DNA from: Acinetobacter sp. XS-4
Lineage (GTDB): Bacteria > Pseudomonadota > Gammaproteobacteria > Pseudomonadales > Moraxellaceae
NCBI RefSeq assembly: GCF_023920705.1
Contig: NZ_CP094657.1
Span: forward strand, 2,542,001-2,606,000
DNA length: 64,000 bases
Direction: 5' to 3'
Part shown: positions 1 through 64,000 of the stretch, piece by piece
Position numbering within the stretch: position 1 is the first letter of the stretch
Layout: each line of letters opens with the position of its first letter
Made by a program: the position numbers and the translations under genes
The notes under the pieces: model-generated
Told to the model about the DNA's origin: nothing
The model's input: only the letters and a program-made list of their open reading frames with translations
The model's database searches: none

Positions 1-1267
1 CCCTGCTCCACAAATGCCAAGCGAAAAGCTCGATGCAATGCGCCAAGCTGCAATTGATGCTGCACGTGCCGTAGATTATGTTGGTGCCGGTACGGTTGAG
101 TTTATTGTAGAACAAGACGGTACAGCGTATTTCATGGAAATGAATACTCGCTTACAAGTCGAACACCCTGTCACTGAAATGATTACAGGTGAAGACTTAG
201 TTGAATGGCAACTTCGTGTCGCTTATGGCGAACCTTTGCCTAAACTACAAAACGAATTGCAAATTCACGGACATGCGCTCGAAGCACGTATTTACGCCGA
301 AGAACCTGAAAAAGGCTTTTTACCTGCAATCGGTAAAATTGACTATCTACACTACCCAACTCAAAACCAATATGTGCGTGTAGACAGCGGTATTGTTGAA
401 GGCGATGAAATCACGACGTATTACGACCCAATGATTGCCAAATTGATCGTATGGGGTAAAAACCGTGAAGCTGCGCTCATTCAAATGCAGCATGCTTTAA
501 GTCAATTCCATGTCGATGGCTTAGGCAACAATATTGCCTTTCTGGAAAAGATTGTTCGTAGCGAATCTTTTAAACAAGCCAAGCTTGATACTAACCTGAT
601 TCAACGTGAACAAAACTTCTTGTTTAGCCCTGAAGAGATCAAACCAGAACTTGTAGTGGCAGCGGCATTTATTGAGTTTCTAAGCAAACTTAATAACAAC
701 AGTTCAAGCCAAAAACAACTTTGGCAGGCTCAACCACTTTGGCGTTTAAATATTGCCTATCAGCATAGCATTAAACTGAACTATTTAAACCAAAATATCC
801 AAATCAAGTTTGCCTCAAATGAAGATGGCTTCACCGCAGAATATAACGGACAAAGCTACCCAATTTCAGGTCAATTGATTGATGCACATACTGCCTCTGT
901 TCAAATTGATGGAACTCAGCAAAAGCTATCTTTTAACCAAAGTCAGCAAGGCATTACCTTGTTCCAAAATGGACAAAGTTATAAGTTTGCTTATATTCGC
1001 CAAGACTTTAATCAAGCAGATAGCCAAGCTGACGAAGGTCACTTAAAAGCCCCAATGCCTGGTGTGGTCACACAAGTACTGGTGAGCGCAAATCATAGCG
1101 TGAAGAAAGACGATATTTTAATGACGCTTGAAGCGATGAAAATGGAATATACCATTCGTGCCCCTAAAGACGGCTTGATTGTAGATTCCTATTTCCAAGT
1201 CGGTGATCAGGTCAAAGCTGGCGATGAGCTTGTGGAATTTCAGCCTGCACAGGAGGAAGTTGCATGA
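1..1267 (+). CDS. liuD: 3-methylcrotonyl-CoA carboxylase, biotin-containing subunit (3' part)
   Basis: This is the C-terminal part (about 420 codons) of a biotin-dependent acyl-CoA carboxylase alpha subunit; the reading frame is open from base 2 and the start lies before the window. The end of the biotin carboxylase domain is visible (FMEMNTRLQVEHPVTE motif), then the biotin carboxylase C-terminal domain, then a biotinyl domain with the EAMKMEY motif whose lysine codon is at 1139-1141. Such subunits carboxylate biotin with bicarbonate and ATP and pass the carboxyl group to the beta subunit. The next gene overlaps by 4 bp (ATGA) and encodes HMG-CoA lyase, so the leucine-degradation enzyme is much more likely than a propionyl- or acetyl-CoA carboxylase. 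The truncation is only the window edge. Confidence 0.88.
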   Translation, partial: PAPQMPSEKLDAMRQAAIDAARAVDYVGAGTVEFIVEQDGTAYFMEMNTRLQVEHPVTEMITGEDLVEWQLRVAYGEPLPKLQNELQIHGHALEARIYAEEPEKGFLPAIGKIDYLHYPTQNQYVRVDSGIVEGDEITTYYDPMIAKLIVWGKNREAALIQMQHALSQFHVDGLGNNIAFLEKIVRSESFKQAKLDTNLIQREQNFLFSPEEIKPELVVAAAFIEFLSKLNNNSSSQKQLWQAQPLWRLNIAYQHSIKLNYLNQNIQIKFASNEDGFTAEYNGQSYPISGQLIDAHTASVQIDGTQQKLSFNQSQQGITLFQNGQSYKFAYIRQDFNQADSQADEGHLKAPMPGVVTQVLVSANHSVKKDDILMTLEAMKMEYTIRAPKDGLIVDSYFQVGDQVKAGDELVEFQPAQEEVA

Positions 1268-2166
1268 GTGAGTTTGTCAAAATCGTGGAGGTCGGTCCCA
1301 GAGACGGCCTCCAAAACGAAAAGCAGGCTTTAACTGTCGAACAACGCTTAAACTTCATTAATGACCTGATTAATGCAGGTCTAAAATCGATTGAAGTCGG
1401 TTCATGCGTTTCCGCAAAATGGGTGCCGCAAATGGCTCAAAGTGATGAGCTATTTAAGCTGTTACCCCAAACAACCGATGTACAATTTAGTCTGCTCACC
1501 CCCAATATCAAAGGTTTTGAAACCGCTCAAGCGGTAGGATGCAAAGAGGTTGCGGTGTTTACCGCAGCTTCTGAAAGCTTTACCCGTAAAAATATCAACT
1601 GCTCAATCGACGAGAGCTTTGAAAAATTTAGTGATGTCATGACTGCTGCAAAAGCACATAACATACGTGTACGAGGTTATGTCTCTTGTATTGTCGATTG
1701 TCCTTATGAAGGCGCAATTGCTCCTGAGCAAGTCGTAAAAGTTGTTAAACGACTCTATGACATGGGCTGCTATGAAGTATCTTTAGGTGAAACCATTGGT
1801 ACGGCTACACCAGATCGAGTTCAAAAGGTTTGGCAAGCCTGTCTGGCTGAGCTAGATAGCTCAGTGTTAGCAGGACATTTCCACAACACCTATGGCATGG
1901 CGATTGCCAATATTTATCAGTCTTTACAGCAAGGCATTCGTGTTTTTGATTCGTCTCTTGCAGGTCTTGGTGGTTGCCCTTATGCCAAAGGTGCCTCTGG
2001 CAATGTATCGACCGAAGATCTGTTTTATTTGCTTTCACACATGGGATTTGAAACTGGCATTGACCTAGAAAAATTGATGCAAGCCAGCCAAAATATTAGC
2101 AATGTATTAAACCGAAAAAGCTTGTCCAATTATGCAAATGCTTATTGGCAAACCAAGTGTGCCTAG
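1264..2166 (+). CDS. liuE: Hydroxymethylglutaryl-CoA lyase
   Basis: A 300-residue TIM-barrel protein of the HMGL-like family. It cleaves 3-hydroxy-3-methylglutaryl-CoA to acetoacetate and acetyl-CoA, the last step of leucine degradation. The N-terminal VEVGPRDGLQNE motif supplies metal- and substrate-binding residues. The AGHFHNTYG histidines bind the metal, and GLGGCPYAKGASGN, near residue 237, carries the catalytic cysteine. The start overlaps the carboxylase stop by 4 bp, which implies translational coupling in one operon. It is the last gene of that operon, since the next gene lies on the opposite strand. Confidence 0.95.
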   Translation: MSEFVKIVEVGPRDGLQNEKQALTVEQRLNFINDLINAGLKSIEVGSCVSAKWVPQMAQSDELFKLLPQTTDVQFSLLTPNIKGFETAQAVGCKEVAVFTAASESFTRKNINCSIDESFEKFSDVMTAAKAHNIRVRGYVSCIVDCPYEGAIAPEQVVKVVKRLYDMGCYEVSLGETIGTATPDRVQKVWQACLAELDSSVLAGHFHNTYGMAIANIYQSLQQGIRVFDSSLAGLGGCPYAKGASGNVSTEDLFYLLSHMGFETGIDLEKLMQASQNISNVLNRKSLSNYANAYWQTKCA

Positions 2167-2188
2167 TCATAAATTAAAATAGCTCAGC

Positions 2189-2226
2189 ATCTGGTATAAG
2201 GCTTACTATTAGGCGAAGTACCAGAT
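2189..2226. repeat. Inverted repeat after the leucine operon
   Basis: Arms ATCTGGTA (2189-2196) and TACCAGAT (2219-2226) form a perfect 8-bp stem with a 22-nt loop, 22 bp after the HMG-CoA lyase stop. No U-tract follows, so it is not a canonical intrinsic terminator. It may stabilise the transcript end. The rest of 2167-2416 is AT-rich with nothing else I can support. Confidence 0.35.
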
Positions 2227-2416
2227 CATCCCATCTAATCTTTATCTCATTTCATTCAGGAATTGGGACTAATCTCTCATGCAATTTTTTTAAAATTTAT
2301 CATTTATCTTTGTATTAAATGCCTCTCTCAACAGAAGCATTCTCTACCCTATTTTTGTTCTAAATCCGTATTATTCTTCATCCTTTTTCAATTGTAGTCC
2401 TTAAAAATTTATCTGA

Positions 2417-3358
2417 TTATTTATAAAAATAAGAAGCATCCATTTCAATTCTTGGCGAAATATATTCTTCCACCCAGTCTAACCATGCACGCGTTTTAGC
2501 ATCGATAAAATGGCGTGAAGGCAATAGCGTATAAACCCCTATATCGGGCGAACGCCACTCTGGCAAGATATGGCATAATCTTCCATTCTGAACTGCATCT
2601 AAAGCCGAAAACATCGGCAATAACGCGATTCCCATATCCTGTTGCACAACATCTAACAATAACTCTGGGTTATCTGCAATGAGTTGCCCGCCAATGTCGA
2701 CTTGATAAGACTCACCACTTGTATTTAACAAATGCCAATCTGGCGTAATCGACGGGTTTACCAAGCGTAAACAGGCATGATCTTTTAATTCTTCTGGGGA
2801 CTTTGGTACTCCATGCTTTTCTAAATAAGCAGGCGAAGCACATAAAACAGAAAAGATAGTACCAATTCTGCGTGCAACAAAACGAGAATCTGTTAATGAT
2901 TCAGTCAGATACAGACTGACATCCACCCCTTTTGCCAACAGGTCTGGAACATACTGTGAGGTCGTATATTCCACGGTTAATTCAGGATAATGTTTGCAAA
3001 ACTCGGCCATGACAGGAAAGACGTAGTGATGCCCAAAGCTTCCCATACTTAATACACGTAAACGTCCTTTCGGTTTTGAGGCTGTTCCAGCGACTTCTGA
3101 TTCAGCTTCATCCACCATTGAAATGACTTGTCGACAACGTTCCGCATAAGCTGCACCAATATCAGTCAGTGCCTGCTGGCGCGTCGAGCGTTGTATGAGT
3201 TTTGTACCTAAGCGTGTTTCTAGCTCGCTGATAAGACGTGAAACCTGTGCTGTGGTCAGATCCATCTGCTCAGCTGCTGCTGTGAAACTCCCGCTATCAA
3301 TCACTTTCAGGAATGCATGCATTGCATGCAATAGTCCACCATCGAGATTTTTGCGCAT
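2417..3358 (-). CDS. LysR-family transcriptional regulator
   Basis: A 313-residue LysR-type regulator. It has an N-terminal winged helix-turn-helix (FLKVIDSGSFTAAAEQMDLTTAQVSRLISELE, about residues 16-47) and a periplasmic-binding-protein-like effector domain from about residue 95. Length is normal for the family. It is divergent from the indolepyruvate oxidoreductase gene across a 205-bp gap, the usual arrangement for a LysR regulator and its target, so control of iorAB is the natural inference. The effector is unknown. The best ribosome-binding sequence (AGGAAAA) lies rather far from the ATG. Confidence 0.88.
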   Translation of the reverse strand: MRKNLDGGLLHAMHAFLKVIDSGSFTAAAEQMDLTTAQVSRLISELETRLGTKLIQRSTRQQALTDIGAAYAERCRQVISMVDEAESEVAGTASKPKGRLRVLSMGSFGHHYVFPVMAEFCKHYPELTVEYTTSQYVPDLLAKGVDVSLYLTESLTDSRFVARRIGTIFSVLCASPAYLEKHGVPKSPEELKDHACLRLVNPSITPDWHLLNTSGESYQVDIGGQLIADNPELLLDVVQQDMGIALLPMFSALDAVQNGRLCHILPEWRSPDIGVYTLLPSRHFIDAKTRAWLDWVEEYISPRIEMDASYFYK

Positions 3359-3563
3359 AACGTAAATATGTTTTCCTAAATTACGGATTGTTGCACCAGT
3401 TTAGTTCAACCACAATGACTAAATGTACATACATTGGCACTAATTCTTTTTTAAGAAGAGGAACCGATCTTTTTTTATTTCGTATGTCACTTGCTCCAAA
3501 TATTCAACTGGATGTTGAAAAAAGAAAGTAGTCCGAGCTACTAAAAATTCTAAGGAGATATAA

Positions 3564-6500
3564 ATGAATATAGCTACAAAAGTCACTCCAAATATTATTG
3601 CAACAAAGGATGTGTCACTTGAAGATAAATATGTAAGTGATAACGGTACAGCATATATGACTGGCATTCAGGCACTTGTTCGGTTGCCTCTTGCCCAAAC
3701 TCGCCGTGACGCGATTAATGGTTATCATACTGCTGGTTTTATTTCTGGTTATCGCGGTTCTCCTGTTGGTAACTACGATAGTTTCCTTTGGCAAGTTCAA
3801 GGATTGCTTAAATCCCATAATGTTGTATTTCAACCTGGTGTAAACGAAGACTTAGCTGCTACCGCAATTTGGGGTACACAACAAGTTAACCTTTCAGGCC
3901 AAGGCAAATATGATGGAGTGTCTTCATGGTGGTATGGTAAAGGCCCAGGTGTTGACCGTTCAGGCGATGTACTCCGCCATGCTAACTTAGCTGGTACCTC
4001 TGAACGTGGTGGTGTTGTTGCTTTATTTGGTGATGACCACTCATGTAAATCTTCTACAATCCCGCATCAGTCTGAACATGTCATGATTGGTTGTGGTATT
4101 CCAATTTTCTACCCAACATCCGTTCAACAAATTTTAGACTTTGGTGTACACGCTATTGCTGTCTCACGTTTTTCTGGCCTATGGTCTTCAATGAAGCTGG
4201 TTAGTGAAATTGTAGAAACTTCTGCTTCAGTTCATGTTGACCTTAACCGAGTTACTCCGGTGATACCAGAAGATGTCGATTTCCCTGCCGACGGCGTCAA
4301 CATTCGCTGGCCAGATCATGGCATTCAGCAAGAAGAACGTCTTTATAAATATCGCTTACCTGCTGTTTTGGCTTATGCCCGCGCGAATAAAATCAACACC
4401 GTAACATGGCCGTGTGAAAATGCCCGTATTGGTATTGCCGCAAGTGGTAAAGGTTATTTAGATACGATTGAAGCCCTACGCATTTTAGGTATTGAAGATG
4501 AAACTGCCCAACAGCTTGGGCTACGTGTTTATCAAGTTGGTCTAATTTGGCCTTTAGAACCTCAAGGCGTTCGTGAGTTTGCAGAAGGTTTGCAAGAACT
4601 GATCGTTATTGAAGAAAAACGTCCAATTATTGAAGCACAAATTAAAGATGAGCTGTACTCACTTCCTGATGGCAAACGCCCACATGTGATTGGTAAAGCC
4701 ACCGATGGGAAAGGTGAATGGAGTACCTCTATTGAAGAAGCACCACTCATTGGTCACTATGAGTTTCAGCCTGAACCTATTGCAAAAATGCTGGCTGCTC
4801 GCTTCTTAAAACTAGATATTCCAGAAAGCTTAAAAGTACAAATTCAAAGCAGAATCGACTTACTTCTAAAAGCAGAGCAAGAATCAAAACGTGTTATTGA
4901 TCTTGCTGAACGTAAACCGTATTTCTGTAGTGGTTGTCCTCATAATTCTTCAACAGTCGTCCCTGAAGGTAGCCGTGCCCTAGGTGGTATCGGTTGTCAC
5001 TATATTGCAGTTTCACTTGACCGTGGTACCGAAACATTCTCTCAAATGGGTGGTGAAGGTGTAAGCTGGGTGGGTGCATCGCACTTTACCAATGAAAAAC
5101 ACATTTTTGCCAACCTTGGTGATGGAACATATTTCCACTCAGGTTACTTAGCAATTCGTCAATCCATCGCTGCAAAAATTAATATTACCTACAAAATCCT
5201 CTATAACGATGCGGTCGCTATGACAGGTGGTCAGCATGTAGATGGACATTTGAGCGTTGCACAGTTAACTCGTCAGCTCGCTGCCGAAGGTATTAAAAAA
5301 CAAGTCATCGTGACTGATGAAGTTAAACTATTAAACGAAGAAGATGGTATTGCACTGGGTGTAGAAATTCGCCACCGTAATGAACTCGATAAAGTTCAAC
5401 GTGAGTTGCGTGAAGTTTCAGGTGTAACCGCTTTAATTTATGTACAAACCTGTGCGAGTGAAAAACGCCGTCGCCGTAAACGTGATGTCTATCCTGACCC
5501 AGCTGAGCGTTTATACATTAGCAGTGATATTTGCGAAGGCTGTGGCGACTGCTCTAAAAAATCAAACTGCTTATCTATTGAGCCAGTAGAGACAGCTTTA
5601 GGTACTAAACGTCAAATTAACCAAAGTAGCTGTAATAAAGACTTCACTTGTGCCGAAGGGTTCTGCCCTAGTTTTGTGACTGTTCATACACGTGATATGA
5701 AACGTCCAGCTAAATTTGAAGGAATTAGTGCAGGCTGGCCGACATCACCAATCATTCCTCAGTTATATGACATTCCAAGTCGTATTATGGTCGGTGGTAT
5801 TGGTGGTACAGGTGTGGTGACTATCGGTGCACTGCTTGGTATGGCAGCTCATCTAGAAGGTAAAGCAACCCGTGTTATGGACATGGCTGGACTTGCTCAA
5901 AAAGGTGGTACGGTTTATTCATACGTACAACTTGCAGCAAGTGATGAACAAATTTCTTCTACCAAAATTCCGGCAGGACAATGTGAACTACTCATTGGTG
6001 CAGATGCCGTAGTCGCTGGTGGTAACGCTGCTCTATCTCGCTTAAAAGATGATGCTTTGGTTATTGTGAATGAAGACAGTACTCCTACTTCTGACTTTAT
6101 TAAATCTCGTGACTGGTATGCACCGATTAGCGATTTAATTGATCGTCTTCGTGGTCGTGTACGTCAAGGTCAACTGGTTTCTCTGCCGGCAGCTCGCATT
6201 GCAACACAACTGTTAGGTGATTCAATCTATACCAACCAGTTATTACTTGGTATGGCTTGGCAATCTGGTCGCATTCCGCTATTACGTGAAAGCATTGAAA
6301 AAGCAATTCGCCTAAATGGTACTGCTGTTGAAAAGAACCTTGAAGCTTTCCGTGTGGGTTGTCATCTTGCAAGTGACCCAACTTTAGCGGCACGCTTAGT
6401 TGCGGCAATGCCAAAAACTAAAACTCCGCAAACTTTGGCTGAACTTGTTGAAGACCGCTCTACTCGTCTGACAGACTATTGGAATGAAGCTTATGCAGCT

Positions 6501-7046
6501 AAATATCGTACCCTTGTTGAGCTGGCTGCTAAAAAATTACCAGAAGAGTTAACAGGTACCATTGCAACTCAGCTTTATAGAGTCATGGCGTATAAAGATG
6601 AATATGAAGTTGCACGTCTTTTAACAGGTAAAAGCTTCAAAGAGTCAATTGAAACCCAGTTCGGTAAAGGCTTACGTTTAACATATCACCTTGCTCCACC
6701 AGCTTTACTGGGTGGCCTGCAAAATATTCGTAAACGTGCGTTTGGTTACTGGATGCGCTTCCCGATGATGATGCTTGCGCGCTTACAATGGCTTCGTGAA
6801 ACTTTCCTTGACCCATTTGCACGTCAAGAAGAACGTCAACACGAACAAGCATGGCGTGACCGTTATATCGCATTTGTTGAAGCACTTGTTGAAGCGCCAG
6901 ACAATCATAACTTGGCAGTCGCTGAACAAATTGCAAAATTACCAGCTGAAGTTCGTGGTTATGGCCATATTAAAATGAAAGCAATGGACGCTGCAAAACA
7001 GCGTTGGGATGAACTTACCCCAACACTCATTAAAGTGCGTAGCTAA
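3564..7046 (+). CDS. iorA: Indolepyruvate ferredoxin oxidoreductase, fused alpha/gamma form
   Basis: An 1160-residue 2-oxoacid:acceptor oxidoreductase with the usually separate IorA and IorB parts in one chain. It oxidatively decarboxylates aryl or branched 2-oxoacids (indolepyruvate, phenylpyruvate) to the acyl-CoA, using thiamine diphosphate and iron-sulfur clusters. The TPP site is NLGDGTYFHSG near residue 518. A cysteine-rich cluster segment CEGCGDCSKKSNC lies near residue 655, followed by CNKDFTCAEGFC. The gamma-type domain begins at GGIGGTGVVTIG near residue 743. The start has a strong AAGGAGAT ribosome-binding site. The gene ends at a shared bidirectional terminator. In aerobic proteobacteria this long form is linked to aromatic amino acid breakdown; the true substrate cannot be read from sequence. 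Confidence 0.9.
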   Translation: MNIATKVTPNIIATKDVSLEDKYVSDNGTAYMTGIQALVRLPLAQTRRDAINGYHTAGFISGYRGSPVGNYDSFLWQVQGLLKSHNVVFQPGVNEDLAATAIWGTQQVNLSGQGKYDGVSSWWYGKGPGVDRSGDVLRHANLAGTSERGGVVALFGDDHSCKSSTIPHQSEHVMIGCGIPIFYPTSVQQILDFGVHAIAVSRFSGLWSSMKLVSEIVETSASVHVDLNRVTPVIPEDVDFPADGVNIRWPDHGIQQEERLYKYRLPAVLAYARANKINTVTWPCENARIGIAASGKGYLDTIEALRILGIEDETAQQLGLRVYQVGLIWPLEPQGVREFAEGLQELIVIEEKRPIIEAQIKDELYSLPDGKRPHVIGKATDGKGEWSTSIEEAPLIGHYEFQPEPIAKMLAARFLKLDIPESLKVQIQSRIDLLLKAEQESKRVIDLAERKPYFCSGCPHNSSTVVPEGSRALGGIGCHYIAVSLDRGTETFSQMGGEGVSWVGASHFTNEKHIFANLGDGTYFHSGYLAIRQSIAAKINITYKILYNDAVAMTGGQHVDGHLSVAQLTRQLAAEGIKKQVIVTDEVKLLNEEDGIALGVEIRHRNELDKVQRELREVSGVTALIYVQTCASEKRRRRKRDVYPDPAERLYISSDICEGCGDCSKKSNCLSIEPVETALGTKRQINQSSCNKDFTCAEGFCPSFVTVHTRDMKRPAKFEGISAGWPTSPIIPQLYDIPSRIMVGGIGGTGVVTIGALLGMAAHLEGKATRVMDMAGLAQKGGTVYSYVQLAASDEQISSTKIPAGQCELLIGADAVVAGGNAALSRLKDDALVIVNEDSTPTSDFIKSRDWYAPISDLIDRLRGRVRQGQLVSLPAARIATQLLGDSIYTNQLLLGMAWQSGRIPLLRESIEKAIRLNGTAVEKNLEAFRVGCHLASDPTLAARLVAAMPKTKTPQTLAELVEDRSTRLTDYWNEAYAAKYRTLVELAAKKLPEELTGTIATQLYRVMAYKDEYEVARLLTGKSFKESIETQFGKGLRLTYHLAPPALLGGLQNIRKRAFGYWMRFPMMMLARLQWLRETFLDPFARQEERQHEQAWRDRYIAFVEALVEAPDNHNLAVAEQIAKLPAEVRGYGHIKMKAMDAAKQRWDELTPTLIKVRS

Positions 7047-7074
7047 GAAATGCTTGTAATTTAGATCTGAAAAT

Positions 7075-7105
7075 AAAAAAAGTCATCCTTAGCGATGACT
7101 TTTTT
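7075..7105. terminator. Bidirectional intrinsic terminator
   Basis: GTCATC and GATGAC form a 6-bp stem around a 6-nt loop, flanked by AAAAAA on the left and TTTTTT on the right, so the stem extends through A:T pairs and works in both directions. It sits between the convergent indolepyruvate oxidoreductase and thioesterase genes. Confidence 0.92.
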
Positions 7106-7119
7106 ATTAACTGAAATAT

Positions 7120-7923
7120 TTATTTAGCCATTTTACGTAATGTCAAAATCTGTTCGCTTCGGCCAAATGGGCCATACACATCATGTAAAACTGCACTGGT
7201 TAAACCAATACCATCCGAACCATATTGCTGAACGGTTTCCAGCCCCAACCATTTACCTTGCGGATAACGGTGCATGTGAACTTGCAAATCAAGATTTGGG
7301 AAGCCCCACGTAAATTCGCCTTCTTGTCTAGGCACAATTCCGTTTGCGGTATCTATCATGCCAATCAAATGGGCAAAATCTGTCGTCGACTGCCCTTCAA
7401 CCATTTCTTTATCATTATTGAGCCAAACAATACCTTTACCTGCGCGGTGTTGATCATCAGTTTTAGTGACGAGTGTCTGGATAAAACCACCCGGCCATCT
7501 TTTCATACCCGTCCATTCGGTAAAGGTATCTGGGTGATGAACTGGCTGATCTTCAAGCCCAGCAATATCGGAACTATCTTGAGTGCACATGCGCCACGCT
7601 CTAGCCACAATGCAAGTTTTACCCTGTGCTTGCATTTCGGCTTCAATCAGTTCAATCGTTTTACCCGCACGAATCACATGTGTCTTAATCGTAAATTCAC
7701 CAAATGCAATTAGTCCAAAAATATCAAAACTAATTCGACCAATGCGCATATCTTGTCGTGGCGAAAATTGCTCTAACTCAGCTGCGATTACGCCACTTGC
7801 AGGGGCCATATGCTGTTCATGAGGGTTCCATGCCCCTTGTGCATGAACAGTTGAGCAATAATGAGCAATAACTTCGCCTTGAGGACCAATTGTTCTATTC
7901 AGTAACTGATAATAAGCATTCAT
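7120..7923 (-). CDS. Acyl-CoA thioesterase family protein
   Basis: A 267-residue protein that looks like a TesB/4HBT-type double hot-dog thioesterase, which hydrolyses acyl-CoA to free acid and CoA. The visible support is the WGFPNLDLQVHMHRYPQGKWLGLETVQQYGSDGIGLTSAVLHD C-terminal half, the segment that carries the catalytic Asp/Gln/Thr region in such proteins, and a normal length. It is preceded by a good AAGGAAAG ribosome-binding site. It shares its strand with the acyl-CoA dehydrogenase upstream (195 bp away), which suggests a role in trimming CoA esters in fatty or dicarboxylic acid catabolism. The specific substrate is unknown. Confidence 0.75.
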   Translation of the reverse strand: MNAYYQLLNRTIGPQGEVIAHYCSTVHAQGAWNPHEQHMAPASGVIAAELEQFSPRQDMRIGRISFDIFGLIAFGEFTIKTHVIRAGKTIELIEAEMQAQGKTCIVARAWRMCTQDSSDIAGLEDQPVHHPDTFTEWTGMKRWPGGFIQTLVTKTDDQHRAGKGIVWLNNDKEMVEGQSTTDFAHLIGMIDTANGIVPRQEGEFTWGFPNLDLQVHMHRYPQGKWLGLETVQQYGSDGIGLTSAVLHDVYGPFGRSEQILTLRKMAK

Positions 7924-8118
7924 GATTTCTTTCCTTAGTCCTTATCCAACATTAATATTTGATGAAAATTCATGTTTTAATGCTTATGTTAACCCTCTAT
8001 TTCTTTGGCTCAACTGGTTTTTCCTACCAAAAACTCATGAGTCTAAAATTACAAATTTAATCACTAGGTAAAATTACGCATGTCAATTTCACCCAGCGAT
8101 CCTAAAAATTACTAGTCA

Positions 8119-9921
8119 TTAAAATGCAAAAGCATCTTGGTCAAGTTCCATCACAGATTCAGCTCCAGACTCAATAGAAGCGGCATGACTCTGTGTACGA
8201 TGTAAAAGTTTTTGATAGAAAAACTTAGCTGTCGTTAATTTTGCTTTATAAAAAGCTTCCTCTTTTGTACCCACCTCTAATTTTTCATGGGCAACTTGTG
8301 CCATTCGCGCCCACAAATAAGCGAACACGACGTAACTAGAAAAATAAAGATAATCTACTGAAGCTGCCCCTATTTCTTCTGAGTTGTGCTTTGCTTTGTC
8401 GGCAATCGTTTTGGTCAGTGACAACCATTGTTGCTTAAGCTCAGCTAATTTTTCTAAATAAGGTTTTAACACTTCATTTGATTGCTGTTGACCAATAAAT
8501 TGATCAATTAAGTCCGTCATATTTTTTAGAAGTTTGCCTTCCGACTTGAGGACTTTACGTGCAAGCAGATCTAAAGACTGAATCTCGGTGGTTCCCTCAT
8601 ACAATGTTGAGATACGCGCATCACGTACAATCTGCTCCATACCATGCTCAACAATAAAGCCATGCCCACCAAATACTTGAACACCATGCTTAGCGGATTC
8701 ATTGCCTGATTCTGTTAAAAAAGCTTTAGCAATTGGCGTTAAAAAAGCCAGTAATTCATCGGAGTGCTTTTGCTGTTCCTGATCGTTTGAACTTTCCACA
8801 ATATCGACATGCTGAGCTAAAAAGTAAGTCAATGCACGGCCACCTTCAGAAAAAGCTTTTTGCGTCATTAACATTGATCGCACAGCGGGATGCACAATAA
8901 TTGGGTCGGCATTTTTCTCAGGATATTGAGGACCAGATAGCGAACGCATGGCGAGCCGCTCTTTGGCATAACTTAATGCGCCTTGAAATGAAATTTCAGA
9001 AGCAGCAAGCCCTTGCACTGCCGTTCCAATACGTGCGGTATTCATGAAGGTAAACATACAATTGAGCCCACGATTTTCAGGGCCAATCAGATAACCTTTC
9101 GCACCATCAAAATTCAATACACAGGTGGCATTACCATGGATCCCCATTTTATGTTCAATCGCACTACAAACGACTTTATTACGGTCCAGCACCTGACCGT
9201 CGTCACTCACATTAAATTTAGGCACAATAAATAAAGAAATACCTTTAGTCCCTGCGGGTGCTTGAGGCAAACGGGCTAAAACAATATGAATAATATTTTC
9301 AGAAAGATCGTGTTCGCCTGCCGAGATAAAAATCTTTTCACCTGTAATGGAATAACTACCGTCAGGATTTGGTTCTGCTTTAGTTCTAATTAACCCAAGG
9401 TCCGAACCCGCATGTGATTCGGTTAAACACATCGTTCCGGTCCAGACGCCACTAATCAACTTAGTTAAAAACTTTTGCTTTTGCTGTTCGGTACCATGAT
9501 GCTCAATCGTTCTCATTGCACCATGAGACAAGCCCGGATACATTGCCCAAGCCCAATTAGAACCACATAACATTTCAGAAATGGCAATTCGCAATAAGGT
9601 CGGCAAGCCTTGCCCACCATATTCTGGGTCAGCGGTTAGTGAGGTAAACCCAAGCTCAGCATATTTTTGGTAGGCTTCTTTAAAACCTTTCGGCGTTGTG
9701 ACTACGCCTTGATTTAAATGGCACCCTTCCTGATCGCCATTTTGGTTAATAGGTGCCAATTCATTTTCACAAAAATCTGCTGCTGCCTCTAAGTATTGAT
9801 CAATTAATTCTCGATTTACGCTTTCCTGATATTTGCTTAAACCTTGATAGTTCTGTTCTGTTTGAAGCATTTCATGCAGCACAAATTGCATATCGCGTAA
9901 TGGAGCTTTGTATAAAGGCAT
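8119..9921 (-). CDS. Long-form acyl-CoA dehydrogenase
   Basis: A 600-residue FAD acyl-CoA dehydrogenase with the extra N-terminal segment and C-terminal domain of the long proteobacterial class (about 590-600 residues), not the 380-residue class. CLTESHAGSDLG near residue 172 is the flavin/substrate loop. QVFGGHGFIVEHGMEQIVRDARISTLYEGTTEIQ holds the C-terminal signature; the glutamate of YEGTTE is not necessarily the base, because in this class it is often placed elsewhere. It introduces the alpha-beta double bond into an acyl-CoA and passes electrons to ETF. A strong AAAGGA site precedes the ATG. The upstream gap holds IclR-type dyads. Confidence 0.9.
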   Translation of the reverse strand: MPLYKAPLRDMQFVLHEMLQTEQNYQGLSKYQESVNRELIDQYLEAAADFCENELAPINQNGDQEGCHLNQGVVTTPKGFKEAYQKYAELGFTSLTADPEYGGQGLPTLLRIAISEMLCGSNWAWAMYPGLSHGAMRTIEHHGTEQQKQKFLTKLISGVWTGTMCLTESHAGSDLGLIRTKAEPNPDGSYSITGEKIFISAGEHDLSENIIHIVLARLPQAPAGTKGISLFIVPKFNVSDDGQVLDRNKVVCSAIEHKMGIHGNATCVLNFDGAKGYLIGPENRGLNCMFTFMNTARIGTAVQGLAASEISFQGALSYAKERLAMRSLSGPQYPEKNADPIIVHPAVRSMLMTQKAFSEGGRALTYFLAQHVDIVESSNDQEQQKHSDELLAFLTPIAKAFLTESGNESAKHGVQVFGGHGFIVEHGMEQIVRDARISTLYEGTTEIQSLDLLARKVLKSEGKLLKNMTDLIDQFIGQQQSNEVLKPYLEKLAELKQQWLSLTKTIADKAKHNSEEIGAASVDYLYFSSYVVFAYLWARMAQVAHEKLEVGTKEEAFYKAKLTTAKFFYQKLLHRTQSHAASIESGAESVMELDQDAFAF

Positions 9922-10239
9922 AGTTTTTTCCTTTCACGTTACTACCTGTGTAATAGGCAGATATCGTTTTTTCCTTGAATGGACTTTTATTGTTTCAATC
10001 TCACCAAAATATCAAAAAATTTCTTATAGCAAAATATATTTTCACTAATTTAATAAAATTATCGTAACTCAGAAATAGATACAAAACATAAATACATGTT
10101 TTAAAATACAAATATAGAATAAAAAGTAATTAGTATTAATTAATTAGATTAAATTTAATTTTGTATTGCAAAATTTTATTCCGTAAAAATTCAATTTATA
10201 GTATCGTGATTAGATTGCTTAATTATCCAAGGACGATTC
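9922..10239. promoter_or_regulatory. Divergent AT-rich control region
   Basis: This 318-bp gap separates the leftward acyl-CoA dehydrogenase from the rightward thioesterase and must hold both promoters. Visible elements are an inverted repeat AAAACAT-6 nt-ATGTTTT at 10083-10102 and an IclR-type dyad at 10159-10173. No single -35/-10 pair stands out from the very AT-rich background. Confidence 0.5.
10159..10173. promoter_or_regulatory. Putative IclR-type operator
   Basis: TTTTGTATTGCAAAA is a 7-1-7 dyad with six of seven arm positions paired. It matches 11 of 14 informative positions of the perfect dyad TTTCGCA-C-TGCGAAA found before the IclR gene ending at 26170. It lies 66 bp before the thioesterase start. 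Confidence 0.45.
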
Positions 10240-10674
10240 ATGGAAAGCCAGAAATACACAGGTCTTGAGTTTTTAACCGCTTTAAAAAATGGTGAAATTT
10301 CCCCATCACCTATGGCTCATACCATACCGATGAAACTCGTTGAAGTATCCGAAGGTAAAGCAACTTATAAAGTTACTCCTCGCAAAGAACATAGAAATAT
10401 ACAAGGCGGTGTACACGGCGGCTTTTGCGCCACAGCGTTAGATACAGCAACAGGCAGCGCAGCTCATACTCTACTTGAACATGGCGTTGGCTATGGAACC
10501 ATTGATTTAAATGTAAAAATGATCCGTCCCATGCAGGTTGATACGTCTTACTATGCGATAGCCGAATTGATTAATGCGGGCCGTAATATTATTAGTACCG
10601 AAGGAAAAATCGTAGATGAAAGCGGCAAAGTGTATGCCTTTGCTTCGGCAACCTTAATGATTATTCGCAAATAA
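10240..10674 (+). CDS. PaaI-family hot-dog thioesterase
   Basis: A 144-residue single hot-dog-domain protein. RNIQGGVHGGFCATALDTATGSAAHT near residues 50-75 is the helix-and-loop signature of the PaaI/YbgC-type thioesterases (the HGG motif followed by an acidic residue on the central helix). These tetrameric cytosolic enzymes hydrolyse aryl- or acyl-CoA esters, often to rescue CoA in catabolic pathways. The AAGGAC ribosome-binding site supports the ATG at 10240. It is transcribed alone, from a gap with an IclR-type dyad, and ends at a terminator that overlaps the neighbouring gene. Confidence 0.85.
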   Translation: MESQKYTGLEFLTALKNGEISPSPMAHTIPMKLVEVSEGKATYKVTPRKEHRNIQGGVHGGFCATALDTATGSAAHTLLEHGVGYGTIDLNVKMIRPMQVDTSYYAIAELINAGRNIISTEGKIVDESGKVYAFASATLMIIRK

Positions 10675-10684
10675 TAAAATATTG

Positions 10685-10708
10685 AAGCTCCTGTTTATGG
10701 AGCTTTTT
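10685..10708 (+). terminator. Intrinsic terminator of the PaaI-like gene
   Basis: AAGCTCC (10685-10691) and GGAGCTT (10699-10705) pair around a 7-nt loop and are followed by more T residues. The hairpin covers the stop codon of the convergent MFS gene, which ends at 10695. Confidence 0.8.
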
Positions 10709-11912
10709 CATGCTTTGCAATCTTACCCATTTCATAAAAATCTAAGCGATCAATCATAAAACTTAATATTGCCATCGCTAAACCTAAAGCGGCACAAGCT
10801 TCCCATCCCCAATGTTTCCATGCATACACCGCAATAAAAGAACCTAAGGCTGCTCCACCAAAATATAAGGTCATATAAATTGAATTAATACGAGAACGTG
10901 CCTCGGCCGAAATTCGGTAGACCAGATTTTGATTAAGTACATGAAATGCCGACAAACCAAAGTACGCCATAACAACCCCAACAGCGTAGGCAACCAGAGA
11001 CTGCTGTGCAAAAAATAGTGGTATCCATGCACTCATTAATAGCCCCATGCAAATCACTGCAATTTTATTCTCAAGCCCTGCTGCAATTTTCTTACCTGCC
11101 CAAGGGGTCGCAAATACGCCTGCCAGTCCAACAATCCCAAATAAACCAATCTGGAAATCGTTAAAGTGATATGGTTCATTCGCCAAAATAAAAGTCATGG
11201 TAGTAAAAATCAGAGCCAAAATACCAAAGCCAATTCCTCCAGCAAAACCACGGCGCAATAAATGAGGCTGATGAGCTGCTAGTGAAAATAATGAACCATA
11301 AATCTGTAGAATATTGAGTTGGTGAGACTTACGTGCAATTGGTAACTTCACCCACATTATCCAAGCAAACACCAAAATGACAATTCCGCTAATTAAATAA
11401 ACCGTATGCCAAGACCAAACTGTAGAAAGTAAGCCTGCGATAGAACGCGCCAATAATATTCCCAAAAACAAACCGCTCATGAGAGTGCCTACAACTTGAG
11501 GGCTTTTTTTCGGGCTAGCTAAACCTGCGGCGAAAGGAACTAAAACTTGAGTCGCAATAGAAAAGAATGTCGCTAAAAAGGTAAAGCCATATAAAACTGG
11601 CAAGGTTTGACTTAAGGATAGCCCTACTTGTGCAAGGCCTGTACAACACATGAGCAAACAAATATAACTTCGCTTTTCAAAAAAGTCGCCTAAGGGAACC
11701 AATATAAAAAGGCCAACTGCATATGACAGTTGGCTAATGACAATGGTTAAAGCAACTTGATCGGCATTAACTTTTAATGCTTCTGCAATTGAATAGATTA
11801 AGGGCTGGTTATAATAGTTTGAACCCGCACAAATTCCACATGTCATTGCCATGATAAAAATAAAGCTTTTTGACAGTATATTTTCTGCATTGGGCTCAAC
11901 TATTTTTTCCAT
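10695..11912 (-). CDS. MFS transporter (NepI/YnfM-like)
   Basis: A 405-residue, 12-helix major facilitator protein with the loop 2-3 motif PLGDFFEKRSYI near residue 76. It is clearly paralogous to the MFS gene at 22853-24049; both contain an ICxGxNYxxQPLI start and an IYMTxYFxGGALG segment. This subfamily contains drug and purine/arabinose exporters, so efflux of a pathway intermediate is as likely as uptake. It lies downstream of dcaP on the same strand, 18 bp after its stop, and may be the last gene of the dca leftward operon. The ribosome-binding site is weak. Confidence 0.82.
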   Translation of the reverse strand: MEKIVEPNAENILSKSFIFIMAMTCGICAGSNYYNQPLIYSIAEALKVNADQVALTIVISQLSYAVGLFILVPLGDFFEKRSYICLLMCCTGLAQVGLSLSQTLPVLYGFTFLATFFSIATQVLVPFAAGLASPKKSPQVVGTLMSGLFLGILLARSIAGLLSTVWSWHTVYLISGIVILVFAWIMWVKLPIARKSHQLNILQIYGSLFSLAAHQPHLLRRGFAGGIGFGILALIFTTMTFILANEPYHFNDFQIGLFGIVGLAGVFATPWAGKKIAAGLENKIAVICMGLLMSAWIPLFFAQQSLVAYAVGVVMAYFGLSAFHVLNQNLVYRISAEARSRINSIYMTLYFGGAALGSFIAVYAWKHWGWEACAALGLAMAILSFMIDRLDFYEMGKIAKHEKAP

Positions 11913-11930
11913 TTTTAACTACGCCCTATT

Positions 11931-13247
11931 TTAAAATTTATACATCGATACAAAGTTTACGCGTGATACATCAGCGGTTCTGCCATCAAACACTTCTCTT
12001 TTGCCTTGATGATATTCCATACCAATATCCATTTGCTCAATCGGTGAATAGAAAACGTTAGCTGCGTAGTCCGTTAAGCGTTTGTTAGCATCTGGGTTGA
12101 GTTTGGCATAAGCCGTGTCATCATCATAATCAAACATTGAAGCTGATAAATTTGCACGCCATTGCTCATTAAATTTATATGAATAACCAATATTGATGCT
12201 ATTCAACTTATTCATAACCAAATCTGTTTTATCTTCGTTTAAAGAAAAATCACCCGCGGCATTTAAACTTGTTGAATTTGCCAAACCACTTTGGGTGGTG
12301 TACGGCATAAATTTTTGATCACCGACAATATATTGATAATTTGCTTGTACCGACTGCTGAGGTGTTAATTGATATTTTAAGCCACCTCCGGCGCCCCAGC
12401 TTACTTTCTTAACCGTGGCAGTTGCGACATCTGCGGATTTTTCATTAATAAACCCTTGAGCAAGTGCCGTTAAAGGCCCTTGTTTAAAGCTATAGCGACC
12501 CGTTAGAGTTGGAAATGCAGAGACTCTCGAACCTGTATATTCCAAGGCTACTTTTAAATCATTATTGGCATCAATTTTCCAGTCATAGCGAATTTGAGGA
12601 GTACGCGTATACGAGGTTCCCACAAATTGCGTGTAATCGACAGCTTCCGTACGGGTTTCCATGTTAGACATGAGTGACCATGTTTGACCAAAGGTCCAGT
12701 CTTTATAGGTAAAAAATGCATGACGGATACGGAATTTACCATCCCCCGTTCCCATGTTAGAGCTATCAAAGAAATCGGCTTCAATATTCCCTGTGACCGC
12801 TTTATTAGGACTATTAAAATAAACACCTAGTCGACTTGCATTAATCATGGCATCGGAACGCGCATGGTTTGAACGTTTTTCACTTTCAAAAGGGGCTCGG
12901 TACAAACTGCTGGTCGTTCTACCACCCGAGTCAGGTGATGATTTAAAATCGACCGCTGCATCAATACGAGCAATACCGTAAACCTTAACGTTATCCGTCC
13001 AAGTGACCCACGAAGGAGCAACTGGCTTCTCCGTTACAGTTGCTTTAGTTCTTTTAATGTTTTCTTCAATTTTTACTTGTTTGACTTGTAAATTATTTTG
13101 AGTTTGCTTTTGAGCTGCAAGTTCTGCTTTTAACTTTTGCAGCTCGGTTTCTAACAAATTAATTCTTTGTTCTGTAGTATCTGAAGAATTTGCAAAAATA
13201 GTCCCTGAAGCCGTAGCACAAGCTACAGCTAAAATTAATTTTCTCAT
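11931..13247 (-). CDS. dcaP: DcaP-type outer membrane porin
   Basis: A 438-residue outer membrane protein. Residues 1-19 are a signal peptide (MRKLILAVACATASGTIFA). Residues 24-70 form a heptad-rich segment (EQRINLLETELQKLKAELAAQKQ) predicted to be a periplasmic coiled coil. The rest alternates as a beta-barrel and ends in an aromatic residue (SMYKF), as expected for BAM substrates. DcaP porins are trimeric and pass dicarboxylates and other anionic solutes. It follows the CoA-transferase genes by 38 bp and has its own AAGGA site, so it is a member of the leftward dca operon supplying dicarboxylic acid uptake across the outer membrane. Confidence 0.92.
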   Translation of the reverse strand: MRKLILAVACATASGTIFANSSDTTEQRINLLETELQKLKAELAAQKQTQNNLQVKQVKIEENIKRTKATVTEKPVAPSWVTWTDNVKVYGIARIDAAVDFKSSPDSGGRTTSSLYRAPFESEKRSNHARSDAMINASRLGVYFNSPNKAVTGNIEADFFDSSNMGTGDGKFRIRHAFFTYKDWTFGQTWSLMSNMETRTEAVDYTQFVGTSYTRTPQIRYDWKIDANNDLKVALEYTGSRVSAFPTLTGRYSFKQGPLTALAQGFINEKSADVATATVKKVSWGAGGGLKYQLTPQQSVQANYQYIVGDQKFMPYTTQSGLANSTSLNAAGDFSLNEDKTDLVMNKLNSINIGYSYKFNEQWRANLSASMFDYDDDTAYAKLNPDANKRLTDYAANVFYSPIEQMDIGMEYHQGKREVFDGRTADVSRVNFVSMYKF

Positions 13248-13285
13248 CTTTTAATCCTTAAAGAAGCGTTTTTTCCGTGTGTAAT

Positions 13286-13939
13286 TTAGGCTACACGTGC
13301 ATCTATTAGCTCACAGTCCGTGACTGCCTGTAATTCATCAAGACTTAAGCCATCTACCATTTCCGTCACATAAGCTTTTTGATCTTTCAGTTCAATAATG
13401 CATAAATCGGTATAAATACGGTTTACACACTGCTCACCTGTCATTGGATATGTAAGTTCCTTTACAATCTTGGACTCACCTTTTTTGGTGACATGTTCCA
13501 TATAGACATAAATCGTTTTTGCGCCGACCGCCAAATCCATAGCACCGCCGACTGCTGGCACATCATCTGCTTTACCAGTATGCCAGTTTGCCAAATCTCC
13601 ATTTACAGCAACTTGGAATGCACCAATCACACAAATGTCCAGATGGCCACCACGCATAATGTCAAACGAGTCACCATGATGCATAAAGCATCCACCATCT
13701 AATAAAGTGACAAGTTCTTTTCCAGCATTAACTAAATCTTGGTCTTCTTCACCAGGTTGTGGTGGTGGACCAAAAGCCAAGACACCATTTTCCGAATGTA
13801 AAAAGATTTCTTTGTCTTTTGGCAAAAATTTAGCAACGTTGGTCGGTAAGCCAATCCCTAAATTCACATAAGAACCTTCAGGAATGTCATTGGCAATGAG
13901 TTTGGCAATATCTTCACGAGAACGCTTTTGAACTGACAT
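13286..13939 (-). CDS. dcaJ: Dicarboxylate CoA-transferase subunit B
   Basis: The beta subunit (217 residues from this start) of a class I 3-oxoacid/dicarboxylate CoA-transferase. The HSENGVLAFGPPPQPGEEDQD segment holds the catalytic glutamate in the family motif SENG. The frame stays open 57 bp further upstream, but the ATG at 13939 has GGAGATAT before it and forms a TAATG overlap with subunit A, so the shorter form is chosen. With DcaI it should move CoA from succinyl-CoA to adipate or related dicarboxylates. It resembles PcaJ of the 3-oxoadipate pathway; the dca assignment rests on gene order. Confidence 0.9.
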   Translation of the reverse strand: MSVQKRSREDIAKLIANDIPEGSYVNLGIGLPTNVAKFLPKDKEIFLHSENGVLAFGPPPQPGEEDQDLVNAGKELVTLLDGGCFMHHGDSFDIMRGGHLDICVIGAFQVAVNGDLANWHTGKADDVPAVGGAMDLAVGAKTIYVYMEHVTKKGESKIVKELTYPMTGEQCVNRIYTDLCIIELKDQKAYVTEMVDGLSLDELQAVTDCELIDARVA

Positions 13940-14607
13940 TAGATATCTCCTACTTTTACAACATGCTGAACAAAAATTCCCGGTGTAATAATGCACTCTG
14001 GATCAAGCGTTCCTAGCTCTACGGTGTCATTCACTTGAACAATGGTGGTCTTGGCAGCTTTTGCCATAATTGGACCAAAATTGCGGGCTGCTTTACGGTA
14101 AGTTAAATTGCCCCAGCGGTCAGCTTTATCGGCATAAATCAGTGCAAAATCGGCTTCAAGTGGATATTCAAGCACATAGTTTTTACCGTTAATGGTTCGA
14201 GTTTCTTTGCCCTCGGCAACTTTGGTGCCATAACCAGTCGGAGTAAAAATAGCACCGAGACCCGCACCTGCTGCCTGAATACGACATGCCAAATTACCTT
14301 GCGGAACCAGTTCCAACTCAATTTTTCCTGCGCGATATAAGTCTTGAAAAACGGTTGATCCAGCAGATTTTGGAAATGAACAAATCATTTTTTTAACGCA
14401 ACCGGCAATAATCAGATTTGTTAAACCACGATCACCAGAAGCCGCATTGTTATTTACAATGGTGAGTTCTTTTTTCCCTAAATCAATTAAGGCTTCAATT
14501 AATTCAGCAGGTTGCCCCGTTACACCAAACCCGCCTGTCATGATGGTTGCTCCATCAGGAATAGCTTTTAAAATCGGTTCAATGTCACTGGTGATTTTAT
14601 TTATCAT
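13939..14607 (-). CDS. dcaI: Dicarboxylate CoA-transferase subunit A
   Basis: The 222-residue alpha subunit of a class I CoA-transferase, with the GGFGVTGQPAELIEAL glycine-rich loop near residue 26 and VPQGNLACRIQAAGAGLGA near residue 102, both family hallmarks. It pairs with the subunit B gene that overlaps its stop by 1 bp. It resembles PcaI, but it sits directly after the DcaK transporter gene and before dcaP, reproducing the dcaA-K-I-J-P order. The likely role is activation of imported dicarboxylic acids to the CoA ester for beta-oxidation. A good AAGGGAC site precedes the ATG. Confidence 0.9.
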   Translation of the reverse strand: MINKITSDIEPILKAIPDGATIMTGGFGVTGQPAELIEALIDLGKKELTIVNNNAASGDRGLTNLIIAGCVKKMICSFPKSAGSTVFQDLYRAGKIELELVPQGNLACRIQAAGAGLGAIFTPTGYGTKVAEGKETRTINGKNYVLEYPLEADFALIYADKADRWGNLTYRKAARNFGPIMAKAAKTTIVQVNDTVELGTLDPECIITPGIFVQHVVKVGDI

Positions 14608-14654
14608 CTCACTTGTCCCTTTTCATCCTTAATTTAAGGTGACAGATTGATCTG

Positions 14655-15938
14655 TCACTCTGCCTTTTGCGGGTTAAATAGTCGGTCTTTAATAAATAAC
14701 AATGGGATTACACCGCAGATAAAATAAGCCGCAGCCATCACCAAAAGTCCTAAGCCAATAGAACCATTCTGTGATAAATAACCAATTGTTAATGGAGAGA
14801 AAATTGAAAGTACTTTACCAATGTTATAAGCACCACCCACTGCCGAACCTCGGATAGATGTCGGGAAACTTTCCGTCATATAAGTGGCATTAATTGCGTA
14901 TGGAATACCGTACAGGAACCCGAAGAACAGCATCATCCATAAAATGTTGGTTGGTGTATTTAAATAGACAATGACCGGAATAAATAAGGCTGTACCAATG
15001 GTTCCGAAAGCGAATACAGCACGGCGTCCTAATTTGTCGGCAACGATTCCTGCAATCACTTTGGCAAACATCATAATCAAGAACGTACCGACCATATACA
15101 TGGCCATTTCTTTAAACTTGATGCCAAGATCAGACTCTAAATAAGCTGGTAACCAGTTACTTACCCCGTAATAACCGAACTGCAATGCACCTGTACTAAT
15201 AATCCAGAGAACAAACATGGTGCCATGTTTCTTATCTCTTAAAATTTCAAGATATGGGTTTTGACGTTTTTTAGGTTGGTTACTTTGAGCAACTTCTAGC
15301 GCTTTTAATTGACGCGCTTTTTTCCAAGACTCAGGTTCAGGTACACAAAAGTGCATTAAAATTGACAATACCAAAGGGGTAATCGCAATCCAATACAGGA
15401 AACGCCAGCCATGTTCAGGAATAATATGACCTGCCAATAAGGTCGCTAACAAAGAACCTAAGGTATAACCCGTCATGAGAGTAGCCAAAACAGTCGAGCG
15501 ATGTTTGGTTGGCACCATTTCTGACATTAAAATATTGCAAGCAATATAAAGTGCGCCTAAACCCATCGCTCCAAAAGTTCTTAAAACTGCAAATTGCATA
15601 TAAGAATCGGTAAAACCCAGCGCACAGGTTAAAACTGAAGAATAAGCAATAAAGAACACAATAATGCGAACCCGTCCAAAACGGTCACATGCCCAGCCCC
15701 CAATCAAGCCACCAATTGCTGAACCTAAAAGTGTTAAACTACCTAATGTTCCAGCTTGTACACCCGTTAAATGAAACTCTGCTTTAAGACTGGTCAGGCT
15801 CAATGCCAAAAAACCTAAGTCTGCCCCATCACACAACAATGTTAAAAAAGCGAATATAAATGCGGTAATCCAAATTTTTTTTGGTGTCTGGATAGCTTCA
15901 CTGCTAGCCGTATTTTGTGCAACGGTTTCTGTTGTCAT
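14655..15938 (-). CDS. dcaK: AAHS-family MFS dicarboxylate transporter
   Basis: A 427-residue inner-membrane symporter with 12 predicted helices. The loop 2-3 motif GGWACDRFGRVRI near residue 85 and a related ADKLGRR motif in the second half mark the aromatic-acid:H+ symporter (PcaK-like) family. The frame opens upstream, but the ATG at 15938 has GAGGATAT at good spacing, so 15938 is preferred to 15980. It follows dcaA by 57 bp and precedes dcaI, so it probably imports the dicarboxylic acid. A close paralogue is encoded at 29963-31213. Confidence 0.9.
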   Translation of the reverse strand: MTTETVAQNTASSEAIQTPKKIWITAFIFAFLTLLCDGADLGFLALSLTSLKAEFHLTGVQAGTLGSLTLLGSAIGGLIGGWACDRFGRVRIIVFFIAYSSVLTCALGFTDSYMQFAVLRTFGAMGLGALYIACNILMSEMVPTKHRSTVLATLMTGYTLGSLLATLLAGHIIPEHGWRFLYWIAITPLVLSILMHFCVPEPESWKKARQLKALEVAQSNQPKKRQNPYLEILRDKKHGTMFVLWIISTGALQFGYYGVSNWLPAYLESDLGIKFKEMAMYMVGTFLIMMFAKVIAGIVADKLGRRAVFAFGTIGTALFIPVIVYLNTPTNILWMMLFFGFLYGIPYAINATYMTESFPTSIRGSAVGGAYNIGKVLSIFSPLTIGYLSQNGSIGLGLLVMAAAYFICGVIPLLFIKDRLFNPQKAE

Positions 15939-15995
15939 GTCCATATCCTCAGAAGGAACATGAGGCATCCAATGCCTCATGGCATTTGTTTTTTA

Positions 15996-17150
15996 TTAGG
16001 TAGTAGCTTCCCTAATCATGTTTTTGGCAATAATAATTTGTTGAACTTGCGTGGTTCCTTCATACAAACGGAACAAACGGACATCTCGATAAAAACGCTC
16101 AATGGCATATTCACTGATATAGCCTGCGCCACCGTGAATTTGTACACATCGATCAGCAACACGGCCACACATTTCAGTTGCAAACATTTTTGCGCAAGAT
16201 GCTTCTGTACTAATGTTTTCGCCATTATCTCGGCGACGGGCAGCATCTAAAACCATACATTTAGCCGCATAAATCTCGGCTTTTGAGTCGGCGAGCATCG
16301 CTTGAATCAGCTGGAAGTTCGCAATAGGCTGACCAAACTGTTTGCGCTCAATTGCATAGTGCAGTGCGTCGTTTAACATACGCTCAGAAACACCCACGCT
16401 ATATGCACCAATGTGCAAACGCCCTTTATCAAGCACTTTCATGGCCGTTTTAAAACCGACACCTTCTACCCCACCAATGAGTGCAGAAGCAGGCACACGG
16501 CAGTTTTCAAAAATTACATCACAGGTATGTGAACCCTTTTGCCCCATTTTTTGGTCAATTTTGCCCAAAGTAATACCTGGCGTATTAGCCTCAACTAAAA
16601 AAGCTGAAATACCACCTGACCCTTTAATTTCAGGATTCGTTCGAGCCATGACGGTGAAAGTTGCAGCATGGGGTGCATTGGTAATAAAACGCTTGGTGCC
16701 GTTTAATACATAAAAATCGCCGTCTTTTACTGCACTGGTTTTTAAAGATGCAGCATCAGAACCAGATTCAGGCTCAGTTAAACAAAATGAACCAATAATT
16801 TCGCCACTTGCATAACGCGGTAAATATTTTTGCTTTTGCTCTTCTGTACCATCAATCAAAATTGCACTTGAGCCAATACCGTTATTGGTACCAATTAAAG
16901 AACGGAAAGCTGGTGAAGTTTGCCCAAGTTCAAATGCAACTCTGACCTCTTCTTCCATAGTAATGCCTAGGCCACCATATTCTTCAGGAATTGTGAGGCC
17001 AAATAAACCAAGCTCACGCATTTGCTGCACAATGTCATCTGGAATTTTGTCTTTCTCTACCACTTCGTTTTCACGAGGTATCAATTCATTTTTTACAAAA
17101 TCTCGAATTGTTGAAAGTAACTGCTCCAACATCCCTTCATCACGGATCAT
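15996..17150 (-). CDS. dcaA: Dicarboxylyl-CoA dehydrogenase
   Basis: A 384-residue acyl-CoA dehydrogenase of the standard short class. CLTEPESGSDAAS near residue 123 is the FAD-binding loop. The C-terminal IHGGAGYISEYAIERFYRDVR and LYEGTTQ motifs contain the glutamate that in this family is the catalytic base. It should form the 2-enoyl-CoA of adipyl-CoA or a related dicarboxylyl-CoA. First gene of the leftward dca operon, with a GGGAGAT site. Knockouts of dcaA in ADP1 are reported to lose growth on adipate. It is strikingly similar to the protein encoded at 28750-29901, with many stretches of 15 or more identical residues. Confidence 0.92.
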   Translation of the reverse strand: MIRDEGMLEQLLSTIRDFVKNELIPRENEVVEKDKIPDDIVQQMRELGLFGLTIPEEYGGLGITMEEEVRVAFELGQTSPAFRSLIGTNNGIGSSAILIDGTEEQKQKYLPRYASGEIIGSFCLTEPESGSDAASLKTSAVKDGDFYVLNGTKRFITNAPHAATFTVMARTNPEIKGSGGISAFLVEANTPGITLGKIDQKMGQKGSHTCDVIFENCRVPASALIGGVEGVGFKTAMKVLDKGRLHIGAYSVGVSERMLNDALHYAIERKQFGQPIANFQLIQAMLADSKAEIYAAKCMVLDAARRRDNGENISTEASCAKMFATEMCGRVADRCVQIHGGAGYISEYAIERFYRDVRLFRLYEGTTQVQQIIIAKNMIREATT

Positions 17151-17461
17151 CTGTGATCTCCCTTTTTATGTATTTCCATCGCACCCATCAGCCATCTCCA
17201 GCTTGTCTGGATACCATGTTTTAAATCTTGTTTACTGCGGATGTGTTTCATAGTACGAGAACAAAAACACCAATTTCAAGCTTTTTTGAAAATTAATTTC
17301 GTTAAACGAAATTTAAAAAATCACCCACACGGAATATCAAGTACTTAGCTTATTTCATGGATCATAATCGTTAGAACAGACTAAATAAGACTTGAAATAA
17401 ATTCCAAAACAAGCATCATAAAAGGAATATAGTTTTGATGTGCGAAACAAGGAATTCAAAA
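17151..17461. promoter_or_regulatory. Divergent dca control region
   Basis: This 311-bp gap separates the leftward dcaA operon from the rightward enoyl-CoA hydratase operon and must contain both promoters. Its strongest element is the 19-bp dyad at 17295-17313. The rest is AT-rich without a convincing sigma-70 box pair. Confidence 0.6.
17295..17313. promoter_or_regulatory. Putative regulator binding dyad in the dca promoter
   Basis: AATTTCGTT-A-AACGAAATT is a perfect 9-1-9 dyad about 145 bp from each flanking gene. Its outer TTTCG/CGAAA half-sites equal those of the IclR-type dyads before other genes of this region; the two inner positions of each arm differ. Confidence 0.6.
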
Positions 17462-18250
17462 ATGAGTGTATCAATAGGGAATAATTTCGTAGAAGTCGAC
17501 TTTTCTATTCAAAAAATAGCAATTGTAAAAATAAATCGACCTGAAGCAAAAAATGCACTGAATACAGAGGTTCGCAAACAACTAGCACAAGCTTTTACTG
17601 AATTAAGTTTTAACGATGAGATCAATGCAGTTGTGCTCACAGGTGGCGAAGAAGTCTTTGCCGCAGGTGCAGATTTAAAGGAAATGGCAACAGCAACCTC
17701 CACAGAAATGCTATTGCGTCATACAGAACGTTATTGGAACGCGATTGCTCAATGCCCTAAACCAGTCATTGCTGCTGTAAATGGTTATGCACTGGGTGGT
17801 GGCTGTGAACTTGCAATGCATGCCGATATTATTATTGCTGGTAAAGGTGCAACCTTTGGTCAACCGGAAATTAAAGTCGGTTTAATGCCGGGTGCTGGTG
17901 GTACACAACGTTTGTTCCGTGCTATCGGTAAATTTCATGCCATGCGCATGATTATGACAGGTGCCATGGTGAAAGCCGAAGAAGCTTATATCATTGGTCT
18001 TGTTTCACAAGTCACAGAAGATGACCAAACGATTCCAACTGCGATTCAAATGGCGCAAAGCCTCGCAAAAATGCCTCCTATTGCCCTGCAACAAATTAAA
18101 GAAGTTGCCTTAATGAGCGAAGATGTTCCATTAAATGCAGGCTTAACGCTAGAACGAAAAGCATTCCAGTTACTGTTTTCTACCGAAGATAAAAATGAAG
18201 GCGTTCAAGCTTTTATTGAAAAACGTAAACCGTCTTATCAAGGTAAATAA
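17462..18250 (+). CDS. dcaE: Enoyl-CoA hydratase (dicarboxylate beta-oxidation)
   Basis: A 262-residue crotonase-fold protein that hydrates 2-enoyl-CoA to 3-hydroxyacyl-CoA. The oxyanion-hole residues are in FAAGADLKEM near residue 61 and NGYALGGGCELAM near residue 102. The glutamate pair expected for hydration is present in QPEIKVGLMPGAGGTQRL (QPE and PGAGG). The start at 17462 has AAGGAATT at good spacing; two in-frame ATGs upstream at 17435 and 17438 are less well placed. It is the first gene of the rightward operon, close to PaaF. The dcaE name follows the ADP1 cluster, where loss of the gene blocks adipate growth. Confidence 0.88.
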   Translation: MSVSIGNNFVEVDFSIQKIAIVKINRPEAKNALNTEVRKQLAQAFTELSFNDEINAVVLTGGEEVFAAGADLKEMATATSTEMLLRHTERYWNAIAQCPKPVIAAVNGYALGGGCELAMHADIIIAGKGATFGQPEIKVGLMPGAGGTQRLFRAIGKFHAMRMIMTGAMVKAEEAYIIGLVSQVTEDDQTIPTAIQMAQSLAKMPPIALQQIKEVALMSEDVPLNAGLTLERKAFQLLFSTEDKNEGVQAFIEKRKPSYQGK

Positions 18251-18279
18251 CTCAAAACCATAATAACAAAGGAATGAAT

Positions 18280-19041
18280 ATGACCAGAAAAGTATTGATT
18301 AGTGCAGGTGGTTCAGGGATTGGACGATGCATTGCCGAAGCATTTTTAAACAATCATGATGAAGTTTTCGTTTGTGATATTAATGCTAAAAGCCTAGAAC
18401 AGTTTCAGAAAGATTATCCAAAGCTGCATATACATACGTGCGATTTAGCTGATCATAAACAAATTAAGCTGATGTTTAGCCAAGCAGTTCAGAAACTTGG
18501 CGTTATTGATATTTTAGTCAATAACACAGGCATTTCAGGCCCGACCGTTGCAGCAGATGAGCTAAGTTTTGAAGATTGGAATACGGTCATTAATTTAAAC
18601 CTGAATAGCACTTTTTTAATTACCCAGTTAACCATCCCCTTTTTAAAGAAAGCACAGGCAGGTGTGATTATTAATATGTCTTCTATTGCTGGACGCTTAG
18701 GCTATCCATACAGATTAGCCTATTCCACCTCAAAATGGGGGCTGATTGGTTTTACCAAAACGCTCTCTATGGAACTTGGTGCAGATAACATTCGGGTTAA
18801 CGCTATTCTTCCAGGTGCGGTAGATGGTGATCGAGTTCAACGTGTATTACAGGCCCGTGCCGATGTAGCTCATACCTCACTTGAAGATGTGACCCAAAAT
18901 GCACTGAAAAATCAGTCGCTCAAATATTTTGTCAATCCAAAGCATATTGCAGATTTATGCCTATTTTTAGCATCAGACAGTGGCCGCTCTATTTCCGGTC
19001 AAATCTTACCAATTGATGGTGATAAACAATGCTTAAGCTAA
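18280..19041 (+). CDS. Short-chain dehydrogenase/reductase
   Basis: A classical SDR of 253 residues. The cofactor loop is SAGGSGIGRCIAE (TGxxxGxG variant) near residue 8, with aspartate in VCDIN suggesting NAD(H). NNTGISG replaces the usual NNAG. Catalytic Ser is in NMSSIAG and the YxxxK pair is in YSTSK. The ATG at 18280 is preferred over 18274 because of the AAGGA spacing. It lies between dcaE and the hydroxyacyl-CoA dehydrogenase in a tight operon, so it may oxidise a hydroxy- or branched intermediate or act as a second 3-hydroxyacyl-CoA dehydrogenase. The substrate cannot be fixed from sequence. Confidence 0.85.
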   Translation: MTRKVLISAGGSGIGRCIAEAFLNNHDEVFVCDINAKSLEQFQKDYPKLHIHTCDLADHKQIKLMFSQAVQKLGVIDILVNNTGISGPTVAADELSFEDWNTVINLNLNSTFLITQLTIPFLKKAQAGVIINMSSIAGRLGYPYRLAYSTSKWGLIGFTKTLSMELGADNIRVNAILPGAVDGDRVQRVLQARADVAHTSLEDVTQNALKNQSLKYFVNPKHIADLCLFLASDSGRSISGQILPIDGDKQCLS

Positions 19042-19102
19042 ATCACCAAACCCTATTTTTCCGTTTAATTTCAAATATAGATTAATCATCAGGATGATCG
19101 AC

Positions 19103-20626
19103 ATGACTTATGATATTAAAAGCATGGCTGTGATTGGTGTCGGTATTATGGGCAGTGGCATTGCTCAAATTGCTGCACAGTCAGGTCATACCACTTATTT
19201 ATATGATGCCAAAGCAGGTGCAGCAGAACAGGCCAAAGAAAAACTAGCTGCCACATTTCAAAAGTTAGTCGACAAAAATAAAATTACACTTGAGCAAGCA
19301 GCTCAGGCAAATAGCCATTTAGTTGTTGCTCATCAAATTGAAGATTTAAAAAATTGCGATCTGATTGTAGAAGCAATTGTTGAACGTCTAGATATCAAAC
19401 AGAGCTTAATGCAGCAGCTTGAAGACGTCGTTTCAGAAAATGCAATTTTAGCCTCGAACACCTCTTCTCTGTCTATTACAGCGATTGCTGCAAACTGCAA
19501 AAAACCTGAACGTGTTGTGGGTTATCACTTCTTTAATCCAGTTCCACTCATGAAAGTGGTCGAAGTCATTCGTGGTTTAAAAACTGACCCACTTATTATT
19601 GATGCCTTAAATGATCTGTCTCGCGCATTTGGTCATCGCCCTGTTGTGGCAAAAGACACCCCTGGATTTATTATTAATCATGCGGGTCGGGCTTATGGAA
19701 CCGAAGCGCTCAAAATTTTAAATGAAAACGTTTGTGACATTAGTGAAATTGACCGAATTTTACGTGACGGCGTTGGTTTTAGAATGGGTCCTTTTGAATT
19801 ACTCGATTTAACTGGTCTTGATGTTTCTCATCCGGTCATGGAGTCGATTTATCATCAGTACTATGAAGAAGCCCGCTACAAACCAAACCCGTTAACCAAG
19901 CAAATGCTTGATGCCAAACAACTTGGACGTAAAGTCAATCAAGGTTTTTATAATTATGAAACCGGTTCAAAAACAGGTGAACAACCTGCTCAGTTTGTAG
20001 AGCGTTTAGCGCAATATCCAAAAGTTTGGATTGCGGCAGATTTTTTAGACGATAAAAAACTGCTTGAAGATTATTTAACTCAGCAAAATATTGCCTTAGA
20101 CACTCATCTGGAACCACAAACAGATAGCTTATGTTTACTTGCTTGTTATGGTGAAGATACAACTCAAGCGACTACCCGTCTAGGGATTAACCCTGAACAA
20201 GCTGTTGCTATAGACATGCTTTATGGCATTGCAAAGCATCGAACCTTAATGCCTTCACTCATTACCAAACCTGAATATCGTCAGGCTGCTCACTCTATTT
20301 TCAATTTAGATGGAAATCTGGTGAGTATGATTAATGAAAGTATTGGCTTTGTTGCGCAGCGCGTTTTAGCAATGGTCATTAATTTAGGCTGTGATATTGC
20401 CCAGCAAAATGTTGCCACTGTAGATGATATTAATGCCGCTGTACGTCTAGGCTTAGGCTATCCATTTGGCCCAATTGAATGGGGCGATCAAGTCGGCAGC
20501 CAAAAAATCTTACTCATTCTGAACCGTATAACAGCGCTTACGCATGACCCACGTTACCGCCCTAGCCCGTGGTTACAGCGTCGTGTCGCACTTCATTTAC
20601 CTCTTACTTTTACTCACGAGTCTTGA
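19103..20626 (+). CDS. dcaH: 3-hydroxyacyl-CoA dehydrogenase
   Basis: A 507-residue NAD-dependent 3-hydroxyacyl-CoA dehydrogenase of the PaaH type. The Rossmann motif GVGIMGSGIAQIAAQSGH is near residue 13, and VVGYHFFNPVPLMKVVEVI contains the catalytic histidine. Two C-terminal 3HCDH domains follow; the second, from about residue 400, includes GLGYPFGPIEWGD. It oxidises the 3-hydroxy-dicarboxylyl-CoA to the 3-oxo form. The upstream in-frame ATG at 19094 sits on top of the AGG ribosome-binding sequence, so 19103 is preferred. A dcaH knockout in ADP1 is reported to block adipate growth. Confidence 0.9.
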   Translation: MTYDIKSMAVIGVGIMGSGIAQIAAQSGHTTYLYDAKAGAAEQAKEKLAATFQKLVDKNKITLEQAAQANSHLVVAHQIEDLKNCDLIVEAIVERLDIKQSLMQQLEDVVSENAILASNTSSLSITAIAANCKKPERVVGYHFFNPVPLMKVVEVIRGLKTDPLIIDALNDLSRAFGHRPVVAKDTPGFIINHAGRAYGTEALKILNENVCDISEIDRILRDGVGFRMGPFELLDLTGLDVSHPVMESIYHQYYEEARYKPNPLTKQMLDAKQLGRKVNQGFYNYETGSKTGEQPAQFVERLAQYPKVWIAADFLDDKKLLEDYLTQQNIALDTHLEPQTDSLCLLACYGEDTTQATTRLGINPEQAVAIDMLYGIAKHRTLMPSLITKPEYRQAAHSIFNLDGNLVSMINESIGFVAQRVLAMVINLGCDIAQQNVATVDDINAAVRLGLGYPFGPIEWGDQVGSQKILLILNRITALTHDPRYRPSPWLQRRVALHLPLTFTHES

Positions 20627-20640
20627 AAAGGAATTTCTCA

Positions 20641-21846
20641 ATGTTAAATGCATATATCTATGATGGTTTACGTAGCCCATTTGGCCGTCATGCAGGTGAA
20701 CTTGCCTCAATTCGCCCTGATGATTTAGCCGCAACTGTCATTCAAAAACTACTAGAAAAAACTGGTGTTCCGGGTGCTGATATTGAAGATGTGATTTTAG
20801 GTGATACCAATCAAGCAGGTGAAGACAGTCGTAATGTGGCGAGGAATGCTCTATTACTTGCGGGATTACCAGTCACTGTGCCGGGCCAGACAGTAAACCG
20901 CTTATGTGCTAGTGGTTTAGGTGCTGTGATTGACTCAGCACGTGCTATTACTTGTGGTGAAGGCGAACTCTATATCGCAGGTGGTGTAGAAAGTATGTCA
21001 CGTGCTCCCTTTGTAATGGGTAAAGCGGAAAGTGCTTATAGCCGTGATGCAAAAATTTATGACACCACCATTGGCTCTCGTTTTCCAAATAAAAAAATTA
21101 TTGCTCAGTACGGCGGTCATTCAATGCCTGAAACAGGTGATAACGTCGCAGCCGATTTTGGTATTAGCCGTGAGCAAGCAGACTTATTTGCAGCTCAATC
21201 ACAAGCCAAATATCAGAAAGCCAAAGAAGAAGGTTTCTTTGCCGATGAAATTACCCCAATTGAGGTTTTCCAAGGCAAAAAATTGCCACCTAAACTCGTT
21301 TCTGAAGATGGACACCCTCGCCCAAGCTCAACTGTTGAAGCACTCACAAAGTTAAAACCACTCTTTGAAGGTGGCGTGGTCACTGCTGGTAATGCATCAG
21401 GCATTAATGATGGTGCAGCAGCCCTCTTGATTGGTTCAGAAGCAGCAGGTCAAAAATATGGCCTAAAACCAATGGCAAAAATCTTGTCAGCAGCAGCAGC
21501 CGGTATTGAGCCACGCATTATGGGTGCAGGCCCGATCGAAGCCATTAAAAAAGCAGTTGCGCGCGCGGGACTTACTTTAGATGACATGGATATTATCGAA
21601 ATTAATGAAGCTTTTGCTTCACAGGTTTTATCTTGCTTAAAAGGTTTAAATGTTGATTTTAATGACCCTCGTGTAAATCCAAACGGTGGTGCGATTGCGG
21701 TTGGTCATCCACTTGGTGCATCTGGTGCTCGTCTTAGCTTAACAGTAGCTCGTGAGTTAATTCGCCGTAAAAAGAAATATGCAGTGGTGAGCCTATGTAT
21801 TGGTGTAGGTCAAGGTCTTGCGATGGTGATTGAAAATGTTTCATAA
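20641..21846 (+). CDS. dcaF: 3-oxoadipyl-CoA thiolase-type acyltransferase
   Basis: A 401-residue thiolase. Cys in NRLCASGLGAV near residue 91 is the acyl-accepting nucleophile. NEAFASQ, GGAIAVGHPLGASGAR and CIGVGQG hold the remaining catalytic His/Cys residues. The sequence is of the PcaF/PaaJ subfamily, which cleaves 3-oxoadipyl-CoA to succinyl-CoA and acetyl-CoA. The frame is open 72 bp further upstream into the previous gene, but the ATG at 20641 has AAAAGGAA before it. It is the last gene of the rightward dca operon and is followed by a strong terminator. Confidence 0.9.
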   Translation: MLNAYIYDGLRSPFGRHAGELASIRPDDLAATVIQKLLEKTGVPGADIEDVILGDTNQAGEDSRNVARNALLLAGLPVTVPGQTVNRLCASGLGAVIDSARAITCGEGELYIAGGVESMSRAPFVMGKAESAYSRDAKIYDTTIGSRFPNKKIIAQYGGHSMPETGDNVAADFGISREQADLFAAQSQAKYQKAKEEGFFADEITPIEVFQGKKLPPKLVSEDGHPRPSSTVEALTKLKPLFEGGVVTAGNASGINDGAAALLIGSEAAGQKYGLKPMAKILSAAAAGIEPRIMGAGPIEAIKKAVARAGLTLDDMDIIEINEAFASQVLSCLKGLNVDFNDPRVNPNGGAIAVGHPLGASGARLSLTVARELIRRKKKYAVVSLCIGVGQGLAMVIENVS

Positions 21847-21860
21847 CCATTGATCCAGAT

Positions 21861-21901
21861 ATCCATTCATCACAACAGTGCAGTGATGAATGGATTTATT
21901 T
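21861..21901 (+). terminator. Intrinsic terminator after the thiolase gene
   Basis: ATCCATTCATCAC (21861-21873) and GTGATGAATGGAT (21883-21895) form a perfect 13-bp stem with a 9-nt loop, followed by TTATTTT. The T-run overlaps the operator-like dyad of the next gene. Confidence 0.88.
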
Positions 21902-21913
21902 TGCATAGCGAAA
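21899..21913. promoter_or_regulatory. Putative IclR-type operator (autoregulatory)
   Basis: TTTTGCATAGCGAAA matches 12 of 14 informative positions of TTTCGCA-N-TGCGAAA. It ends 44 bp before the start of the IclR gene, where binding would occlude the promoter. Confidence 0.55.
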
Positions 21914-21957
21914 TATAATGGCAAAACTATTTTGCTTTAATTATATTTGAGGATCGA

Positions 21958-22800
21958 ATGTCTCAAAACACGGAAACTGAAAAACCAATAAATTTTGATG
22001 AGATACGTTTAGATCCTATTTCGCATATACATCGGGAAAACAACCCGCAATTTATTGCTTCTTTAGCGCGCGGTTTAGAACTTTTAAGATGCTTTTCTGC
22101 AAATAATCAGGTGCTTGGTAACCAAGAATTAGCAAAAATGACGGGTTTACCTAAACCGACCATTGCACGTATTACCAATACCCTTGTGTCATTAGGCTAT
22201 TTAAAACAATTGCCTAATTCAACCAAATACACATTAGACATTGGTGTTTTATCTTTAGGATATGCAGCATTATCTAATATCTCGATTCGTAATATTGCTC
22301 ATCAATATATGGAAGAGTTGAGTCAGTATGTTCAGGCCCCTGTGGCGATGGCAACGCGTGACCGATTAAATATGGTGTATATCGATGTTGTGCAAATTGA
22401 AACTGCATTAAATATGCGCCGTCCAATTGGATCAACCTTACCACTTCATAGTAGTTCAATGGGTCGAGCTTGTTTGGCTGCAACTCCTGAACGTGAGCGC
22501 AACTTTCTCCTCGATGCACTGAAACAAAAGAACCCCGAAAACTGGCCAGCCATAAAACGCTCTTTAGAACGAGCTTTCCGTGATTACCAAGATTATGGAT
22601 ATTGTTTGTCTTTAGGCGAATGGCATAAAGAAGTGAACTCGGTGGCTGTACCTCTGGTCAGCTCCAAACATGGTCTTTATGTTTTTAACTGTGGTGCACC
22701 AAGTTTTCATTTAAATCCAGAAAAACTTGAAGGTGAAATTGGACCACGTTTAATCCACATGGTGCACAATATTCAAGATGCTTTGAATGAAACGCACTAA
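21958..22800 (+). CDS. IclR-family regulator of the dca region
   Basis: A 280-residue IclR-type regulator. The N-terminal winged helix (LARGLELLRCFSANNQVLGNQELAKMTGLPKPTIARITNTL, about residues 35-76) is followed by the effector-binding domain with SSMGRACLAATPERER and the C-terminal SLGEWHKEVNSVAVPL segment typical of PcaR/PobR-like proteins. It lies directly after the dca beta-oxidation genes, so it is the first candidate regulator for dicarboxylate induction. It is paralogous to the regulator at 26170-27021. The GAGGAT site supports the start; a dyad sits just upstream. Confidence 0.9.
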   Translation: MSQNTETEKPINFDEIRLDPISHIHRENNPQFIASLARGLELLRCFSANNQVLGNQELAKMTGLPKPTIARITNTLVSLGYLKQLPNSTKYTLDIGVLSLGYAALSNISIRNIAHQYMEELSQYVQAPVAMATRDRLNMVYIDVVQIETALNMRRPIGSTLPLHSSSMGRACLAATPERERNFLLDALKQKNPENWPAIKRSLERAFRDYQDYGYCLSLGEWHKEVNSVAVPLVSSKHGLYVFNCGAPSFHLNPEKLEGEIGPRLIHMVHNIQDALNETH

Positions 22801-22852
22801 TAACCATACTTAAAAGAGTCATGGTTGTGTTGATTAAAGTTCCTCTTTCATT

Positions 22853-24049
22853 ATGACTATAGGCATGATGAAAAACGCACTCTATACCCCAACCATTATT
22901 TTAATGGCAATTGCAGCAGGCATTTGTACAGGTGGAAATTATTTTAGTCAGCCACTCATTCATTCAATTAGTGTAAGCCTAAATTTAACTGAAACGACTA
23001 CAGCGTGGGTGCCGACTCTAGCCCAAATCACCTACGCATGTGGCTTACTTTTCTTAATGCCATTAGGGGACATAATAGAAAAGCGCAAGCTACTCTTTGT
23101 TTTTATGTTATTGGCTTCAAGCGGATTAATTATTAGCGGTTTTTCGCACAATATTTATCTTTTACTGCTTGGCACCGTCATTACTGGTCTATTTTCTAGT
23201 TCAGCCCAACTGTTATTACCTCTTGCTGCAAGTCTGGTTCCGATTCAACAAAGCGGCCGTGTGGTTGGCTTTTTACTGAGCGGATTGATGATGGGTGTTT
23301 TACTCGCTCGTTCCCTTTCAGGGCTGATGTCTACTCTTTTTGCATGGAATATTATTTATCTGGTCAGTGGTTTTCTATTACTTGTTATTGCCTTTATTTT
23401 GCATCGTAATATCGGGTTATTTCCACCAACAAAATCTGAAAACTATGTAAAAACTATTCGCTCTTTACCAAAGATTTTTATTCAAAATCGGCGTTTAAGA
23501 ACCAGAACTTATATTGGTGGTTTTACATTTGCTTGTGTGAGTTTAACCTTTACAACCATGTCGTTGCTTCTGGCTCCAGCACCCTATTTTTTTAGTGACT
23601 TTACCATCGGGCTTTTTAGTTTTGTGGGTGTGTTAGGAACTTTCGTTGCCAATTTTTCAGGTAAATTTATTGACCAAGGTTATATTCATAAAATTTCGAT
23701 TTATTGCGGCATCGGACTAATTTTAAGTTGGATACTATTTTCACTTTTACCCTACCATTTCGCTTTTTACATTATTGCCTTACTCATTCTCTACGCTTCT
23801 CTTTCTGCTGTACATGTCACCAACCAAAGTATTGTATTTAAACTTAATCAAGAATTACGCTCACGGTTTAACGCGATTTATATGACAGGTTACTTTGCTG
23901 GCGGTGCTTTAGGCACAACAGCAGGAAGCTACGCTTGGAAACATTTTGGATGGACCGGTGTCTGTATTTTAGGCTTAATTTTTGCCATTTTATGTCTTTA
24001 TTATTGTGTGAGGGATGCAAAAAAACAGCACAGTTCAAACTTGTGCTGA
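22853..24049 (+). CDS. MFS transporter (NepI/YnfM-like), second copy
   Basis: A 398-residue, 12-helix major facilitator protein with MPLGDIIEKRKL as loop 2-3 motif and a GGALGTTAGSYAWKHFGW segment shared with the transporter at 10695-11912, showing the two are paralogues. It lies 52 bp after the IclR gene on the same strand, so co-transcription is likely. Several ATGs lie within the first 16 bases and no start has a clear ribosome-binding site; 22853, 22865 and 22868 are all possible. The direction and substrate of transport are unknown. Confidence 0.82.
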   Translation: MTIGMMKNALYTPTIILMAIAAGICTGGNYFSQPLIHSISVSLNLTETTTAWVPTLAQITYACGLLFLMPLGDIIEKRKLLFVFMLLASSGLIISGFSHNIYLLLLGTVITGLFSSSAQLLLPLAASLVPIQQSGRVVGFLLSGLMMGVLLARSLSGLMSTLFAWNIIYLVSGFLLLVIAFILHRNIGLFPPTKSENYVKTIRSLPKIFIQNRRLRTRTYIGGFTFACVSLTFTTMSLLLAPAPYFFSDFTIGLFSFVGVLGTFVANFSGKFIDQGYIHKISIYCGIGLILSWILFSLLPYHFAFYIIALLILYASLSAVHVTNQSIVFKLNQELRSRFNAIYMTGYFAGGALGTTAGSYAWKHFGWTGVCILGLIFAILCLYYCVRDAKKQHSSNLC

Positions 24050-24077
24050 TCTTAATAAATCACGCTAATAGCTAATT

Positions 24078-24110
24078 TTAGGGCTAGGATAAATCCTATA
24101 AAAGCCCTAA
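24078..24110. terminator. Hairpin between convergent genes
   Basis: TTAGGGCT (24078-24085) pairs with AGCCCTAA (24103-24110), and inside it AGGAT pairs with ATCCT. The structure covers the stop codon of the leftward flavoprotein gene at 24096. The U-tract is weak on both strands, so termination is plausible but not certain. Confidence 0.55.
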
Positions 24111-25067
24111 TAATCTGCCACGAATAATATCTTCTGCATCTTTAACAATTCGACTAACCAGTTCATCACATGTCGGAATATCATGAATCAAACTTGCAAC
24201 TAAACCGCATGACCATGCGCCAGCATTGACATCACCATCAATCATGACTTTTGGATAAACACCAGCAACTTCTTCAATAATATCTTCAAATTTAATGCTC
24301 TCACCAAGCGCTTTTTCTTTTGCCACGATTTTTTCTACGGCCGCATTATTCATGACACGTTCTGTGTTTCGTAAAGCCCGCATAATTAAACGCGTATCTA
24401 GTTCGGTTGCATTCAATATCGCCTGTTTCACATTTGCATGTACAGGAGCTTCCCGAGTTGCAATAAAGCGCGTTCCCATATTAATTCCATCGGCTCCCAT
24501 CGCTAAAGCAGCAGCGAGTGAGCGTCCATCTGCCATACCACCTGAGGCAACAAATGGAATTTCTAATGCATCGGCAGCTAAAGGTAATAAAATCATATTT
24601 GGCACGTCATCCTCACCAGGGTGTCCACCACACTCAAATCCATCTACAGAAACTGCATCGCACCCAATTTGCTGTGCTTTTAAGCTATGTCGAACCGAAG
24701 TACATTTGTGAATTACTTTAATGCCAGCAGCCTTTAAATATGGCATGACTTGTTCAGGATTACGCCCCGCTGTTTCTACAACCTTTACCCCGCCTTTAAT
24801 GATTGCTTCTACAAAACCCGGATAATCAGGGGTATTCACAGTAGGCAAAAAGGTTAAATTTACCCCAAAAGGCTTGTCGGTCATTTCTCGGCAACGTGCA
24901 ATTTCTTTTGCCAGATTTTCAGGTGTACGCTGAGTTAAGCCAGTAATAATGCCTAACCCACCCGCATTTGAAACCGCAGCCGCAAGCTCTGCAAAACCAA
25001 CATAATGCATACCACCTTGAATAATGGGGTGCTCGATTTCAAATAATTCTGTAATTTTGGTCTTCAT
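24096..25067 (-). CDS. Nitronate monooxygenase-like flavoprotein
   Basis: A 323-residue FMN-binding TIM-barrel protein of the nitronate monooxygenase / 2-nitropropane dioxygenase family. IIQGGMHYVG starts the barrel, DGFECGGHPGEDDV and ASGGMADGRSLAAALAMGADGINMGTRF form the FMN phosphate site. The family includes nitronate oxidases and FabK-like or quinone reductases, so the reaction is not settled. The frame opens at a GTG (25082), but ATG at 25067 has GGAAAGAG before it and starts at the conserved MKTKITELF. It is divergent from an enoyl-CoA hydratase gene and belongs to the second catabolic module. Confidence 0.82.
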   Translation of the reverse strand: MKTKITELFEIEHPIIQGGMHYVGFAELAAAVSNAGGLGIITGLTQRTPENLAKEIARCREMTDKPFGVNLTFLPTVNTPDYPGFVEAIIKGGVKVVETAGRNPEQVMPYLKAAGIKVIHKCTSVRHSLKAQQIGCDAVSVDGFECGGHPGEDDVPNMILLPLAADALEIPFVASGGMADGRSLAAALAMGADGINMGTRFIATREAPVHANVKQAILNATELDTRLIMRALRNTERVMNNAAVEKIVAKEKALGESIKFEDIIEEVAGVYPKVMIDGDVNAGAWSCGLVASLIHDIPTCDELVSRIVKDAEDIIRGRLLGLL

Positions 25068-25173
25068 ACTCTTTCCACTCACTGTTCTATAGCTAGCTTC
25101 TCATTTCCTTAGCAGAGCTAGATGCTTATTTACGCATAAATCCTGTCGTCATTTAATTGACTTAATGTTAAAA

Positions 25174-25208
25174 TTTCACAATACAAAATTTTATACCACA
25201 ATATAAAA
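25174..25208. promoter_or_regulatory. Putative operator with phased direct repeats
   Basis: TTTCACAATACAAAA (25174-25188) matches 12 of 14 positions of the local IclR-type dyad. CACAATACAAAA (25177-25188) is repeated as CACAATATAAAA (25197-25208), 11 of 12 identical, exactly 20 bp apart, close to two helical turns. It lies in the 229-bp divergent gap about 90 bp before the enoyl-CoA hydratase start. Confidence 0.45.
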
Positions 25209-25296
25209 CAAAATAATTGATAACGGAATTATTTTTCGATAGCATCATTTTAATAAGTTTAAATTTTAAACGAAAAGTTATTTAAAGGGATGAATA

Positions 25297-26106
25297 ATGC
25301 AGCAGGACAATAAAACTCAAAATGAGCTAAAAACAGGCACAATTCAAGAGTGTTTAGATAAACATATACTAACGCTTACCATGAGCAACCCTAGCAAAAA
25401 GAATGCGATTAACTATGAAATGTATTCAGCCCTAAGTCGGGCATTAGATCAAGCTGCAACAAATCAAGATGTTCATGTCGTTGTGCTTGCTGGTGAAGGT
25501 TCTTCATTTACCAGTGGCAATGATGTCAACGCATTCGAAACACGCGATACAACCAGTTCCGAACCACCCTCTTCCATTGTTTTTTTAAAAAGCTTAGCAA
25601 CCTTTCCAAAACCGATTATTGCCAAAGTTAATGGTGTAGCAATTGGTATTGGTAGCACCATGCTTTTACATTGTGACCTTGTATATTCAAGCCAAAACTC
25701 TATTTTTCAGTTTCCCTTTGTGAACTTAGGACTTGTACCTGAAGCAGGTTCAAGTTACATCTTGCCTAGATTATTGGGCTTTGCTCGCGCTTCGGAGATT
25801 ATTTTATTAGGTGAAAAATTTTCGGCAGACCAAGCAAAAATTTATGGTCTGGTAAATGAAATATTTGAAGTAACTGAGCTGGATCAGGTAGTTGAAGATA
25901 TAGCAATCAAACTCGCTCACAAACCAAGCCAAGCCTTACAACTGAGTAAAAAGTTGCTAAGAGATATGCCAATCGATGATTTATTAAATCGTATTGACCA
26001 TGAGTCAACTATCTTCTCGGATTGTTTACAAGGTTCCGAGTTTAAAGAAGCATTAAACGCTTTCAAAGAAAAAAGAAAACCGAACTTTCACAAGCAAACA
26101 GTCTAA
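25297..26106 (+). CDS. Enoyl-CoA hydratase/isomerase family protein
   Basis: A 269-residue crotonase-fold protein. FTSGNDVNAFET near residue 70 and NGVAIGIGSTMLLHCDLVY near residue 111 form the oxyanion hole. The segment FPFVNLGLVPEAGSSYILPRL keeps one acidic residue (PEAG) but has F-V in place of the QPE glutamate of true hydratases. This pattern is more like enoyl-CoA isomerases or other crotonase members, so hydration should not be assumed. The ATG has AAAGGGATG before it. It is monocistronic, convergent with an IclR gene, and flanked by genes of the second dicarboxylate-like module. Confidence 0.85.
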   Translation: MQQDNKTQNELKTGTIQECLDKHILTLTMSNPSKKNAINYEMYSALSRALDQAATNQDVHVVVLAGEGSSFTSGNDVNAFETRDTTSSEPPSSIVFLKSLATFPKPIIAKVNGVAIGIGSTMLLHCDLVYSSQNSIFQFPFVNLGLVPEAGSSYILPRLLGFARASEIILLGEKFSADQAKIYGLVNEIFEVTELDQVVEDIAIKLAHKPSQALQLSKKLLRDMPIDDLLNRIDHESTIFSDCLQGSEFKEALNAFKEKRKPNFHKQTV

Positions 26107-26121
26107 ATACACCTACTAAAA

Positions 26122-26147
26122 AGCCAGCCTTGAAAAAAAAGCTGGCT
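26122..26147 (-). terminator. Terminator for the IclR gene
   Basis: AGCCAGC (26122-26128) and GCTGGCT (26141-26147) pair around a 12-nt loop. On the minus strand the stem is followed by a run of five T, which suits termination of the leftward IclR gene; on the plus strand the T-run is weaker. Confidence 0.72.
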
Positions 26148-26169
26148 CTTATAAGTAAATCAGATGCGT

Positions 26170-27021
26170 TTAGCTAATCTCGGTACGAATATTATTCACC
26201 ATATGTAAAAGACGCGGTGCAATATCTTCTTCGAGTTTTTCACGGTTCATAATAAAGCTTGGACCGCCACAGTTAAACACCAGTAAACCATGTTGCTCAT
26301 GAATAAGTGGAACTGCAACTGAATTGACATCTTTATGCCATTCACCGATTGAAAAACAATATCCAAAATCTTGGTAATCTTTGAAAGCTTTGTCTAGATC
26401 ACGATTAATTTTGATCCAGTCTTCTTTGTGCTTGCTACGAATGGCATCAAGTAAAAACTCTCGTTCATCTTCAGGCATTGCAGCTAAACAGGCACGTCCC
26501 ATCGAACTTAAATGAATAGGTAAATAAGTTCCAACTTGACGACGCATAGTCATATTGCCTTTACCTTGTACCACATCAAGATAAATCATATTCAGTCGAT
26601 CGCGTGTTGCCATTGCAACAGCAGCGCCAGCATAGTCTGCCAAATTTTTCATATATGGATGAGCGATAGAGCGAATCGACACGTTAGATAACATCGAATA
26701 ACCAAACGCAAGAACACCCACTGAAAGCTGGAATTTGCTTGAATTTGGTACTTGTTTGATATAACCCAAACGTGACAAGGTATGTGTAAGGCGAGTAATG
26801 GTTGGTTTTGGCAAACCTGTCATCTGAGCAAGCTCTTGGTTGCCCAAATGTTGATGCTTAGGCGTAAAACAACGTAATAGCTCTAAACCACGGGCCAATG
26901 CAGTAATAAATTGGCGATCATTTTCATCCTGCATATCTTCAATCGGATGTAATAATTCATGCCGTAAAGGTGCTAATAATTTTTCTGTTTGTTCTGCATC
27001 AACTGCATCATTCATTGTCAT
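26170..27021 (-). CDS. IclR-family regulator of the second module
   Basis: A 283-residue IclR-type regulator, paralogous to that at 21958-22800: both share LARGLELLRCF, LGNQELAQMTGLPKPTI, SSMGRACLAA and IGEWHKDVNSVAVPL. The helix-turn-helix is about residues 45-85 and the effector domain about 100-280. The frame opens at a GTG (27045) that lies inside a perfect operator dyad. The ATG at 27021 with GGAT upstream aligns with the paralogue and is preferred. With this start the operator lies 17 bp before the gene, so strong autorepression is likely. Probable targets are the flanking CoA-transferase and acyl-CoA dehydrogenase genes. Confidence 0.88.
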   Translation of the reverse strand: MTMNDAVDAEQTEKLLAPLRHELLHPIEDMQDENDRQFITALARGLELLRCFTPKHQHLGNQELAQMTGLPKPTITRLTHTLSRLGYIKQVPNSSKFQLSVGVLAFGYSMLSNVSIRSIAHPYMKNLADYAGAAVAMATRDRLNMIYLDVVQGKGNMTMRRQVGTYLPIHLSSMGRACLAAMPEDEREFLLDAIRSKHKEDWIKINRDLDKAFKDYQDFGYCFSIGEWHKDVNSVAVPLIHEQHGLLVFNCGGPSFIMNREKLEEDIAPRLLHMVNNIRTEIS

Positions 27022-27037
27022 ACCAATCCATATTTTG

Positions 27038-27052
27038 TTTCGCACTGCGAAA
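27038..27052. promoter_or_regulatory. Perfect IclR-type operator
   Basis: TTTCGCA-C-TGCGAAA is a perfect 7-1-7 dyad 17 bp before the preferred start of the IclR gene. It is the clearest example of the motif seen at 10159, 21899, 25174, 28477 and 28621. Confidence 0.7.
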
Positions 27053-27201
27053 ATTATAATCTATTTTTTCTATAAATAGCAAAAGAGCAAACATCCGAGT
27101 CTGCACCAAAAAAATAACTTCATATAACTCATTAAAGCGAAAGATTAAATATTTTATTTTCTGATTTTAAATATAATTTTAACCTTCCGCTTTTAAGCCA
27201 C

Positions 27202-28419
27202 TTATCCAATTACGCCCTTTTCTTTAAGCTCGACTAACTTGTCTGAAGAAACCACTCGGCCCAAAACGACCTGCGTATGCTCACCCAGCAGCGGCGGTGC
27301 TGTTTTGTACTCTACGGGTGTTCTAGAAAGTTTGATTGGCGACCCAATCACCTTCAGCTTTTCACGTTGGGGATGGTTCATCTCGACTAACATTTCTCGA
27401 GCAATCACTTGCGGCTCTTGAAAAGCTTGTTCCAAGTTATTAATAACACCGACGGGAACTTTAGCCGCATAGATTGCATCTACCCATTCATCAGCTGTTT
27501 TTGTTAAAAAGTGATTTGATAAAATTTCAATAATTTCATCACGATGCTTAATGCGGTCTGCATTTCGGGTAAAACGCACATCATTTGGTAAATCAGGTAA
27601 ACCTATACTTCTACAGAGTTGAATAAACTGAGTGTCATTTCCACATGCAATAATGAAATCACGGTCAGAAGCTTTGAACACTTGATAAGGCACAATATTG
27701 GCATGTGCGTTGCCATAACGTTTAGGGATATTTCCTGATGAAAGATAGTTCATTCCCTGATTTGCCATTGTGGCAATTTGGACATCAAGCAAAGCCATAT
27801 CAATGTATTGGCCTAAACCTGTCAAATGACGGTTGAGTAAAGCAGCCTGTATAGCAATCGTAGAGTAAAGTCCTGTAGCTAAATCAGAAAATGCGACCCC
27901 TACTTTTTGTGGACCGCCACCTGGCAAATCATCTCTCTCACCCGTAACCGACATGAGTCCGCCCATGCCCTGAATAATAAAATCATAACCGGGCTCTTCT
28001 GCTCTTGGGCCATTTTGACCAAAACCTGTAATTGAGCAATACACCAGTTTAGGGTTAATCTCAGATAAAGACTCATAGTCCAAACCGTATTTTTTCAAAG
28101 AACCCGCTTTGTAGTTTTCAATCACGACATCGGTGTCTTGAATAAGGGCTTTAATCAATTCTTGGCCATCAGGACTCGCAATATCGATAGCAACAGACAG
28201 TTTATTGCGGTTAGTAGACTGATAATAAGCAGCTTCTTGAGTGTCTTGGCCTGAGTCATCTTTCATCCAAGGTGGCCCCCAAGAACGGGTATCATCACCA
28301 ACTTTCGGTCTTTCAATTTTGATTACATCTGCACCCAAATCGGCAAGAATCTGTCCACACCAAGGCCCAGCCAATACCCGACTTAAGTCAAGCACCCGAA
28401 TTCCATTTAAAGCACCCAT
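27202..28419 (-). CDS. CaiB/BaiF-type (class III) CoA-transferase
   Basis: A 405-residue class III CoA-transferase. VLDLSRVLAGPWCGQILADLGADVIKIE opens the protein, and the catalytic aspartate is expected in the SGxGxxDxALLD-like segment GQYIDMALLDVQIA near residue 210, which marks the family. The sequence is close in style to transferases paired with glutaryl-CoA dehydrogenase, which use succinyl-CoA to activate dicarboxylates. The start at 28419 is favoured over 28425 by GGGATGAAG spacing. It is divergent from a DcaA-like dehydrogenase across a 324-bp gap. Together they could activate and oxidise one dicarboxylic acid, but the substrate is not determined. Confidence 0.88.
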   Translation of the reverse strand: MGALNGIRVLDLSRVLAGPWCGQILADLGADVIKIERPKVGDDTRSWGPPWMKDDSGQDTQEAAYYQSTNRNKLSVAIDIASPDGQELIKALIQDTDVVIENYKAGSLKKYGLDYESLSEINPKLVYCSITGFGQNGPRAEEPGYDFIIQGMGGLMSVTGERDDLPGGGPQKVGVAFSDLATGLYSTIAIQAALLNRHLTGLGQYIDMALLDVQIATMANQGMNYLSSGNIPKRYGNAHANIVPYQVFKASDRDFIIACGNDTQFIQLCRSIGLPDLPNDVRFTRNADRIKHRDEIIEILSNHFLTKTADEWVDAIYAAKVPVGVINNLEQAFQEPQVIAREMLVEMNHPQREKLKVIGSPIKLSRTPVEYKTAPPLLGEHTQVVLGRVVSSDKLVELKEKGVIG

Positions 28420-28476
28420 CTTCATCCCACTATATTTTGTGACTTATTTCCTATAGGAAAACTTATCCATTTAAAA

Positions 28477-28491
28477 TTTCGCATAGCGATA
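28477..28491. promoter_or_regulatory. Putative IclR-type operator
   Basis: TTTCGCATAGCGATA matches 12 of 14 informative positions of TTTCGCA-N-TGCGAAA. It lies 58 bp before the CoA-transferase start. Confidence 0.55.
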
Positions 28492-28620
28492 TATACTTTT
28501 AATATACATACCTCTTTTTAAAAATCAAACTTTAATTTTCCACTAAAAATAATGATTTTTTATAAGAAAATATAGCTTAAATAAATCAATAAATTAGCTA
28601 AAGATAAATCAATAACAAAG

Positions 28621-28635
28621 TACCGCATTGCGAAA
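28621..28635. promoter_or_regulatory. Putative IclR-type operator
   Basis: TACCGCATTGCGAAA matches 12 of 14 informative positions of the local dyad. It lies 114 bp before the acyl-CoA dehydrogenase start. Confidence 0.5.
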
Positions 28636-28749
28636 TTAATTTTCAAAATATGTTGTTTTGCATTCATCCTTTGATTACTATCGCTTCAAATATTGGTGAT
28701 TTTACGAACATCACATTGAAGTTTTTGCATGTAGTAAAAGGACGAGACT

Positions 28750-29901
28750 ATGATTCGAGATCAGGAAACCTTAGATCAACTTGTTGATATGATTCGACAA
28801 TTTGTTGAAGGTGTATTAATTCCTCATGAGAATGAAGTCGCTGAAACAGATGAAATTCCTCAAGATATTGTTGAGCAAATGAAAGCGCTGGGCTTATTTG
28901 GCTTAACTATCCCTGAAGAATACGAGGGTCTTGGACTGACAATGGAAGAAGAAGTCTATGTGGCTTTTGAATTAGGTCGTACCTCTCCTGCTTTTCGCTC
29001 TCTAATTGGAACCAATAATGGCATTGGCTCAAGTGGCCTGATTATTGACGGAACCGAAGCACAAAAATCATTTTTCTTGCCACGTTTAGCACGTGGTGAA
29101 GTGATCAGTTCTTTTTGCTTAACCGAACCAGATGCAGGTTCTGATGCGGCCTCTTTAAAAACCAGTGCAGTAAAAGAGGGTGACTTTTATATTTTAAATG
29201 GCACCAAACGTTTTATTACCAATGCTCCTCACGCTGGCGTATTCACAGTCATGGCACGTACAAACTTTGATATTAAAGGTGCTGGTGGTATTTCTGCTTT
29301 TATTGTCGATAGCCAAACTCTGGGGATTTTTCTTGGCAAACGCGATAAAAAGATGGGACAAAAAGGTGCACATACCTGTGACGTCATTTTTGAAAATTGT
29401 CGCATCCCTGCTTCTGCATTGATTGGTGGTGTTGAAGGTGTTGGTTTTAAGACTGCCATGAAAGTACTCGATAAAGGCCGTTTGCATATTGCGGCTTTGA
29501 GTGTTGGAGCAGCAACCCGAATGCTAGATGATTCTTTAAATTACGCCATCGAACGTAAGCAATTTGGACAACCGATTGCGGAATTTCAACTCATTCAAGC
29601 CATGCTAGCTGACTCAAAAGCTGAAATTTATGCAGCCAAATGCATGGTCTTAGATGCTGCTCGCCTACGTGATGCAGGAAAAAACGTTAGCACTGAAGCT
29701 TCCTGCGCAAAAATGTTTGCAACCGAAATGTGTGGCCGTGTCGCTGATCGCTGCGTACAAATTCACGGCGGCGCTGGCTATATCAGTGAGTATGCGATTG
29801 AACGTTTTTATCGCGATGTCCGTTTGTTCCGTCTTTATGAAGGCACGACCCAAATTCAACAAATGATTATTGCCCGAAACATGATTCGCGCTGCGTCTTA
29901 A
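28750..29901 (+). CDS. Acyl-CoA dehydrogenase, DcaA paralogue
   Basis: A 383-residue acyl-CoA dehydrogenase very close to DcaA (15996-17150). Large blocks around the FAD loop CLTEPDAGSDAAS, the ENCRIPASALIGGVEGVG segment and the C-terminal IHGGAGYISEYAIERFYRDVR-LYEGTTQ signature are nearly unchanged, including the likely catalytic glutamate. It should oxidise a dicarboxylyl-CoA or similar acyl-CoA to the enoyl form. If the adjacent class III transferase acts on glutarate, a glutaryl-CoA dehydrogenase role is possible, but the sequence looks more like a duplicated DcaA. A strong AAAAGGAC site precedes the ATG. A DcaK-like transporter follows. Confidence 0.9.
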   Translation: MIRDQETLDQLVDMIRQFVEGVLIPHENEVAETDEIPQDIVEQMKALGLFGLTIPEEYEGLGLTMEEEVYVAFELGRTSPAFRSLIGTNNGIGSSGLIIDGTEAQKSFFLPRLARGEVISSFCLTEPDAGSDAASLKTSAVKEGDFYILNGTKRFITNAPHAGVFTVMARTNFDIKGAGGISAFIVDSQTLGIFLGKRDKKMGQKGAHTCDVIFENCRIPASALIGGVEGVGFKTAMKVLDKGRLHIAALSVGAATRMLDDSLNYAIERKQFGQPIAEFQLIQAMLADSKAEIYAAKCMVLDAARLRDAGKNVSTEASCAKMFATEMCGRVADRCVQIHGGAGYISEYAIERFYRDVRLFRLYEGTTQIQQMIIARNMIRAAS

Positions 29902-29962
29902 TCAAATTTTAAGCACTTCAAAACGACTTGAACTGCTTTCAATCAAATGTAGGTAATGGATT

Positions 29963-31213
29963 ATGGCTACAAATTACAAAGAAGGTCTTTCTCGTATACA
30001 GCCTCATACGTGGAAAATAGCATTTATTTTTGCATTTCTAGCACTATTAGTAGATGGAGCAGATTTGATGCTGCTGTCTTATAGCTTAAATAGTATTAAG
30101 GCAGATTTTGGATTAAGTTCAGTACAAGCAGGTATGCTTGGCAGTTTTACATTGGCAGGAATGGCCGTTGGAGGCATTTTTGGAGGATGGGCATGCGATA
30201 AATTTGGTCGCGTCCGCATTGTTGTTATTTCTATTTTAATTTTCTCACTCCTCACCTGTGGCTTAGGTTTTACTCAGAGCTTTCTTCAATTTGGTATTTT
30301 AAGATTTTTTGCATCACTTGGTTTGGGTTCACTTTATATTGCCTGTAATACCCTCATGGCCGAATATGTACCAACACGTTTCCGTACAACTGTACTCGGC
30401 ACGCTACAAGCTGGCTGGACGGTAGGCTATATTGTTGCGACTTTGCTTGCAGGTTGGATTATTCCTGATCATGGCTGGCGCATGCTGTTTTATGTTGCGA
30501 TTATTCCCGTTGTTATTGCTGTGCTCATGCATATTCTTGTACCAGAACCAGAAGCATGGCAAAAGTCACGACTACAACAACCTGTTGTAGCGCAAAACGC
30601 ATCGAAAACTTCAGCATTTAAGCTTATTTTCCAAGATAAACGAAACCGTAATATGTTTATCTTATGGGCGTTAACCGCAGGCTTTTTACAGTTTGGTTAC
30701 TATGGCGTAAATAACTGGATGCCGTCATACCTTGAAAGTGAACTCGGTATGAAGTTTAAAGAAATGACGGCCTATATGGTAGGTACATATACCGCCATGA
30801 TTTTAGGTAAAGTTCTTGCGGGTATGATGGCAGATAAATTAGGGCGTCGTTTTACCTATGCTTTTGGTGCAATTGGTACTGCTATTTTCCTACCGCTAAT
30901 CGTGTTTTATAACTCACCAAGCAACATTCTATATTTATTGGTCACCTTTGGTTTCCTCTACGGCATCCCTTATGGCGTAAATGCAACTTATATGACCGAA
31001 AGCTTTGCGACAGCAATTCGCGGTACAGCCATTGGTGGCGCTTATAATGTCGGACGTTTAGGCGCTGCATTAGCCCCTGCAACTATCGGTTTCTTAGCCT
31101 CTGGCGGGTCTATTGGTTTAGGTTTTGTCGTCATGGGTGCAGCTTATCTGATTTGTGGTGTGATACCAGCCCTATTCATTAAAGAGAAATTATATGACCC
31201 TCAAAAGTCATAA
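29963..31213 (+). CDS. AAHS-family MFS transporter, DcaK paralogue
   Basis: A 416-residue, 12-helix symporter paralogous to DcaK. It shares LLVDGADLMLLSYSL, GGWACDKFGRVRIVV, GYYGVNNWMPSYLESELG and the C-terminal FIKEKLYDPQKS ending. Such carriers bring aromatic or dicarboxylic acids in with protons. It lies 61 bp after the acyl-CoA dehydrogenase, so the pair keeps the dcaA-dcaK adjacency, on the opposite strand. The probable role is uptake of the second module's acid substrate. TAGGTAA lies at a fair distance before the ATG. Confidence 0.88.
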   Translation: MATNYKEGLSRIQPHTWKIAFIFAFLALLVDGADLMLLSYSLNSIKADFGLSSVQAGMLGSFTLAGMAVGGIFGGWACDKFGRVRIVVISILIFSLLTCGLGFTQSFLQFGILRFFASLGLGSLYIACNTLMAEYVPTRFRTTVLGTLQAGWTVGYIVATLLAGWIIPDHGWRMLFYVAIIPVVIAVLMHILVPEPEAWQKSRLQQPVVAQNASKTSAFKLIFQDKRNRNMFILWALTAGFLQFGYYGVNNWMPSYLESELGMKFKEMTAYMVGTYTAMILGKVLAGMMADKLGRRFTYAFGAIGTAIFLPLIVFYNSPSNILYLLVTFGFLYGIPYGVNATYMTESFATAIRGTAIGGAYNVGRLGAALAPATIGFLASGGSIGLGFVVMGAAYLICGVIPALFIKEKLYDPQKS

Positions 31214-31374
31214 AAAGATCTATCACATAGGTCATATACCTATATGGTTGATGTTTCTAACGAACTAAACACATATTTTGGATCGTTAGCAAGAAATAAG
31301 GAATCTACTCATTAAAGTTAATCCTTATTTCCATATATGTAGAGTTTATCTACTCTTCATTTTAATTTTTTAGG

Positions 31375-31404
31375 TAAGCTTAGCTCCCAAGGGAGCTAAG
31401 CTTA
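31375..31404. repeat. Strong inverted repeat without U-tract
   Basis: TAAGCTTAGCTCCC and GGGAGCTAAGCTTA form a perfect 14-bp stem with a 2-nt loop, between the convergent transporter and phnX genes. Neither strand has a T-run directly after it, so it is not a textbook terminator, although it may still block read-through. The rest of 31214-31428 shows nothing else. Confidence 0.6.
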
Positions 31405-31428
31405 AAAAGCTATAGACCTAAACTTTGT

Positions 31429-32244
31429 TTAAGGTCGTTCACCCTGCCCCAAACGACGTTCAATATCATCTAAAACATTTGGCAGGTCAGCGACACTATC
31501 AATCACATAGTGAGCACCCGACGCATTCATTTTTTGATAGGCCTTATCTTTTAGAATGATCTGCTCATCCGCCGATAATGCGCTCCACTCTTCATAGCTT
31601 AAACCGACTTCATTGCCGCTAATCGCAAGCCCGACCGTCCAGCATCCTGCGTTTAAACCTTCATCAATACCCACCACGGTATCGTCTACTTTTACAACTG
31701 TTTTGATGTCGGATACATCAAGTTGAATTAAGTTTTTCCATAACATTTCAGGATATGGACGACCGAATTTCACGTCACTGGCAGTAACAATACAGTCTGG
31801 TCGGTAGCCTTGATCGGCAGCATCTTTGACCAAGCGGCCAATCATCATTAATGCATAACCTGTGTTACTGCCAATTTTTGCGCCACGCTTTTTAATATTT
31901 TCAAAAGTAGCTAATGCACCCGGAATTAAAGCAGAACATTTTGGAATAGAATTTAACTGATAAGGAATAAAGTCTTTATATAGACGGTCAATATCTGCTT
32001 CAGTTGCAGGCTTCCCATATACTTCCTGCCATACAGATGCTACACGCGGCATTTTTAAAACAGCAGCAATATGATCACGTTTTTCTAAACCCATTGGCGC
32101 ACGCGCTTCTTCAACCGTAATTTCAATGTTGTTGTCTTTAAATAAAGCCATAAAAGCCAAAATTGGTGCACGTGAGCCGAAATCTACTGTTGTGCCAGCC
32201 CAGTCAAAAACTACAGCCTGAATTTGTATATTGTTGATCGTCAT
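31429..32244 (-). CDS. phnX: Phosphonoacetaldehyde hydrolase
   Basis: A 271-residue HAD-superfamily enzyme. It cleaves the carbon-phosphorus bond of phosphonoacetaldehyde to acetaldehyde and phosphate. The nucleophile aspartate is in VVFDWAGTTVDFG near residue 14, and MGLEKRDHI near residue 54 supplies the Schiff-base lysine that is diagnostic for PhnX. KVDDTVVGIDEGLNAG holds the C-terminal Mg-binding acidic residues. It follows phnW by 35 bp on the same strand with a GAGGAAT site. It is the second enzyme of 2-aminoethylphosphonate breakdown. Confidence 0.95.
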   Translation of the reverse strand: MTINNIQIQAVVFDWAGTTVDFGSRAPILAFMALFKDNNIEITVEEARAPMGLEKRDHIAAVLKMPRVASVWQEVYGKPATEADIDRLYKDFIPYQLNSIPKCSALIPGALATFENIKKRGAKIGSNTGYALMMIGRLVKDAADQGYRPDCIVTASDVKFGRPYPEMLWKNLIQLDVSDIKTVVKVDDTVVGIDEGLNAGCWTVGLAISGNEVGLSYEEWSALSADEQIILKDKAYQKMNASGAHYVIDSVADLPNVLDDIERRLGQGERP

Positions 32245-32279
32245 GGTGTATTCCTCTAATTTAAATAATTTAATAAAAA

Positions 32280-33440
32280 TTATGCTGTTACAGCTGGATT
32301 TGGGTGGCTTTCGCAGTAGTTGGCAATCGCAGCAAGAAGGCCTTCAATGTCCTGAATATAAACTTCGCCAATATTGCCAATACGGAAACAGTTAAGATCT
32401 GTGACTTTGCCCGGATAAATCACATAGCCTGATTTTTTTAACGTTTCATAAAATGACTGAAAGCTAAATGTTTCAGCTGTCGGGTAAAGAAAAGTGGTAA
32501 TAATGGGTGATTGTGGACACTGCTCACCAAGCACCAATTCAAAACCAAGCTGTTGCATACCTTTCGATAAGGTTTGTTGGTTTTGTAAATAACGTTGATA
32601 ACGTGCTGCAACGCCACCTTCTGCCTCAAGCTCAAGTAATGCTTGATAAAAGGCACGTACTACATGAGTTGGCGAGGTAAAACGCCATTTGCCATTATGC
32701 TGCTCCATGGTATGCCACTGGTCATATAAATCGAGGCTGACCGAACGTGCCAAACCTTTACATGCCTCTAGGCAATCACGCTTTGCCAAAATAAAACCAA
32801 AGCCCGGAACACCTTGAATACATTTATTTGCACTTGAAATCAGAAAATCAATTTCAAGCTCAGCCATATCCATTGGCACACCGCCAAATGAACTCATCGC
32901 ATCTACAATCCAGACTTTTCCTGCTGCTTTAACCAAACGGCCAATGTCTTGAATTGGGTTTAAAATTCCTGTGGTGGTTTCACAATGCACACAAGCAACG
33001 TGACTAATGGTTTTATCTTCTAAAACACACTCAATCTCTTGTAAATCTGGTGTCTGGGTTTCTAAATAATTCAGCTCTACAACTTCAATATTTAGGCAAC
33101 GTGCCATTTGCACCATACGTACACCGTATGCGCCATTATTAATGATTAAGATTTTGCCATCACGCGGAATAGCTGATCCAATCACAGACTCTACAGCAAA
33201 GCTACCACTGCCTTGCATTAGCACAGCCGTATATTTTTCAGGTTGGCTGGTTGCCAAGTTGACGAGACGAGAGCGGATATCTTGTACAAGTGAATTATAT
33301 TCTTGGTCCCAAGTACACCAGTCTTTTTGCATGGCGCGGCGTACTGTTGTCGATGTTGATAAAGGTCCTGGAGTGAGAAGTAAATACTTGTTCTCTAAGT
33401 CCATATCGAGTTGTGGTTGCATGTTCATAATGTTACTCAT
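32280..33440 (-). CDS. phnW: 2-aminoethylphosphonate:pyruvate transaminase
   Basis: A PLP-dependent class V aminotransferase, 386 residues from this start. It converts 2-aminoethylphosphonate and pyruvate to phosphonoacetaldehyde and alanine. [10 protein letters not shown] near the N-terminus binds phosphonate. [13 protein letters not shown] carries the PLP aspartate, and [15 protein letters not shown] carries the Schiff-base lysine. The frame opens at a TTG at 33470 inside an operator dyad, so the ATG at 33440 (or 33428) is preferred. It is the first gene of a phnWX transcript with its own operator 30 bp upstream. Confidence 0.93.
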
Positions 33441-33469
33441 TTCTTTCGCGTTAATTTCAATATATACCA

Positions 33470-33487
33470 ATCTGGTTTAAACCAGAT
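33470..33487. promoter_or_regulatory. Putative operator of phnWX
   Basis: ATCTGGTTTAAACCAGAT is a perfect 18-bp palindrome, 30 bp before phnW and 7 bp after the stop of the FAD oxidase gene. The same sequence, extended to 20 bp, occurs at 38781-38800, before the importer operon. The GntR regulator of this cluster is the likely ligand. Confidence 0.8.
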
Positions 33488-33493
33488 GACAAA

Positions 33494-34648
33494 CTAATAA
33501 ATATTTTGTGTTAAAACTTCTTTCATAAATCCGGCCCCTGTGGTCATGCCTTTACCGGCAATCGCACTCACCAGAAAAATGTTTTTCTCAGCTTCAGTGA
33601 CACAGGCCAACTCATGTTCATGGGTCAGGTAATAACCATTCCAGCGTTTTTGAATTGGAGGTAAAGTCAGACCTAATTTTTCGTGGCAGTAAGCTTGAAT
33701 AAACTCATTAATCTCTTCACGCTGCTCAAATTGAGGCGCTTCATTAATCGAATGATATTCGTGGCTATCACCTACGATCAGTTCGCCAAATTCGTTTTGT
33801 TTAATCAGAATATGAATGCCGAACTCTTTAATAAATCCCTGTTGCGATGCTTTAACCAGCTCAGCATGACTTGGGCAAATTTCAAAAGCCGGATAACGTG
33901 AAATAGATAAGCCTGAATAAAGAGAAGCATTTAATTTTTGTTGAAATGGTTGAGTCAGGGCCATTTGTAAGCCACAACGTTTCAAGTTCAAACTTTGTAA
34001 GAGATCTGGATATAAAACATCGATGATTTCACCGTGACAGATCAAAACTTTATTTGCCCGATAAGTCACTCCACTTGCCAAACGAACGTGACAGCTTCCA
34101 TGCTGATATTGAGTTTGAACAACACAAGCATTGGTATAAATTTCTACACCTTTACTTTCGGCATATGCCAACAGTCGCTGACCAATCACATGCGGTTCGA
34201 CCGAATAATCTTCTTCAAAAACCAAGCCGCCTTGAAACTGCTGCTCGGGGTTCAAATATGAAAATTGTGTGGTCAGTTCTTCATGCTTTAGCAAATGAAC
34301 TGGAATTTGATAGTTATTTGCACGCTCGGCAAACTCATTTAAAACCTGCCATTCAAGTGCAGTGTTTGCGAGATAAACACCTTGGCGTTGAGCAAATGAA
34401 ATATCGGTTTCAGCTTGAATACGCTGATAAAAAGAACGCGTTTCAAGCGCGTAGTTTCGCCACTGCTGCTCTGGATGGGTTAAGGTCGATGTTCCGACCA
34501 TGCCAAAATTACGGCGAGTTGCACCCACAGGTTTGGCATTTTTCTCGAAGATACAGACTTTTAAGCCTTGGTCTTGCGCCTGTATGGCAGCGGATAAACC
34601 TAAAATACCGGCGCCGACAACAATTAAATCAAACTTTGCGTTATTCAT
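33494..34648 (-). CDS. FAD-dependent oxidase of 2-aminoethylphosphonate clusters
   Basis: A 384-residue DadA/glycine-oxidase-like flavoprotein with the N-terminal dinucleotide loop VVGAGILGLSAAIQAQ and a C-terminal AIAGKGMTTGAGF segment. Members of this family recur beside phnW and phnX and have been reported to oxidise 2-aminoethylphosphonate or its N-alkyl derivatives to phosphonoacetaldehyde. That would give a second, pyruvate-independent route into PhnX or widen the substrate range. It lies after the ABC permease gene and before the phnW operator, in the same direction. The exact substrate cannot be told from sequence. Confidence 0.82.
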   Translation of the reverse strand: MNNAKFDLIVVGAGILGLSAAIQAQDQGLKVCIFEKNAKPVGATRRNFGMVGTSTLTHPEQQWRNYALETRSFYQRIQAETDISFAQRQGVYLANTALEWQVLNEFAERANNYQIPVHLLKHEELTTQFSYLNPEQQFQGGLVFEEDYSVEPHVIGQRLLAYAESKGVEIYTNACVVQTQYQHGSCHVRLASGVTYRANKVLICHGEIIDVLYPDLLQSLNLKRCGLQMALTQPFQQKLNASLYSGLSISRYPAFEICPSHAELVKASQQGFIKEFGIHILIKQNEFGELIVGDSHEYHSINEAPQFEQREEINEFIQAYCHEKLGLTLPPIQKRWNGYYLTHEHELACVTEAEKNIFLVSAIAGKGMTTGAGFMKEVLTQNIY

Positions 34649-34749
34649 AAGACTTCCAATTTGCGAAATTTAGGATGAATAAACCCTTGCCTTGTTGAAC
34701 AAAGCGTTTCGTTTCAGTCGGTTAAATAAAAATTGTGTTTAGCTAAAAC

Positions 34750-36459
34750 TTAATGAGCGCTTTCGCGCCATTGCTGACTTCTTGCCATAATTTTTCTGGT
34801 AAATAACCAGTGAATGAGTTTTACAACACATGAGGTGGTTAAAATGAGAATGCTCATAGCAACAGCAGCAACCGTATCGCCTGCATCATCCATATTTAAA
34901 ACCGCCACCGCCGCTAAACTGGTGTCTGGTGAATAGAGGAAAATCGCAGCCGACACAGTCGTCATGGCATTCACAAAAACATAGACCGATACATCGCATA
35001 GCGCCGGAAAACACATTGGCAAATACACTTTCCAAAAGGTTTTCCACTTCGATGTTCCTAGTGTTTGTGCTGCCTGATCGAGTTGTAGCGGAATCTGTTT
35101 AATGGCATTGGTTAAAGTAAGATGTGGCACGGTGTAATAATGCACGATGGTTGAAATCACCAAAATGGTCATGGTTCCATACAGCACATTTAAAGGGTTG
35201 CTTTGCTGGTTAAAAAACAAAATATAAGCAATACCTAAGACCAATCCCGGCACAGCGAGTGGCAGTAAAACCAAAGCTTGTACATAGTTTTTAATCAGTG
35301 GATGTGCTTTAAAACGTTCGGTTAATAGCGCCACCATAAAAATGAGTGCTGTTCCGAAAATCGTACTAAACAGTGCCATACGAACCGAGTTGAAGTACGC
35401 AGCCCAACCGCCGCCATCGACATATTCAAAACTGTAATGTGCCAAGGTCAAAGACAAATCATAAGGCCAAGACTGGATAAATGAAGCCAACACAGCCGTA
35501 AAGATAATCAGTAAAATTGCACCTGAAACCAAACCACAAAATAGGCTTAGAACGACTTCAAGTTTTTTATTCAGTGCAGAGACATAAGGTTTAGCCTGAA
35601 AAGCTTGAAACCGTTCATGGCGCTTGCTTTGTATCCGGTCGAAAATGAATACAAAAACTGCGGGTAGCAATAACAAGATGGAAATGACCGCACCCATGCT
35701 CATGTTCTGCTGACCAATAATCTGTTTATAGACATCAAGCGCCATCATGTTAAATGAACCGCCAATGACTTTTGGAATACCAAAATCGGTCAACACATAA
35801 ATAAAAGCCACCAGACTTGCACTGATGAGTCCATAACGAATTGCAGGTAGCGTGACATGGTAATGGGTCTTCCAAATATTTTTGCCGAGTGACAAAGATG
35901 CCTCAATTAAACGCTGATCGACACTGCGAAAAGACACCATCATCAACATTAAAATTGCTGGAAATAGCCAAAAGCAATAACTGATTAAAATACCGATTGG
36001 GCCATAAATTTGTATATCGCCCAGCAAAGGTTTAAACACACCTTGCTTACCAAACAAATAAACCAATGCCAAAGAAGGCAAAAGTGACGGCGCTAAAATC
36101 GGTAAAAAAGCGACCACTTTAAAGAAGCCTTTTCCTTTCATATTGACGTTGGTCAGGGCAAAAGCATAAATACTGGCAAGAAATACTGTAATGACAGTAG
36201 CAGCACAAGCAACCCACACCGAGTTAAATACAGAGCTGAGTAAAGCTGGACTTGAAAAATAGTTATAAAAATTTTCAAGGCCAACAAATTTTTGATTTTC
36301 GTCAAAAAAAGCTGTTTCAAACAGCATCATTAAAGGAGCAATAATTGCTAAAGTCAAAGCGATTGCGACCATAGCCAAAGCAATATTTGATCTTAATGAA
36401 TATTCAGTTTTTCGACGCGGCTGTGTTTTTAAAACCGCTGAAGCAGCTTCATTTAACAT
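34750..36459 (-). CDS. Phosphonate ABC importer, two-domain permease
   Basis: A 569-residue inner-membrane protein with two binding-protein-dependent transport domains in one chain, each with about six helices. EAA-loop-like segments are SLSLGKNIWKTHYHVTLPAIRYG near residue 185 and AQTLGTSKWKTFWKVYLPMCFPA near residue 470. This is the fused form of the PhnU/PhnV permease pair, also like FbpB/CysTW-type iron permeases. Its start overlaps the ATPase stop by 7 bp. With the neighbouring ATPase and lipoprotein it forms a complete importer, and the phn gene context points to 2-aminoethylphosphonate. Confidence 0.88.
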   Translation of the reverse strand: MLNEAASAVLKTQPRRKTEYSLRSNIALAMVAIALTLAIIAPLMMLFETAFFDENQKFVGLENFYNYFSSPALLSSVFNSVWVACAATVITVFLASIYAFALTNVNMKGKGFFKVVAFLPILAPSLLPSLALVYLFGKQGVFKPLLGDIQIYGPIGILISYCFWLFPAILMLMMVSFRSVDQRLIEASLSLGKNIWKTHYHVTLPAIRYGLISASLVAFIYVLTDFGIPKVIGGSFNMMALDVYKQIIGQQNMSMGAVISILLLLPAVFVFIFDRIQSKRHERFQAFQAKPYVSALNKKLEVVLSLFCGLVSGAILLIIFTAVLASFIQSWPYDLSLTLAHYSFEYVDGGGWAAYFNSVRMALFSTIFGTALIFMVALLTERFKAHPLIKNYVQALVLLPLAVPGLVLGIAYILFFNQQSNPLNVLYGTMTILVISTIVHYYTVPHLTLTNAIKQIPLQLDQAAQTLGTSKWKTFWKVYLPMCFPALCDVSVYVFVNAMTTVSAAIFLYSPDTSLAAVAVLNMDDAGDTVAAVAMSILILTTSCVVKLIHWLFTRKIMARSQQWRESAH

Positions 36460-37655
36460 AGTGCGTACCCGTGTTCGTCAAAGACATGGATGAGCTGATT
36501 AGGCACTTTTATAAACATCAGTTCTTGCAAAGTTTTGAACTTGGTATTTTCAATTTCAATTTGCAAAAGGTGTTTTGCCTGCTCAATTCCATCGATATGA
36601 ATAGCGCAAAATAAACGACGCTTGGCACCTAAAAATTCAGTACTTAATACTTTAACCGGCAAATACAACGACTCTTTATCACTACCGAAATCATCAACCA
36701 ACTCGACAGCTTCGGGTCTAAAACCAATGCTGTAGTTTTGCCCAGCTTTAAGTTTTTGCTGTTCCAAATTTAGAGGAATAAAACCCAAAATCTCGAGCTG
36801 ATTAACTATCGAACAAGTCGCAATCAAAAAGTTCATGGTGCCAATAAACTTTGCAACGAATTGGGTTTGTGGCTTGTAGTAAATATTGTGCGGTGTATCA
36901 ATTTGCTCAATGACACCATGATTCATGACTACAACACGGTCAGAAATGCTTAATGCTTCTTCTTGATCATGTGTGACCATAATGGTTGGCAAATTAAGCT
37001 GCGTTTGAATCGAACGGATCTTTTGTCTTAGGTTTAGACGTACTTGTGCATCGAGAGCAGACAAGGGTTCATCCAACAGTAAAATATCTGGATTCGGAGC
37101 AATTGCCCGAGCAAGCGCAACACGTTGCTGCTGCCCGCCCGACAATTGGTTTGGATATTTTTTAGCAATATCGGGTAATTCAATCAGTTCTAATAACTGC
37201 TGAACCCTTTGGCTACGCTGTGCCTTATCCCACTTTTTTTTGTCTAAGCCAAATGCAATATTTTCTTCTACATTTAAGTTTGGAAATAACGCATAGTTCT
37301 GAAACACAATGCCACAGTGACGCTTTTCAGCACTCAACAAGGTAATGTCTGTGCCCTTTTTTATGACTTTGCCATAATCAGGTTTTTCTAGACCCGCAAT
37401 TATGCGTAGCAGTGTGGTTTTACCACATCCTGAAGGCCCTAAAAAGCTCACAAACTCCCCAGCTTTCAGGTCTAAATTAATATGCGTTAGGGCCTGAAAG
37501 TGTTGGAACTTTTTTTGGATATCCACCACTTCTAAAACCGAAGGGCCGTGTTCAGGATATTTATAGGTCGTTAATGTCGACAATAAATGCCCTGCTAACT
37601 CGCCCTTTTGGTTTTGACCCAACAGCGATGATTGCAATGAAGAAGGAATTTGCAT
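36453..37655 (-). CDS. phnT: Phosphonate ABC importer, ATP-binding subunit
   Basis: A 400-residue ABC ATPase. Walker A is GPSGCGKTT near residue 76, the signature motif is LSGGQQQR, and Walker B is ILLLDEPLSALD. The last 120 residues form a TOBE-like regulatory domain (FRPEAVEL), usual in MalK/PotA/PhnT-type subunits. The frame is open 93 bp further upstream into phnS, but ATG at 37655 follows the phnS stop by 22 bp and is preferred. It powers uptake with the fused permease. Assignment to phosphonate import rests on context, because the fold alone also fits ferric or polyamine importers. Confidence 0.88.
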   Translation of the reverse strand: MQIPSSLQSSLLGQNQKGELAGHLLSTLTTYKYPEHGPSVLEVVDIQKKFQHFQALTHINLDLKAGEFVSFLGPSGCGKTTLLRIIAGLEKPDYGKVIKKGTDITLLSAEKRHCGIVFQNYALFPNLNVEENIAFGLDKKKWDKAQRSQRVQQLLELIELPDIAKKYPNQLSGGQQQRVALARAIAPNPDILLLDEPLSALDAQVRLNLRQKIRSIQTQLNLPTIMVTHDQEEALSISDRVVVMNHGVIEQIDTPHNIYYKPQTQFVAKFIGTMNFLIATCSIVNQLEILGFIPLNLEQQKLKAGQNYSIGFRPEAVELVDDFGSDKESLYLPVKVLSTEFLGAKRRLFCAIHIDGIEQAKHLLQIEIENTKFKTLQELMFIKVPNQLIHVFDEHGYALC

Positions 37656-37677
37656 AATGAGGCCCTTATCCAAAAGA

Positions 37678-38715
37678 TCACTTTTCAAAATGCTTTGACC
37701 ATTCAGCCAAAATACGTTCACGCTGCTCGGCCGCCCAATAAAAATCATTTTTTACGAGCATTTGAGGAAGGTTTTTGGGGAAGTCCATGGTGGTATTTTC
37801 AATGCCTTTATAGGCCACCATTGAAAAGTTATGTGCATAAGCTTCATTTGCTGCCTTGCTTACCGACCAATTGATAAATTTCTGTGCACTACTTAATTTC
37901 TTGGTTCCTTTCACAATTGCTGATGCTTCCATTTCCCAGCCTAAACCTTCAGTTGGATAAACTACTTCTAAAGGTGCACCCTCTGCTTTTAATTTAAAGG
38001 CTGGATAACCGAAAGAAACACCGATTGGAATTTCGCCCTGTGCCGCCATCTTGCAAGGTTTTGAACCAGAGTGAGGATATTGTGAAATGTTTTTATTTAA
38101 AGCCTGCATATAGTCCCACGCCTGCTTTTCACCCCAGATCTGCATCCAAGCTGTGACATCTAAATACCCTGTTCCACTCGAAGCTGGGTTTGGCATGACA
38201 ATCAGATTTTTATAAATCGGGTTGGTTAAATCTTTCCAAGTTTTTGGAATCGGTAGCTTACGCTTTTCTAATTCGACTTTATTGACACAAATTGCAGATT
38301 CCCATGCATCCATACCCGTCCAAGTCGGTACAGTTTTTTGGCTGACAAATTCCGGTTTTAAATTTTGAATGCCTTCAGGTTTAAAAGGCTCAAGCATGTC
38401 TTTCTTTTCCATGACCAGCAAACTGGTTAAAGCCACACCAAAAACCACATCCGCTTGTGGGTTTTTCTGCTCTGCCAAAAGTTTAGCGGTGATTACACCA
38501 GTTGAATCACGTACCCATTTTACTTTTAGCTCTGGATAGGCTTTATGTAATTCTTCTTGGTACTGTTTAAGCTGGTCGGCTTCCACTGCCGTATAGACTG
38601 TAATTTCTTCTGAGTTTTTTGATGTTGCCGATGAACATCCCATTTGAATAGCGACCACCACACCTAAAACTGATGCAGTGCCGAGTTTAATTGTCTGTTG
38701 AACATACTGTTTCAT
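37678..38715 (-). CDS. phnS: 2-aminoethylphosphonate ABC importer, substrate-binding lipoprotein
   Basis: A 345-residue periplasmic binding protein of the iron(III)/PhnS type. From the ATG at 38715 the N-terminus is a lipoprotein signal (hydrophobic GTASVLGVVVAIQ followed by the lipobox MGC), so the mature protein is anchored by a lipidated cysteine. NPASSGTGYLDVTAWMQIWG is a ligand-binding segment shared by this cluster. An upstream in-frame ATG at 38757 would give a long charged N-terminus and is less likely. It is the first gene of the importer operon, with the palindromic operator 66 bp upstream. Confidence 0.88.
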   Translation of the reverse strand: MKQYVQQTIKLGTASVLGVVVAIQMGCSSATSKNSEEITVYTAVEADQLKQYQEELHKAYPELKVKWVRDSTGVITAKLLAEQKNPQADVVFGVALTSLLVMEKKDMLEPFKPEGIQNLKPEFVSQKTVPTWTGMDAWESAICVNKVELEKRKLPIPKTWKDLTNPIYKNLIVMPNPASSGTGYLDVTAWMQIWGEKQAWDYMQALNKNISQYPHSGSKPCKMAAQGEIPIGVSFGYPAFKLKAEGAPLEVVYPTEGLGWEMEASAIVKGTKKLSSAQKFINWSVSKAANEAYAHNFSMVAYKGIENTTMDFPKNLPQMLVKNDFYWAAEQRERILAEWSKHFEK

Positions 38716-38780
38716 CTGCAAACCATCGAATGCAATTATTTGATGATCGTATTTCAACAGGTTTATATGACAGTTTGATT

Positions 38781-38800
38781 AATCTGGTTTAAACCAGATT
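38781..38800. promoter_or_regulatory. Putative operator of the phosphonate importer operon
   Basis: AATCTGGTTTAAACCAGATT is a perfect 20-bp palindrome. It lies between the stop of the GntR gene and the importer operon, and repeats the palindrome before phnW. It defines a two-operator phosphonate regulon. Confidence 0.82.
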
Positions 38801-38806
38801 TTATTT

Positions 38807-39529
38807 TTATGCCCGAGCTTCGAAATGTAAATCTAGAACGTCGTGTAGCCAATATTCTTGGTCAACATCGGTAATCACGCCTTTTTCATTTCTGTTACTA
38901 CGACAAATATATAAACCGAGTGCACCCACATTCACATGCAGTGCTTTGGCTTGTTGTTCCGACAAAGCCGTTGGATACAGGTTAATATCGGCTCTAGTGA
39001 TATGGCAGTTATATTGATTTGCCATGAGTAAAGTAATGGATTGTTTGAGATCATGAGTTAAAAACTCAGGAAAAAGCTCGGCGTTCACACGTAAATGTTC
39101 AACCAAAACAGGTCGACCATTAATACAACGACGTCGCCAAACTGAATAAATCGGATACCCTTTTTCAACTTTTAAATGCTTGGCATCCCAAGAAGTAGCC
39201 GTTGTTAGCTCACTCGAGATCACCTCTGTCGAAGGTTCATAGCCTTGTTCAATCACAAACTGGTTAAAGTTTTTAGTCGATTGAGGATGATAAATAATAC
39301 GCGGAGAACGAACATACCAACCACGGCGGTCCAAGCGATAAATCAAACCATCAGTTTCCAAAGCCAGTAAAGCTTCACGTGCAGCCACTCGAGTGGTTTG
39401 GAATTGTTCCGAAAGCACTCTTTCTGAGGGGAGTTTTGCGTGGGCTTCTAATACGCCAGATTCAATATCATGGGCAATTGCATCGCGGATAGGAATATAT
39501 TTAGGTATGCGTGCTTGGTCCTGTTCCAT
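38807..39529 (-). CDS. GntR-family (HutC/UTRA) regulator of phosphonate use
   Basis: A 240-residue regulator with an N-terminal GntR winged helix (IRDAIAHDIESGVLEAHAKLPSERVLSEQFQTTRVAAREAL, about residues 12-52) and a C-terminal UTRA effector domain (about residues 90-235, with VWRRRCINGRPVLVEH). It is located just upstream of the importer operon on the same strand. PhnR-type regulators of this architecture control 2-aminoethylphosphonate genes, so it probably binds the two ATCTGGTTTAAACCAGAT sites. The ribosome-binding site is weak, which suits a low-abundance repressor. Confidence 0.88.
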   Translation of the reverse strand: MEQDQARIPKYIPIRDAIAHDIESGVLEAHAKLPSERVLSEQFQTTRVAAREALLALETDGLIYRLDRRGWYVRSPRIIYHPQSTKNFNQFVIEQGYEPSTEVISSELTTATSWDAKHLKVEKGYPIYSVWRRRCINGRPVLVEHLRVNAELFPEFLTHDLKQSITLLMANQYNCHITRADINLYPTALSEQQAKALHVNVGALGLYICRSNRNEKGVITDVDQEYWLHDVLDLHFEARA

Positions 39530-39663
39530 ACAAACTTAGAATTTATAAATAAAGAAATTAATAGCAATATACTGAAAAAATGTGACAAAAGCTTTTATTA
39601 ATGCTGATCTTTTAAGCAAAACAATCTCTTAGTCTATTTCTTTCCTCTGAGTTTTTTATATAA

Positions 39664-39689
39664 AAAAAGAGCATATTCATGCCCTTTTT
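39664..39689 (-). terminator. Terminator of pobA
   Basis: GCAT-ATTC-ATGC is a short stem extended by AAAAAG and CTTTTT across one mismatch. On the minus strand it is followed by a long T-run, 17 bp after the pobA stop. Confidence 0.8.
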
Positions 39690-39705
39690 ATTTCTTATCT
39701 AGTCT

Positions 39706-40935
<1,230 letters not shown>

Positions 40936-41015
40936 TCATCCTGACTTTTAAATTACTGGCTTTAAGTTTTGTGCACTATGTATCCAAGACGAAAATAACC
41001 GTTTATCATTTAGTT

Positions 41016-41032
41016 TGTCCGAATAGCGGACA
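41016..41032. promoter_or_regulatory. Dyad in the pobA-pobR divergent promoter
   Basis: TGTCCG-5 nt-CGGACA is a perfect 6-bp dyad 29 bp before pobR and about 95 bp from pobA. It is a good candidate for the PobR site; PobR of ADP1 is a 4-hydroxybenzoate-responsive activator of pobA that binds between the two genes. Confidence 0.6.
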
Positions 41033-41061
41033 GAAACAACCAAAATAACAGGAATGAAAGG

Positions 41062-41877
41062 ATGCCTTCTCTCGATGCTTTTTTAGAGCACCCAAACTCG
41101 CATGAGAAAATTCGTCAAGAAGACTACATTGCAGGGTTAGCAAAAGGCTTGGCTTTACTGGAAGCTTTTGGAACAGATCGGCAACGGCTCAATGTCACTC
41201 AAGTGGCCGAGCGAACTGGCATTAGTCGTACCGCGGCAAGACGTTATCTTAAAACTTTAAAATATTTAGGCTATTTAGAAACAGACGAACATTACTTTTG
41301 GCTTACTCATCGTGTGCTGCGCTTTTCGAGTTCTTATTTAAGCTCTGCCCACCTGCCTAAAGTTGCTCAATCCTTTTTAAATCTTTTGTGTGCGCAGACG
41401 TCTCTGACTTTTTCGATTGTGGTGTTAGACGATAACGAAGTCGTGCCAATTGCCCGTAGCTATTTACCGCAGCAAGATAATTTACGTGTCAGCCCTTATG
41501 GTATGCATTTAGGAAATCGACTGCCTGCTCATGCAACTTCGACAGGGAAAGTATTGTTGGCAGCACTGCCCGAAGAAGCTCAACATGCATGGGTAAAAAC
41601 TTACGGATTAAAACGCTTAACCCCATTTACCATTGTAGATGAGTCAAAGTTTTTTGAAGTGCTTAAAGCCATTTCGTTATCGGATTATTGCCTTTCCAAA
41701 GAAGAACATGAGCTTGGCGTAATTGCGATTGCTGTGCCTGTTTTTAATGCACAAGGTCAGGCTGTGGCAGCGCTGAACTGCATGTCTCAAACTAATCGTG
41801 TACAAGAAGATTACTTAGTTCAGCAAATTTTGCCATTGCTACGCAACACGGCAAATGAACTTAGAAATGTGATTTAA
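41062..41877 (+). CDS. pobR: IclR-family activator of pobA
   Basis: A 271-residue IclR-type regulator. The helix-turn-helix is around RLNVTQVAERTGISRTAARRYLKTLKYLGYL (about residues 42-72). The segments YIAGLAKGLALLEAFG, RLPAHATSTGKVLLAALPEE and LSKEEHELGVIAIAVPVFNAQG match what I recall of ADP1 PobR closely. It activates pobA in response to 4-hydroxybenzoate. The divergent position supports this. It ends at a strong hairpin shared with the azoreductase gene. Confidence 0.95.
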   Translation: MPSLDAFLEHPNSHEKIRQEDYIAGLAKGLALLEAFGTDRQRLNVTQVAERTGISRTAARRYLKTLKYLGYLETDEHYFWLTHRVLRFSSSYLSSAHLPKVAQSFLNLLCAQTSLTFSIVVLDDNEVVPIARSYLPQQDNLRVSPYGMHLGNRLPAHATSTGKVLLAALPEEAQHAWVKTYGLKRLTPFTIVDESKFFEVLKAISLSDYCLSKEEHELGVIAIAVPVFNAQGQAVAALNCMSQTNRVQEDYLVQQILPLLRNTANELRNVI

Positions 41878-41886
41878 ATAGACTTA

Positions 41887-41923
41887 GAAACTCTTGTTTT
41901 CTAATTAGAGGTACAAGAGTTTC
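41887..41923. terminator. Hairpin between pobR and the azoreductase gene
   Basis: GAAACTCTTGT (41887-41897) and ACAAGAGTTTC (41913-41923) form a perfect 11-bp stem with a 15-nt loop between convergent genes. There is no clear T-run, so termination is inferred from position and stability only. Confidence 0.6.
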
Positions 41924-41934
41924 GGTTCATGATT

Positions 41935-42531
41935 TTAAACGGCGAATTCTTTGACTTGCTGATTTGCCAAATCTAATGCATTAGTACGATAGGCTTGCAT
42001 GTCTAAGCCTTCTGCATAGATAAATTCAATGTCATAAATGCCCATTAGTCCTAACACCGCTTTGAGATAAGGTGTTACTGCTTCAGTTTCTTGACCGACA
42101 TGAATACCGCCTCGACTACTTAGCACCACCGCTTTTACTCCTTCGACCAAACCTTGAGGGTAAGTTTCGGTGTAGCGGAATGTTTGTCTTGCTCGTGCCA
42201 CCAAATCAAACCAGTTTTTGAGTTGAGTCGGTACATTTAAATTATACATCGGTGCACCAATCACCAATAAATCAGCACTTTTTAATTCAGCAATTAATTC
42301 ATCAGATAAGGCAACAATCTGCTGAATGTCTTGATTTATATTTTCAGCCCCACGAAGCGCCTGAAAAATTTCCAGATCTAATACAGGCAGGTTCATTTCA
42401 GCTAGATTGCGTATGGTAATATCATCTTGCAAACCTTGGTCTTTTCGATGTTCAAGCATTACATCGATTAGACGATTGGTTTGTGAACTCTCACCCATAA
42501 TGCTGGATTTTAATACCAAAATTTTAGCCAT
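41935..42531 (-). CDS. azoR: FMN-dependent NADH-azoreductase
   Basis: A 198-residue flavodoxin-fold protein of the AzoR/MdaB-like group. VLKSSIMGESSQTNRLID at the N-terminus binds FMN phosphate. GAPMYNLNVPTQLKNWFDLVARARQTFRYTETYPQGLVEG is the family signature segment, and LSSRGGIH is the second FMN loop. It reduces azo bonds and quinones with NADH in the cytosol; protection against electrophilic quinones is the usual physiological view. The divergent LysR gene 98 bp away is the likely regulator. Confidence 0.9.
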   Translation of the reverse strand: MAKILVLKSSIMGESSQTNRLIDVMLEHRKDQGLQDDITIRNLAEMNLPVLDLEIFQALRGAENINQDIQQIVALSDELIAELKSADLLVIGAPMYNLNVPTQLKNWFDLVARARQTFRYTETYPQGLVEGVKAVVLSSRGGIHVGQETEAVTPYLKAVLGLMGIYDIEFIYAEGLDMQAYRTNALDLANQQVKEFAV

Positions 42532-42629
42532 GACCGTCTCTACATTTTTGATGAAGCCATATTAACTCCATAATAAATTCAACAGTGGTGATATTATTTA
42601 CTTCTATTGATTCCTTTTAGGCAACAATC

Positions 42630-43541
42630 ATGCAACATGAGTTAAGTGCAATTTCCATATTTGTGACGGTGGTTGAAGCAGGAAGTTTTGTAAAAGCTGC
42701 CGAGCAATTGCATTTAACCCGCTCAGCCATTAGTAAAAATATTGCTCGTCTCGAAGATCAGCTTGGAGTTGCTTTATTTAAAAGAACAACACGTTCTCTC
42801 AGTATGACTGATGAAGGTGCTTTGTTTTATGAACATAGCCGCCGAGCGTTAAGTGAAATTCAAAATGCAGCAGCTTTATTAGACCAAAGGAAAATTAACG
42901 CAACAGGTCGATTGCGAATTTCTGTGCCAGTGCTTTTCGGACAACTCTATGTCGCCCCGCTCATGGTTAAATTTGCTCAACAACATTCGGACTTACAGTT
43001 AGAAATTTCATTTAATGATCGGACTGTAGACTTGGTCGAAGACGGTTTTGATTTATGCATCCGAATCGGGGCATTGCCTGACACAACTCAGTTAGTCGCC
43101 AAACCGATTGGTCAGCATCGAATGCTGCTTTGCGCCTCACCTGATTATTTAAATGAAGCAGGTCCCGTAAAAAATATTGCAGACTTAGACCATCACGCCA
43201 CAATTGCCGATCCGCATTTTGGTCAAATGCAAAAATGGCGACTTCAAAAGGAAAATACCGAGCCTTTATTCATTAAACCCAAAGCAAAACTTCTTTTTAA
43301 TGACTTACAAGCCATTAAAAATGCAGCGCTTTCTGAAGCCGGTATCGCTTGGTTACCCGATTGGCTCATTCAAAATGAATTACAGGATGGTAAGCTTGTA
43401 CAAGTGTTAGAAAATATGTCGAGCATTGCTTTTCCGATTCATTTGGTATGGCCTACGCTGCCTTTTATGCCACTTAAAACCCGCCTTGCAATCGATTATT
43501 TGGCACAGCATTTACCACCTGAGCTGAATAAACAAGTTTAA
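42630..43541 (+). CDS. LysR-family transcriptional regulator
   Basis: A 303-residue LysR-type regulator. The N-terminal helix-turn-helix (FVTVVEAGSFVKAAEQLHLTRSAISKNIARLEDQLG, about residues 10-45) is followed by an effector domain from about residue 90 with the RIGALPDTTQLVAKPIG segment. It is of the DhcR/AaeR-like class, which often controls an adjacent oxidoreductase. Divergent from azoR, it probably responds to quinones or aromatic compounds, though no inducer can be read. It ends at an intrinsic terminator. Confidence 0.88.
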   Translation: MQHELSAISIFVTVVEAGSFVKAAEQLHLTRSAISKNIARLEDQLGVALFKRTTRSLSMTDEGALFYEHSRRALSEIQNAAALLDQRKINATGRLRISVPVLFGQLYVAPLMVKFAQQHSDLQLEISFNDRTVDLVEDGFDLCIRIGALPDTTQLVAKPIGQHRMLLCASPDYLNEAGPVKNIADLDHHATIADPHFGQMQKWRLQKENTEPLFIKPKAKLLFNDLQAIKNAALSEAGIAWLPDWLIQNELQDGKLVQVLENMSSIAFPIHLVWPTLPFMPLKTRLAIDYLAQHLPPELNKQV

Positions 43542-43552
43542 AGTAAATAAGG

Positions 43553-43579
43553 CCTTGTGCATTTCATCAAGGTTTTTTT
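43553..43579 (+). terminator. Terminator of the LysR gene
   Basis: CCTTG (43553-43557) and CAAGG (43568-43572) form a 5-bp stem followed directly by seven T. Confidence 0.8.
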
Positions 43580-43627
43580 AATACACGAAGCCAAAGTTTA
43601 TTGCTTATATTCAAACGCTTTGACCTT

Positions 43628-44179
43628 CTATTTAGCATTAAGAAAACAATTCAGCACCTTTTCCCGATCAACTGCCCCATCTGAGCTTAAAAGCTGAATG
43701 ATTGTGCCTTCAATCATATATAAAAATAGCTTTGCATCCTGAAAAGTCGCATCGGTTTTTAGTTTTATAAGCTGGCTATAAATTTCATTGATTAGCCATG
43801 TTCGATACCTCACCGCGATTTGATAAGCTTTTGAATAGGTCAGTTTAATTTCAAAAATAGCTTTAAATAATAGGTAGTAAAGCCCCTCTAAATCGGTGTG
43901 TAAGAAATAGAGTTTCTTGAGTTTATCCTTCACGCTTAAGCCTTGGTGGTACTCAGCAATTGAAACCACTTTTTCTTTTAAGCGCTCTTTCTGCACAGTC
44001 AAACAGATTTCAACAAATCGCTCTTTAGAGTGAAAGTAGTTATAAAAAGTCGCTTTTGGAATGTTTGACTCTTTGACGATTCTATCGATCCCAACCGTAT
44101 GAAATCCGTGATGGTGAAATAAATAAATCGACTTATTTACGACTTGTATGGCTCGGGAGGAAAGCACTAAATTTGGCAT
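43628..44179 (-). CDS. TetR/AcrR-family regulator
   Basis: A TetR-type regulator, 183 residues from the ATG at 44179. The helix-turn-helix FHHHGFHTVGIDRIVKESNIPKATFYNYFHSKERFVEICL lies near residues 20-60, and a variable all-helical ligand domain follows. The frame continues upstream to 44275, but that extension is poorly conserved-looking and would exceed the normal length of about 190. No partner gene is adjacent: downstream is the convergent LysR gene and upstream lies the structured region with the IS, so its target may have been lost or may be remote. The ribosome-binding site is weak. Confidence 0.8.
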   Translation of the reverse strand: MPNLVLSSRAIQVVNKSIYLFHHHGFHTVGIDRIVKESNIPKATFYNYFHSKERFVEICLTVQKERLKEKVVSIAEYHQGLSVKDKLKKLYFLHTDLEGLYYLLFKAIFEIKLTYSKAYQIAVRYRTWLINEIYSQLIKLKTDATFQDAKLFLYMIEGTIIQLLSSDGAVDREKVLNCFLNAK

Positions 44180-44300
44180 CGTTTTACCGTTATAAATTCT
44201 TGTTGTTTCTAAATGAGATACTTTTTTGGGGAGAAAAAAAGGCACAGCAAAGCCTATGACGACTGTGCTTGGCACATCTCAAGTTTTGTTGTTCAAATAA

Positions 44301-44543
44301 GTTTTTTGAGCCGTAACGACTTAAAGCCTGAAAACCTTAGGGCAATCAAGCTGCTTTAAATTTTAAGCTGTGTCGTTATAGTTTTTGGCATTGAGAGCCA
44401 AGAAATAATGGATGTGCAAAGCCAACTCCTTTTTATTGGGAGTTCTGCCGACAGGAATAGAAATTATGGTGGCAGAACGAAAGAGGGTTGACAGACTGGT
44501 GAAAGATATAACCAGCACACCCGAAGGTGTCCCTCTCCCGTCC
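44301..44543. ncRNA. Candidate large structured RNA, left part (split by IS)
   Basis: This gene-free DNA is full of complementary segments. TAACGAC near 44314 pairs with GTCGTTA near 44372. TTGGC (44385-44389) pairs with GCCAA (44397-44401). GTTCTGCC (44442-44449) pairs perfectly with GGCAGAAC (44471-44478). ACACC-CGAA-GGTGT (44517-44530) is a tetraloop hairpin. CTCCCGT (44535-44541) and the long arm 44488-44507 find their partners only beyond the IS. No open frame explains it, and the strand is undetermined. I do not recognise an RNase P, tmRNA, riboswitch or intron motif. Confidence 0.55.
44541..44543. repeat. Target-site duplication, left copy
   Basis: TCC directly before the IS left end is repeated directly after the right end at 46010-46012. 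A 3-bp duplication suits IS3-family insertion. Confidence 0.75.
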
Positions 44544-44594
44544 TGAACTGCCCCCCATAAGTTAGACTTTTTAAACTTATAAGGTGTGCATCCA

Positions 44595-45104
44595 ATGCCA
44601 GTTCCAAAGCATTCAAAAGAGTTAAAACTAAAAGTAATTCAAGCCTACTTAGATGGGAGTAAAGGCTATAAAACTCTTTCCAAAGAGTTTAATGTTGATC
44701 TCCAAACTATCAGGTTATGGATTGAAAACTATAAAGCGCAAGGTGAAGATGGTCTCAATGTTAAACTTCAAAAGGCTTATTATTCTCCAGAATTTAAAAT
44801 CAAGGCTGTACAAATGCTTCTTGATAAGATACCGGTAAGAGAGGTCAGAAGACGGTTAAATCTGAGCGGGACGTCTATTTTAAGAAGATGGTTAGCTCAG
44901 TATCATAAAGAAGGGATTGCTGGGTTTAATACTAAACGGACTTATACCAATATGACTAAGCAAGATAAAATCAAAATAGTGAAACCAACAAGAGATGATA
45001 AAGAAAAGTCTCAACAAGAACTTATTGATGAACTTACAGCTTTACGCGCAGAGGTCGCTTTTTTAAAAAAGCTAAAAGCCTTAAAACTGAAGCAACGTAC
45101 TTAA
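44595..45104 (+). CDS. IS3-family transposase OrfA
   Basis: A 169-residue DNA-binding subunit with two helix-turn-helix segments (KLKVIQAYLDGSKGYKTLSKEFNVDLQTIRLWI near residues 10-42 and KIKAVQMLLDKIPVREVRRRLNLSGTSILRRWL near residues 68-100) and a C-terminal leucine-rich helix (ELIDELTALRAEVAFLKKL) for oligomerisation. The frame opens at a GTG at 44586; the ATG at 44595 is preferred because AAGG lies 10 bp before it. The slippery heptamer A-AAA-AAG at 45065-45071 lies near its end and sends part of the ribosomes into OrfB. Confidence 0.88.
   Translation: MPVPKHSKELKLKVIQAYLDGSKGYKTLSKEFNVDLQTIRLWIENYKAQGEDGLNVKLQKAYYSPEFKIKAVQMLLDKIPVREVRRRLNLSGTSILRRWLAQYHKEGIAGFNTKRTYTNMTKQDKIKIVKPTRDDKEKSQQELIDELTALRAEVAFLKKLKALKLKQRT
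45065..45071 (+). other. Programmed -1 frameshift site
   Basis: A-AAA-AAG in OrfA phase. Slipping by -1 enters the OrfB frame, which is open from here to 45979 and reads AKSLKTEATYLNS next. This is the usual IS3-family signal for making the OrfAB transposase. Confidence 0.85.
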
Positions 45105-45979
45105 ATTCAATTTGTACTGCGGACAGTGTTCAAGTTATTTCGGAATTAAGGCAAATTTATCCATTAAAGCTACTACTCAATATTGCCAAGATAGCCCGTA
45201 GTACTTATTTCTACCACATGAAAGCTGCGTGCCCTAATGATAAATATACTGAGTTAAAACAGCAGATTAAATCTATATATCATAAGCATAAAGGATGTTA
45301 TGGCTATCGTAGAATTACTCTTGCTCTGAAAAGTGCAGGAATAATCATCAACCATAAGTGTGTATATCGCCTCATGAAAACTATGGGGCTTAAATCACGT
45401 ATCAGAGTACTCAAATATCGATCTTATAAAAGTGGTTGTGTCGGGATGGTGGCCGATAATGTTTTACAACGACAATTTAAAGCAAATCGTCCCAATCAGA
45501 AATGGGCAACTGATGTAACGGAATTTAATGTGAATGGTGAAAAACTTTACCTCTCTCCAATCATAGATTTATTTAATGGGGAAATTATTACCTTCCGAAT
45601 CCAACGCAAACTCAATTATGAGTTAGTAAAAGAGATGCTCATTCATGCTTTGGCTAAACTTAAGCGACATGAAAAGCCAATTCTCCATTCAGATCAAGGA
45701 TGGCAATATCAAATGGCTCATTACCAGCAGCAATTAAAGCAACATGGCTTAATTCAAAGTATGTCTCGCAAGGGAAATTGCTTAGATAATGCCGTAATAG
45801 AAAGCTTCTTTGGAATATTAAAATCGGAGTGCTTTCATGGTGAAAAATTTCAATCAATTGATGAATTAGAGAAAACCATACAAACGTACATTCATTATTA
45901 TAATCATGAGAGAATCAAGGTGAAGTTACAAGGTTTATCCCCTGTACAATATAGAAACCAGTTTTTAAAAACTGCTTAA
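45065..45979 (+). CDS. IS3-family transposase OrfB (made as OrfAB)
   Basis: The catalytic part of the transposase, about 304 residues in the -1 frame. It has the HTH_21-like segment YGYRRITLAL, then an RNase H-fold integrase core. The acidic triad is visible: D in WATDVTEF, D in LHSDQGWQYQ and E in NAVIESFFGILKSE, with the conserved YNHERIKVKLQGLSPVQYR ending. Independent initiation is possible at the ATG at 45218, but expression as the frameshifted OrfAB fusion is the family norm. It is full-length and without stop codons, so it is probably active. Confidence 0.9.
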   Translation, partial: KKAKSLKTEATYLNSICTADSVQVISELRQIYPLKLLLNIAKIARSTYFYHMKAACPNDKYTELKQQIKSIYHKHKGCYGYRRITLALKSAGIIINHKCVYRLMKTMGLKSRIRVLKYRSYKSGCVGMVADNVLQRQFKANRPNQKWATDVTEFNVNGEKLYLSPIIDLFNGEIITFRIQRKLNYELVKEMLIHALAKLKRHEKPILHSDQGWQYQMAHYQQQLKQHGLIQSMSRKGNCLDNAVIESFFGILKSECFHGEKFQSIDELEKTIQTYIHYYNHERIKVKLQGLSPVQYRNQFLKTA

Positions 45980-46009
45980 TTAACTGTCCAACTTTATGGG
46001 GTCAGTTCA

Positions 46010-46131
46010 TCCTACCGCTACGGGAGGAGACTAGGAGTTTACACATAAGAGTATCCCTCAGACGGAATAACTCTGATGCGATCTTTCATTCAGCCTGTCA
46101 AAGCCGGCTGGCAATGTAGGCCAGCAGGCAA
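46010..46131. ncRNA. Candidate large structured RNA, right part
   Basis: This is the other side of the IS insertion. ACGGGAG (46020-46026) pairs with CTCCCGT (44535-44541). ATCTTTC-ATT-CAG-C-CTGTCAA (46081-46101) pairs with TTGACAG-A-CTG-GT-GAAAGAT (44488-44507), giving 17 base pairs. AGAGT/ACTCT (46048-46052/46070-46074) is a local stem. GCC and GCTGGC (46103-46112) pair with GCCAGC and GGC (46120-46129) as a closing hairpin. The first three bases are the duplicated TCC. Confidence 0.55.
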
Positions 46132-46474
46132 AGGATAAGCTTCACATTTATTGCAGTCAAGCACACAAAATGCCATTTGATTTAAATTAAATCATTAGAA
46201 AAGTAAGGCTAAATAATTTAGTTTTATTATTAAAATTTGGTTTATAATATATTTATATAAAGCTAAGCTTACATTATCCGACGATATAAAGAATATTTTT
46301 TCAAAAAAGTTAAAAATGATTTCATATTCCTTAAATTTTTAAAATCACAAATACTGCTTACTGATATATAAATTTGATTATAGAAATTTATCCAATAATA
46401 ATGATTCCACAATATTTTTATACAGCCACATTAAAAATGGGCTACTATATTTTTAATAGCCCATTCTAAAATAA
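46132..46474. other. AT-rich gap without genes
   Basis: About 340 bp of very AT-rich DNA. Apart from the terminator at its right edge I see no coding frame, RNA motif or repeat that stands out. Confidence 0.6.
46436..46465 (-). terminator. Terminator of the lipoprotein gene
   Basis: AATGGGCTA (46436-46444) and TAGCCCATT (46457-46465) form a perfect 9-bp stem; on the minus strand TTTTTAA follows, 10 bp after the gene's stop. Confidence 0.85.
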
Positions 46475-47032
46475 TTATGGTTGTGTTGTTTGATTATGGC
46501 TATTTAGCGAAGTAGCAGCCTTGATGGCTTCACTCATTAACTCTTTGACAGCGCCTTGGTCTAAATGTCCTGCTCCTGCTTCCATGCAGATATGAAATAA
46601 AGCAACATTCAAGAAAGAGGTATTCACATTATCACGACCACTAAGTTTGGTAAGGCTTTCAATAGTTTTTAATGTTTGAGTAAGTTCCGCTCCGCTCAAC
46701 TTTCCTGTCAGTTCACCAAGCTTGGCTGTTAAAGCATTTTCTACACTACGAGACTTCGCTACATCTGCGTTAACAATACAAGCGGATGGCACTCCTAGCC
46801 CATTTGTTGGATTTTTAAATACATATGCAGCATTACTGTCAGTTGTCCAAGCGTAAATTTTATCTGGTTGGTTTTGGCTTTCCACCGCATTCAATGACAC
46901 AAAACTTATAGATGGTTTATTAGGTCCATATTTAAGCTCCCAAAAGGATGTACAACCTGATGTCACAGCGATTGTCATAATACAAAATAGCCCACCAAAC
47001 AACTTCATATTTACAGCATTTAATTGATACAT
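46475..47032 (-). CDS. Hypothetical lipoprotein
   Basis: A 185-residue protein of no family I recognise. The N-terminus holds a lipoprotein signal: hydrophobic LFGGLFCIMTIAV then TSGC, so the mature form should be lipidated at that cysteine. An AAGGA site 8 bp before the ATG at 47032 supports the long start; an internal ATG at 47008 would give a more compact signal. The mature part is hydrophilic with no membrane segment and two further cysteines (SACIV, FHICMEA). It follows the secreted GH75-like gene by about 57 bp on the same strand, so the two are probably co-transcribed. Confidence 0.72.
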   Translation of the reverse strand: MYQLNAVNMKLFGGLFCIMTIAVTSGCTSFWELKYGPNKPSISFVSLNAVESQNQPDKIYAWTTDSNAAYVFKNPTNGLGVPSACIVNADVAKSRSVENALTAKLGELTGKLSGAELTQTLKTIESLTKLSGRDNVNTSFLNVALFHICMEAGAGHLDQGAVKELMSEAIKAATSLNSHNQTTQP

Positions 47033-47088
47033 AAGAAATATCCTTATATAACATCAACTATTACAAACTCTTAAATACAGAATTGTAA

Positions 47089-47937
47089 TTATTGAGAACA
47101 CTTTTTAAGCTGATTAATACCGCCAAACTCTTTTAATACAACAGCGCCTTTTTGTTGAATGTTGTTGTACCAAGTCTGAGTTTCAGCTATTGGTGGCACT
47201 ACAGTCTGAGGAAAGACAACTGTCAGCACTGGGTCATCAATACGAGATTTAGCTCGACTAACGTCATTGCGTATTTTAATGGGATTACTTCCTAAATCCT
47301 CATGTAACTTAATTGATGCTTCACCTAATCCACCTCCGTCTGCAAATACACCGAATGCATATTTATTTGTTTTCGCACGATAAACTAAAGCTACTGTTCC
47401 TGGTTTTATACTGTATTTCTTAACGAATTGTGAATTAAGTACAACATAAGGAATTTTTGTTGCGTCAACAAAATGTCGTTGAGTTTCTTTTGGTGTATTA
47501 GGAATCGTTACCGACGTTTGGCTTATATAGGCTTTTTTAGGAAATGGATCACCATCTTGTTGAATTAATGGTTTATTTTTTTTATCAGTCATAAAACCAA
47601 ATATAGCTACTTGGCTATAATCATTGGTTTTCTGCGCACGTGCCCACGCAACGTTACATTTTTCTTGCCAATTATTTGGATTTGATTTTGGTGTAATTCT
47701 TTTTCCATTCTCTAGAGCAACTACACCATCACATGTATAAGATAACCCTTTTCCATCTACAAAATAAGAATTGGGTGCACCATCAGCATCGATATTCAAT
47801 ACGCTTGACTTGAATAGAACAGCACTACCGACATTCCAAGGTTGCCCAGAACCAGATGAATTACCACAGGCCATGTCTTTTGCCGTAGTCAGTGTTGATA
47901 AACAAGTAATCGTAATTATTACAAAACTTTTATGCAT
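47089..47937 (-). CDS. Secreted GH75 chitosanase-like protein
   Basis: A 282-residue protein from the ATG at 47937, which has GGAG 9 bp before it. Residues 1-18 are a signal peptide. VLNIDADGAPNSYF, IPYVVLNSQF and ALVYRAKTNKYAFGVFADGGGLGEASIKLHEDLG resemble the core of glycoside hydrolase family 75, where an aspartate (here FAD near residue 197) and a glutamate (LGEAS near residue 204) are the catalytic pair. The family includes endo-chitosanases, but bacterial members of unknown role are common. Paired with a lipoprotein gene and close to the IS, it may be part of a small accessory locus. Assignment is by motif only. Confidence 0.58.
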   Translation of the reverse strand: MHKSFVIITITCLSTLTTAKDMACGNSSGSGQPWNVGSAVLFKSSVLNIDADGAPNSYFVDGKGLSYTCDGVVALENGKRITPKSNPNNWQEKCNVAWARAQKTNDYSQVAIFGFMTDKKNKPLIQQDGDPFPKKAYISQTSVTIPNTPKETQRHFVDATKIPYVVLNSQFVKKYSIKPGTVALVYRAKTNKYAFGVFADGGGLGEASIKLHEDLGSNPIKIRNDVSRAKSRIDDPVLTVVFPQTVVPPIAETQTWYNNIQQKGAVVLKEFGGINQLKKCSQ

Positions 47938-48197
47938 TTCTATGTACTCCATATATTTATTATAAAATACTCATTATGGCCCCTTATCTTTATTTTTTTA
48001 AATTATATACCCATAAAACTAAAACAATTAATATAAAAAAAACTATTAAAAATTTTAAAATCCACAAGACTAATTAAATTAACTAAAAAAACATCACATT
48101 AAAACCTAAAAAACAAAAAAGATCTAATTTAAGTCTTATAGATTATTAAGATTCGGGAAAATAGCCATTAAACACTATCTTGATTAATCTGTTAGTT

Positions 48198-48311
48198 TTA
48201 AGAACTAAAGTCTTTATAGGTAAGGTGGTCTTCTATTTCTAATGTTAAAGTCTGAACTTCTTGCATTGAGTTTAAACATCGCTGTGCAAGTTCAATTCTG
48301 GCTCGCGCGGC
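48198..48311 (-). pseudogene. Possible C-terminal gene remnant
   Basis: On the minus strand 37 sense codons (ending ...EIEDHLTYKDFSS) run to a TAA and are preceded directly by another TAA. The encoded peptide is helix-like and charged, unlike random AT-rich DNA of the surroundings, so it may be the tail of a decayed regulator. There is no start or ribosome-binding site. Confidence 0.25.
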
Positions 48312-48327
48312 TTAATGTTTAAAATAT

Positions 48328-48348
48328 GATGGGGCACCTCGCCCCATC
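48328..48348 (-). terminator. Terminator of sdaA
   Basis: GATGGGGC and GCCCCATC form a perfect 8-bp GC-rich stem with a 5-nt loop, 8 bp after the sdaA stop; ATATTTT follows on the minus strand. Confidence 0.82.
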
Positions 48349-48355
48349 TCATTTT

Positions 48356-49735
48356 TTAGCACTCAATGGCATTCACAGCGAGGCCACCTTTTGAAGTTTC
48401 TTTATATTTCTCAGACATATCTTTGCCAGTTTCTTTCATGGTCTGAATGACTTTATCGAGCGTCACAAAATGCTCACCTTCATCATGAAGCGCCATTTGC
48501 GCAGCATTAATGGCTTTTACGGCTGCAATTGCATTTCGCTCAATGCACGGCACCTGAACCAAACCACCAATCGGGTCACACGTTAAACCTAAGTTATGTT
48601 CAAGGCCAATTTCAGCTGCATGTTCCACTTGTTCAGGTGATGCACCTAAAATCTCGGCTAAACCAGTCGAAGCCATCGCACAAGCTGAGCCTACTTCGCC
48701 CTGACATCCCACTTCTGCACCAGAAATAGATGCATTGAGCTTACATAAAATGCCGACTGCTGCTGCACTTAGAAAAAAGCGAACTACTTTGTCTTCAGAA
48801 AAATCTTTAGAAAAAGTCACGTAGTAATATAAGACCGCTGGAATAATTCCAGCTGCCCCATTTGTGGGCGCAGTCACTACTCGGCCGCCAGCGGCATTTT
48901 CTTCATTTACTGCTAAAGCAAATAAATTGACCCACTCCATGGCATGAAAAGTCGTCACAATCAGGTTTGAATTTTTCTTATTTAATAATTTATCGTGAAT
49001 TTTTTTAGCCCGACGTTTTACGTTTAATCCGCCCGGTAATATTCCTTCATTAATTAATCCATTATGAATGCACTGCTGCATCACTTTCCAGATATCCATA
49101 ATTTTGGTGCGAATCTCACTTTCACTACGCCAGCTTTTCTCATTTTCAAGCATTAACTCACTGATTGATAAACGATGAGTTTTACATAAGCTTAAAAGTT
49201 CAGCTGCACTGTGAAATGGATATGGAACCTTAACATCACTGGTTTCAGATTGGGTTTGTGTTAATTGTCTTTGACTAACAATAAAACCGCCACCAATCGA
49301 GTAATAGGTTTCTTCATATAAGATTTCTTGAACCTCGTTATACGCAATCAACTCCATTGCATTTGGGTGATAAGGCAAAGATTCATCTAAAAAAAGCACA
49401 TCACGTTTATAGTCAAAAGAAATATTCTTTTGCTGATTAAGCTGGATGGCATTATTTTCAAGAACATCTTCAATCAAGCTTGTAGTTACTTGAGTATCGA
49501 TATGTTCAGGGTCAAAGCCCATTAAGCCTAACAGAATAGCCTTGTCTGTCGCATGACCAACACCAGTTGCTGCAAGCGAACCATATAACTTAATCTGAAC
49601 TCTAACCGTGTTTTGTAGATCATTTTTTTTCAATAAATCACCCACAAAACTGTATGCCGCTCGCATTGGTCCAACTGTATGGGAGCTAGATGGACCAATA
49701 CCAATTTTAAAAAGATCAAATACACTAATAAACAC
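48356..49735 (-). CDS. sdaA: L-serine ammonia-lyase
   Basis: A 459-residue single-chain iron-sulfur L-serine dehydratase, which deaminates L-serine to pyruvate and ammonia. The N-terminal domain starts [24 protein letters not shown]. The C-terminal catalytic domain has [18 protein letters not shown] and [18 protein letters not shown], whose cysteines bind the oxygen-sensitive [4Fe-4S] cluster. It starts with GTG, with GGTAGGA upstream. It is divergent from an APC permease across 450 bp, but the operator there points to hydroxyproline control, so the adjacency need not mean shared function. Confidence 0.93.
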
Positions 49736-50185
49736 GGGGTCCTACCTTCAATTCATTATTATTCGTATGTTCGTCGTTATTGTGTCCTTTCGGATATTCC
49801 TAAAATTATCATTAAGCTGCCCATAAAGCACTGAAAATAAATGGGTCATCGCCTAAAAACAACACAATCAATTTCTAACTCAATATTTTCCAAAAAATGG
49901 AATTTTCCATTAATTTAAATGGTAAATTATCCAACAAATATTTAAGAATTGTTCTTTTTAACAAATAAAATAACGAACCTTTGCCAATTTTTTATAAAAA
50001 AAATTTGGTTTTTAAGCTATTCACTTGGAATTTAAATTATTTAAATAAAATTAAAAACAATAACTTACACAATATTTAGATCATTCTTCGCCAATAAATA
50101 GAATAAAAATGCCCCTATTTACCAATAACCATATATCGTATACGATATATGAAAGAACAATAGTTCTGTCGTTAAGGAAAACGTA
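49736..50185. promoter_or_regulatory. Divergent gap sdaA / APC permease
   Basis: A 450-bp AT-rich gap. The only distinct element is the perfect 22-bp palindrome at 50130-50151; the remaining 390 bp show nothing I can support. Confidence 0.55.
50130..50151. promoter_or_regulatory. Putative GntR operator before the APC permease
   Basis: CATATATCGTA and TACGATATATG form a perfect 22-bp palindrome 34 bp before the permease start. Its 18-bp core recurs at 62609-62626 before the hydroxyproline deaminase gene. The FCD-type GntR regulator encoded at 59500 is the likely ligand. Confidence 0.82.
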
Positions 50186-51757
50186 ATGACAAGTCAGTTT
50201 AAAAAGCAGTTATCTCTAATGGATCTTACATTCATTGGCTTAGGCGCCATTTTCGGTTCTGGATGGTTATTTTCAGCAAGTCATGTGGCCTCTCAAGCCG
50301 GCCCTGCGGGTATATTGTCATGGATTATTGGGGGCTTTGCCGTTTTAATTCTGGGAATTATTTATTGTGAGTTAGGTGCAGCCTTACCACGAGCAGGCGG
50401 TATTATCCGTTATCCCGTATTTTCACATGGTCCTTTACAAGGATATTTACTTGGTTCTGTGACCGTCATTGCCTTTTCAAGTTTAATTGCAATTGAAGTC
50501 GTCGCTGCCCGTGAATATGCAGCGGCATGGTTCCCTTCACTTACAGAAATACACGATGGCGTTCGGTCTCCAACCACGATTGGATGGTTGTTTCAGTTTG
50601 CACTTTTATGCGTATTTTTTGCTTTGAATTATTACAGCGTAAAAACCTTTGCAATTGCCAACAACCTCATCAGTGCATTGAAGTTTGCGGTTCCAGTTTT
50701 AGTGATGGTTGCGCTTCTATACCACTTTAAACCGGCAAACTTTTCAATGACCGAGTTTGCCCCAATGGGTGCTCACGGCGTACAAGGTGCCGTATCTGCT
50801 GGCGGTATTATTTTTGCGTACTTAGGTTTAACGCCGATTATTTCGGTAGCCAGTGAAGTAAAACGTCCTCAATTTACTATTCCTTTTGCACTCATCTTAT
50901 CTGTCGTTTTAGCAACGATTATTTATGTCGTGCTGCAAGTTGCTTTCTTGGGTGCTGTACCGACCGATATGTTAGCAAATGGTTGGTCAGGACTCAGTGA
51001 CAAGTTCCCATTACCTTATCGCGACATTGCCATGTTATTAGGTTTGGGATGGTTAGCGCTTTTAGTTGTTTCAGACGCTATTATCTCTCCGTCTGGCTGC
51101 GGCAATATCTATATGGCTGCAACTCCACGTGTCATTTATGCATGGTCGAACAGTAATACGTTCTTCCGTATTTTTACTCGTGTAGATCCAAAATCAGGCA
51201 TTCCACGTTATGCATTATGGTTAACATTTGCACTTTCTGTATTTTGGACTATGCCGTTTCCATCTTGGGATAAATTAATTTCTGTAGTTTCGGCAGCGTT
51301 AGTTTTAAGTTATGCCCTAGCTCCTGTCACAGTGGGTGCCTTACGTCGTAATGCTCCTGAGCTTGAACGTCCATTCTATGTAAAAGGCTTTACTGTTCTT
51401 GGCCCACTTGCCTTCGTGATTGCTTCTTTTATTGTCTATTGGTCTGGCTGGAATGTCATTTCATGGTTATTAGGTGCACAAATTGTATTGTTTGCACTCT
51501 ATGTCATTTTTAAACGCTATGTGCCAACCCAAGAAGTCAGCCTAGCTCAACAATTAAAGTCATCAGCTTGGCTTCTTGTTTACTACATTTTAATGATTAT
51601 TGTTTCTTACCTTGGCAGCTTTGGTGATGGTGCATCACACCTATTGGCAGCTCCGTTTGACACACTTTTAGTTATGGTGATTTCTCTTGGTTGTTACTAC
51701 TGGGGAATAAATTCAGGTTTACCAAAAGCACTCATTAAAAATGATGATGAAGCTTAG
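50186..51757 (+). CDS. APC-family amino acid permease
   Basis: A 523-residue inner-membrane amino acid permease with about 12-14 helices. The N-terminal LSLMDLTFIGLGAIFGSGWLFSASHVASQAGPAG contains the unwound helix 1 GxGxG-like segment (GAIFGSG) that binds the amino acid backbone. It resembles the aspartate:proton symporter branch. A perfect palindrome matching the one before the hydroxyproline deaminase gene lies 34 bp upstream, and the KGSADH gene follows, so hydroxyproline or a related imino acid is a better guess for its substrate. AAGGAAAA precedes the ATG. Confidence 0.85.
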   Translation: MTSQFKKQLSLMDLTFIGLGAIFGSGWLFSASHVASQAGPAGILSWIIGGFAVLILGIIYCELGAALPRAGGIIRYPVFSHGPLQGYLLGSVTVIAFSSLIAIEVVAAREYAAAWFPSLTEIHDGVRSPTTIGWLFQFALLCVFFALNYYSVKTFAIANNLISALKFAVPVLVMVALLYHFKPANFSMTEFAPMGAHGVQGAVSAGGIIFAYLGLTPIISVASEVKRPQFTIPFALILSVVLATIIYVVLQVAFLGAVPTDMLANGWSGLSDKFPLPYRDIAMLLGLGWLALLVVSDAIISPSGCGNIYMAATPRVIYAWSNSNTFFRIFTRVDPKSGIPRYALWLTFALSVFWTMPFPSWDKLISVVSAALVLSYALAPVTVGALRRNAPELERPFYVKGFTVLGPLAFVIASFIVYWSGWNVISWLLGAQIVLFALYVIFKRYVPTQEVSLAQQLKSSAWLLVYYILMIIVSYLGSFGDGASHLLAAPFDTLLVMVISLGCYYWGINSGLPKALIKNDDEA

Positions 51758-51802
51758 CGATCACTTGCTTAAACACATATAGGTTGGAGTTTTCTTTTGA
51801 CT

Positions 51803-51820
51803 AATAACGTATACAAAATA
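51803..51820. promoter_or_regulatory. Degenerate GntR operator before the KGSADH gene
   Basis: Centred on GTATAC (51809-51814), 14 of 18 positions match the palindrome core TATATCGTATACGATATA seen at 50130 and 62609. It lies 90 bp before the dehydrogenase start. Confidence 0.4.
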
Positions 51821-51909
51821 CTATATTTTCGAAAGTAAAACCTAGGCTTTGATAATTCTCCAACGTCAGAAGAACTACTTTTGACGTTCACTCTAAAGTG
51901 AGATTGATA

Positions 51910-53490
51910 ATGTTAAATATTACTGGTCAAAATTTTATTGCAGGTCAACGTTCAAGTTCGGGCAGTAAATTTGTCTTAAGTTATGATGCTGCAACAGATG
52001 AAGCATTACCCTATCAATTTGCTCAAGCCACTCCTGAAGAAATTGATCAGGCAGCTCAAGCAGCTGCATTGGCCTATCCAGCTTTTAGACAAACCACACC
52101 AGAACAGCGCGCTGTTTTTCTAGAAACAATTGCCAGTGAAATTGATGCGCTTGATGACCAGTTTATTGCCACTGTCTGTCAAGAAACTGCTTTACCTGAA
52201 GCTCGCATTCGCGGTGAACGTGGGCGAACTACTGGCCAATTACGTCTGTTTGCTCAAGTATTACGCCGTGGTGATTATTTAGGTGCCCGTATTGATTTGG
52301 CTTTACCTGAGCGTCAACCACTTCCACGTCCAGATTTACGTCAATATAAAATCGGTGTTGGGCCAGTGGCGGTATTTGGTGCAAGTAATTTCCCACTTGC
52401 CTTTTCTACTGCTGGTGGCGATACCGCTTCAGCACTTGCGGCTGGATGTCCTGTCATTGTGAAGGCACATAGCGGCCACATGGCAACTGCCGAATCAATT
52501 GCAAATGCCATTTGTAGTGCAATTGAGAAATGCGCTATGCCAAAAGGCATCTTTAGCATGATTTATGGTCAAGGTGTTGGTGAACCACTGGTAAAACACC
52601 CCGCAATTAAAGCAGTTGGATTTACAGGTTCACTCAAAGGTGGCCGTGCCCTCTGCGATTTAGCTGCTGCACGCCCTGAGCCAATTCCTGTTTTTGCCGA
52701 AATGTCGAGCATTAACCCAATGGTTTTATTACCCGAAGCTCTAAAAGTGCGTGGTGATAAAATTGCAGCCGAACTTAGTGGTTCAGTGGTTTTAGGTTGC
52801 GGTCAGTTCTGTACCAATCCGGGTTTAATTATTGGAATTAAATCAACTGAATTTAGCCAATTTCTTGAGCAGTTCACGGCTGCAATGGCTCAGCAGCCAC
52901 CACAAACCATGCTTAACAAAAGCACTTTAAGAAGCTATGAACATGGCCTTAAAGCATTACTCGCACATGACAAAATTGAGCATTTAGCGGGTCAACCACA
53001 ACAAGGCCACCAAGCCTATCCTCAGCTCTTTAAAGCTGATGTATCTCTTTTACTAGAGCAGGATGAATTACTTCAAGAAGAAGTATTCGGCCCAACTACA
53101 ATTGTGATTGAAGTTGAATCTGCAGAGCAGCTTGCTCTAGCGTTAAGCGGTCTGCGTGGCCAACTTACCGCATCATTAATTGCAGAGCCGCAAGATTTTG
53201 AGAACTTCTCCTCCATTATTCCATTACTCGAAGAAAAGGCAGGACGTTTACTTCTAAATGGTTATCCAACAGGTGTTGAAGTCTGTGATGCCATGGTACA
53301 CGGCGGGCCTTTCCCTGCAACTTCAGATGCACGTGGTACATCGGTAGGAACATTAGCAATCGAGCGTTATTTACGACCAGTATGCTATCAAAACTATCCA
53401 GATCACTTATTACCACTTGCCCTTCAAAATGCCAATCCGCTTGGTATTGAACGCTTAGTGAATGGTGAAATGAGTAAAGCTGCTCTTTAA
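51910..53490 (+). CDS. Alpha-ketoglutarate semialdehyde dehydrogenase
   Basis: A 526-residue aldehyde dehydrogenase of the 2,5-dioxopentanoate (KGSADH) type, which oxidises alpha-ketoglutarate semialdehyde to 2-oxoglutarate, the last step of hydroxyproline breakdown. FGASNFPLAFSTAGGDTASALAAGCPVIVKAH is the cofactor/substrate channel, GFTGS the nucleotide loop, FAEMSSINP the general-base glutamate and CGQFCTNPG the catalytic cysteine. The frame opens at a GTG (51898), but the ATG at 51910 starts at the conserved LNITGQNFIAG. A degenerate copy of the cluster operator lies upstream. Confidence 0.9.
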   Translation: MLNITGQNFIAGQRSSSGSKFVLSYDAATDEALPYQFAQATPEEIDQAAQAAALAYPAFRQTTPEQRAVFLETIASEIDALDDQFIATVCQETALPEARIRGERGRTTGQLRLFAQVLRRGDYLGARIDLALPERQPLPRPDLRQYKIGVGPVAVFGASNFPLAFSTAGGDTASALAAGCPVIVKAHSGHMATAESIANAICSAIEKCAMPKGIFSMIYGQGVGEPLVKHPAIKAVGFTGSLKGGRALCDLAAARPEPIPVFAEMSSINPMVLLPEALKVRGDKIAAELSGSVVLGCGQFCTNPGLIIGIKSTEFSQFLEQFTAAMAQQPPQTMLNKSTLRSYEHGLKALLAHDKIEHLAGQPQQGHQAYPQLFKADVSLLLEQDELLQEEVFGPTTIVIEVESAEQLALALSGLRGQLTASLIAEPQDFENFSSIIPLLEEKAGRLLLNGYPTGVEVCDAMVHGGPFPATSDARGTSVGTLAIERYLRPVCYQNYPDHLLPLALQNANPLGIERLVNGEMSKAAL

Positions 53491-53498
53491 CATTTTTG

Positions 53499-53532
53499 AA
53501 GGAGTTTATCTCAATGATGAACTCCTTTTTTT
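53499..53532 (+). terminator. Terminator after the KGSADH gene
   Basis: AAGGAGTT (53499-53506) and AACTCCTT (53520-53527) form an 8-bp stem, followed by five T. Confidence 0.88.
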
Positions 53533-53640
53533 AGATCAAAGCCTCACCGCACATTATTTCAATAAAAAAGTGCAAAAAATGAATAGCAAGATGCTCAAAC
53601 AAATCAATGCGTAACATATTTTAAATAAGGATATTGGTAT

Positions 53641-54930
53641 ATGACGACAACATTAAAAAAGGTAGTCGCGGCCTCTATGGTCGGCTCCGTAGCTGAATGG
53701 TATGAATTTTTCCTGTATGGAACTGCTTCTGCCCTTGTCTTTGGCGAACTTTTCTTTCAACAAACGGGCAACGCTATAGATGGTATTTTGGCGGCCTTTG
53801 CCCTCTATGCCGTTGGCTTTTTAGCAAGACCGATTGGTGGCCTCGTATTTGGCCATTACGGCGATAAAATTGGACGTAAGAAATTATTGCAAATTAGCCT
53901 GATTATTGTCGGTATAACTACTTTTTTGATGGGCTGTATTCCGACCTTCCATCAAATTGGCTATTGGGCACCTACACTATTGGTTATGCTGCGTTTAATT
54001 CAAGGCTTTGCTTTTGGTGGTGAATGGGGCGGCGCAGTTATTTTGGTTTCAGAGCACAGTCCAGATGATCGCAGAGGCTATTGGGCAAGCTGGCCACAAA
54101 CTGGTGTACCGCTCGGCAATTTAGTAGCCACACTGGTTTTATTACTACTTTCAAAAAACCTCTCACCCGAACAATTCCTAGATTGGGGATGGCGCTGTGC
54201 ATTCTGGTTTTCGGCAGTCGTGGTACTGATTGGTTTATGGATTCGAAAAAATGTAGACGATGCCGAGGTATTTAAAGAAGCACAGGCCAAACAACAGCTT
54301 CTTGAAAAGCAACAACTCGGGATTATTGAAGTTTTAAAATATCATAAGAAATCTGTTATTGCGGGTATCGGTGCCCGATTCGCAGAAAACATTTTGTATT
54401 ATATGGTGGTTACTTTTTCGATCAGTTATTTAAAGTTGGTCGTCCATAAAGATACTTCGCAGATCTTACTGCTTATGTTCGGCGCTCACCTGATCCATTT
54501 CTTTATTATTCCTTTTATGGGGCATTTAAGCGATATATTTGGCCGCAAACCTATTTACCTTATTGGAGCTGTACTCACTGCATTTTGGGGCTTTGTCGGC
54601 TTTCCGTTAATGGATACAGGCAATAACTGGCTCATCATGTTAGCGATTGTGCTCGGTCTATTTATTGAATCGATGACCTACTCGCCTTACTCTGCGTTAA
54701 TGACTGAGTTATTTCCAACTCACATTCGCTATACGGCGCTTTCATTTTGTTATCAAGTCGCACCCATTATGGCAGGTTCACTCGCTCCATTAATTGCCTT
54801 GACCTTACTCAAAGAATTTAATAGTTCGGTTCCAATTTCTTTATATTTAGTTGCCGCAAGTCTGATATCTATAGTCTCGATTTTGCTGGTAAAAGAAACC
54901 AAAGGCCGATCATTGGCTTTTAAAGATTAA
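53641..54930 (+). CDS. MHS-family MFS transporter
   Basis: A 429-residue, 12-helix metabolite:H+ symporter (ProP/ShiA/KgtP group). It opens with [32 protein letters not shown] and has the loop 2-3 motif [12 protein letters not shown] near residue 76 and [15 protein letters not shown] near residue 121. Proline, betaine, dicarboxylates and shikimate are known substrates in this family. Flanked by the KGSADH gene and the rest of the hydroxyproline cluster, it is a likely second importer for hydroxyproline or a breakdown product. AAGGATAT precedes the ATG; a terminator follows. Confidence 0.88.
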
Positions 54931-54965
54931 TCGTTAAAATATAAATTAAGAGCTTAATAATGATT

Positions 54966-54994
54966 TTGGGTTGTTCTATACAGCCCAATTTTTT
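54966..54994. terminator. Terminator between MHS carrier and PAS-AraC gene
   Basis: TTGGGTTG (54966-54973) and CAGCCCAA (54981-54988) pair with one G:U and are followed by seven T on the plus strand. It terminates the rightward transporter gene. Confidence 0.85.
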
Positions 54995-54997
54995 TAT

Positions 54998-55750
54998 CTA
55001 AATATTTTTGGTAGAGGCACGATACAAGGTAGGTGACATGCCTGTATGCAACTTAAACTGACGACAAAAAGCACTATGATCGGTATAACCACAGCGTAAA
55101 CCAATTTGAGTAATCGGTAAGTCAGTCGCAAGCAGTTCAGTGGCGACCTGAAGACGAATTTTGCTAATCATTTGCCGCGGCGTTAAATGGTATATTTTTT
55201 TGCAATAGCGTTCTAACTGAGCCACCGACACACCAGCAATTGCGGTCAAGTGTGCCAACGTAATCGTTTCGGCATAATTCTTTTTAATATATTCCTCAAC
55301 CTGAACCATTTTATAAAAAGCAGGGTGTGTATTTTCAGGTACATTTAAATCATTAGAAATACCCGCTATTCCTACTAGATTTCCATCCGCATCAAATAAA
55401 GGTTCTTTATAAGTCAAACACCAGCCCGACTGGTTCTTTGCATATAAATGCAGTTCTAATTGCTCTGTTAACTTTTTACCACGACGAATTACTTGTAGAT
55501 CTTGAGATGTATATATTTTTCCAAGAGAGTGAGGAAAGACTTCTTCCGAGGTCTTTCCAAGTAACGCAGTTTTATCTTTTAGACCACAGCGATTTACTAA
55601 TGTTTGATTAACAAAGACATAGCGTGCTTCAGTATTTTTGATGAAAAATACCACCGAAGATAAAGCATCAAATAATGGTTCAATACTTTCCAGATTTTTT
55701 AAGAAATCTTCCAAAGTTGTGGTTAGTTTCGGAATTTGAACCAAAGTCAT
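54998..55750 (-). CDS. PAS domain-containing AraC-family regulator
   Basis: A 250-residue regulator with an N-terminal PAS-fold sensor (about residues 25-130: FIKNTEARYVFVNQTLVNRCGLKDKTALLGKTSEEVFP and GVWCLTYKEPLFDADGNLVG-like segments) and a C-terminal AraC double helix-turn-helix (ITLAHLTAIAGVSVAQLERYCKKIYHLTPRQMI and the QIGLRCGYTDHSAFCRQFKLHTGMSPTLYR signature). It is shorter than most AraC proteins because the sensor is PAS instead of a cupin. It sits beside the D-hydroxyproline dehydrogenase genes, where P. aeruginosa has an AraC-type regulator LhpR, so activation of the leftward operon is likely. Confidence 0.85.
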   Translation of the reverse strand: MTLVQIPKLTTTLEDFLKNLESIEPLFDALSSVVFFIKNTEARYVFVNQTLVNRCGLKDKTALLGKTSEEVFPHSLGKIYTSQDLQVIRRGKKLTEQLELHLYAKNQSGWCLTYKEPLFDADGNLVGIAGISNDLNVPENTHPAFYKMVQVEEYIKKNYAETITLAHLTAIAGVSVAQLERYCKKIYHLTPRQMISKIRLQVATELLATDLPITQIGLRCGYTDHSAFCRQFKLHTGMSPTLYRASTKNI

Positions 55751-55794
55751 GAGCTAGAGCGGGCAAAGTAATAACTTGTCTACTCTAGAACATT

Positions 55795-57057
55795 TCATTT
55801 TTGATTTAAAGGAGAAGTAGACATCGCCATAAGGCTTTTTACACGGGTAGGAAGTAATGGCGGTCGAGAGTTAGGTAGCTGCCAATCAAATAGGCAGGCG
55901 GCAGCTGTTGCACAAGTGCTTCCCTGACATGCGCCCATTCCACAACGTGTATGTAATTTTGCATCAATCCAATTACTACGCTCGGCAACCTTATCAAAAG
56001 TCACATCTTCACATCGACAAAAAATAGTTTCTGGACGAGCAAGCGTTTTTAACTCAGCACGCAATTTGAAGCTTTTCTCAAGCAAATGTGCAAATAATCG
56101 ATACCGTTGTCTGTGAGCAAATAATTGACTGGCTTTTTCATTTTGGCCTATAGCTGCATAACCTGCGATGCTACCTTCAACCATCGCCAGCTCACTTCCG
56201 CCAAAACCTGTACACTCACCTGCTGCCCAAACCTGCGGCTGTGATGTACGTTGATAGTCATCGACCACAATCGCATTGTCCTTAATTTGACAACCCATTA
56301 ACTGCCCTAATTGAGTATTCGGTACTAAACCAAACCCACAAGCGAGTCGATCACACTCAATTTCAACAATTCCTTTCGGTGTTTGTAGTCTTACTCGTTC
56401 AAGACGCTCCTGACCAATCGCTTCAATCACATAACTGTCAGGTTGATATAAACGATAAGGTAAAGATAACGCCTGTATTATTTTTGCAGGCCAGCGCCAA
56501 AGTTGTAGTGCAAATTTACGAACGGAAGATGAAGGTGCCTGTTCAGCAACATAGAGAACTTGAGCTTCTGCTTTTTTCGCAGTGTCCGCACTTGCTAAGA
56601 GTAATGGTCCAGATCCTGCAATCACAACACGTTCATTTTTAACAGGTGTACCTGCTTTAATTAAAGCTTGTAAACCACCTGCACCCGTTACTCCAGATAA
56701 GGTCCACCCGGGAAAAGGTAAAAATAGTTCTCTTGCCCCCGTACACAATATAAGCTGACGATAAGACAAATTTAGGCTGTCATGAGATCGCTCAACGAGC
56801 AATTGGCCTACAAAAGGTGCAGCGACAATCTTGGCACCAAATATAAATTCAATATTAGGATGAGCATCAATTTGTTGATATTTCTGCTGCGCCATTTCAG
56901 GTACAGGAAAAATCGGTCCAGCGCGCCAGATTTGACCACCCGCCTGTGGGTTGTTATCCAATATTAAAATTCGCCCACCACTCTCGGCGGCTGCAATAGC
57001 AGCTGACAACCCCGCAGGGCCTGCCCCTACAACTACCACATCGTATTGTTTTTCCAT
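55795..57057 (-). CDS. D-hydroxyproline dehydrogenase, FAD/[2Fe-2S] alpha subunit
   Basis: A 420-residue HcnB/SoxA-like flavoprotein. VVVGAGPAGLSAAIAAAESGG near residue 8 binds FAD and a second Rossmann loop GSGPLLLASA lies near residue 150. The C-terminal RPETIFCRCEDVTF and HTRCGMGACQGSTCATA segments supply four cysteines for a [2Fe-2S] cluster. The ATG at 57057 overlaps the stop of the small ferredoxin-like subunit (TAATG), so it is chosen over the frame opening at 57102. With the small subunit and the DadA-like subunit it should form the heterooligomeric dehydrogenase that oxidises cis-4-hydroxy-D-proline (LhpBEF type). Confidence 0.87.
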   Translation of the reverse strand: MEKQYDVVVVGAGPAGLSAAIAAAESGGRILILDNNPQAGGQIWRAGPIFPVPEMAQQKYQQIDAHPNIEFIFGAKIVAAPFVGQLLVERSHDSLNLSYRQLILCTGARELFLPFPGWTLSGVTGAGGLQALIKAGTPVKNERVVIAGSGPLLLASADTAKKAEAQVLYVAEQAPSSSVRKFALQLWRWPAKIIQALSLPYRLYQPDSYVIEAIGQERLERVRLQTPKGIVEIECDRLACGFGLVPNTQLGQLMGCQIKDNAIVVDDYQRTSQPQVWAAGECTGFGGSELAMVEGSIAGYAAIGQNEKASQLFAHRQRYRLFAHLLEKSFKLRAELKTLARPETIFCRCEDVTFDKVAERSNWIDAKLHTRCGMGACQGSTCATAAACLFDWQLPNSRPPLLPTRVKSLMAMSTSPLNQK

Positions 57058-57287
57058 TATTGTGTTTCCACCTTCATGTCTTGCTGGCACAGCGTCTGAC
57101 AAGCAAGCACTCTGAGTCCATTAATATTGACACGGCATTCCTGACAAACTCCCATTCCACAAAATGGAGTACGTTTTTCACCACAAACAGATAGACGACT
57201 GTAAGACTTTGCTTGTGCTAAAGCAGCAGCAACACTGGTGCCCTCAATCACAGAAACTGATTGTCCGTTAATAAAAAGCTGAATCAT
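57057..57287 (-). CDS. D-hydroxyproline dehydrogenase, small [2Fe-2S] subunit
   Basis: A 76-residue ferredoxin-like protein of the HcnA/SoxX type. The CGMGVCQEC segment (cysteines at residues 43, 48 and 51) and the later RVLACQT cysteine (63) are the four cluster ligands. It is squeezed between the two flavoprotein genes: its ATG follows the TAG of the upstream gene without any gap and its stop overlaps the next start. This tight packing indicates stoichiometric synthesis of one enzyme complex that carries electrons from hydroxyproline to the respiratory chain. Confidence 0.88.
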   Translation of the reverse strand: MIQLFINGQSVSVIEGTSVAAALAQAKSYSRLSVCGEKRTPFCGMGVCQECRVNINGLRVLACQTLCQQDMKVETQ

Positions 57288-58391
57288 CTATGCAGCTCCT
57301 ATAAAACGATGTGGTAAAAAAGGTTCAGGATCTATATCAAAAGTTAATCCACACACATGGGAAGCAATAAGTCTTGCTGTACCTGTCGCAGTGGTTACAC
57401 CTAGTCCTTCATGACCAACCGCTAAATAAACCGATTGAAATGCAGGATGTCGTCCAATAACAGGAATGCAATCCGGAGTAGCTGCACGAAAACCAGTCCA
57501 TGCCCGAATAACATTAAGATCAGCCAAAGCTGGAAAATAATCAGCAGCCTCTTTAAGCACACGCGTAAACACTTCTGGCTCTACGGTCGGATCAACCGTA
57601 TTGAACTGACGAGATGACCCAATAAAAAGTTGACCTGTCGGTCTAGGTTGAATATTACAAGCGACCGAAATTCCACTTGTCGCTTGAGTGCTGGCCGCAT
57701 AAGCTAAAGCCACTAACGTATGTTTTACATTTAATCCAGGATAACGATCGGTAATAGCCAGATGACCTTTTTTAGGTTCAATCGGTAACTCTGGAAAAAA
57801 ATCTGTCGCATGAATGCCGTTAGCCAAAACAATATGTGCTGCTTCGAGCCATGTTCCATCACTTAACTGAACCCGATTTTCTTCAATATGAATAACTTTA
57901 GCTTGTTGAAACTGAATCTTTTGTGGGAATTGTTTTAACAACCATTCAGCAGCACAGGGTGCATATAAAATGCCATCATCAAAAACTTCTAATCCACCGT
58001 AAAGACCGTGCTTTAAGTGAGGTTCAAGCTGACGAACTTCATCTGCGTTTCGAAGTTGGCAACGGACGCCTTGTGCAGTGAGACGTTGATATTTTTCTTC
58101 GGCAATCTGCATTTCTTCTGAGCTACTTGCCAGCCATAAAGTTGGTGTTTGGCGATACGCGCATTCTTCCGAAAGCTCGTGCCCTAATTCATGCCATAAC
58201 TGAACTGACCAATGACTAAGTTTTAATTCGGCTTCCAAGTCATCCATAATGACCAAATGCCCCATGCCCGCAGCTGTTGCACCACCGATACGAGCATCTA
58301 AAACTTGCACATTTAACCCTTGTCGGGCTAACTCATAAGCACATGCCGCACCTACAATGCCTGCCCCAATGACGATGGCATCGGTTCTCAT
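57288..58391 (-). CDS. lhpB: D-hydroxyproline dehydrogenase, DadA-like FAD subunit
   Basis: A 367-residue D-amino-acid dehydrogenase-like flavoprotein. [20 protein letters not shown] at the N-terminus binds FAD, and the C-terminal [20 protein letters not shown] and [18 protein letters not shown] segments form the substrate site. It should oxidise cis-4-hydroxy-D-proline to pyrroline-4-hydroxy-2-carboxylate. The ATG at 58391 overlaps the epimerase stop by 4 bp (ATGA), so it is preferred to the frame opening at 58406. The lhpB symbol follows the P. aeruginosa three-subunit enzyme. Confidence 0.87.
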
Positions 58392-59320
58392 AGCTGAATA
58401 CCCCAAGCAAATGGGTCATTTTCATCCATAAATAAAGTTGCTTCGGCACTCATGTAAGCTTCACCACGAATGGTTGGAATAACATATTCCCCTGCTTGCT
58501 CATACGAGGCAATAAACTGGCTACCGATAATGCTGGCTTGTTTCCATAACTTTCCTGGTTCAAGTTTGCCATCTGCAGCTAAGCAAGCAATTTTTGCACT
58601 GGTTCCAGTTCCACATGGTGAACGGTCATATGCCTTGCCCGGGCAAAGTACAAAATTTTTACTGTCCGCTTCAGTGTCACTTGCAAATAATTCAATATGG
58701 TCAATTTCTTGTCCATCTTTACCAGTTATTCCTTGTGCCGTAAGCGCTTGTCTGACTGTCCACGCATAGTCAGTCAGTTGATCTAAATTATCACTTGCAA
58801 CACGTTGACCATGGTCATTAATCAAGAAGAACCAGTTACCACCCCATGCAATATCACCAGTAACTTTTCCATATTTTTCAACATCAACTTCGACCGCTTT
58901 TTTATAACGATATGCTGGTACATTTCTCACGCTAACTGAATGATCTTCATGCAATGTCGCCTCAACATCACCCACTGGTGTTTCAATTAAATGCGTACCT
59001 ACTTGTATTTTCCCCAAGTGTGCTAACGAAGCGACTACACCAATCGTGCCATGACCACACATGCCTAGATAACCTGTGTTATTAAAGAAAATTACGCCTG
59101 CACTCGCTTTAGGATTCACTGGTTTACACAATAATGCTCCAACCAAAACATCATTACCGCGCGGCTCTAACATAGTTGCTCTACGGAAATGGTCATATTG
59201 TTCTGATAATATTTTTCGACGGCTTTCCATGTCTCCTGTACCTAAATCAGGAAAACCTTCAAGCACTAATCGTGTTGGTTCACCACCAGTATGAGAGTCC
59301 AAAATTTTTACTGTTTTCAT
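58388..59320 (-). CDS. lhpA: 4-hydroxyproline 2-epimerase
   Basis: A 310-residue proline-racemase-family protein. It converts trans-4-hydroxy-L-proline to cis-4-hydroxy-D-proline. Both catalytic cysteines are present: [12 protein letters not shown] near residue 88 and [13 protein letters not shown] near residue 236. This excludes the trans-3-hydroxyproline dehydratase branch, which lacks one of them. The gene context (D-hydroxyproline dehydrogenase, deaminase, KGSADH) favours hydroxyproline over proline as substrate. AAGGATAC precedes the ATG. It is the first gene of the four-gene leftward operon. Confidence 0.93.
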
Positions 59321-59445
59321 AGAAGTATCCTTACATTTTTTTCTAGGATGACTGATCTCAAAACAGCAAGCTTGATCGTTTTCTTATGAATCGATGACGA
59401 AATCAGCATAGTGAAAACTTGCTTCACCTAAACTAAAGACAAAAA

Positions 59446-59466
59446 AATTAGGCCAGTGGCCTAATT
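59446..59466 (-). terminator. Terminator of the GntR gene
   Basis: AATTAGGCC (59446-59454) and GGCCTAATT (59458-59466) form a perfect 9-bp stem with a 3-nt loop; on the minus strand seven T follow directly. It lies 33 bp after the GntR stop and upstream of the epimerase promoter. Confidence 0.9.
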
Positions 59467-59499
59467 CAAATAACGCTGAAATGATTAAGAATGTAGCAC

Positions 59500-60213
59500 T
59501 TATTTTTTCACATTTTTATTGTGAGGTAGATGTTCATAAAGTGATTGGCAAACACCATTAATATGCTCTTCAATTAATTTAACCGCTAAATCAACGTCTT
59601 TGGCTTTGCAGGCTTTCACAATTTCTCTGTGTTCATCATTTGCACGTGATTTGCCTTCTGAAACATTCATTTGTAATCTTAAATAGCGCTCAATCTTATC
59701 GTAAATAGAACGAATTAATCCAAGCATATACGGCCGCTGTGCTGGTTCATAAAGGCATGCATGTAACTGCCAATTGAGAGTGGTCCAGCTTCCAATATCC
59801 ATGTTATCAATAAAGGCATTACAAATTTCATCAGCCTTTTTATAAGTTTCTTCCGTCATATTCGGTACGGCGAGCTGAATCAGTTTCGTTTCCAACATCA
59901 CTCGGACTTCAAAAATCTGTGCCAACTCTTCTTCAGAAATACGAGTCACAATTGCGCCACGATTTTTTATAAACTCAACCAAGCCTTCGGCTTCAAGTTG
60001 CTTTAAAGCTTCACGTACGGGAATTTTGCTAACATTAAAAAGTTTGGCAATTTCATCCTGACGAATCGGTTCACCTTCAGCAATATGCCCTGCAATAATT
60101 GCTTCTCTAATATATTTGACAATAACTTCAGATACCGAAGGCATTGCACCAAGATTTGATACATTAAAAGATGGTAGCGTCACGAATATTCTCTTAACCT
60201 CAAAATATGACAC
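59500..60213 (-). CDS. GntR-family (FCD) regulator of hydroxyproline use
   Basis: A regulator of up to 237 residues. The GntR winged helix (VKYIREAIIAGHIAEGEPIRQDEIAKLFNVSKIPVREALKQLEAEGLVE, about residues 32-80) is followed by an all-helical FCD effector domain with metal-type histidines (HACLYEPAQRP, NDEHREIV, LIEEHINGV). The start is uncertain: GTG at 60213, GTG at 60183 and ATG at 60144 are all possible. FCD-type GntR regulators bind short palindromes like the GTATAC-centred sites at 50130 and 62609, so this protein is the best candidate for them. It is monocistronic with its own terminator. Confidence 0.85.
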   Translation of the reverse strand: MSYFEVKRIFVTLPSFNVSNLGAMPSVSEVIVKYIREAIIAGHIAEGEPIRQDEIAKLFNVSKIPVREALKQLEAEGLVEFIKNRGAIVTRISEEELAQIFEVRVMLETKLIQLAVPNMTEETYKKADEICNAFIDNMDIGSWTTLNWQLHACLYEPAQRPYMLGLIRSIYDKIERYLRLQMNVSEGKSRANDEHREIVKACKAKDVDLAVKLIEEHINGVCQSLYEHLPHNKNVKK

Positions 60214-60604
60214 AAATAAAAGGATGATAATTTTTATTCATCCGCCATAATGAAATCATTGCTTTTCAAGCATTATTTTCGGCACGGCTTACCTTTATTT
60301 CAATGCTGCTAAAACTCATTTTCTCTATTTATTGGAGCTAATAATTTTTAACTGCATTAATAGCTAAAGTATACTTTATACCATTTAATTCACAAAACTA
60401 TTATTAGACTATGCTGAAATCGTCATCATTTTATTGTATCTAACCAAGCAAATCATAATAAATAGCAGCATACTACCCTGTTCTCTTGATGGGCAACTGT
60501 CAAAAAGATTCCTATCCATTTAGCTGAGTTATTGCCTGCAAGATAAAATTTTTATCTTGTAAAAATCATGCTGCATAAAACTTTTAAAGTTTGAGTCACT
60601 TCAT
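60214..60604. promoter_or_regulatory. Divergent gap GntR / DMT carrier
   Basis: About 390 bp, AT-rich. It holds the 21-bp inverted repeat at 60539-60559 and a weak GTATAC-centred site at 60369-60374 (about 12 of 18 positions of the cluster palindrome). Nothing else stands out. Confidence 0.4.
60539..60559. promoter_or_regulatory. Inverted repeat before the DMT transporter gene
   Basis: CAAGATAAAA-T-TTTTATCTTG is a perfect 10-1-10 dyad 45 bp before the transporter ATG. It has no T-run after it and differs from the GntR palindrome, so it may be the site of another regulator or a leader hairpin. Confidence 0.45.
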
Positions 60605-61510
60605 ATGAGTACGCCAACAGAAGCAAAATTTTCCCTGAATTATTATACGGGTTTCTTATCTGTACTATTTGCTGCTTTTCTATGGGGTACGGCAGGTACA
60701 GCGGCATCTTTTGCAAAAGGCATTAGTCCACTTGTAATTGCTACCATTTCTGTGAGCTTTGGTGGATTAATTCATACGTTTTTAAGCTTAAAAGCCATTA
60801 AACAAAATTACCAAAAACTATTTAACTTTAAATCCCAAGTTCTTATTGCGGTCATTGTTTCAATTCTTTGTCCATTTGCATTTTATTCATCTGTCTCTTT
60901 AGCGGGTGTTTCTATTGGCACCGTGATTTCTATTGGCTGCGCACCTTTGTTTTCAGTGCTTTTGGAATGGATTTTAGATAAACGAAAACTTTCTTTAAAA
61001 TGGCTCATCAGTTTTATTCTCGGTTTTTTAGGAATTATTTTACTCTCTTATGCAGGTGATCATGCGCAACACCAAATCGTACAATCTGATCGTATTTTAG
61101 GGGTATTTTTTGGCTTACTTTCTAGCCTTAGCTATGCAACATATTCTTGGATAATGAGAAACCTAATTCGCCAAGATGTCGACTCAAGAGCTGCCATGGG
61201 AGTGATTTTTGGTATCTCTGCAATGCTGGTACTACCTACATTATTCTTTACAGCACAAAACCTTTTTGATTACCCAACTAACATTTGGGTTGCGATTTAT
61301 ATTCCGATTGTTCCTATGTTTTTGGGCTATTTATTTTTTAGCTTTGGTCTTAAACGAATTCCAGCAAGTCAGGCTATGACACTAGCTTTAGTTGAGATTC
61401 CAGTTGCAGCATTATTAGCAGTTGTTGTAGTGGGTGAAAGTTTAACAATGCATAGTTATTTAGGTTTAATTCTCATTTTTCTCTGCGTTATTGTTCTGAC
61501 CAAAAAGTAA
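60605..61510 (+). CDS. DMT-family (EamA) transporter
   Basis: A 301-residue membrane protein with ten predicted helices in two EamA repeats (AAFLWGTAGTAASFAKGISPLVIATIS at the start of the first; LLSSLSYATYSWIMRNLI at the start of the second). Such drug/metabolite transporters mostly export amino acids and related compounds, and some import. It is located between the GntR gene and the deaminase gene of the hydroxyproline cluster, so it may relieve accumulation of pathway intermediates or carry imino acids. The ribosome-binding site is weak. A bidirectional terminator separates it from the deaminase. Confidence 0.85.
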   Translation: MSTPTEAKFSLNYYTGFLSVLFAAFLWGTAGTAASFAKGISPLVIATISVSFGGLIHTFLSLKAIKQNYQKLFNFKSQVLIAVIVSILCPFAFYSSVSLAGVSIGTVISIGCAPLFSVLLEWILDKRKLSLKWLISFILGFLGIILLSYAGDHAQHQIVQSDRILGVFFGLLSSLSYATYSWIMRNLIRQDVDSRAAMGVIFGISAMLVLPTLFFTAQNLFDYPTNIWVAIYIPIVPMFLGYLFFSFGLKRIPASQAMTLALVEIPVAALLAVVVVGESLTMHSYLGLILIFLCVIVLTKK

Positions 61511-61521
61511 TTCATAGAAAT

Positions 61522-61555
61522 AAAAAAAGAGGCTAAATTGTTAGCCTCTTTTTTT
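61522..61555. terminator. Bidirectional intrinsic terminator
   Basis: AGAGGCTAA and TTAGCCTCT form a stem with an ATTG loop, flanked by A-run and T-run, between the convergent DMT and deaminase genes. Confidence 0.93.
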
Positions 61556-61567
61556 ATGGATACTTAC

Positions 61568-62503
61568 TTAGATTTCAGCGGACCAGTTACGGTACCACGT
61601 ACGGAATAACTCATACTGAGTTTCAACATATTTACGTTGCGATTCGCTCAATGCATCAGTCTCATTAAAATGTAAGGTATATTCTTTATCACCGTTAAGT
61701 ACCATTAAGTATTTATAGTAAAGAACAAGATCCGTTCCTTCGTCAAAAGAAGATAAAACTTCTAATGCACTTGATAACTCTTGTGCTAAGCGACGGGCTT
61801 TTGCATCACCTGCTGCAGCTTTTTTACTAAGGTCAACCAACAGTAAAACTTCTTTAGGTAAAGCATTACCAATCCCTGTAATCGCACCGGTTGCATTACA
61901 GTTGACGAAGCCATGGAAAACTTGAGTGTCTACGCCCGCCATTAAAGTGACTGAATCATCTTGTGAAGTAATGAATTCAGCTGCGTAACGCATATCGGCA
62001 GCGCCACCAAATTCTTTAAAACCAATTAAGTTTGGAAACTCACGGCGTAATTCAAAAAATAAATCTGCACGAGTTGCAAATCCATAATATGGACTATTGT
62101 AAATCACCGAAGGTAAGCTTGGAGCTGCTTTTAAAATGGCAGAAAAGTGAGCTTTTTGTGCAGTTGGTGATGCACCGCGTGATAGTACACGTGGAATAAC
62201 CATAAGCCCTTGTGCACCTACCTTTTCTGCATGAGCTGCATGAGAAACTGCTTCTTTTGAATTCACTGCACCAGTACCAACAATTGTTGGAATGCCAGCA
62301 GCAACAAGTCGTGCTACACCTTCTTGGCGTTGAGCTTCTGTCAATAAAGGCCAATCACCCATAGAACCACAATACACTACCGCACTCATGCCCGCTTCAA
62401 TCAGCTCATGCCCTTTTTTCACAAGCGCGTCAAAATCTGGCTCACGGTTAGGAGTACATGGGGTCATTAACGCCGGGATACATCCTGTGAAGATATTACT
62501 CAT
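61568..62503 (-). CDS. lhpC: Pyrroline-4-hydroxy-2-carboxylate deaminase (DHDPS family)
   Basis: A 311-residue DapA/NanA-superfamily TIM barrel. It is predicted to convert 1-pyrroline-4-hydroxy-2-carboxylate to alpha-ketoglutarate semialdehyde with loss of ammonia and water. VVYCGSMGDWPLLTEAQR replaces the usual GTTGE loop. VIYNSPYYGF carries the tyrosine, and NLIGFKEFGGAADM carries the Schiff-base lysine (near residue 168). The family has many activities; this one is chosen because the epimerase, dehydrogenase and KGSADH of the pathway are all present. GAGGAAT precedes the ATG. A perfect palindromic operator lies 106 bp upstream. Confidence 0.88.
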   Translation of the reverse strand: MSNIFTGCIPALMTPCTPNREPDFDALVKKGHELIEAGMSAVVYCGSMGDWPLLTEAQRQEGVARLVAAGIPTIVGTGAVNSKEAVSHAAHAEKVGAQGLMVIPRVLSRGASPTAQKAHFSAILKAAPSLPSVIYNSPYYGFATRADLFFELRREFPNLIGFKEFGGAADMRYAAEFITSQDDSVTLMAGVDTQVFHGFVNCNATGAITGIGNALPKEVLLLVDLSKKAAAGDAKARRLAQELSSALEVLSSFDEGTDLVLYYKYLMVLNGDKEYTLHFNETDALSESQRKYVETQYELFRTWYRNWSAEI

Positions 62504-62608
62504 AATTATTCCTCAGTAATACAAATAAAACTCTGGGTAGTCGTACTTTCGAGTTAATCCATCTCAAAAGTTATGGAATGGGATTAATAGCTGCTTAATC
62601 ATTCTTCA

Positions 62609-62626
62609 TATATCGTATACGATATA
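62609..62626. promoter_or_regulatory. Putative GntR operator before lhpC
   Basis: TATATCGTATACGATATA is a perfect 18-bp palindrome, identical to the core of the site before the APC permease 12.5 kb away. Confidence 0.82.
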
Positions 62627-62880
62627 CAACAAAAAGAATAGTCTTTCCCTTTAAATTCTTTAAATGAGTAAAAATCCATATAAATCAAATAGTAATTTTA
62701 TTAGTAGAATTAAAAATAAGATTCATCCCATATTTTTTTAAAAATTGAATCTAAAAAAATTATGAAATTTAAAAATTAGTGCTGAGAAGAGAAATTAAAT
62801 CTGAGCTTATAGGCGCTCAAAAAACAACCGCAGAACATTAGCCATTAGTCGCACCTCCCTATTTTTATTCATTTTTGCTG

Positions 62881-62988
62881 GTAAAGTGCTTTACATGGTT
62901 TGATACAACCTACTTAACTCAGATGCATAATTCACCTGTTACCGCATCTGATGTTTTTTGAGCCTCTAGTCCGCTAGAGGCTTTTTTT
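62881..62988 (+). ncRNA. Candidate small RNA with two hairpins
   Basis: CAGATGC (62920-62926) and GCATCTG (62944-62950) form a 7-bp stem followed by TTTTTT. Next, AGCCTCTAG (62961-62969) and CTAGAGGCT (62974-62982) form a 9-bp stem around TCCG, followed by T-run: an excellent terminator with no gene upstream on the plus strand for it to serve. The 5' end is unknown; the GTAAAG-TG-CTTTAC dyad at 62881 may be promoter-associated. Confidence 0.45.
62961..62988 (+). terminator. Intrinsic terminator in a gene-free region
   Basis: A 9-bp perfect stem with a TCCG tetraloop and a following run of T. The nearest upstream gene on this strand ends at 61510, beyond its own terminator. Confidence 0.85.
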
Positions 62989-63045
62989 ATTATTGATTTA
63001 AAAGCTGATATATTAAATTTCTAGACATAATTAAAGACAAGAAAA

Positions 63046-63669
63046 ATGGATCGAATTTTAAAATTAAGTATTTTAAGTTTTCCTGTTTTATTATTAAGTG
63101 GTTGCATTGGCTGTTATAACCCAACAGGCTGTAACCGTGATACTTCGCCTTATTTCTATACAACCCAAATCACTCACGTCAAAGGGGTAACAGTTCCTGT
63201 TGGAACAAAACTGGTTTATAAATCTCAAAAGTCAAAACAGAAAAATGAGCAAACTGCACCACTTAAAGAAGAACATATAACAGGAATAAAGCTACCAAAA
63301 GATAGCGCTATGCTTTGGGGAGGAATGCCCACCAATCATCTCCTTCAATTTGCTAATTCCGAAATGCAGGGATTTACAGCCTACCGAGCACAAGAAGCTC
63401 CTGCTGTATATTCCAATCAATTTTTAAAACTCTGGAAAGAATGTGATAGTGATTTAGATATTTCTATCAAAAATAAAAACGACTGGAGCTTTAATCCTAC
63501 AAATATCAAAATTATTGGGTGTGGAATTAACTATCAAGAAAGAGCTTCGTACAACACCAATAACCCAAGCCAAGATAAAGTTGATATTTTTCTCATCAAA
63601 ATTAATCAGGCTTTACAACAACTGCCCCAACAAAAAGAATATCCAGTTATTCACTATTCCCAAAATTAA
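63046..63669 (+). CDS. Hypothetical lipoprotein
   Basis: A 207-residue protein of no family I recognise. Residues 1-19 form a lipoprotein signal (ILKLSILSFPVLLLSGC) with a good LSGC lipobox. Three further cysteines follow soon after (IGCYNPTGC) and two more are near the C-terminus (WKECDSD, IIGCGINY), so disulfides in the periplasm are likely. There are no membrane segments beyond the signal. It is monocistronic, with a weak AAGA site before the ATG and a bidirectional terminator after it. Confidence 0.75.
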   Translation: MDRILKLSILSFPVLLLSGCIGCYNPTGCNRDTSPYFYTTQITHVKGVTVPVGTKLVYKSQKSKQKNEQTAPLKEEHITGIKLPKDSAMLWGGMPTNHLLQFANSEMQGFTAYRAQEAPAVYSNQFLKLWKECDSDLDISIKNKNDWSFNPTNIKIIGCGINYQERASYNTNNPSQDKVDIFLIKINQALQQLPQQKEYPVIHYSQN

Positions 63670-63677
63670 ATTAATAA

Positions 63678-63703
63678 AAAAGCCCGCTTTTCAGCAGGCT
63701 TTT
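63678..63703. terminator. Bidirectional terminator
   Basis: AAAAGCC (63678-63684) and GGCTTTT (63697-63703), with an inner GC/GC pair, form the stem; A and T runs flank it. It separates convergent genes. Confidence 0.85.
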
Positions 63704-63739
63704 ATTTCAATTTGAACTAGCAAATTTAATTAAAAAAAA

Positions 63740-64000
63740 TTAACCACAGGTTGCATTAGTAATTTTTTTAGAAGCTGGATCAATGGTCACTGTAACTCGG
63801 TTTGTACGATAATCCATCGTCATTGGTTGACCTGGAGCCACTTTACGCACAATTTCTGATTGGGTTTTTTGTTTAATTTGATCATCAGTAAGACCAGTTT
63901 GCCCCACTAATTTTTGAGCTTCTTCTGCTACACAGTTCGCTTGGTTATCACGGAATAACTTCCATTCTTCAATGACTTGGCCGTTTGGTAAATGACAATA
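63740..64000 (-). CDS. I78/DUF333-type secreted protein (C-terminal part)
   Basis: The last 86 codons of a leftward gene whose start lies beyond the window, with TAA at 63740-63742. YCHLPNGQVIEEWKLFRDNQ resembles the end of the DUF333 'putative hemolysin' domain. VGQTGLTDDQIKQ and RKVAPGQPMTMDYRTNRVTVTID followed by a final ATCG resemble peptidase inhibitor I78 proteins, including the paired cysteines. Members are small periplasmic or lipidated proteins, thought to inhibit serine proteases. The two-domain combination is inferred from the fragment only. Confidence 0.72.
   Translation of the reverse strand, partial: YCHLPNGQVIEEWKLFRDNQANCVAEEAQKLVGQTGLTDDQIKQKTQSEIVRKVAPGQPMTMDYRTNRVTVTIDPASKKITNATCG

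Follow-up and report, generated by a model that had tools for sequence, protein, structure and literature searches.

A C4-type antisense RNA split by an IS3-family element, and the dispersed C4-TetR cassettes to which it belongs in Acinetobacter

What kind of RNA is interrupted by the insertion sequence that lies within 44301-46131 of the window (the whole 64,000-nt stretch of Acinetobacter sp. XS-4 DNA that was analysed), and is the insertion point incidental? A sequence-only reading had proposed a large structured RNA candidate, of unclear strand and with no RNase P, tmRNA, group I/II intron or riboswitch motif that it knew, split by an IS3 element.

Identity and parts of the split RNA

A structured RNA is indeed split by an IS3-family element, 1466 bp long and bounded by the target duplication TCC at 44541-44543 and 46010-46012. 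Next to it, the Rfam covariance model RF01695 is matched on the minus strand with 54.8 bits (gathering score 45, E 2.7e-9). By this match the RNA is a C4 antisense RNA of phage type, read from the minus strand; a novel RNA family is ruled out, and neither a tRNA nor a tmRNA is found within the window. In natural relatives free of the IS the score is 58.8. C4 segments a' and b' have their complementary target on one and the same RNA. On the far side of the IS, the target family c4-a1b1 (RF03163) is matched below threshold, with 30.4 bits against a gathering score of 46.7; over the whole genome RF03163 gives 13 matches, none above the gathering score, and sub-threshold matches also occur in 9 of 14 control genomes. 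Stem P1 and hairpins P2 and P3 of C4 are all present: P1 and P3 covary in the 21 other copies of this genome (hereafter, own copies), and P2 comes from the model alignment. The parts of the locus are as follows.

43628..46217, minus: entire C4-TetR cassette, beginning with the putative promoter and ending with the stop codon of TetR; about 1.1 kb once the IS is subtracted
46155..46160, minus: TTGACT, putative -35 box of the C4 promoter, read from the sequence and separated by 17 nt from the -10 box
46132..46137, minus: putative -10 box TATCCT, from sequence
46081..46125, minus: a1b1-type target, pairing with its own C4 loop (the sub-threshold RF03163 match of 30.4 bits spans 46087-46138); hairpin 46107-46125, a1 46091-46105, variable word 46081-46090
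46020..46026, minus: anti-C4 arm, pairing with 44535-44541 (5' arm of P1), own-specific across copies
46010..46016, minus: GGTAGGA, the start of the C4 stem strand, from which the IS has severed it; contains target-duplication copy 46010-46012
44544..46009, plus: IS3-family insertion sequence, 1466 bp, inside C4 stem P1, ends TGAACTGCCCCCC.../TGAACTGACCCC...
44586..45104, plus: transposase ORF A (HTH_28, HTH_Tnp_1)
45218..45979, plus: transposase ORF B, integrase core (rve, rve_2, HTH_21)
44465..44552, minus: Rfam match to C4 antisense RNA; the C4 sequence remaining on this side of the IS is 44471-44543
44515..44532, minus: C4 hairpin P2 with UUCG tetraloop, from the model alignment
44500..44507, minus: core of C4 loop b', AUCUUUCA, with a perfect complement inside word 46081-46090
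44486..44496, minus: C4 strand a', GUCUGUCAACC, complement of a1, here with a perfect 7-nt run
44442..44478, minus: downstream hairpin, rival for the 3' arm of P1
44424..44444, minus: hairpin AACTCC/GGAGTT containing the Shine-Dalgarno-like sequence of the leader (sequence and alignment)
44363..44419, minus: possible leader ORF, TTG start, (M)HIHYFLALNAKNYNDTA; a similar ORF is found in other class A units
44234..44268, minus: terminator-like hairpin and T7 ahead of TetR (sequence and alignment, by eye)
43628..44179, minus: cargo gene for a TetR/AcrR-family regulator of 183 aa, start at 44179

The encoded regulator matches PF00440 TetR_N (38.6 bits, cut-off 24) and phrog_21633 (E 1.7e-40). Homology among own units stops at about -230 and +930 relative to C4. 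In two relatives, L151 and L152, the alignment covers 43635/43640-44544 as well as 46010-46217, nothing else aligning up to 49000. The extent first assigned, 44301-46131, was therefore too short, the unit reaching about 43628-46217. Promoter-like boxes are similar, by eye, in other units.

Folding of the 362-nt joined flanks was compared with 100 dinucleotide shuffles. On the minus strand the minimum folding energy is -125.8 kcal/mol, against -91.6 for the shuffles (sd 5.1; z -6.70), and on the plus strand -119.6 kcal/mol (z -4.31). Among random 362-nt windows elsewhere (24 drawn, 2 close to the site skipped, 22 scored with 20 shuffles each), the z of the better strand has a mean of -1.42 and a lowest value of -3.64; the observation made at the outset holds. 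The IS-free locus of Acinetobacter sp. WC-141 (L151) gives -4.30 on the minus and -4.08 on the plus strand.

The helices that the sequence-only reading had listed were all recovered at their positions, and its 17-bp long-range helix (44488-44507 with 46081-46101) turns out to be the pairing of C4 with its target. Most of these helices come from a single one of the two competing folds, and the list lacked P1, the main stem of C4. The strand, left unclear, is the minus strand by the RF01695 match, and the RNA, for which no known motif had been recognised, does match a known family, RF01695 at 54.8 bits, besides the sub-threshold RF03163 match.

Matching of loops to targets and predicted folds

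The genome contains 26 C4 copies above the gathering score, against none in 14 control genomes. Run lengths were compared for 22 of them, three tandem copies and the IS-split copy c2798552 being without a readable target, and duplex energies for all 26. All 22 readable loops are distinct. The perfect run between loop and variable word is 7.36 for own pairs and 3.69 for other pairs (0/100,000 permutations as good), the own word being uniquely best for its loop in 17/22 and best or tied in 21/22; the copies are related to each other, and such counts are not independent. With G-U pairs allowed, the figures are 7.59 and 5.15 (0/100,000), the own loop being uniquely best in 8/22 and best or tied in 13/22. 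The a'/a1 run is 8.32 for own against 5.65 for other pairs (0/100,000 permutations); this helix has few versions, and the own one is uniquely best in 2/22. Duplex energies of C4 and target are -30.3 for own and -24.4 for other pairs (0/20,000 permutations), and by this measure 13 of the 26 targets are probed best by their own C4. For 19 distinct loops of other genomes, identical loops counted once (C4 unparsed in 5 of 86 loci, the target in 9 more), the own run is 7.63 against 4.49 (0/20,000). As judged from these comparisons, a C4 on average fits the target of its own unit far better than those of other units.

Covariation was counted in the 21 own copies other than that of the window. The a'/a1 helix is paired in 97.4% of cases, slid controls in at most 31.2%, and shows 23 cells with a double change against 6.2 in shuffles (0/500); the number of its pairs with a double change (3 vs 1.7; 51/500) and of its pair types (5 vs 6.8; 500/500) is not above that of shuffles. 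The C4 stems and the upstream hairpin are 97.7% paired, with 9 pairs changed on both sides against 2.2 (0/500 shuffles). Compensatory changes among relatives, the check suggested at the outset, are thus found both in a'/a1 and in the C4 stems. A crude test of short P1 arm segments revealed no own-specificity (18,547/20,000 permutations as good), whereas the alignment count does support P1; the arms competing for P1 are own-specific across copies.

Two mutually exclusive folds of the transcript are inferred. With fold I, P1 would form and mature C4 could be excised. In fold II, a'b' would pair with the unit's own a1b1, the upstream arm would hold the 5' arm of P1 and the downstream hairpin its 3' arm, so that C4 would be locked away. 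Folds were predicted thermodynamically for the 22 own copies, 32 of 40 loci of other species and 26 of 71 viral loci. Folded alone, C4 forms P1 in 22/22 own copies, whereas the precursor adopts fold II in 20/22 or 21/22, according to two predictions; controls do so in 30/132 cases with a swapped and 9/132 with a shuffled upstream part. The unprocessed RNA is thus predicted to sequester C4. When folding stops at the end of C4, 15/22 copies have fold II as their minimum energy structure, the window copy being among the 7 in fold I. In other species, fold II is predicted in 15/16 loci with the cassette hairpin against 2/16 without it (Fisher 6.8e-6, on a cassette/other split defined after the folds were seen). 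C4s of phage and satellite type are mostly not predicted to be sequestered.

The cassette family and its possible role

C4 is found in 127/149 Acinetobacter genomes, and in one species group there are about 20 cassette units per genome. The own genome contains 23 units, three of the 26 copies being extra ones in tandem with one unit; bare tandem C4 copies lie at 232520-232775. In a unit of about 1.1 kb, a putative promoter is followed by target, C4, leader ORF and cargo gene, usually that of a TetR-family regulator. A same-strand ORF lies behind C4 in 23/23 own units (17 encode TetR, 5 a lipoprotein-like protein of 94-100 aa and 1 a protein of 465 aa). TetR matches above 200 bits were also placed relative to C4 in six other genomes: 87 of the 89 follow a C4 at a distance of 346-466 nt, and such a gene accompanies 87 of the 118 C4 units (the count takes 89 of 112 TetR matches, those above 200 bits, and all 128 C4 matches, one below the cut-off). 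One of the two unlinked TetR genes (G083:2005230) has a C4 175 nt upstream, just beyond the chosen limit. The dN/dS ratio of TetR has a median of 0.20 and a maximum of 0.33 (99 of 136 pairs, dS <2), which shows purifying selection at the sequence level. Both the C4 identity and the order target, C4, leader region, TetR are shown by sequence. Rather than standing alone, the RNA is the leader of a dispersed gene cassette.

A clean insertion site or target duplication of the cassette was discarded as a candidate at the window site and at L019, where relatives miss larger segments. For L022, the A. baumannii record compared has the unit and the flank of one side; for L013 and L010, no flank-covering record appeared among the best 8 matches listed of each. 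Among viral sequences the TetR alignment found a single locus, which lies where a contig ends. Records named "Acinetobacter phage MD-2021a" resemble bacterial contigs and were excluded from phage counts.

The cassette is probably a dispersed unit in which a phage-type C4 module serves as a private two-state leader switch of its cargo gene, here TetR and here broken by the IS. The putative C4 promoter would drive a transcript of target, C4, leader and cargo; mature C4, acting in trans on a1b1, would decide the fold of new transcripts and hence the expression of leader and regulator. Since the words differ, each unit is proposed to control mainly itself. TetR may also have a promoter of its own. 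In units with a second target, mature C4 would also act on the Shine-Dalgarno sequence of the leader. The 12 class A units tested, that of the window included, show no sign of a second target at the leader (5.33 vs 5.26), whereas the class B group has retained complementarity downstream of C4 (7.67 vs 5.40; 63/20,000); by eye, in 5 of 6 units this match covers a short ORF's Shine-Dalgarno sequence. A second target behind C4 is present group-wise in class B, phage/satellite-type and other-species cassettes. One own copy, c3009702, was outside all own classes in this test, and a downstream duplex test over all 26 copies gave a weak signal (474/20,000).

A bolder version of the switch, in which the cassette is a self-sustaining RNA memory element that would keep the linked gene heritably on or off, with some 20 largely private (orthogonal) channels in one genome, is speculative and rather doubtful. 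Nascent RNA would conceal its own C4 in fold II, and mature C4 of an earlier round would bind a1b1 and release the nascent C4 for maturation; C4 would thereby promote its own maturation.

The most serious competitor of the leader switch, with a modest chance of being right, takes the C4 copies as trans-acting sRNAs whose variable loops address different, unrelated host mRNAs. A role on host mRNAs is one of two proposed by Weiss et al. 2016 and is called potentially more likely in that paper (PMC5320573), where such RNAs of strain AB5075 are described as highly expressed and apparently processed. All 22 readable own loops differ, as this role would have it, but their variation is accompanied by matching changes in the upstream target of the same unit.

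It is unlikely that the copies form a repertoire of immunity against phages and satellites, host C4 RNAs silencing incoming elements with a matching target. C4 precedes an anti-repressor in viral contigs (tested for L163: phrog_245, Bro-N) and a primase in a satellite-type locus (tested for L116: phrog_1139), so that a matching host C4 could silence such elements. Each own copy was compared with the 106 nt behind C4 in 25 distinct loci of the 71 viral ones. Own c4061106 matches the region behind the C4 of L225 over 8 nt (loop) and 7 nt (a'), and two further pairs reach 7 + 7 nt; against that, no own copy combines a long loop match with a long a' match, c1160002, whose loop gives the longest runs (10 nt with L230, 9 nt with L224), has only 4 nt of a' in them, and class A loops match nothing behind their own C4. 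Given these weak matches, an archive of phage immunity was rejected as the main reading.

Quite improbable is a type I toxin-antitoxin system in which C4 silences a short hydrophobic leader peptide, the putative toxin: the class B match, lying by eye over the Shine-Dalgarno sequence, would suit it, whereas class A leader peptides, of about 18 aa, show no sign of a second target, and a cargo gene follows the leader. Least probable of all are functionless remnants of P4-like satellites or prophages, for which like C4s before large ORFs (primase where tested) in Acinetobacter satellite-type loci and the bare tandem copies could speak, since units of about 1.1 kb are too small for integrase or primase genes, C4-TetR spacing is near-constant, and simple satellite decay was rejected on account of preserved own pairing and purifying selection on TetR.

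Known systems and the insertion point

The C4 of phages P1/P7 (RF01695/RF03163) shares with the cassettes the C4 fold, the a'/b' loops, the upstream target and the antisense match to its own transcript, and, with some units, a second target behind C4. In the cassettes, unlike P1/P7, there are many differently matched copies per genome and a precursor predicted to sequester C4, and the window copy is split by an IS. The P1/P7 immI operon (c4-icd-ant) has an anti-repressor behind C4, which is found in 0/23 own units, with TetR or other cargo in its place; its second target lies over a downstream Shine-Dalgarno sequence, where class A units, that of the window included, have no match. The CI RNA of P4 is the C4-type immunity RNA of P4-like satellites. 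In Acinetobacter, C4 stands before a large ORF at L084, L108, L115 and L116 (primase tested for L116); the cassettes differ in having no replication gene and mostly a different fold, the window cassette carrying TetR only in its approximately 1.1 kb.

C4-like RNAs of A. baumannii are already known (Weiss 2016; PMC5320573). As far as the available part of that paper describes them, its Group 1 sRNAs, with a C4 motif, an upstream Region 1 hairpin with loop C(U)ACAUU and 21 copies in AB5075, are of the same RNA family as the cassettes, and their read coverage is reported to resemble that of phage C4. Within that part, Region 1 is not recognised as a C4 target, and there is no description of cargo genes, of own pairing or of a cassette structure (PMC5320573). 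A 5' end made by RNase P is a mark of C4 antisense RNAs. In the open-licence literature no report was found of a C4-headed cassette with cargo, usually TetR, of own loop/target matching, of predicted C4 sequestration in the precursor or of an IS fixed at one point of the C4 stem. A 2018 paper on the ATCC 17978 transcriptome may mention these sRNAs. An unexplained, abundant group of sRNAs is thus turned into a testable system, in which the best match is the own leader and the probable object of control is the next gene downstream of C4, in most units a TetR paralogue. One genome would thereby offer some 20 antisense switches, each with its own natural code, and the cassette data suggest a role for the a1b1 target and a purpose of the upstream region.

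The IS has the two-frame transposase with rve core, the terminal inverted repeats and the short target duplication of the IS3 family, and ORF B matches NF033516 transpos_IS3 with 318.8 bits (cut-off 160). In the window it parts promoter and target from C4, so that the switch of this unit is presumably dead; the TetR frame is open. Its position is not incidental. All 13 close copies examined (2 in the own genome, 3 in G004, 6 in G047, 1 in G109, 1 in G152) sit at the identical point of a C4 stem; few candidates were scored per genome, and copy numbers are lower bounds. This IS lineage appears restricted to one RNA gene family. IS1397 and similar elements target repeated palindromes; the likeness is that of an IS3-family element in a repeated stem-loop, the difference that in the present case a C4 RNA gene is hit. 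Among 9 of 18 weaker matches fetched, the one at L242 lies, by eye, inside a C4 unit (RF03163 sub-threshold, 22 bits) and 8 lie elsewhere, 7 of these adjoining, by eye, a T-run.

The C4 antisense RNA at the window locus

The window unit (43628-46217, minus strand) contains the following features:
44552-44465, minus strand: C4 antisense RNA (Rfam), 54.8 bits (gathering score 45)
46138-46087: c4-a1b1 target match (Rfam), 30.4 bits, below the gathering score of 46.7
44544-46009: 1466-bp IS3-family element

All the helices, the IS borders and the target duplication described in the sequence-only reading were located in the window sequence, and the dense pairing was confirmed by folding: the joined flanks gave z-scores of -6.70 (minus strand) and -4.31 (plus strand); for 22 random windows of the same length, the z-score of the better strand averaged -1.42, the lowest being -3.64. 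The same reading had recognized no RNase P, tmRNA, group I/II intron or riboswitch motif; the RNA does match a known family, C4. The structures it listed are all present, under a new identity: the tetraloop hairpin is the C4 hairpin P2, the 17-bp long-range helix is formed by strand a' and loop b' paired to the target a1b1, the final GC-rich hairpin corresponds to the hairpin region of that target, and the stems of 7 and 8 bp compete, as arms, with the C4 main stem P1.

A search for IS-free homologues yielded two loci with both flanks contiguous, from Acinetobacter sp. WC-141 (L151) and A. nosocomialis NIPH 2119 (L152), where C4 scores 58.8 bits. Since both cassettes are 1.1-3.4 kb away from the LysR gene, their site may differ from that of the window's cassette. 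In three further loci (L149, L150, L153) the LysR gene is present, and no cassette match was found in the about 5 kb behind it; the cassette site beside LysR is variable among Acinetobacter relatives. A weak STnc40 match (38 bits, gathering score 45) was also observed at L152:2034-2099.

The IS breaks the window copy, with promoter, target and the initial 7 nt of the C4 strand on one side of it and everything else on the other. Both XS-4 copies of this element, and all 10 found when 13 other genomes were searched (three of them carry it), share the same insertion point and orientation in a C4 stem; with one further such copy, in genome G152, this holds for 13/13 close copies examined. Among nine weaker relatives fetched, one is in a C4 unit and eight are elsewhere (L235-L241, L243), seven of these, judged by eye, being next to a run of T that resembles the one in an intrinsic terminator. 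The element looks target-specific. No publication on IS within C4 genes was found in listings of the open-licence literature.

In several units a short inverted repeat, AAATG-N-CATTT, was seen by eye upstream of the -35 box (window about 46165-46180), and is a possible regulator site.

Spread of the units and pairing of each C4 with its own target

The XS-4 genome contains 26 C4 matches over threshold, and none was found in 14 control genomes. At least one C4 is present in 127/149 Acinetobacter genomes, mostly 1-10 each, with 15-26 in 15 of them. The XS-4 copies correspond to 23 units, one being preceded by three extra copies in tandem (G000:C1:232520-232775, L009), bare C4s of about 85 nt just upstream of the full cassette, for which no own target was readable. 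Homology among TetR-type units spans from about -230 to about +930 relative to C4. Copy number, expression and processing of the A. baumannii C4-like Group 1 sRNAs are already described by Weiss et al. 2016 (PMC5320573); in the sections consulted, upstream Region 1 is assigned no target role, and the string 'tetr' occurs in the text solely within 'tetraloop'. Listings of the open-licence literature returned no publication on C4-TetR cassettes or on their own pairing.

A target was readable for 22/26 XS-4 copies, and their C4 loops are all distinct. The longest perfect match between a loop and the variable word of its own target averages 7.36 nt, versus 3.69 for other pairs (0/100,000 permutations), the own word being uniquely best in 17/22 and best or tied in 21/22. 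When G-U pairs are allowed, the values are 7.59 versus 5.15 (0/100,000), with 8/22 uniquely best and 13/22 best or tied. When all 26 copies are compared by duplex energy, 13 targets have their own C4 as the best probe. The a'/a1 helix, evaluated on 21 XS-4 copies, is 97.4% paired (slid controls 31.2% at most) and shows 23 double-change cells versus 6.2 in shuffles; pairs with a double change (3 vs 1.7) and pair types (5 vs 6.8) are not above shuffles.

Own pairing was also found in other genomes, where 19 distinct loops were compared (7.63 vs 4.49, 0/20,000), and in 11 phage/satellite-type loci (6.91 vs 4.88, 1/20,000). Locus L122 has TetR (94.1%) and 495 nt of upstream flank (94.5%) in common with XS-4 unit c0233012; the downstream flank is not shared, and loop and target are altered together. 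Both are unchanged between L119 and c4061106, which share a site on both flanks. One loop is combined with TetR genes of different types (c1160002; L120, L125, L133), which suggests recombination between the RNA module and its cargo.

Predicted folds and probable working of the cassettes

All fold results are thermodynamic predictions on related sequences. C4 alone adopts the P1 fold in 22/22 XS-4 copies; the precursor extended by 75 nt behind C4 places a'b' on a1b1, without P1, in 20/22 (21/22 in a slightly different window). When the precursor ends at C4, this sequestered fold is predicted in 15/22, the window's copy then being in the P1 fold. Swapping the upstream part with that of another unit gives the sequestered fold in 30/132 cases, and shuffling in 9/132. 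In other species it is predicted for 15/16 loci with the cassette hairpin and 2/16 without (mostly phage/satellite type), a split drawn after the folds were known. Among 26 distinct viral loci, six are predicted to fold this way, and at least two of these six are cassette carriers (L194, L203). Own-specificity was found for the competing arms (1 and 0 of 20,000 for XS-4 copies, 0 and 0 for other species) and not, in a crude test, for the P1 arm.

A second target match behind C4 is kept in class B units (n=6; 7.67 vs 5.40, 63/20,000), where, by eye, it overlies the leader Shine-Dalgarno sequence; in unit c2528381 it is just 5 nt. It was also found in phage/satellite-type loci (n=11; 7.91 vs 5.55, 0/20,000) and in other-species cassettes (n=11; 9.36 vs 6.19, 0/20,000). 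It is absent from the 12 class A units tested, the window's included (5.33 vs 5.26, 8,590/20,000); four further XS-4 units gave 5.50 vs 4.92 (1,677/20,000). The class A leader has its Shine-Dalgarno sequence in a hairpin, encodes about 18 aa and is followed by a terminator-like hairpin before TetR.

The cassettes represent a phage immunity RNA turned leader of a host-borne family, each member best matched to itself. They most likely work as a two-state RNA: the precursor would conceal C4, and the mature C4 would act on its own transcript; we infer the steps intervening between pairing and TetR expression. Alternatively, the host cassettes could be an immunity archive versus incoming viral elements; comparing XS-4 loops to viral targets gave no convincing match, the best joint one being 8 + 7 nt, which speaks against it.

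Cargo genes

The same-strand cargo behind C4 in the 23 XS-4 units is a TetR-family gene in 17, a lipoprotein-like, Cys-containing protein of 94-100 aa in five (c0090146, c3201288, c4061106, c2528381, c3009702) and a 465-aa protein in one (c0561624). No Pfam family over threshold was found for the latter, or for the three lipoprotein-like cargoes checked (c4061106, c3009702, c2528381). The window TetR has a PF00440 domain and matches phrog_21633, a family from the phage database with no known function, over almost the full length. The XS-4 TetR copies are under purifying selection (median dN/dS 0.20, maximum 0.33; 99/136 pairs used). In six other genomes, 87/89 TetR matches over 200 bits sit 346-466 nt behind a C4, and TetR follows 87/118 C4 units.

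C4 followed by TetR is also found in annotated plasmid-collection records of A. baumannii and A. nosocomialis (L158-L160). C4 and TetR matches occur as well in the phage-collection records named 'Acinetobacter phage MD-2021a', where many contigs of up to 379 kb carry them and appear to be fragments of bacterial chromosomes under a phage label. Other genes found behind C4 are an anti-repressor (phrog_245) in the viral contig L163 and a primase (phrog_1139) in the satellite-type locus L116.
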